22,555 nt of DNA from a virus. Of this stretch, positions 1 through 22,555 are shown in pieces. The translations under genes were made by a program, and so were the position numbers. The first letter of the stretch is position 1; every line of letters begins with the position of its first letter. The notes below the pieces were generated by a model, which was not told the origin of the DNA, did not search any database, and saw nothing but the letters and a program-made list of their open reading frames with translations. The stretch covers positions 3,893-26,447 of the IMG/VR virus record IMGVR_UViG_3300030110_000468; one strand, given 5' to 3'.

Positions 1-1
1 A

Positions 2-82
2 CCACTAATAAAAGCCGTACAAGAGTTGTCGGCTCAAGTAACAACTCTACAACAAGAATTAAAAACCATAAAAGGAGAATAA
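2..82 (+). CDS. C-terminal end of tail fibre / structural protein with S74-type chaperone tail (partial)
   Basis: Reading from base 2, an open frame of 26 codons runs in from the left edge and stops at TAA 80-82. The peptide has the form PLIKAVQELSAQV followed by a Gln/Leu/Glu heptad stretch ending KGE. This closely resembles the last helix of the Peptidase_S74 intramolecular chaperone domain that ends many phage tail fibres and tail spikes, where the domain helps trimerise the fibre and is often cleaved off. Only the tail end is visible, so the fibre itself and its receptor-binding part lie outside the window. The next gene starts after one base (TAATATG junction), and its Shine-Dalgarno sequence lies inside this reading frame. 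The family call rests on a short coiled-coil-like tail and could be wrong. Confidence 0.62.
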   Translation, partial: PLIKAVQELSAQVTTLQQELKTIKGE

Positions 83-83
83 T

Positions 84-380
84 ATGGCAGTAACTAAACA
101 ATGGATATCAGCTAAACCTAAAGTAAATGCTGATGGTAATGTAACAGAATGGTCAGTTGAGTATAAATATACTGACGGTGACTTTTCTCATACATTCAGT
201 AAATCTGAAAAGATAGAAGCACCATCAAAAGAACCAGGTGATTATACTAAAGCTGAACTGTTGACACTTATGGATGAGGCACATTGGGATGATATGTTTG
301 CAAAAAAACATAACGTATTCCTAAACCCACCAGCAGTAGAAACAGTTGACAATAGTTTTGATGTCAGCACTCTAAGTTAA
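84..380 (+). CDS. Hypothetical protein, small virion-region protein (98 aa)
   Basis: A 98-residue soluble protein with no signal peptide or membrane segment. It has an excellent ribosome site (AGGAG six bases before ATG). The N-terminal half alternates polar and hydrophobic residues (ISAKPKVNADGNVTEWSVEY), as in a small beta-sandwich. The C-terminal half contains an acidic helix with LMDEAHWDDMF. I do not recognise a named domain. It follows the tail-fibre end by one base and precedes a small membrane protein by four bases, so it is co-translated with late genes. Similar short proteins are common beside tail genes in uncultured marine phages, but no function can be assigned. Confidence 0.8.
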   Translation: MAVTKQWISAKPKVNADGNVTEWSVEYKYTDGDFSHTFSKSEKIEAPSKEPGDYTKAELLTLMDEAHWDDMFAKKHNVFLNPPAVETVDNSFDVSTLS

Positions 381-384
381 TATA

Positions 385-588
385 ATGTCAACTGAGCAAG
401 AAAACAAAGAAGCCATTATTCGTATAGAAGGTGACTTGAAATTAATCCATCAAAAAATAGACACTATAAAAGATAACCATCTTGAACACATGTCTCAAGA
501 TATTGATAGACTATCAAAATTTATATGGGTAGTAGGCGGAACTGTTTTTGCCCAGATGTGTTATCTTATAGTTAGAAGTTTAATGTAG
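385..588 (+). CDS. Small coiled-coil protein with C-terminal membrane segment (67 aa)
   Basis: Residues 1-45 are charged and heptad-like (EAIIRIEGDLKLIHQKIDTI), and residues about 46-64 form one membrane segment (FIWVVGGTVFAQMCYLIV). A coiled coil followed by a C-terminal anchor is the architecture of XhlA-type haemolysin/holin accessory proteins and other small phage membrane proteins. The sequence alone does not show lytic activity. The start ATG lies four bases after the upstream stop. There is no strong Shine-Dalgarno sequence, which suggests translational coupling. A second holin candidate lies at 9819-10250, so this one could be an accessory or lysis-timing protein; that role is inferred. 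Confidence 0.72.
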   Translation: MSTEQENKEAIIRIEGDLKLIHQKIDTIKDNHLEHMSQDIDRLSKFIWVVGGTVFAQMCYLIVRSLM

Positions 589-589
589 T

Positions 590-733
590 ATGGCAAAAAA
601 ATGGAAGTCCCATACTGAACACACACGAATACAAAAAGGAACTTCAATAGGCCGTAACCCTATTAAAAGTACTATGAATAAAAAAAAGAAAGCAAGTTTT
701 AAAAAGTATAGAGGACAAGGAAAGAGAAGATAA
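590..733 (+). CDS. Highly basic 47-aa micro-protein
   Basis: This short frame starts at ATG 590, one base after the upstream TAG, and ends at TAA 731-733, which overlaps the next start (TAATG). It fills the space between its neighbours exactly. The 47-residue product is about one third Lys/Arg, with a KKKK run and a C-terminus of the form FKKYRGQGKRR. No hydrophobic core is visible, so it is probably a nucleic-acid-binding or otherwise extended peptide. I recall similar short basic proteins in other marine podovirus-like genomes, but no function is known to me. The coupled start and stop and the strong compositional bias make it likely to be real. Confidence 0.72.
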   Translation: MAKKWKSHTEHTRIQKGTSIGRNPIKSTMNKKKKASFKKYRGQGKRR

Positions 734-2076
734 TGGCTACAAAGGTATCACAACAATCGCAAGCTATACAGAAAGTTGTAGGCGGTCAAGTAAATAACCC
801 ACAGCTTCCTTCTGGTGCTGAAGTAAAAGTACAGGCACAGAATGTAGGCAAAGATGAATTAATGAAAACTGCTGGTGCTCCTGCTACTGCACCACAAGCA
901 ACTACACAAACTGCAAACGTTGTAGCTCAAGCTACTCCAACTGCAGGATCCACTCAATCAGTGGGTACCGTTACTCAACCTAAAGCACAAACTTATACAG
1001 CATCAACAGGTGCTAGTGCTACACCACAAATGACTCCAGCACAACAGGCAGCTTTAACTCAGCCAGCTGTTGGGGCATCAGGATCAATTACAAAACAAGC
1101 AACAGTTCAAGGACAGTTAGAAGACATTACTCAAGATATTGAGAGTGCTTTAGCTGCAGGTACACCATTGCCTGCATTTGCTAGAGGTGCTCAAAAAATG
1201 GCTATGGCAGCTATGGCACAAAGAGGATTATCTGCTAGTACTATAGCAGCAGATGCAGTAGCTGAAGGTGTTCTTAGAGCATCCACACAAATAGCAGCAG
1301 CTGATGCGGCTACTTATAAGGATATGATATTCCAAAATTTAAATAATAGACAGCAGGCAATGATAACAAATGCTCAAAATTATTTTCAATTGGATATGGC
1401 AAATCTTAGTAATAAGCAACAGGCAGCTTTAACAAATGCACAATTAAAGCAACAATTTTTATTATCAGATCAGGCTGCTCTTAATGCTTCTAAACAATTT
1501 AATGCCACTAACCAACAACAAACTGATCAATTTTTTTCAAATTTAAATGCATCAATAAAAGAATCAAACGCAAAAAGATTTGATTCAATGCAACAATTTA
1601 ACGCAACAGAAATTAATAAAGCTAACGCATTAAATGCAAATAATGCAACTGCAGTTAATGAAGCTAATGCCGCTAGGGCACAACAAAAAGAAATTTTTAA
1701 TACCCAATTAAAAGATCAGAGACAAAGATTTAATGTAGAGAATCAAAGAATAGTAGATCAAAGTAATGTTGAATGGAGGCGTGCAGTAAATACAGCAAAT
1801 ACTGCAGCAACTAATGCCGCTAATCAAGCTAACGCACAAGCAGCTTTAGATATATCAAACTACTCAATGAATGCTCTATGGCAACAATGGAGAGATGAGG
1901 CATCATGGGCTAACTCTACTGCTGAAAATGATAGGAATAGATCTCACAATTTAGCAGTTGCCGCTATGGAAAGATCAACAACATTTGATATTATGGATAA
2001 GCAAAGTGAAGATAGACTATTAGAATTTCTTGGATCTTTTGCTTTAGGAATGTGGGAAAAATCTAAAAAGAAATAA
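733..2076 (+). CDS. Internal virion / ejection protein, Ala-Asn-Gln-rich coiled coil (gp14-like position)
   Basis: A 447-residue protein in three parts. Residues 1-125 are low-complexity (Ala, Gln, Thr, Pro). Residues about 126-190 are an Ala-rich helical segment containing AARGLSASTIAADAVAEG-like sequence with hydrophobic character. Residues 190-415 are a long Asn/Gln/Ala helix with degenerate repeats (NKQQAALTNAQ, KQFNATNQQQ, QQFNATEI). The C-terminus has LWQQWRDEASW and a short hydrophobic tail. No enzymatic motif is present. Position (after tail fibre, before two much larger virion proteins) matches the first internal core or ejection protein of T7-like phages, but it is more than twice the length of T7 gp14, so the call is by position and composition. 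The ATG overlaps the upstream stop (TAATG). Confidence 0.6.
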   Translation: MATKVSQQSQAIQKVVGGQVNNPQLPSGAEVKVQAQNVGKDELMKTAGAPATAPQATTQTANVVAQATPTAGSTQSVGTVTQPKAQTYTASTGASATPQMTPAQQAALTQPAVGASGSITKQATVQGQLEDITQDIESALAAGTPLPAFARGAQKMAMAAMAQRGLSASTIAADAVAEGVLRASTQIAAADAATYKDMIFQNLNNRQQAMITNAQNYFQLDMANLSNKQQAALTNAQLKQQFLLSDQAALNASKQFNATNQQQTDQFFSNLNASIKESNAKRFDSMQQFNATEINKANALNANNATAVNEANAARAQQKEIFNTQLKDQRQRFNVENQRIVDQSNVEWRRAVNTANTAATNAANQANAQAALDISNYSMNALWQQWRDEASWANSTAENDRNRSHNLAVAAMERSTTFDIMDKQSEDRLLEFLGSFALGMWEKSKKK

Positions 2077-2088
2077 TAGGAGATATAT

Positions 2089-2400
2089 ATGGATTTATTT
2101 GGTAAGGCTTTTGATTTTGTAGGAGATTTATTTGGGGGAGAAGGTGATGATCTTTTGATGAAAGGTCTTGAATATGGTTATGACTATTTGACTCGAGATG
2201 ATGATTATAATTTTAGTAGTCAAAGACTTAAAAGATTAAGAGGTAGAGTGCCTGTAGCAACAGCAAAAATGTCAGCAGCTGCTCAAACAAAAGCACCAGC
2301 ATCAAGAGTTACAACTACATATGATGTAGTGTATAATAAATATAACGGTATTTTTAAAAAAGCTCTAGCAGAAGCAAGAGCAACTACAAGGAGAGCATAA
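2089..2400 (+). CDS. Small putative virion protein (103 aa)
   Basis: A 103-residue protein of unknown family. The N-terminus is Gly/Phe/Asp-rich and amphipathic (MDLFGKAFDFVGDLFGG). The middle is acidic (YLTRDDDYNF). The C-terminal half is basic and Ala-rich, ending ARATTRRA. A good GGAG ribosome site lies seven bases before ATG. It sits between the two ejection-type proteins and is separated from the next ATG by a single base (TAATATG), so it is probably expressed with the virion genes. A minor structural or scaffold role is possible but unproven. Confidence 0.72.
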   Translation: MDLFGKAFDFVGDLFGGEGDDLLMKGLEYGYDYLTRDDDYNFSSQRLKRLRGRVPVATAKMSAAAQTKAPASRVTTTYDVVYNKYNGIFKKALAEARATTRRA

Positions 2401-2401
2401 T

Positions 2402-2920
2402 ATGGAGCCAGAATATGACGAATTCAATAGCCCCATTCCTGGACAATCTTTAACAGACGAGCCTGGTAAATGGTCGTGGGAAAAGCCACCACAGCATGCT
2501 TCATTTGAAGAGGCAGCTGATGCTACCATGGATAAAATATTTAACAATCAAAGTACAAAAAATATTATAATGATGCTTGAGGCTGGCTTACCTGTTGAGG
2601 GTATTGCAAGAACTATAGTTTTTGCTGGCTTTCAAGCTGGTGCCTACACAGTTGATGTTGCTCTTTTACTAACAAGATTAGTTACAGAAGCTGTATTAAC
2701 AATTGGTACCATAGCAGAAATTGATAATATGAGATTAAGCATGACACCAGAAGATCCAGAACAAAATGATTTTGAAGTTGGAATGGCAGATGCACAATTT
2801 ATAAAATTTTTATCAGAAAGAACAGAAAAAGATATTGGAAAAATAAAAGAAGTACAAGAAAAAGAAGAAGAACCCACTGAAAGTTTAATGTCAAGACCAA
2901 CACAAGAAGAGGATGAATAA
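2402..2920 (+). CDS. Putative minor virion protein, acidic (172 aa)
   Basis: The N-terminus is Pro/Trp-rich (PGKWSWEKPPQHASF). The centre (about residues 50-110) is an amphipathic to hydrophobic helical stretch (GIARTIVFAGFQAGAYTVDV, then ALLLTRLVTEAVL) that could associate with membrane. The C-terminus is strongly acidic, ends with an ESLMSRP motif and has a run of Glu. The tail reads like other small marine phage virion proteins I recall, but I cannot name the family. The TGG-containing start of the next gene overlaps the stop (TAATG at 2918-2922). Its place between two ejection-type genes suggests a membrane-contacting part of the ejection machine; this is inference. Confidence 0.7.
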   Translation: MEPEYDEFNSPIPGQSLTDEPGKWSWEKPPQHASFEEAADATMDKIFNNQSTKNIIMMLEAGLPVEGIARTIVFAGFQAGAYTVDVALLLTRLVTEAVLTIGTIAEIDNMRLSMTPEDPEQNDFEVGMADAQFIKFLSERTEKDIGKIKEVQEKEEEPTESLMSRPTQEEDE

Positions 2921-4839
2921 TGGTTGATTTAAAAAGATTACTAGTGCCAGCTGCAACAGGTGCCCTTGGAAGTTTACTTGCAAGGCAAGAAAAAGAAAAG
3001 CAAACTGAAGAAGATCTTATTGCTGAAGGAGAACAAGCAGGAGCAACTTTAGTTCTTAATACAGTAAATGATGCTAGAAGGCAAACAGGAGATCAGCAGT
3101 CTATTAAAAATAATCTCTTTGACACTATGAAGAATAATTATGAAATATTAAAGGGTCAATATGGGCCTGACAAAGAAGATGATTTAGCTTTATTATATTT
3201 TAAAAATCGTACTTTATTTAAGATGGATGATATAAGTAAGGCAAAAAATTTAATAGACAGTTACATGCTTACAGGTTTATCTGGTGATATAACAGGAGAA
3301 GGTGCAAATCAACAGTTTGCTCCAGCTGGAGATATAACAGGAGATACTAAAGAAATAAAAAGTATATATGAAGTTTATGGACAAGGTGCCACTGTAGGAG
3401 ATATAATAAAACAACAAAGAGATACCTATAATAAACAAGTTAACACAGGTCTTGCTAATTTAACTGGAGAGAATGCTAGTAAATTATTTGTACAAGATTT
3501 TGTGCAACCTGGGGTTGTTAGTAAAAGTGCATTTGATTCACCTCAATATACAGAGGGAAGAGTAAGCCAAGAACAATTTTTAACAAACATAAATGATATT
3601 GTAGATAAAGCTACAATGGACGACCTGCCTAATATGAATTTAACTAAAATGGCACAGACAGTAAACTGGGTTCCAAGGTTAACTAAACAAGATTTAGATA
3701 TGGCAGCATTTAACGCTGTACCAGGAATGGGTGCACAGGCAGATCTATTAAGAGAAAAATATAAATTTAGCTATCAGCTACAAACTGCACAAACTATGAT
3801 GCTACAATCTCCTAATGTATCTACTATTGGAGAAGCTATTGATATAGCAAGGGCTGAAGGACGTATATCTCAAAACAGTGTTATGAACTCTTTAAGCACA
3901 TTAGAAAGGGCAATTTCCGATTATACAATTAATACGATCGCTGAATTAGCAAGAGATCCTCTTAATCCTGATACTCAAATTATTAACAGATACAATCAAG
4001 ATCCTGAAGGTTCTATAGATGTTGACGGAACACAAGTCTCAAATAAAAAACTATATGACGATGTTGTATATAGATACAGAGAAACTGCAATTGCTGAATA
4101 TAGAAATCAAGGTTACTATGATTTATTTGGCCAATTTAAAAATCCTGGAGATGATCCTAGATTAAATGTAAAAGTTCTTGTAGATGTTAGAGATAACGCA
4201 GAAGCACCTTTTACAGAAAAGCAAATAACAGGATCTATTAATCCACAAGTATTACCTGATGGGGGATTACAAATTGTAAATCCAAAAGATATTTATGAAA
4301 CAATTAATATTGTAGATGCTAGAGATTTATTTGGTATCTATTCTCCTGATGGCAGTAAGCAATTAGTTGGAGGAGATTCTGGAGTATTCTCTGGCATGAG
4401 TCCAAATAATCGTGACCTGCTTAAACAGGAAATAGTAAACTCATCTGGTGGCATGGAAGCTATTCAGCCATTCTTAAACATGTCACAAGAAGAATTTGAA
4501 GTGTACAATAAAAAGAAAGCAGAAGATCCTGATGTAATACCTACTTCTATAAATATAGATAATTATGAAGAGTTCTTACCTCCTTCTAAACTTAACGTTA
4601 GAAACACAGAAGAGCCAAACCCAGAGTTATTATCTTGGGCTTCAGAAAATATGGGAGCTTGGGAGTCATTTGTTAATTCATTTAATGTGCCAAAAAAAGA
4701 AAATTATCCAGAGGATGAGCAAAATTTCGAGGGGCAGTATGGAGAAGACTTAAGATTCTACAATAAAAATATAGTAGACTTTAAACGACAACTACCTAAA
4801 ATAAAAAAATTCTTAGCACGAGCTAAAGATACAGAGTAG
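2920..4839 (+). CDS. Internal virion protein, gp15-like position (639 aa)
   Basis: A 639-residue, mostly helical protein with a short hydrophobic N-terminus (LLVPAATGALGSLLARQ) and a charged C-terminus rich in Lys and Asp. There is no catalytic motif, signal peptide or clear transmembrane helix. T7 gp15 is 747 residues and lies just before the giant gp16; here the order and size are similar, so a role in the ejection tube that crosses the periplasm is the best guess. The assignment is by synteny, not by a motif I can see. The ATG overlaps the stop of the preceding gene, and three bases separate its stop from the next ATG, which fits coupled translation of the virion set. Confidence 0.6.
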   Translation: MVDLKRLLVPAATGALGSLLARQEKEKQTEEDLIAEGEQAGATLVLNTVNDARRQTGDQQSIKNNLFDTMKNNYEILKGQYGPDKEDDLALLYFKNRTLFKMDDISKAKNLIDSYMLTGLSGDITGEGANQQFAPAGDITGDTKEIKSIYEVYGQGATVGDIIKQQRDTYNKQVNTGLANLTGENASKLFVQDFVQPGVVSKSAFDSPQYTEGRVSQEQFLTNINDIVDKATMDDLPNMNLTKMAQTVNWVPRLTKQDLDMAAFNAVPGMGAQADLLREKYKFSYQLQTAQTMMLQSPNVSTIGEAIDIARAEGRISQNSVMNSLSTLERAISDYTINTIAELARDPLNPDTQIINRYNQDPEGSIDVDGTQVSNKKLYDDVVYRYRETAIAEYRNQGYYDLFGQFKNPGDDPRLNVKVLVDVRDNAEAPFTEKQITGSINPQVLPDGGLQIVNPKDIYETINIVDARDLFGIYSPDGSKQLVGGDSGVFSGMSPNNRDLLKQEIVNSSGGMEAIQPFLNMSQEEFEVYNKKKAEDPDVIPTSINIDNYEEFLPPSKLNVRNTEEPNPELLSWASENMGAWESFVNSFNVPKKENYPEDEQNFEGQYGEDLRFYNKNIVDFKRQLPKIKKFLARAKDTE

Positions 4840-4842
4840 TAT

Positions 4843-7800
4843 ATGGCTGAATATGGTAAAATTAAGAGTATCACTGAGGTACCTCTTGAGGAACGTGATA
4901 ACAGAATATTATATAATGTCCCGGGATATCAGTTTGGTGTGCCAGAAAAGGTTAACTACTGGAGTGATGATGCTGGTACTATACAAGAAAAATTAAACTT
5001 AGACTATATACCATTTGTTGAAGAGCCTAAAACTACAGAATTAGGTAAAGCTGCAAAGTATGGATTCTCAAGTGCACTGTCAGGTGCAGTATATAATATT
5101 AGTGGTATACCTGGATGGACAGATGCTCTTGCAGATTACACACTAGAAAAACTAGGTGCTAATCCTGATCAATGGAAGTTTGATTATGTTAATGGTGAGA
5201 ATATTGCTATAGATACTAATCAAGGTACATATGCAGAAAGAGAAGTTTTAAAACAAAAGATACTTGAGAAAGAAAAGTTTAAGAAATCGTTAGATGAAAA
5301 CTCATTAAAGAGTTTTGCATTTCACACATTGGCAGGAATAGACAGTGCAGAAGATTATCTAAGAGACACAGCAGAAACTCTTGGCCCTCAACATATGTTT
5401 AACCTAGGTCAAGACTTTGTACCTGATACAATAGCAGAACAAGTTGTTGCAGGATTTGCTGGTGCTCCTATAATGATAGCTGAGTATGGTGCCTATACAG
5501 CTGGTGCCATAGCTGGTTTAGCTGCAGTTGGAATTCCTGGTGCAGTTGTTGGTGGATCTGCACTTGCATTTGGTACTGTAGGATTTTTAGGATCATACGA
5601 ACAGCCTTGGGAAAAAGTATTTACTAATACAGCATTAGGAACTATTGAAGGTGCTGCATTTGGTAGTGTAGGTATGCTACCTGGTTGGGCAACACGATCT
5701 GTAGCATTAGGTGCTATTGGTGCAGCTTCTGCTAAGATGCATGGTGGTGGTGCAACAGAAGTTATATCTGGTGCTATTACACTTGCAGGATTAGGATTTG
5801 CTGGCCCTATGATAGGATTAAAAAGGCCAGGTGAAGGTGCATTTACTGCTCCTCCTAAAGAGACTCTAACATTAACGCCTGCTTATGCCTCACTAAGAAA
5901 TGATGCTGGAAGATTAACAGCACATTCTGAAACTTTATTTACTTTTATAAAAGGTAATGGAAAAGGATACCATAGAGAGACTGAGCCAATACCATTTGAA
6001 TTTACTGAGCTATCTAAAAAAGAATTAACTAAAAGAGATAAGCGTGATAAAGTAATGCCAGATACTGGCAATGTTGAATTACTTATACCAAGTAAAGCAA
6101 CTAAACGTGCTATAGAAGAAGGTAGAAATTTAATACCGTTTAAGAGAGTAAAACCAGAAACAAAGAAAGAAAATCTTGATGTTTCAAAAGGTGAAAAAGA
6201 AACTACAGAAAGGGTAACTATACCTAGAGATCAAGTTATACTTGATGGCAAATATTTAGATATGACATTTCATATCAATGCTAGAACTAAAAATATTGTA
6301 CCAATTAGAAAAACACCAGAAGTAAAAAAACCTAAAACATCATTTGAAGATCTTAATTTATCATTAGAAGCTAGAAGTAGTAACAGTAGAGTAGCTGCAG
6401 AAAATGTAAGTATAGCTAGAGATCTTGCAAAAACTCATGGGTTAAAGTTTTTAGGAGATGGTGCAAAGGTAGAGATTAAATTAAGTCAAATACAAAAGAT
6501 TGCTAAGTCTAGAAAAAAAGGAGATGCTTGGGCTAAAGGGCTTTTACCAAAAGCATTAGAGTTAAAAACTAAAAAAGAATCACAATTAACTAAAAGACTT
6601 ACAATATATAAAAAATCTATAGATAAAGTACAAAAACATATAGCCAGACTTGCAGTTGCTAGTATTAATCTAAGGCCTGATCCAGGTGAATCACCAATAA
6701 AACACTATAGACAATTAGAAGATACTTTACTAAATGCAGAAAGAACAGGGTTTAAATTAGACAAAGATGGCAAGCCTGTTGAAGTAGATCTTACTGGTAA
6801 TGTTAAAGGAACTACTGGTAAGATATTAAGTTTTGTAGAAACATTTGGATTGCCTGCTAAACTTGCAGGAGATCCATCTAAAAATGCATTTTTAAGATTT
6901 GTAACAACTGGTGTTAAAAATACACAACGTGCTATTGAGGCAGGTAAAGATGATATTCTATATAGAAGACTAATAGATCCATCTTATAAGCCAGATAAAA
7001 TGAAGTTTATTGAAGAAAATCCTGGAATATTTCAAGGTGGTGTACTATATAACTTTGGAAATATCATTGGTAAAATACAAACATTCAAAAGTAAAGACGG
7101 TGCTTGGACTCAGTTTGAACAGTTACTAAAAGAAAGAGGTAAAGAAAAAGGTATTGAGTCTGCTACTAAAATAATTAATGCAATGGTAGAACGTGAAGTT
7201 CTAATGCAAAGTTTAGCAAAAAAAGCAGTTGGTAAAAAGGCAAGTAAAGAAAAGATAGAACAAGAATTACTTTCTAAGAGAGACGATGGCTCATTTAAAT
7301 ATCAAATGGATTATAAAGAAATGAAACGTTTATATAAACTTTCTGCAAACGAAGTAGGAATTATAAAAAATTTAGATAAAGGTCTTGCAGAAGCTAGAAT
7401 ATATCACAATAAAGCTGTAGAACAAAACCCTGAAGTTGGGGCTACTATTATACCAGAACGTCCTAACTACTTTCCTAGAACTTGGATAGGCAGACATAGG
7501 TTATATATTAAAGAACCAGGTAAAGATGGCAACGTTGTGCATGCTATAGCTGGTAAAACAGAAAAAGAAGTGTATGGTGTATTTAATACTTTTATAAAAA
7601 AGAATCCTGAATACAAAAATTATGAAGTTAACTATGAGTTAAAATCTGATTTAGCTGTTGGTGGTAAAAGAGAAAATATGAATTTATCTTTTGATGAGTC
7701 TATTAGATTGTGGGACAAAAAAAATCCAGAGATTGCAACATTACTAAAACAATCTCAAAAAGATTATAATGCTACAAGAGGGTTTGGTGCAAGAAAAGTA

Positions 7801-9807
7801 GCAAGAAAAGATGTTGGTGGATACGCAGGTACAGGTAAAGAAGGCCGTAGATTAATAGAAGAATTTACAGAAGCATACATAGGTTATGTTGATGGTGCAG
7901 TTAGATCAGCAGAAGCTATAAGATTTAGAGCACAAGTAGATCCTGTAGTATCTGGAAGAAGTGCATTTAATGACCTAATACCACAACAGGTTACGTTTGC
8001 TAAAAAATATGTAGATAATGCTTTTGGTAGAGATGCCAGTTTTATTGCTAAAAAGGGGGACAAACTTATTGAAACTATAGCAGACTCTGCTATATTTAAA
8101 AAGTTTTCAAGTCCTAATACTTTTCAAAAAGCAATACAGGTAGCTAACTCCTTTACATTACATAAGGCATTACTATTTTTTAACCCAAGATTCTTATACT
8201 CTCAGATAGTTCAGCCATATCAAATGGGCATGCAACGACTTCAATTTATGAAAGTGGAATATGGAATTAAAGGAGACGTAGGTAAGGCTGTAGTTGAGGG
8301 ATCATATCTTCCATTTAAACCTACAAAAGAGTTTAGAGAATTAGTAGTAGATGCATTAAGAACTGGCACTATTGACACAAAGTTTTTAAAAGAGTTTGGC
8401 TTAGATACACGAACAGGTGAAAGAATAGTAACTGTTACTGAGTCTATGGTTAATAAAATGTTTGAGCGTGCAACTGGTAAAAGATTATCAGAGATAGCAG
8501 AGAGGCATAGTAGATTAACAGCACTAGCCATGAACTATTCTTTCTTAAAAAGTGGCAAGTATGATGTAACTAATGGTAAACAGAATATGTTTAATACTGC
8601 AAAGTGGATGACAGATAATATGATGGTTGAGTATAATTTTACTAACAGACCTATGATGTATACCCACCAAGGATTAGGAACTATTGGATCTTTGTTTGGC
8701 TTATTTAAAACATTTCAACATAACTATTATGGTCAAGTTGCACAGTACGCTAGAACATGGGCAAAAAATCCTAAATCATTTGAAGCTGCTAGTCCTTTAC
8801 TAATGCATGCCACAAGTATGGTTATGACGGCAGGATTATTTGGTATTATGGCAGTAAACCAAGTAGATTACTTACTAAGAAAAATGAATGATGGTGTTCA
8901 GTTTGGATTGAAAGCTGCTAAAGTAGATAACCCTAGTCAGTATAGAATACCAGAGTATACTGAAACAGTATTAAAATTAGACATAGCACCAGAGCAAAAG
9001 TTTGGACTACCGTCTGGAATATTAGGTGTTGACGTATCATCCACACTAGCTGCACCAGGCCTTGGCCCTGGAGATATATTTAGTTTACCAACATTAGATG
9101 CTTTGTTTGGTATGACATCAAAAACAAATGAAGGTGTTATAGGTAATGCATTTAACGTAGTAATGAAAGCTGCTACAGGAACATACAGTGATGTTGATAT
9201 GTACAAATTTTTAAAGTCATCAATGCCAACTGTATTACTAGCGGATGTTGAAAGAAGATTTTCTGGAGTATCAGGAGAGGCTATGTTCTCTGTGATACCA
9301 GGATTTGAAAAAGAATCAAAAGTTCCAAGAGATGTTACAGATGAAAGAGGCATGTATTTTCAGTTTAAAGAAGGAAAATATGTTGTTACCAATCCATATA
9401 AAAATATGAGAGGGCAAATTGAAAGAGACATTGGAGGTTTTTGGGCTAGGTATTTAGGTGGTCGTACATTTGAGGAGTCCATTATATTAAAAAGTATATG
9501 GCAAAGTACAAAGATAAGCATGAACCAAAAAGATAAAATTAATGCTCTAGTTACTGCAGCTGCATCCGATGGCTATGATGGTTTATATGATAATATAATG
9601 TTCTACACAGATAGTGCTATGGATTTAGGATATACTCAAGACCAGTTTATAGAGAAAGTTACTAATAGAATGGAGACTATGAGTAATACAGTTCTAGGTA
9701 GATTAAAAGCATATGGTGATAGGCACAATATGACACGAGATGATTTTATAAGATCAGTTTTACACAACAATAATATTATACTGGCATACCCGCCAGGTTC
9801 AAAATAG
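4843..9807 (+). CDS. Giant internal virion protein (gp16-like, 1654 aa)
   Basis: At 1654 residues this is the largest protein of the window and is longer than T7 gp16 (1318). Residues about 200-326 are a Gly/Ala-rich hydrophobic block with several possible membrane passes (GAVVGGSALAFGTVGFLG). Residues about 480-700 are Lys-rich helices. A segment near residue 875 has NYFPRTWIGRHRL. Near 1105-1130 is LHKALLFFNPRFLYSQIVQP. A second hydrophobic stretch lies at about 1317-1345. T7 gp16 starts with a lytic transglycosylase domain; I see no such catalytic motif here. The probable role is to cross the inner membrane and help thread DNA at infection. The hydrophobic blocks, the size and the position after the 639-residue protein support this. 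Confidence 0.68.
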   Translation: MAEYGKIKSITEVPLEERDNRILYNVPGYQFGVPEKVNYWSDDAGTIQEKLNLDYIPFVEEPKTTELGKAAKYGFSSALSGAVYNISGIPGWTDALADYTLEKLGANPDQWKFDYVNGENIAIDTNQGTYAEREVLKQKILEKEKFKKSLDENSLKSFAFHTLAGIDSAEDYLRDTAETLGPQHMFNLGQDFVPDTIAEQVVAGFAGAPIMIAEYGAYTAGAIAGLAAVGIPGAVVGGSALAFGTVGFLGSYEQPWEKVFTNTALGTIEGAAFGSVGMLPGWATRSVALGAIGAASAKMHGGGATEVISGAITLAGLGFAGPMIGLKRPGEGAFTAPPKETLTLTPAYASLRNDAGRLTAHSETLFTFIKGNGKGYHRETEPIPFEFTELSKKELTKRDKRDKVMPDTGNVELLIPSKATKRAIEEGRNLIPFKRVKPETKKENLDVSKGEKETTERVTIPRDQVILDGKYLDMTFHINARTKNIVPIRKTPEVKKPKTSFEDLNLSLEARSSNSRVAAENVSIARDLAKTHGLKFLGDGAKVEIKLSQIQKIAKSRKKGDAWAKGLLPKALELKTKKESQLTKRLTIYKKSIDKVQKHIARLAVASINLRPDPGESPIKHYRQLEDTLLNAERTGFKLDKDGKPVEVDLTGNVKGTTGKILSFVETFGLPAKLAGDPSKNAFLRFVTTGVKNTQRAIEAGKDDILYRRLIDPSYKPDKMKFIEENPGIFQGGVLYNFGNIIGKIQTFKSKDGAWTQFEQLLKERGKEKGIESATKIINAMVEREVLMQSLAKKAVGKKASKEKIEQELLSKRDDGSFKYQMDYKEMKRLYKLSANEVGIIKNLDKGLAEARIYHNKAVEQNPEVGATIIPERPNYFPRTWIGRHRLYIKEPGKDGNVVHAIAGKTEKEVYGVFNTFIKKNPEYKNYEVNYELKSDLAVGGKRENMNLSFDESIRLWDKKNPEIATLLKQSQKDYNATRGFGARKVARKDVGGYAGTGKEGRRLIEEFTEAYIGYVDGAVRSAEAIRFRAQVDPVVSGRSAFNDLIPQQVTFAKKYVDNAFGRDASFIAKKGDKLIETIADSAIFKKFSSPNTFQKAIQVANSFTLHKALLFFNPRFLYSQIVQPYQMGMQRLQFMKVEYGIKGDVGKAVVEGSYLPFKPTKEFRELVVDALRTGTIDTKFLKEFGLDTRTGERIVTVTESMVNKMFERATGKRLSEIAERHSRLTALAMNYSFLKSGKYDVTNGKQNMFNTAKWMTDNMMVEYNFTNRPMMYTHQGLGTIGSLFGLFKTFQHNYYGQVAQYARTWAKNPKSFEAASPLLMHATSMVMTAGLFGIMAVNQVDYLLRKMNDGVQFGLKAAKVDNPSQYRIPEYTETVLKLDIAPEQKFGLPSGILGVDVSSTLAAPGLGPGDIFSLPTLDALFGMTSKTNEGVIGNAFNVVMKAATGTYSDVDMYKFLKSSMPTVLLADVERRFSGVSGEAMFSVIPGFEKESKVPRDVTDERGMYFQFKEGKYVVTNPYKNMRGQIERDIGGFWARYLGGRTFEESIILKSIWQSTKISMNQKDKINALVTAAASDGYDGLYDNIMFYTDSAMDLGYTQDQFIEKVTNRMETMSNTVLGRLKAYGDRHNMTRDDFIRSVLHNNNIILAYPPGSK

Positions 9808-9818
9808 AGGAGAAAGCA

Positions 9819-10250
9819 ATGCCATTTGAAATGATTACTATGCTAGGATCTACAGTCCTAGGAGGAGTGATGTCTATATGGAGTCAGTCCATTAAAGCTA
9901 AACAAGCTGAACAAAAGATGCTTATACAAAGGGCTGAAGTACAGACTGAAGCATTTAAAGAAGCAAGAGAATATGAGAACGTAGGATTCCAATGGACAAG
10001 AAGAATTATAGCACTAACTGCTATCTTTGCTATTATTGTTCTGCCTAAGATACTACCTTTAATAGACCCACAGGCACAGGTAATTGTTGGCTATATAGAA
10101 TTTAAACCTGGGTTTTTATTCTTTGAAGGTAAAGATGTTATGCAGTGGGTGCCTATGGCTCATAGGGGTATAGTCATTACACCGCTAGATACTAATTTAG
10201 TGTCAGCTATTATAGGCCTATACTTTGGTGGATCATTAGTTAAAAAATGA
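9819..10250 (+). CDS. Putative holin, three membrane segments (GTA-type 3TM holin-like)
   Basis: A 143-residue membrane protein. An N-terminal hydrophobic segment (about 5-22, MITMLGSTVLGGVMSIW) is followed by a Gln/Glu-rich helix (25-50). A strong transmembrane helix follows a TRR basic stop (62-82), and a last hydrophobic helix (125-141) ends in KK. This resembles the three-segment holins known from gene transfer agents and marine phages, in which an arginine pair precedes the middle helix. It opens the lysis block after the giant virion protein and has a good GGAG ribosome site. Its stop overlaps the next start (ATGA). Holin activity is inferred from topology and position; it could be another small membrane protein. 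Confidence 0.55.
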   Translation: MPFEMITMLGSTVLGGVMSIWSQSIKAKQAEQKMLIQRAEVQTEAFKEAREYENVGFQWTRRIIALTAIFAIIVLPKILPLIDPQAQVIVGYIEFKPGFLFFEGKDVMQWVPMAHRGIVITPLDTNLVSAIIGLYFGGSLVKK

Positions 10251-10477
10251 TTTGGATATTAACAGTAATGATGTGGTATGGAGGAGAACAAACCAGAAAC
10301 ACTCATCTTCAAGATATGCATTTTATTTCTAAGGATGCTTGTCAGCAATATTTATTTGATAATAAAGTTACATTGGTAGACAGTCTACTATTAAAATTTA
10401 GAAACGTAGATGGAATGTCAATGCAATCATTTGAATATTTTTGCGAAGGTAAATTTGTAGAATTAGATGAAGTATGA
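10247..10477 (+). CDS. Small two-cysteine protein, unknown family (76 aa)
   Basis: A 76-residue protein that starts with a short hydrophobic strand (MIWILTVMMWY). The rest is polar, with two cysteines, C32 in DACQQYL and C66 in EYFCEG. The first segment is too short for a clear signal peptide or membrane helix. The gene overlaps both neighbours by ATGA junctions, so the block 9819-11075 is a translationally coupled set. The protein at 10854-11075 has the same plan (MI plus a hydrophobic start, then two cysteines, the first followed by Gln residues), so the two may be distant paralogues. The function is unknown. Confidence 0.72.
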   Translation: MIWILTVMMWYGGEQTRNTHLQDMHFISKDACQQYLFDNKVTLVDSLLLKFRNVDGMSMQSFEYFCEGKFVELDEV

Positions 10478-10854
10478 AAAGATTAGATATAAATGAAAAC
10501 ACCGCTATCTCAATGCCAGCTCGTAATCTTATCACTATTATTGGTAGTATTCTTGTGGGTGCTTGGTTCGGGTTTGGAGTCATTGAGCGACTTAATATTA
10601 TAGAAACTGAACTTCAATTAATTAGTAAAGACATAGAAGCTGCCAATGAGTTTATTGATGGTGTGCCTAAAGGTGATATGGTATCCCCACAAATTCAAGA
10701 ACTATTTATGTTAGTTGAATTTTTATCTAGCAATCAAGATAAACTTAAAGAGCAGATGGAAAAAGAAATACCAATGATTCAAAAAAATGATATGACTATC
10801 CAATTTCATGAAGAAAGAATTATTAACTTAGAAGAAAAAAATGGAACCCATTAA
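10474..10854 (+). CDS. Membrane-anchored coiled-coil protein, marine phage family (126 aa)
   Basis: Residues 1-17 are polar, and residues about 19-36 form one membrane helix (LITIIGSILVGAWFGFGV). The rest is an acidic/basic helical region with coiled-coil spacing (VIERLNIIETELQLISKDI). A segment with PKGDMVSP and QELFMLVEFL corresponds to a pattern I recall from many uncultured marine phage membrane proteins of the same length. Topology is probably N-in with a periplasmic C-terminal coil, or the reverse. It lies between two small two-cysteine proteins. A role in lysis (spanin or holin regulator) fits the location and shape, but no defining motif such as a lipobox is present. Confidence 0.7.
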   Translation: MKRLDINENTAISMPARNLITIIGSILVGAWFGFGVIERLNIIETELQLISKDIEAANEFIDGVPKGDMVSPQIQELFMLVEFLSSNQDKLKEQMEKEIPMIQKNDMTIQFHEERIINLEEKNGTH

Positions 10855-11075
10855 TGATTGAAATAGTATTTGCAATGATGATGATAAAAGACGGCAATAA
10901 AGTCTTAGAGTATGTGCCTACTGCAGGCATGAGTGACTGTCTTCAGCAGAAACGTATTGTATCTAGACAAATAGGAGAAGACCAAGAGGGAATTTACATT
11001 CAGTGTAAGGAGATCAAAGCAGAACTAGAGAATGATATGGGAAGATTAAGAATTGTAAAGATTATAGAGGAATGA
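10854..11075 (+). CDS. Small two-cysteine protein, possible paralogue of 10247-10477 (73 aa)
   Basis: A 73-residue protein with a hydrophobic start (MIEIVFAMMMI), a small middle and two cysteines (C29 in SDCLQQ, C51 in YIQCKE), ending in a charged helix. It begins with its ATG overlapping the previous TAA at one base. The similar plan and shared hydrophobic-start/Cys-Gln pattern suggest common ancestry with the 76-residue protein two genes upstream, although overall identity is low. No known domain is recognised. A lysis-related or redox-structured periplasmic role would fit the context but is not shown by the sequence. Confidence 0.7.
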   Translation: MIEIVFAMMMIKDGNKVLEYVPTAGMSDCLQQKRIVSRQIGEDQEGIYIQCKEIKAELENDMGRLRIVKIIEE

Positions 11076-11081
11076 AAAACT

Positions 11082-12800
11082 ATGGTAGATACACTAGCAC
11101 CTAAAAAAATATTTAGCCAAAGAGATTTAGACAAGAGCTTGGCTCGGTTAAGTCCTGTTGGCAGTAGTATTATGACACCTTCTACAAATATTTTAGATGC
11201 GTCTCCAAATATTGAAACGCAAAAAAGTTTATCGCAAACACCACAGCCTGACTATGTGGTAGATAAGAATCAAGTATTTAACATGATGCAAAATGCACAG
11301 AAACAATCAAGATCTATGGTAGCAGAAACTAACGAAACAGTTAGATCATCTGAAGAGTTAACACAAGAAAAACAAACTGGAGATCGTACAGAAAAAGAAG
11401 TGCCCCAAGGTGAAGGTTTAGTAATGAGACCTGTGGAATACGCAGCTAAAGGTGTTAAGGATAAGGAAGTAAGCGGACCAATACTTGTTGGAGAAAAAGG
11501 TGCGGAACTTATAGTTCCAACTGGAGAGGGAAAGGTTAGTATACTAGACGCTAAAACTACAAGTGGCCTTATGCAATACCGAGGTTATGATGATGAAATG
11601 ATAACTACAAAAGAAGTTGCTCCAGAGTTAAGTAAGCCAATGTTTGAAAAAAAAGAAAAAGAAAAAAACTTTAGAGGTGGCAGTAAAAATTTTAGAAATC
11701 AAGAAGAATTTATTCCTATAGCACGGGCTGAAGAAGATGAGAAGTTTTTAAACTACATGAAAATTGTAGAAAACAATAAGCTATACCGTGGTAATAAATC
11801 TAAGTTAAGACATAAGTCTGCTGAAGGTGGGACTGACACTATAGGCTATGGGCATAAACTTACAGATAAAGAGATAAAAGCTAATAGTGTTTATGGCTAT
11901 AATCTAGACACTTTAACAGTAGAACAAGCTGACGATATATTAAAAAAAGATTTAGGAAAAGCATACTCACAACTTTCTAAAACTTTTGGTGAAGACTTTA
12001 TAAATCTTGATGATAGACGTAAACAAATGCTTTTAGATTTTCAATTTAATTTAGGAGGGCTTAAAAAATTTCCTAAGTTTACAGCAGCACTATTTGCTGG
12101 AGATGAAAAAACTATGATGAATGAGTACAAGAGAGTCTTTACACCTGCAGGTTCGGATAAGCCTAAACCATTAACTGGTAGAAATAAAAATTTTAATGAC
12201 TTCTTTTTTGATGGTATGGCAAAGGCATCTTTAGTAGAGAAGCCAATAAGAAAAGCAGAAAAGGGTGTAGAAAATGTAGAGATAGGTAAGGCAGAACCAG
12301 CAGGATTTCTTTTTAGAAGTCCAGCAACTCCAGACAAACCTTCTGGGCTTGAATCTCTGCTTGGCTTTTTACTTCCAAAAGGTGAGCGGCCACCAGTTGG
12401 AGGTGCACCAGAACCTAAGACTGAGTCTATAGTACATAGACCAACAGAAGATTTAAGCAAAGAACCATTTGATCCTAGTAAATTAACAGATTCAGAATCA
12501 CCTTATGGTATAGATATAGATTACTTCTTTGATACTTATGCAGATGTGATGCCAGAATATTCTATTAAACAAAAAAAAGGACAAGACTATATTCCAACTA
12601 AAGAAGAAATAGAAAAAGAATCAGAAGAACTTTATAATAGATACAGAGCCTTTTTTGATATGCAAAGTTTACAATATGACGATGAAGATTTTGAAGATGC
12701 TAAAAGAAGATATATGGATCGAGATCCGTATGATGATGCTGATAAAAGAAGACAGGATTTAGTTGAAGAATTTGGCCCTAAAATTTTACCAGAAGCGTAA
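11082..12800 (+). CDS. Virion-type lysozyme: GH24-like muramidase within a 572-aa structural protein
   Basis: Three parts are visible. Residues 1-215 are flexible and charged but include a GPILVGEKGAELIVP motif (about 131-145) typical of phage tape-measure and structural proteins. Residues about 220-340 are a phage-lysozyme (GH24-like) domain: catalytic-type Glu in IVEN (E230), then EGG..TIGYGH (248-258), followed by LDDRRKQMLLDFQFNLGG. Residues 345-572 are acidic and disordered. In T4 lysozyme the order is Glu, Asp, Thr; here the Glu-to-Thr spacing is longer (23 against 15), the form seen in structural phage lysozymes. It probably cuts the glycan backbone of peptidoglycan, at DNA entry, at lysis, or both. 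The size and linker domains argue that it is packaged in the virion rather than a free endolysin. Confidence 0.75.
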   Translation: MVDTLAPKKIFSQRDLDKSLARLSPVGSSIMTPSTNILDASPNIETQKSLSQTPQPDYVVDKNQVFNMMQNAQKQSRSMVAETNETVRSSEELTQEKQTGDRTEKEVPQGEGLVMRPVEYAAKGVKDKEVSGPILVGEKGAELIVPTGEGKVSILDAKTTSGLMQYRGYDDEMITTKEVAPELSKPMFEKKEKEKNFRGGSKNFRNQEEFIPIARAEEDEKFLNYMKIVENNKLYRGNKSKLRHKSAEGGTDTIGYGHKLTDKEIKANSVYGYNLDTLTVEQADDILKKDLGKAYSQLSKTFGEDFINLDDRRKQMLLDFQFNLGGLKKFPKFTAALFAGDEKTMMNEYKRVFTPAGSDKPKPLTGRNKNFNDFFFDGMAKASLVEKPIRKAEKGVENVEIGKAEPAGFLFRSPATPDKPSGLESLLGFLLPKGERPPVGGAPEPKTESIVHRPTEDLSKEPFDPSKLTDSESPYGIDIDYFFDTYADVMPEYSIKQKKGQDYIPTKEEIEKESEELYNRYRAFFDMQSLQYDDEDFEDAKRRYMDRDPYDDADKRRQDLVEEFGPKILPEA

Positions 12801-12801
12801 T

Positions 12802-12987
12802 ATGAAAAAATGGGTAAGGAAACAAGTTAATGCAGACAATACGATTGATACGGGAGTGGATATTGGTATTCTTTGCTTTGATATTCTGGCTGCTCCTATC
12901 CTTATTCCTGTCCGTATTGGAAAGTTTTTGATTAAGAAGTCTCTTAAAAAGAGCATTAAGTTTATATACCATATAATACGAAAGTAA
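12802..12987 (+). CDS. Small basic membrane protein (61 aa)
   Basis: I start this gene at ATG 12802, one base after the lysozyme stop (TAATATG, the same junction as at 82/84 and 2400/2402). An in-frame ATG at 12763 would overlap the lysozyme by 38 bases and is less likely. The product has one hydrophobic segment (about 21-37, IGILCFDILAAPILIPV) and a strongly basic C-terminal helix (KKSLKKSIKF). It is the last rightward gene, next to the lysozyme, so a holin, antiholin or pinholin-like role is possible. The stop at 12985-12987 touches the stop of the opposing gene, leaving no spacer. Confidence 0.65.
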   Translation: MKKWVRKQVNADNTIDTGVDIGILCFDILAAPILIPVRIGKFLIKKSLKKSIKFIYHIIRK

Positions 12988-13371
12988 CTAACCCACATCC
13001 TTAATTTTGTACGGATCCGTATTTAAATTAGGAACCTTATCCCCTTGTTGCCCACCTAATATACTCTCAAGATTTTTATGAAGATAAGTAACGGCAGCTC
13101 CAACTATAGAATCTTTAGTTAGAGTTTCTGCTATCTCTTTAAAACTACATCCATATTGTAATAGTAAAGACATCATCTTACCTGAAGCTCTAAGCTCTCT
13201 ATCCAAAGTAGACTCGGTGGGTCTTACCTTAATCCATACAGCCATTGGGCTTACACCTGTTGGTGACATTGTATAGTCTACTATTGCTAATACCCTCCTA
13301 TCATCAATTCTCATTCTTACAGTAATGCTTCTCATTCTCATTGGGATCTCTGCTCTTGCCACGTTATTCAT
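12988..13371 (-). CDS. TSCPD-like domain protein (127 aa)
   Basis: Residues 15-90 show beta strands (SITVRMRIDDRRVLAIVDY) and then a helix with LLLQYGCSFKEIAETL, followed by SIVGAAVTYL. This order (strand pair, a helix ending in LQxG, then a Ser-x-x-Gly helix) resembles the TSCPD domain that ends B12-dependent ribonucleotide reductases and also occurs as a free-standing small protein in alphaproteobacteria and phages. The Pro/Thr/Ser-rich loop and its cysteines are not obvious here, so the match is partial. The function of stand-alone copies is unclear; a link to nucleotide metabolism or nucleic-acid binding is inferred. It is the last gene of the leftward operon, and its start overlaps the stop of the gene before it. 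Confidence 0.5.
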   Translation of the reverse strand: MNNVARAEIPMRMRSITVRMRIDDRRVLAIVDYTMSPTGVSPMAVWIKVRPTESTLDRELRASGKMMSLLLQYGCSFKEIAETLTKDSIVGAAVTYLHKNLESILGGQQGDKVPNLNTDPYKIKDVG

Positions 13372-13598
13372 TATATCCTTTCTATAATCTGCTTTATGTC
13401 ACCATTTAGTTTCATTGTATTCTCAATACAATGCCTAACTACACTTGCCAATAAGTTAGCATAAAAAATTTCGTCTATATCTTCTAGGCTTTCTTTTATC
13501 TTATCTGGCGAAATGTAGTCCAGGCTTATTGCTATCTGACTAGAGTCAGTCAGATTAACATCCATTCTAAAAAGTTGTGAATTATTTTTTTGCATCAT
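13371..13598 (-). CDS. Hypothetical protein (75 aa)
   Basis: A 75-residue soluble, acidic protein with a beta-strand-like N-terminus (FRMDVNLTDSSQIAISLDYI) and a helical C-terminus (DEIFYANLLASVVRHCIENT). No motif is recognised. It overlaps both neighbours: its start lies inside the end of the upstream gene, and its TAA shares a base with the next ATG. This supports expression from the same polycistronic message. It may work with the adjacent TSCPD-like protein, but that rests on adjacency only. Confidence 0.7.
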   Translation of the reverse strand: MMQKNNSQLFRMDVNLTDSSQIAISLDYISPDKIKESLEDIDEIFYANLLASVVRHCIENTMKLNGDIKQIIERI

Positions 13599-13791
13599 CT
13601 GTAGGTTTCGCTACAAAATCTGCACCTACATTTGGATCAAGCTCTCTTAATCCTCGTGATAGCACTTCAATACCTTGTACTACTTCTCCATATGGTCTTG
13701 TAAATAGGTAGCGAAGTATGCTCTGAACCTGCGATCCAGATATGATGTAATGTTTGTCAACTAACTGTTGCTCTTGCTGTTTCTCTGACAT
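13582..13791 (-). CDS. Hypothetical protein, marine phage family (69 aa)
   Basis: I choose ATG 13791 because it has a perfect AGGAG five bases upstream (minus strand, 13797-13801). An in-frame ATG at 13824 with GAGG four bases upstream would add 11 lysine-rich residues and would be coupled to a preceding micro-ORF, so both starts may be used. The product begins MSEKQQEQQLVDKHYIISG and contains ILRYLFTRPYGEVVQGIEVL, a helix-turn pattern I recall from short marine phage proteins of unknown function. It is soluble, with no cysteines. Its end overlaps the next gene by 17 bases. Confidence 0.7.
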   Translation of the reverse strand: MSEKQQEQQLVDKHYIISGSQVQSILRYLFTRPYGEVVQGIEVLSRGLRELDPNVGADFVAKPTDDAKK

Positions 13792-13820
13792 TTTATCTCC
13801 TGTTTTTTTAAATTTTTCTT

Positions 13821-13922
13821 TCATATATCCTCAAATATACAAACATTTAGGTCTTCTAATACTAACACCCCAGACTGACCCACTTTCTGCTGTGTGTTAA
13901 GATATGGCCGTTTAATCACCAT
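13821..13922 (-). CDS. Micro-ORF, 33 aa, bridging two genes
   Basis: On the minus strand an ATG at 13922-13920 overlaps the final codons of the SpeD-like gene. The frame stays open for 33 codons to TGA at 13823-13821, which overlaps the ATG at 13824 in the form ATGA. It therefore fills what would otherwise be the only sizeable gap here (about 92 bases), with overlaps at both ends as between the other genes. The product (MVIKRPYLNTQQKV..., ending VCIFEDI) is a soluble peptide with no known motif. The ribosome site is weak (AGGA directly at the ATG), so translation by reinitiation is more likely. It could also be a chance frame. Confidence 0.45.
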   Translation of the reverse strand: MVIKRPYLNTQQKVGQSGVLVLEDLNVCIFEDI

Positions 13923-14311
13923 TCCTGTATTTTTAGTCCCTCTTCATCGTTTATACCTCCATTTCTATCTAGTAATCTATACTTTATCTTAGTTGCATCA
14001 AAAGTATTCTTAATTTTATTAATGACTAAAGATTTATCAAACTCTTTACATGAGTATAGGTCTGCTTGAAGTATACCCCACTCGTTCCATATGTGCATAG
14101 ACGCATGGCTTGTCTTTAATAGTATAGCAGATGTCCAACCTACATTTCCTAAGTCGCTTACCCAAGATGATATGGGACCTTTGGCTACCTTCATGTCTAC
14201 ATCCTCAACTAAACTTGTCATAAAATTTTCAACAACATCTTCCTCATTCTCATTGGGAAATTTATTTATTATAGCATTAACTAATAAATGCTTATGGTCT
14301 GGTTTAATCAT
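13916..14311 (-). CDS. speD-like: S-adenosylmethionine decarboxylase-like (SpeD family) protein
   Basis: At 131 residues it matches the length of class 1B bacterial SpeD. The key motif TSHASMHIW contains S68, the position of the self-cleaving serine that becomes the pyruvoyl group (S63 in Thermotoga maritima). H73 lies five residues on and C88 twenty residues on (DLYSCKEF), the same spacing as H68 and C83 of that enzyme. The residue before the serine is Thr rather than the usual Glu. SpeD makes decarboxylated AdoMet for spermidine synthesis, and some homologues are known to act on other amino acids, so the substrate is open. The gene sits in the replication operon; polyamines bind DNA, and a role in DNA packaging or host metabolism is inferred. 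Confidence 0.75.
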   Translation of the reverse strand: MIKPDHKHLLVNAIINKFPNENEEDVVENFMTSLVEDVDMKVAKGPISSWVSDLGNVGWTSAILLKTSHASMHIWNEWGILQADLYSCKEFDKSLVINKIKNTFDATKIKYRLLDRNGGINDEEGLKIQEW

Positions 14312-14553
14312 TACTCTGCTTCCCTTTCTGTCTCTACATGTAACACTTCAACTATTAACCTATTTAAGTACCACTGTGCTTTCTCTAGATCCTGCACAGG
14401 CTGTCGTTTATACTTATACCTGGCCATGTATTTCATACATGCACCTTTTAAATATCCATGAAACTCTTCAGTGGTCATTGACTCTCTAATTAACTCAATA
14501 GTTTCAGTATTGGATTGCCTATAGTGCTCTGGAAAATTTACATCATCTGCCAT
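14311..14553 (-). CDS. DUF3310 domain protein (T7 gp1.7 nucleotide-kinase-like)
   Basis: The 80-residue protein has the full DUF3310 pattern: VNFPEHY at residues 5-11, then IELI, GACMKYMARYKYK at 37-49, and DLEKAQWYLNRLI at 55-67. The family is common in phages and includes the C-terminal part of T7 gp1.7, a nucleoside monophosphate kinase whose loss gives dideoxythymidine resistance. Stand-alone copies like this one are shorter and their activity is not established. It overlaps the metallophosphoesterase stop by ten bases and the next ATG at one base, inside the replication operon. A role in nucleotide supply is plausible. Confidence 0.85.
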   Translation of the reverse strand: MADDVNFPEHYRQSNTETIELIRESMTTEEFHGYLKGACMKYMARYKYKRQPVQDLEKAQWYLNRLIVEVLHVETEREAE

Positions 14554-15283
14554 ATCTTTTCTTTACCTCCTGAATATTTACAGTTTCAATATCATACTCT
14601 CCACCTTTTACATTACGTTTAACTATAAGTCCACTCCACCATAGCCTCTGTGTATTATATGCGTATGCTTCTCTATGAGTTAAGTAACAACCTGCAGATA
14701 ATCCCATTATCTTTTTACCAGATGGCTTAGATGCAATGGCATAGTCCAACAGATGAGAATGCCCAACAGTAGATGATACTTTGTTTTTATTTACTAGAGC
14801 TCTAGCCATGTTCTCTCCAGAGATAGCTGTACCCATAACACCACTAGGAAAATTATGTGAGTAGTATACTCCATCAATTACAGCAGGATATCTATAATCA
14901 TATGTATGCCACCCATACTCTGGATACTTTAGATCTTCTATAGTCATGTGGCCTTCAAGCTCTGGGTTATCTTCTACCATACGAAGTATACGATCTTCAT
15001 GATTACCCAATAACATATGCATCTCTGCATCATGCTTACCTATACCATCATTAAACTTTTGTAGTGCATCATGCGTATGCTCTATATCTTTTTTATATCG
15101 CCTACCTTCAAATGACTTTTTCTTTCTATCGTAGCTAGACATAGAGTCCATACTTGCAAAGTCTCCCATACAAATTACTTTATCTACTTTTAAATCTTTA
15201 GCCATTCTACCTGCCCAGGTAAATCTTTCATTACTAGCATGTGGTGTACAATGGGGGTCTCCTATTACTAAATGTGTTGTCAT
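14543..15283 (-). CDS. Metallophosphoesterase (calcineurin-like)
   Basis: The 246-residue protein shows the complete metallophosphoesterase motif series in order: D9-x-H11 (IGDPHC), G40-D41 (CMGDF), GNHE at 93-96, H143 in YSHNF, and GHSH at 174-177. These residues hold two metal ions and the family cleaves phosphomonoesters or phosphodiesters. No membrane anchor or signal peptide is present, so it acts in the cytoplasm. Its place among DNA and nucleotide genes suggests nucleotide or nucleic-acid end processing, or removal of a cyclic-nucleotide defence signal, but the substrate cannot be read from the sequence. It starts at ATG 15283, sharing one base with the upstream stop. Confidence 0.9.
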   Translation of the reverse strand: MTTHLVIGDPHCTPHASNERFTWAGRMAKDLKVDKVICMGDFASMDSMSSYDRKKKSFEGRRYKKDIEHTHDALQKFNDGIGKHDAEMHMLLGNHEDRILRMVEDNPELEGHMTIEDLKYPEYGWHTYDYRYPAVIDGVYYSHNFPSGVMGTAISGENMARALVNKNKVSSTVGHSHLLDYAIASKPSGKKIMGLSAGCYLTHREAYAYNTQRLWWSGLIVKRNVKGGEYDIETVNIQEVKKRYGR

Positions 15284-15588
15284 TAATGTAAATCCTTTTT
15301 GTTTAAAAAATTAAGTATGTCTACAACATTATCATCATCATCAAGGTTATTATATTCTCTTCTATCTTTGCTTTCTTTTTCTGCCATTTCAAGAAGCCCC
15401 TCTTGATAAATAATTTCTGGATGTTCCGTAACATATCTAATAAGTCCTTTTCCTATTATAGAACATATGTCATTATCGGCTGGATCTTTAGGATCCACAA
15501 TGCCACAGACAAAGCCATTTTCATGAGGGCTTATAACTACAGAAACTGTATTTAGAAAATCAAAACCTTTTAAGTTATCTTTATCCAT
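15283..15588 (-). CDS. Acidic hypothetical protein (101 aa)
   Basis: The N-terminus has strand-like segments (TVSVVISPHENGFVCGIVD) and the middle a helix (GKGLIRYVTEHPEIIYQEG). The C-terminus carries an acidic segment, DDDDNVVDILNFL. A very similar acidic segment (DDDDSIVGIDELM) ends the next gene upstream, so the two may share a docking motif. I do not recognise a family. It overlaps both neighbours by a single base, which points to coupled translation in the replication operon. Confidence 0.72.
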   Translation of the reverse strand: MDKDNLKGFDFLNTVSVVISPHENGFVCGIVDPKDPADNDICSIIGKGLIRYVTEHPEIIYQEGLLEMAEKESKDRREYNNLDDDDNVVDILNFLNKKDLH

Positions 15589-15770
15589 TATATGTTATGC
15601 ATAAGTTCATCAATGCCAACGATACTATCATCATCATCTGGAACCCCAGTCTCTTTAAGTTTTTTTCTTTTGAATCTAAGCTCATCAATAGCTTGCTGTT
15701 GCTCTTCTTGTATTTTTTCTGACATAAGTTCTATCTCTTCGTCAGTTATATCTTTTGGAAATGTTACCAT
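15588..15770 (-). CDS. Small acidic coiled-coil protein (60 aa)
   Basis: A 60-residue, highly charged helical protein. The N-terminal part reads EEIELMSEKIQEEQQQAIDE and is predicted by eye to be a continuous coiled coil. It then has a basic turn (FKRKKLKETGVP) and ends with DDDDSIVGIDELM, which resembles the end of its downstream neighbour. There is no known domain. Its ATG lies two bases after the endonuclease stop. Adaptor or protein-binding roles are possible; none is shown. Confidence 0.68.
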   Translation of the reverse strand: MVTFPKDITDEEIELMSEKIQEEQQQAIDELRFKRKKLKETGVPDDDDSIVGIDELMHNI

Positions 15771-15771
15771 T

Positions 15772-16131
15772 CTATTCTCCTTTGTTTGTTTCTTTTATAA
15801 TACCTATAAATGACATACAGTCAAGTACTATAAGGGGTTTCCTGCCATTCATTTTTAAAACTACAGCAGGTTCTAGTTTAGAATTTGAAATTGATTGGTC
15901 ATAAGCATCATACAATCCTTTCCAAGTTTCCTTATTCTTACATTCAATAGAGAATGGGAATAACTTTTGGGCTTTTTCAGAGAGCTTGATATCTATACCA
16001 GACTCTCCCATGATAGCACACCATACATCTGCGTCTACCTTTAAGCTAGGGAACGCACCAAGTAGTGCGTCCCTAACCCAGTTTTGAAGCCTTCGCCCCT
16101 TGGCTTTTCTACTGCGTATACTAGGAGTCAT
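15772..16131 (-). CDS. PD-(D/E)XK endonuclease, possibly resolvase-like
   Basis: The 119-residue protein starts with basic residues (SRKAKGRRLQNWVRDALL). The nuclease core follows: MGESGIDIKLS around D47, then IECKN with E63-x-K65, and a conserved Gln at 79 (AYDQS). Spacing D-15-E-x-K fits the PD-(D/E)XK fold used by Holliday junction resolvases, VRR-NUC proteins and T7 endonuclease I-like enzymes. In a phage replication operon it probably cuts branched or recombining DNA, or clears host DNA. Family rank within the fold is uncertain. It overlaps the upstream exonuclease by 11 bases. Confidence 0.75.
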   Translation of the reverse strand: MTPSIRSRKAKGRRLQNWVRDALLGAFPSLKVDADVWCAIMGESGIDIKLSEKAQKLFPFSIECKNKETWKGLYDAYDQSISNSKLEPAVVLKMNGRKPLIVLDCMSFIGIIKETNKGE

Positions 16132-17014
16132 AGTCCTCTACCCTAGGATTACTAACCTTAGTATACCAAACCCATTTAGGGTTTTTAGCTTGCGATTGCT
16201 GTTGTGGCAGCATCTGCAAGTTTTCTCCCCAACAAGGAAACTTGTAAGGGCAGAAACTACATGCCGTACCTAGAACTTTATTGCCTGTCTTCTGTTTTCT
16301 AAAGTACTCATCTTCATCTTTGAAACATCTTTTAAATTCTTTGTCTAAAGTTATAGCTCTTATATTATTGTCAATATCACTGATTGCTTTTTCTTTATAC
16401 TCATCATCAGCCATTGGTGCCTCTGTTAACACCCACTCTCCTGTAGATTTATTAATCACTATCCACCCACCAAATGGTTTTTGCCTAGCCTCTGCATACA
16501 TATAACCCTGTGCTAGGTATCCAAACAGATCATCATCTGCTACTGCATGGAACCCGCCATTCTCTCCAAACTTATTAGTGAATGACCAGGGAGATGCACT
16601 TTTAATATCCCATACTTTATCCTCAATCTCTACATCAAGTGTGCCATTTACACTTGTGCCATCAAGTTTATACTCTGTCTTTGTCTGCTCTGATTGTATC
16701 TCTACTCCAGATGCTTTCATAATTATCATAGCAGCTTGCTCTACTAAGTCACCAAAAAAGTTTCTCATCTTAAAATTATATGGCTGTGACTCTCCTTTAA
16801 CACCTTTCTTTTCCATTTGCAGTTGACATAAAGGTCTTCCGATGTTTGATGCCCTAAGACCAAACTCTTTTTTTCTTTGGTCAGTAAATTGCTTGCGGAA
16901 TGAATCAGCACAAGCCTTACCAAACTGGTCAATCAAATCATCGGATACCTCAACCGCATCTTTCGATGCGGCCTCAAGAAACACCCTAACTTTTTCTAGG
17001 ATGTCTGAACTCAC
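16121..17014 (-). CDS. Cas4/RecB-like exonuclease with probable [4Fe-4S] cluster
   Basis: A 297-residue PD-(D/E)XK nuclease. Motifs in order: C63 (PLCQLQ), GDLVE at 88-92, GTLDVEI with D127, WDIKSAS with D136-x-K138, QGYMYAEAR (Q169 to R177), and ACSFCPYKFPCW with C252-x2-C255-x5-C261. One early and three late cysteines around the nuclease core are the Cas4/AddB arrangement that binds an iron-sulphur cluster. Such enzymes resect DNA ends. No CRISPR array or cas1/cas2 is visible, so this is a phage recombination or genome-processing exonuclease, next to an SSB-like protein and a second nuclease. The start ATG overlaps the stop region of the SSB-like gene. Confidence in the fold is high; the Fe-S cluster is inferred from cysteine spacing. 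Confidence 0.85.
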   Translation of the reverse strand: MSSDILEKVRVFLEAASKDAVEVSDDLIDQFGKACADSFRKQFTDQRKKEFGLRASNIGRPLCQLQMEKKGVKGESQPYNFKMRNFFGDLVEQAAMIIMKASGVEIQSEQTKTEYKLDGTSVNGTLDVEIEDKVWDIKSASPWSFTNKFGENGGFHAVADDDLFGYLAQGYMYAEARQKPFGGWIVINKSTGEWVLTEAPMADDEYKEKAISDIDNNIRAITLDKEFKRCFKDEDEYFRKQKTGNKVLGTACSFCPYKFPCWGENLQMLPQQQSQAKNPKWVWYTKVSNPRVEDYDS

Positions 17015-17859
17015 GAAGCAAGTATCTCCGCTGGATCACCTTCTAGATCGTCTGCTACTTCTATGATTTTTGCATCCGCTGTACTAGGAGATGCCTTCTT
17101 AGCAGCACGCCAGAGCTCTACTATTTCTTCGTTCTCAGTATTGATAACATCTTGAAAAGATAAGAGAATTTCTTTTTCTTTATCAGTGAACGTAACCTCT
17201 TCTGGATTGACTGATATATTAGAGACATAGAATACATTACTACCTGCTTTCTTTTTCATAGTTTTAAGTTCAAGTGTGTGATTAAACATTACTTTACCTC
17301 TGCGTCTAAGACTTTCTATAGCCTCTCCAACAGGTTTAAAGTTACTGCCTGTTACTTTCCACAACACAGGTAAATCTTTTACCTCTGTTTTGTCTCCTCC
17401 TGGCAATGCACCTTTAAAAGAAACTAAACCATAAACTAAACGATAACACTTTATCGCTTTCTGTTTCATTCTTTCTTCATCAGAAATATTAGCAAGTTCT
17501 TTTGCTGGTATCTTACCACATCTCACGCCACCTTGTATATCTATAGCCTCATCTTTCCAAGACTTAAAGATTATACTTCTGTTGCTGTATTCATTCTTGT
17601 CTGCATCGTACTTCATATACTGATATGCATTCATGAATGGTCTAAAAGTTACTGGCTTTCCATAAGCGTAACTATCTAGTTCAGGAACATACACACCGTA
17701 TGATCCTACTGGCACTTCCGCACCATCATCGTTTTCTGGAAATCTATTTATGGCTAACTTCGGTAAGAAGTTGCCAGTAGAAGATTTCTCTTGGCCAATC
17801 ATAGACATAATCTGATCTTGCGATAGACCATCTATGTTAGCCACTTCATTGTTAGACAT
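17011..17859 (-). CDS. Putative single-stranded DNA-binding protein (phage type)
   Basis: The 282-residue protein starts at ATG 17859 (a GTG lies just upstream in the same frame) behind a perfect AGGAGG on the minus strand (17868-17873). The middle has beta-rich, basic and aromatic segments (YGKPVTFRPFMNAYQYMKYD, SLRRRGKVMFNHTLELKTMK). The C-terminus is acidic and flexible (VADDLEGDPAEIL). A compact basic core with an acidic tail is typical of phage SSBs such as T7 gp2.5, although I do not see a definite OB-fold motif. Its place between polymerase-side genes and a Cas4-like exonuclease fits SSB or a recombination mediator. The strongest ribosome site in the leftward module predicts high expression, as expected for an SSB. 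Confidence 0.55.
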   Translation of the reverse strand: MSNNEVANIDGLSQDQIMSMIGQEKSSTGNFLPKLAINRFPENDDGAEVPVGSYGVYVPELDSYAYGKPVTFRPFMNAYQYMKYDADKNEYSNRSIIFKSWKDEAIDIQGGVRCGKIPAKELANISDEERMKQKAIKCYRLVYGLVSFKGALPGGDKTEVKDLPVLWKVTGSNFKPVGEAIESLRRRGKVMFNHTLELKTMKKKAGSNVFYVSNISVNPEEVTFTDKEKEILLSFQDVINTENEEIVELWRAAKKASPSTADAKIIEVADDLEGDPAEILAS

Positions 17860-17883
17860 CACATTGTCCTCCTTTTTGTTGAT

Positions 17884-18084
17884 TTATATATCTTGTATTT
17901 CATCGATCACCATAAGGTTTTCTTTAGCAGCTGCTATCTTCTGTACTAATTTATCTACCTCGTCAATATGCTGGGGATGTTCTCCGATACCAACAGATTT
18001 ATTTACATAGATTTCTAGTACTGCTTTTGCTTCTGATATTTGTGCAGTATAGCGATCAGTTAATGCTTTTAAGATTTTTGACAT
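17884..18084 (-). CDS. Small coiled-coil protein, marine phage family (66 aa)
   Basis: I take ATG 18084 as the start because AGGAG lies four bases before it (18089-18093); an earlier in-frame start at 18102 adds six residues and no ribosome site. The protein is a helical hairpin: TDRYTAQISEAKAVLEIY, then NKSVGIGEHPQHIDEVDKL, then a second helix. The motif VGIGEHPQH with flanking helices is one I recall from many marine phages and cyanophages, always of about this size and of unknown function. It follows a micro-ORF and a TTGACA element and is the first gene in a sub-block leading to the SSB-like protein. Confidence 0.75.
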   Translation of the reverse strand: MSKILKALTDRYTAQISEAKAVLEIYVNKSVGIGEHPQHIDEVDKLVQKIAAAKENLMVIDEIQDI

Positions 18085-18092
18085 AATACTCC

Positions 18093-18121
18093 TTACTACC
18101 ATATTTTATAAAAAATGTCAA
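18093..18121 (-). promoter_or_regulatory. Weak candidate promoter before the coiled-coil / SSB sub-block
   Basis: A second TTGACA on the minus strand (18121-18116) overlaps the stop of the 30-residue membrane micro-protein, with 17 bases to TAGTAA (18098-18093). The -35 is perfect but the -10 is poor (three mismatches), so this is only suggestive. It would give the coiled-coil and SSB-like genes extra transcription, which would fit the strong ribosome site of the SSB-like gene. Confidence 0.28.
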
Positions 18122-18210
18122 GCAATTATATTAATAATAACTAAAACAAATATTACCACAAATGCTAGCAAATCAAATAAACTAAATGCAAAACGTTCAA
18201 ATTTTTTCAT
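18118..18210 (-). CDS. 30-aa single-pass membrane micro-protein
   Basis: An ATG at 18210-18208 overlaps the DNA polymerase stop (ATGA). The frame stays open for 30 codons to TGA 18120-18118. The product is MKKFERFAFSLFDLLAFVVI followed by ten more hydrophobic residues, so nearly all of residues 9-30 form one membrane helix behind a basic N-terminus. An AAAGGA ribosome site lies seven bases upstream. It fills most of the gap after the polymerase. I recall similar tiny membrane proteins in marine phage replication operons, with no known function. Length is short, but the coupling, ribosome site and clean topology support it. Confidence 0.6.
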   Translation of the reverse strand: MKKFERFAFSLFDLLAFVVIFVLVIINIIA

Positions 18211-20270
18211 AAGACTATCCTTTCTTTTTTTAAATTTACTTCGTCCATATCTAACCAATTATCTCCCATTTTTAACTCAGTGTCAAGTGGCACATTAAAC
18301 TCTATATTGTACACATCATAGAGATAATCTGTAACTCCAGCAGTGGCCTTGTCTAGAATAGAAGTCATAAGTTTAAACTCATCTGGATGTGCGTCAACTA
18401 CTATGGAGTCATGTACAGTATTTATTAGTAAGCTCTTTACTTTATTTTCTTTCATCATTTTATATGCGTTAATGCATGCTATAGGAACTATGTCTGCTGT
18501 AGCAAAACCCTGTACAGGATAGTTCTTAATCTGTGTAGAATAACTAGATCCACCCCAGGCTTGCCTTTGTGCATAAGGAAAAGAATACTCACGGCCTGAT
18601 GGTATCTTAATCTTTTTATATTGTATAGCATTACTCTGTAAATTCTCATGCCAGTTAGCTATATCTTTGTACTTCTCAAGAAATGCTTTGTAGTATCTCT
18701 TCTCATCTTCTGTTCCTGACATGCCACCATATAAAGGTTTAAAGGTATGTGCCTTTGCCTCTTGCCGTGAAACTCCTATGGTGTCAGCGGTAAACTGGTG
18801 AACATCAACACCATCATCAATATCTTTCATGCCTTGCTTGTCTTGTGCTAGGAACACAGCAGTTCTAAACTCTAGCTGCGAGAAGTCTATTTCCATAATC
18901 TTTCCACCCTTAAACCTGGATGATATAACTTTTCTTATTGGAAAAGTATTTCCCCGGGGTTGATTCTGGAAGTTAGGATCTCTGCTGGATAGCCTTGCTG
19001 TTGCTGTAACACATTGCATAAACTTAGGATGAAGTATATTATCTGCATTTACATGATCTCTCATACCATTTACAAATGTATTTAGATATGTATCAATTGC
19101 ATTATATCTTATGATAAGATCAACAAACTCTTTAAGATCTCCTTGTGCTCTCATTGACAATCGTCTCAATGTATCCCTATCTGTTTTAAATCCACCCTCT
19201 GCAACTTCGGATACACCAATAGGAAACTGATTAAAGCCTGCAGTTCTGCTAAGTTTTAAGTAAAGAGTACCACCATCACATACGTCACACTTACTTAAGT
19301 TTTTGTAAGGGTCTCCATTAACTTTGTATCTTCTTATAAGGCCTTGACCAGAACACCTACTGCACTGAGACGCTGTAGTTTTTTTTATAACTTCTGTATT
19401 AGCCATTATCATATCTTTAAACTTTGACTTTGATAATGTTGGTCGTTTCTTTTTTCTCTTGGTAAATTTATCTATGCCTATGTTAAAGTCATTAGCCCAT
19501 CTCTTTTTATCAACAACTTTTCTTGAGTATATTAGCCACGATAGTTGCTCGGTGCTTGACGGATTGATTGGTGTATCCCCCATCTTCTCCCATATTATTT
19601 TCTTTATCTGCTGTGCAAGTAGTCCAAACTCTTCTTTAAACTGTTGCTCCACAGAATCAAGGGATTCTAGGTCAATATTTATACCGTTCATCTCCATGTC
19701 TGCAAGCACAGGTAAAAACTCTCCCATCATCTTTACAGATTTAAGAAGGCATCTATTATTTTCTTTTTTAAAATCTGACATCTGAGAATCAAACAGAGCT
19801 CTAGTGGATACTACATCCTGTCTTCCATATTCCTCTATGATATCCACAGGTATATCTTCAAATGATATTTTGTCTTTCATGTACTGATCTACAGCATCAG
19901 ATTTTTGTGCTATACTTCTACGTTTACATATCTCTTTTAGAGATAGTGGCTTACGCAATCCCCGTAGTAATACATACTCACCTATCATTGTATCATACAA
20001 TCTACCATCATACTTAAATCCAGATTCAAGTAGCCATACTAAATCAAACTTAATATTGTGACCAACTAACAGTTTAGTCCTATCAAGAATATCTTGAACT
20101 GCCTTATGATTAGCCTGTATGTCAAAGCTATTATGATTGTGATTAAAAAAATAGTACTCGTCATTAACACCGATACTAACCAAACAGTTATTTGGATTGA
20201 ACGGTAAAGGATCTACCTTGCCACCATCTTTAATTTGAAAGCTAGTTTCTACATCTAATACTGTGATCAT
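18207..20270 (-). CDS. DNA polymerase, family A, with 3'-5' exonuclease
   Basis: The 687-residue protein copies the phage genome. The exonuclease domain (1-185) has D6-x-E8 (VLDVETS), N72 and D76 (GHNIKFDLVW) and Y148...D152 (YGRQD), so proofreading should be intact. The polymerase domain has motif A at 460-470 (EIDFSQLEFR, D462), motif B at 502-515 (RQEAKAHTFKPLYG, with F510 at the E. coli F762 position) and motif C at 620-622 (HDS, where most families have HDE). Between them, residues 303-331 carry CSRCSGQG and CDVCDGGT, a DnaJ-like pair of CxxC motifs in the thumb region. It is close to T7 gp5 in size (704). Its ATG overlaps the helicase stop (ATGA). Confidence 0.96.
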   Translation of the reverse strand: MITVLDVETSFQIKDGGKVDPLPFNPNNCLVSIGVNDEYYFFNHNHNSFDIQANHKAVQDILDRTKLLVGHNIKFDLVWLLESGFKYDGRLYDTMIGEYVLLRGLRKPLSLKEICKRRSIAQKSDAVDQYMKDKISFEDIPVDIIEEYGRQDVVSTRALFDSQMSDFKKENNRCLLKSVKMMGEFLPVLADMEMNGINIDLESLDSVEQQFKEEFGLLAQQIKKIIWEKMGDTPINPSSTEQLSWLIYSRKVVDKKRWANDFNIGIDKFTKRKKKRPTLSKSKFKDMIMANTEVIKKTTASQCSRCSGQGLIRRYKVNGDPYKNLSKCDVCDGGTLYLKLSRTAGFNQFPIGVSEVAEGGFKTDRDTLRRLSMRAQGDLKEFVDLIIRYNAIDTYLNTFVNGMRDHVNADNILHPKFMQCVTATARLSSRDPNFQNQPRGNTFPIRKVISSRFKGGKIMEIDFSQLEFRTAVFLAQDKQGMKDIDDGVDVHQFTADTIGVSRQEAKAHTFKPLYGGMSGTEDEKRYYKAFLEKYKDIANWHENLQSNAIQYKKIKIPSGREYSFPYAQRQAWGGSSYSTQIKNYPVQGFATADIVPIACINAYKMMKENKVKSLLINTVHDSIVVDAHPDEFKLMTSILDKATAGVTDYLYDVYNIEFNVPLDTELKMGDNWLDMDEVNLKKERIVL

Positions 20271-21475
20271 ACTCTATACCTTGATAGTTGTGGCTCAATG
20301 TTACAAGTAATCTCTCCATGATATCCAGATATCTTATTCTTACTTATGCACATAACCCTAGTAGTATCCAAGGAATCTAAAGTACCATGCTTACCTATAC
20401 CTATAATTAAATCTGCCTCTGCAGCTTTACCTGTCTTTGAGTTCTCCATCATATCAAAGGATATTCTGGTCTTACCATGTGCATCTGCTGATGCTTGTGA
20501 TATTGCTACCACACAACACTCGTGTCGTTTAGCTATCTCTCTTGCCCCTGTGTATACAGCTCTAAGTTTCTCATCCGTTCTAGTAAAATTACCAGACATA
20601 TTAACTTTATCTAGCTGATCAATGACAAGTATATCGGGCTTGTGATGCTTACAAAAACTATCGACATCATCAATAGTCCAATCAACAGTGTCCAAAAGTT
20701 TAACATTATCTTTTATCTCCTTCCATTTTTCTTTTGCTAAATCCATATTATCTATTATCTCATCTTTTGTCATGCCTGTATGTGCATTGATGACTCTCAT
20801 CTGAGTACGGACTGCAGGTTCTTCATTTATTAATGCACAGACTTTCGCACCTTGCGATGCAAAACCTTGTAGCCCACCAACAAGATTAACCCAGAATGCA
20901 GTCTTACCTGACTCTGGCCTTGCAAACACAATAACTAAATTGCCAGGTCCAATACCTGGAACTTGTTCTTGTAAACTTGGTAGGTTAAATTGAAATTTAG
21001 TTTGTATATCTAATGAGTCTATAAGTTCTGGTATATCTTCCGTAACTGATTGGTGCTCATCTGCTTCTTCTTCTGTGCCATCTAATAACTGTTTGATTTC
21101 ATTAAAAGATTTGTCTTGTCCGTTAAATATATCTGTAGCTATAACTGCAACTTTGTGTGCTAAGTTTCTTTTATGTACAGCTTCAATAATATCTGAAGCA
21201 ACTGCTGCGTTAGGCTCTTGCTCTTTCTTTATCTCTTGTACTAAAGTTTCAAAGTTTAATTTAGCTGCCCTTGTAAGTGCAGGATTATACTTTTCTGTAT
21301 GTAAATTTATAAGATCATCTATAGTTAGATCATCTTCATAATCATGATGTGCTCTTTCTATTGTAGAAAAAAAGTTTCCTAATCCATTACTAAATGTAGT
21401 CTTAGATACTTTACCTTTATTCTTTTCATAAAAATTTTTTTTGAGTAGTAATTTAATTAGCTGTCGTTCTTGCAT
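20267..21475 (-). CDS. Replicative DNA helicase (DnaB/gp4-type RecA fold)
   Basis: The 402-residue protein has a helical N-terminal part (1-165) and a RecA-fold ATPase from about 170. Walker A is ARPESGKTAF at 185-194, the catalytic glutamate is in NEEP (218-219), Walker B is ILVIDQLDK (D286), and a DNA-contact segment has ISQASADAHGKTRISFDMM (325-343). The C-terminus includes GKAAEADLIIGIGK, the arginine/lysine-finger region of the DnaB group. It unwinds DNA ahead of the polymerase. In T7 the primase and helicase are one protein (gp4); here the primase is a separate gene upstream, overlapping by 19 bases. The N-terminal region may bind the primase. Confidence 0.93.
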   Translation of the reverse strand: MQERQLIKLLLKKNFYEKNKGKVSKTTFSNGLGNFFSTIERAHHDYEDDLTIDDLINLHTEKYNPALTRAAKLNFETLVQEIKKEQEPNAAVASDIIEAVHKRNLAHKVAVIATDIFNGQDKSFNEIKQLLDGTEEEADEHQSVTEDIPELIDSLDIQTKFQFNLPSLQEQVPGIGPGNLVIVFARPESGKTAFWVNLVGGLQGFASQGAKVCALINEEPAVRTQMRVINAHTGMTKDEIIDNMDLAKEKWKEIKDNVKLLDTVDWTIDDVDSFCKHHKPDILVIDQLDKVNMSGNFTRTDEKLRAVYTGAREIAKRHECCVVAISQASADAHGKTRISFDMMENSKTGKAAEADLIIGIGKHGTLDSLDTTRVMCISKNKISGYHGEITCNIEPQLSRYRV

Positions 21476-22254
21476 AACATCTCTCTTATCTTTTGGGGTT
21501 CAAAATATTTTAAGTCATCTTCTAAAATGACCACCTTACTCTTAGATCTATACCCTAATTCTTTGGCAATGTCAAATGCCTTTGATGTTGCATCTCTATC
21601 AAGAGCTACTATGATATTATCAAACTTGTCTTGAAGTATATCTATATACTCTGTTGGTAAACTGGTACCCATAAGTGCAACTCCTGAATAGTTCTCATCT
21701 ATTCCTACTGCACAAGCTGACGCACAATCCTCTACAACAACTGCCGTAGATCCTTTGCCACAAATAAAAGGGTACGATCTACTTCCATACACATACCACT
21801 TAGGTAATGTTATAGATTTTAAAGCTCTGCCTACACCACCAATTGTTTTGCCATCTCCATCTTTTATCATGAATACAATTCTATCTCTTGCAGGATCGTA
21901 CATAATATCTACCATGTCACGATACATTGCAGTAAAAGAATTGTTAGCTCTTAAATACTTTAAACATCTATCGTTTGAATGTGGAGATGTAAAATTTCTT
22001 GGCACAGTAAATGAAATATCTAGATTATCTACAGGTCTATGTAAGTATTGCTGTATATCATGCATAGTTTTTTCTGTATTGTAAGATCCTTTTGCATCAC
22101 AAGACGCAGAGAAACAATACCATAAAACTTTTGAGTTCTCTTTGGATATAGAAAAAGTATTGTTACGCATACAAAAAGGGCAATCCATTCTTATGGAATG
22201 CCCTTCATCTACACACAAATCTTTTATAATATTTATTTGATCTAGGTAGTTCAT
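21457..22254 (-). CDS. DNA primase (zinc-binding and TOPRIM domains)
   Basis: I start at ATG 22254; a TTG at 22272 would add six residues but lies in the promoter spacer. The 265-residue protein has a zinc-ribbon with C25-x2-C28 (CPFC) and C47-x4-C52 (CFSASC), as in T7 gp4. The TOPRIM centre follows, with E175 (VVVEDCASA) and D219-x-D221 (VALDRDAT). It makes short RNA primers for the lagging strand. It is a free-standing primase; the helicase is the next gene. No Shine-Dalgarno is seen before the ATG, and a consensus promoter places the predicted transcription start on the A of the ATG, so the message may be leaderless. Confidence 0.92.
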   Translation of the reverse strand: MNYLDQINIIKDLCVDEGHSIRMDCPFCMRNNTFSISKENSKVLWYCFSASCDAKGSYNTEKTMHDIQQYLHRPVDNLDISFTVPRNFTSPHSNDRCLKYLRANNSFTAMYRDMVDIMYDPARDRIVFMIKDGDGKTIGGVGRALKSITLPKWYVYGSRSYPFICGKGSTAVVVEDCASACAVGIDENYSGVALMGTSLPTEYIDILQDKFDNIIVALDRDATSKAFDIAKELGYRSKSKVVILEDDLKYFEPQKIREMLCKNDS

Positions 22255-22260
22255 ATAAGG

Positions 22261-22289
22261 TCTATAACACAAATGTTATTTCTTGTCAA
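22261..22289 (-). promoter_or_regulatory. Sigma70-type promoter for the replication operon
   Basis: On the minus strand TTGACA (22289-22284, perfect -35) is followed by exactly 17 bases and TATAGA (22266-22261, -10). Seven bases past the -10 the transcript would begin at 22254, the A of the primase ATG. The -35 lies in the last codons of the methyltransferase. Motif quality is good but the -10 has two mismatches, so this needs a mapped start to confirm. Confidence 0.5.
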
Positions 22290-22555
22290 GCCCTTCCGCA
22301 ACTCCTATAGCTTTTCCTAATTGATATATTAACTGTGGCACTACAGCATTACCTAATGATTTAAGTCTGTGTGATCTATCGGGAATCCCATTAGCCACTC
22401 TACCCACCTGGGGTTCAAACTCCCACCAGCTTGCATCGCTAACGTAGGAGACTTCCTGTTCACTTCGCACTTCCCCTTGCCACTGTCCTTGTGCATTCTT
22501 GTTGTTGGTGTCTGAAACATCTTGACTTGAGTTGATAGCATCACTTGATTTGCTG
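22276..22555 (-). CDS. Cytosine-C5 DNA methyltransferase, C-terminal part (partial at right edge)
   Basis: A frame open from the right edge gives 92 C-terminal residues ending at TAA 22278-22276. It contains WWEFEPQVGRVANGIPDRSH and then RLKSLGNAVVPQLIYQLG. The LGNAVVPQ part is motif X of cytosine-C5 methyltransferases, which packs against the AdoMet-binding site, so this is the end of such an enzyme. The catalytic Pro-Cys motif and the target-recognition region would lie beyond the window. Phage methyltransferases usually protect DNA from host restriction. The same DNA in the +1 frame also reads as a phage methyltransferase tail (see the overlapping entry and findings). Base composition is visibly richer in G and C here than in the neighbouring genes. 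Confidence 0.85.
   Translation of the reverse strand, partial: SKSSDAINSSQDVSDTNNKNAQGQWQGEVRSEQEVSYVSDASWWEFEPQVGRVANGIPDRSHRLKSLGNAVVPQLIYQLGKAIGVAEGLDKK
22353..22553 (-). other. Second-frame methyltransferase-like C-terminus overlapping motif X
   Basis: In the frame shifted by one from the methyltransferase, the DNA is open from the window edge to TAG 22355-22353 (66 residues). It reads FQTPTTRMHKDSGKG, then SPTLAMQAGGSLNPRWVEWL followed by MGFPIDHTDLNH. This matches the tail type (LNPxWVEWLMGFPIGWTDL) that ends another large group of phage cytosine methyltransferases. It lacks motif X. Either the upstream gene can be read into both frames, or this is the remains of an ancestral frame change. 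I list it as 'other' because it is not clear which frame joins the catalytic domain outside the window. Confidence 0.5.

Follow-up and report, generated by a model that had tools for sequence, protein, structure and literature searches.

Bacterial S-adenosylmethionine decarboxylase (AdoMetDC) of Thermotoga maritima, the product of speD, carries Glu62 immediately before its pyruvoyl serine (PMC3975893), and its residues Ser63, His68 and Cys83 supply the reference spacing for the active site (PMC10407285). Ser55 of the same protein, like human Ser229, is described as the likely activator of the scissile carbonyl (PMC3975893). Some SpeD homologues decarboxylate other substrates: the SpeDC ornithine decarboxylases are distinguished by four diagnostic residues (Gln, Thr, Phe and Tyr), ornithine decarboxylases have been found in speD2-speD1-speE clusters, and the proline after the HTW motif is called completely conserved in bona fide AdoMetDC (PMC10407285).

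Phages encode several of these activities. The purified SpeDA of HTVC201P is active on arginine, with a Km of 0.87 mM and a kcat/Km of 290 per M per s, is inactive on ornithine and lysine, and did not restore spermidine; a further arginine decarboxylase, BAR31446, was tested by in-cell agmatine (PMC9992855). Five freshwater phage homologues tested in the same work and termed 'similar to' HTVC201P all use ornithine, with UCP01 also taking arginine and UCP04 a trace (PMC9992855); these five (LBP, ATV46410, and UCP01-04, QMP83838, CAB5221556, CAB4131572 and CAB4162964) were not found among the matches listed in our searches of phage collections. No SpeD homologue described in PMC10407285 or PMC9992855 used lysine. 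Four phages named in PMC9992855 as having a working AdoMetDC, whose proteins we matched by phage name, leaving out a fifth, uncultured phage, all have an acid at the residue before the serine (position -1, counting from the serine): Glu in S-PM2, P2559S and phiYS40, and Asp in phiN3. The phiYS40 and phiN3 proteins also lack the proline, so that its presence is an imperfect mark of AdoMetDC.

A speD-like gene in an HMO-2011-type phage

The window analyzed here is a 22,555-nucleotide stretch of viral DNA (positions 3,893 to 26,447 of IMG/VR record IMGVR_UViG_3300030110_000468). Its relevant features, in window coordinates, are as follows.

2920-9807, plus strand: large, probably structural proteins of 639 and 1654 aa, neither of which matches a PHROG
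13582..13824, minus strand: 80-aa gene, function not assigned, downstream of speD
13916..14311, minus strand: speD-like gene for a 131-aa protein, the predicted proenzyme of a pyruvoyl-dependent arginine decarboxylase (SpeDA type)
14048..14050, minus strand: C88, counterpart of T. maritima C83
14093..14095, minus strand: H73, counterpart of T. maritima H68
14108..14113, minus strand: T67-S68, predicted site of cleavage (T67 codon 14111-14113, S68 codon 14108-14110); S68 is the presumed pyruvoyl serine
14132..14134, minus strand: T60, at -8 from S68, aligning with T. maritima Ser55 and human Ser229
14311..14553, minus strand: DUF3310 gene immediately preceding speD, with a one-base overlap between its stop and the speD start
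14543..15283, minus strand: metallophosphoesterase
16121-17014, minus strand: Cas4-domain-type exonuclease near the replication genes (PHROG 1990, E 4e-26; no Pfam match)
18207..22272, minus strand: HMO-2011-type phage genes for DNA polymerase, helicase and primase

The window polymerase is 62% identical to that of pelagiphage HTVC033P, the closest isolate among the matches listed, and 37-42% identical to those of Roseobacter CRP phages and HMO-2011 among the same matches. HTVC033P, a SAR11 phage assigned to HMO-2011-type subgroup IX (PMC9038755), shares with the window the order primase, helicase, polymerase, exonuclease homologue, metallophosphoesterase and DUF3310, but has no speD after DUF3310. 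A search with the window protein at E 0.01 finds 23 phage records, of which 11 are Pelagibacter, 5 Sinorhizobium, 4 Synechococcus, 2 cyanophage and 1 uncultured; that of HTVC033P is not one of them. Subgroups VII-IX are described as probable pelagiphages with 31.9-35.4% G+C (PMC9038755), and the G+C content is 35.0% in the window and 33.3% in speD. The window phage is a marine member of the HMO-2011-type group and probably infects SAR11.

Nineteen contigs carry a speD relative at least 61% identical to the window protein, and DUF3310 directly precedes speD in all of them; the 80-aa gene follows in 18, and the nineteenth ends inside speD. Comparison of the window speD with 10 relatives gives dN/dS of 0.09-0.24, with dS above 1 in 8 of the 10 pairs, and the gene is under purifying selection. 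A separate viral lineage (L306:7706-8387, L311, L313 and L315), with a SpeD of the LLQTSH type, likewise shows speD immediately preceded by a DUF3310 gene (32-33% identical), which suggests that the two genes may travel together.

An earlier note on this DNA had proposed a candidate polyamine gene beside DNA genes, and its position next to the phage replication module agrees with that description. A scan of 21 window proteins, speD included, found no second phage polyamine gene in this part of a record that is itself a 26447-base fragment. The literature searched, which excluded supplements and most subscription journals, contained no co-mention of HMO-2011 and adenosylmethionine decarboxylase, and nothing on speD as an auxiliary metabolic gene of SAR11 viruses; the words adenosylmethionine, speD and polyamine do not occur in the main text of PMC9038755, which describes the HMO-2011-type phages.

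Family membership, fold and active-site residues

The window protein matches Pfam PF02675 (AdoMet_dc) at 54.7 bits (cut-off 25; E 1.5e-14) and PHROG 3125, S-adenosylmethionine decarboxylase, at E 2e-16, and its best matches in a sequence search of the PDB are solved AdoMetDC structures, the first at E 1.1e-4. Its score against the NCBIfam equivalog TIGR03330 is 46.1 bits, under the cut-off of 75.65; the tested phiN3 AdoMetDC has a 99% identical counterpart in phiM12, which likewise falls short of that cut-off, at 29.2 bits. An AlphaFold2 model built from 61 sequences has a mean pLDDT of 89.4 and a pTM of 0.83, with residues 123-131 below 50. The best solved Foldseek matches of the model are the T. 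maritima and A. aeolicus AdoMetDC (E 1.8e-7 to 2.2e-6), superposition on T. maritima SpeD 1vr7_B gives Z 15.2 and an rmsd of 2.3 over 112 residues, and the top matches in a viral fold library are SpeD-family or unnamed. The sequence matches lie far above chance, and sequence and predicted fold agree in placing the protein in the class 1b SpeD/AdoMetDC superfamily.

The serine, the histidine at +5 and the cysteine at +20 are spaced as in T. maritima S63/H68/C83; of the WPE motif, the Trp (W75) and the Glu (E77) are retained. The window protein resembles bona fide class 1b AdoMetDC (T. maritima 1TLU/1VR7, and the B. subtilis type of TIGR03330) in fold, Ser/His/Cys triad and spacing, but differs in having Thr67 in place of Glu62 and Asn76 in place of the proline (+8), in scoring under the TIGR03330 cut-off, and in falling in another clade. 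The serine is invariant in the 61-row alignment A4, and among Thr-type sequences (those with Thr at -1) the histidine is present in 224 of 224 and the cysteine in 223 of 223 that are ungapped there. The codon positions and the T. maritima spacing bear out what the earlier note had read from the DNA, namely S68, H73 and C88 at bacterial SpeD spacing with Thr in place of Glu before the serine, and the predicted structure shows the AdoMetDC fold, whose absence the note had named as a refutation. The interval that it gave, 14087-14125, holds T67, S68 and H73; C88, although numbered correctly, lies outside it.

The residue before the serine across homologues

A profile run over 395 loci returned 431 matches, of which 308 were distinct (187 from viral contigs, 60 from the genome search, 48 from genome contigs, 12 from phage records, and the window protein). 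At -1, 225 of them have Thr, 71 Glu, 6 Asn, 2 Asp, 2 Gln, 1 Tyr and 1 Phe, a sample skewed to Thr since most queries carried Thr; two Pfam-family searches, limited to the best 30 loci per search by score, yielded 30 and 29 distinct sequences, 8 of them with Thr in each case. The proline at +8 is absent from 220 of the 225 Thr-type sequences and present in 62 of the 71 with Glu. A unique or decayed site, considered as an explanation of the threonine, was rejected given its presence in 225 of 308 homologues of this Thr-skewed sample.

Two large groups stand out among the Thr-type sequences, and those outside them are mixed. One, of 69 distinct sequences, is marked by Gln at -5, by Phe at +6 and by Tyr or Phe six residues before the cysteine, which we take as the SpeDC signature, its positions being inferred from the text of PMC10407285 and our own alignment rather than from Figure 8 of that paper. 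The other, of 137 distinct sequences with Gln six before the cysteine, includes HTVC201P SpeDA and the window protein. The window protein has one of the four SpeDC diagnostics, the Thr, with Ile for Gln, Ile for Phe and Gln for Tyr at the inferred positions. The SpeDC ornithine decarboxylases of PMC10407285 are like it in the Thr before the serine and, for the most part, in lacking the proline at +8. Threonine at -1, common to the HTVC201P group and the SpeDC-type group, is a normal mark of arginine- or ornithine-decarboxylating SpeD relatives and no anomaly.

Two sets of sequences combine these marks differently. The Sinorhizobium phage SpeD (L042 / L404), which in phiN3 is a tested AdoMetDC, has the SpeDC-like Gln, Phe and Tyr, but Asp, not Thr, at -1. 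Three loci (L239, L241 and L242), which belong to the same phylum as a Thermoplasmatales MAG, have Glu at -1 and lack the proline; related marine archaeal proteins, of which these three may be examples, are reported to be arginine decarboxylases (PMC9992855).

Phylogenetic placement

In a first tree of 117 representatives and 112 columns, the window protein shares a 32-row clade with HTVC201P (support 100/98; the bootstrap had not settled, at 0.979). Rows with fewer than 75 aligned residues had been removed beforehand, as had those more than 62% identical to a retained row. Except for one SpeDC-type change (2 changes), the rows with the SpeDC signature group on their own, with phiM12 branching at the base of their clade, and the AdoMet-type rows are not one clade (10 changes). 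A second tree of 81 rows and 115 columns, without L205, L194, the Asn-, Gln-, Phe-, Tyr- and D_P-type rows and 25 of the 37 AdoMet-type rows, again unites the window protein and HTVC201P in one clade (100/94), with each of the three groups on one side of a branch when 12 ungrouped rows are not counted. Both trees were built without the five tested phage ornithine decarboxylases and BAR31446.

Holding the window's three rows with the SpeDC rows, which were assigned by signature and include no tested enzyme, is 79 log units worse (p-AU 0.0005), and holding them with the AdoMet-type rows is 143 log units worse (p-AU 9e-41); these p-AU values are somewhat generous because the groups were named after the first tree. 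Forks within the HTVC201P clade did not resolve and point to no source of the window gene. The suggestion in the earlier note that the enzyme acts on a different substrate, arginine or ornithine, is well supported by this placement and by the AU rejections.

HTVC201P SpeDA (AXH71538, L035) shares with the window protein the SpeD family, Thr at -1, His at +5, Cys at +20, Ser or Thr at -8, Trp at +7, Glu at +9, Gln six before the cysteine and the lack of a proline at +8; both phages are marine, and HTVC201P has a SAR11 host, as the window phage probably does. The two proteins are about 31% identical, and differ at -2 (Glu in HTVC201P, Lys in the window) and in the loop after the WDE motif, two residues longer in HTVC201P. 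HTVC201P belongs to the Autographiviridae and its gene adjoins RNR genes, whereas the window speD follows DUF3310 in an HMO-2011-type genome.

Cellular relatives

A genome scan recovered 46 cellular loci, mostly gammaproteobacterial and alphaproteobacterial/Pelagibacterales by title. Fourteen genomes were picked from these; each is a MAG or a single-cell genome whose completeness is not stated, and absences therefore carry little weight. An agmatine deiminase family match is present in 9 of the 14, an arginase/agmatinase family match in 4 and at least one of the two in 10; a PLP ornithine/arginine decarboxylase domain is found in 11, and spermidine synthase scores over the cut-off in 7. The four genomes titled Pelagibacterales, Pelagibacteraceae or HIMB59 all have agmatine deiminase, and none has spermidine synthase over the cut-off.

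In six of the seven genomes with spermidine synthase over the cut-off the clade gene adjoins it. The two are divergent in G003, G004, G005, G011 and G012 (one such gene was scanned), and three of these five genomes have a second, weak AdoMet_dc match elsewhere. G014 has a three-gene run (L049:3998-5748) of a Thr-type SpeD homologue, a SpeD with the WPE motif that scores 132.5 bits to TIGR03330, and spermidine synthase. This cellular context fits an agmatine- or a putrescine-making enzyme, without choosing between them, and the bacterial members that adjoin speE could still have AdoMetDC activity.

Two of these three second matches, in gammaproteobacterial-titled genomes (L396:556-1203 and L397:103-852), were read and are SpeD-like proteins of 215 and 249 aa, for which the best model is the E. 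coli-type SpeD at 41.9 and 37.3 of 255.8 bits, far under the cut-off. Eight ORFs of 437-472 aa with an AdoMet_dc domain (L199:415-1815 (+), L201-L205, L208 and L209) come from the phylum of G001, a Parcubacteria-titled MAG; their serine is preceded by Asn, Gln or Thr and followed by Asn. L199, the one scanned of the eight, joins a branched-chain polyamine synthase domain (BpsA_C, E 4.6e-42) to AdoMet_dc in a single protein.

A predicted cleavage site with no adjacent acid

HTVC201P SpeDA reads ETSH at its cleavage site, and most Thr-type sequences are similar: the -2 residue is Glu in 197 and Asp in 1 of the 225, leaving 27 without an acid. In the window's clade it is Lys or Ser (12 distinct sequences; Lys in the window), and 15 further Thr-type sequences outside the clade also lack the acid. 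A glutamate merely shifted by one place would account for the 197 (plus the one Asp) but not for the window's clade. All 12 distinct clade sequences keep the Thr, Ser, His and -8 hydroxyl, and all 11 that reach the Cys keep it. Having no acid at -1 or -2 is an unusual feature that is common to a whole conserved clade. Ser or Thr occupies -8 in 224 of 224 ungapped Thr-type sequences (138 Thr, 86 Ser), and also in 68 of 71 Glu-type sequences, so that this hydroxyl is not special to Thr enzymes.

The earlier note had also supposed that the chain might self-process differently. The activity of a pyruvoyl enzyme implies self-processing, so the active HTVC201P enzyme indicates that Thr at -1 is no bar to it, and the threonine alone gives no argument for the supposition. 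The window chain would cleave itself between T67 and S68 to yield the pyruvoyl group, with the T60 hydroxyl, at the position of T. maritima Ser55 and human Ser229, polarizing the T67 carbonyl and H73 completing the step after the ester intermediate. With these roles for T60 and H73 the general-base Glu of AdoMetDC would not be needed, the -8 hydroxyl presumably carrying activation when Glu is absent. The mature enzyme would form a Schiff base with arginine and release CO2, and C88 would protonate the product agmatine, the His and Cys roles being carried over from AdoMetDC. Enzymes for agmatine-to-putrescine conversion and homospermidine synthesis are reported for Pelagibacter (PMC9992855), and such enzymes of the SAR11 host could use the agmatine during infection.

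A broader proposal, which we offer tentatively and think rather doubtful, is that the -1 residue is the substrate switch of phage SpeD, an acid specifying AdoMet and Thr the basic amino acids, and that the window's clade activates itself with no acid at -1 or -2, through the -8 hydroxyl and His only. Such a substrate rule cannot hold across the whole family, given the archaeal-type, SpeDA-like L239, L241 and L242 with Glu.

Which substrate?

We favor the reading, with a probability of roughly 0.58, that the product of the window gene is a class 1b pyruvoyl arginine decarboxylase, a member of the HTVC201P (SpeDA) clade that feeds host putrescine synthesis; most likely the polyamine gene is of a known kind and the phage lineage carrying it is new. 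This reading rests on the activity of HTVC201P on arginine and the place of the window protein in its clade, on the rejection of the SpeDC and AdoMet-type groupings together with the single SpeDC diagnostic and the missing AdoMetDC proline, and on the acid at -1 in all four tested phage AdoMetDC and the agmatine deiminase in all four Pelagibacterales-type genomes, none of which has speE over the cut-off. Several points weigh against it: only two members of the arginine group have been tested, HTVC201P at about 31% identity and BAR31446; the window's clade lacks the Glu that HTVC201P has at -2; and a PLP ornithine/arginine decarboxylase domain is encoded as well in 11 of the 14 genomes. The HTVC201P-like freshwater phage homologues, moreover, are ornithine decarboxylases (PMC9992855), and the clade gene sits beside spermidine synthase in six of seven genomes, ornithine decarboxylases being known from speD2-speD1-speE clusters. 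A pyruvoyl ornithine decarboxylase with SpeDC-like activity, making putrescine directly, would suit those five freshwater enzymes, the Thr that is also the rule in the 69 SpeDC-signature sequences, and the run of clade gene, speD and speE in L049; with Ile, Ile and Gln in place of three of the four SpeDC residues, separation from the SpeDC clade and an AU rejection at p 0.0005, we judge it unlikely.

The AdoMetDC name carried by the Pfam and PHROG family matches, the retention of W75 and E77, and the adjacency of clade genes to spermidine synthase in 6 of 14 genomes would be explained by a bona fide AdoMet decarboxylase working with the host spermidine synthase. The lack of an acid at -1 and of a proline at +8, the TIGR03330 score of 46.1 against 75.65 bits (a threshold that phiM12, at 29.2 bits, fails too), the AU value of 9e-41, and the absence of speE over the cut-off from all four Pelagibacterales-type genomes make this improbable. 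The phiN3 SpeD, a tested AdoMetDC, is like the window protein a class 1b phage SpeD without the WPE motif, but has Asp at -1 and lies at the base of the SpeDC-signature clade, where it is placed through the 99% identical phiM12 copy. Loss of self-processing, leaving a non-catalytic role such as binding or a prozyme-like partner, is quite unlikely: a site with no acid at -1 or -2, where 198 of 225 Thr-type sequences have one at -2, might suggest it, but decay should have cost some of the residues kept in 12 of 12 (Cys 11 of 11) sequences, and dN/dS is well below 1. Little probability likewise attaches to another amine-bearing substrate, such as lysine or an unusual SAR11 metabolite, for which a distinct subclade with its own invariant residues and a loop after the WNE motif two residues shorter than in the HTVC201P-type rows of alignment A1 might speak, and against which stands the lack of lysine use by any SpeD homologue described in PMC10407285 or PMC9992855.

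Implications

If the arginine decarboxylase reading is correct, these phage genes would form part of a natural set of enzymes bearing on the role of the AdoMetDC cleavage-site Glu in processing and substrate choice, and phiN3, an enzyme with Asp at -1 and AdoMetDC activity at the base of the Thr-type SpeDC clade, would be the natural test case of the reading of -1 as a switch. The automatic label 'AdoMet decarboxylase' would then probably be wrong for these phage genes, and phage pyruvoyl amino-acid decarboxylases would extend from Autographiviridae pelagiphages to the HMO-2011-type phages, described as dominant in the ocean, where they would occupy a fixed genome site.
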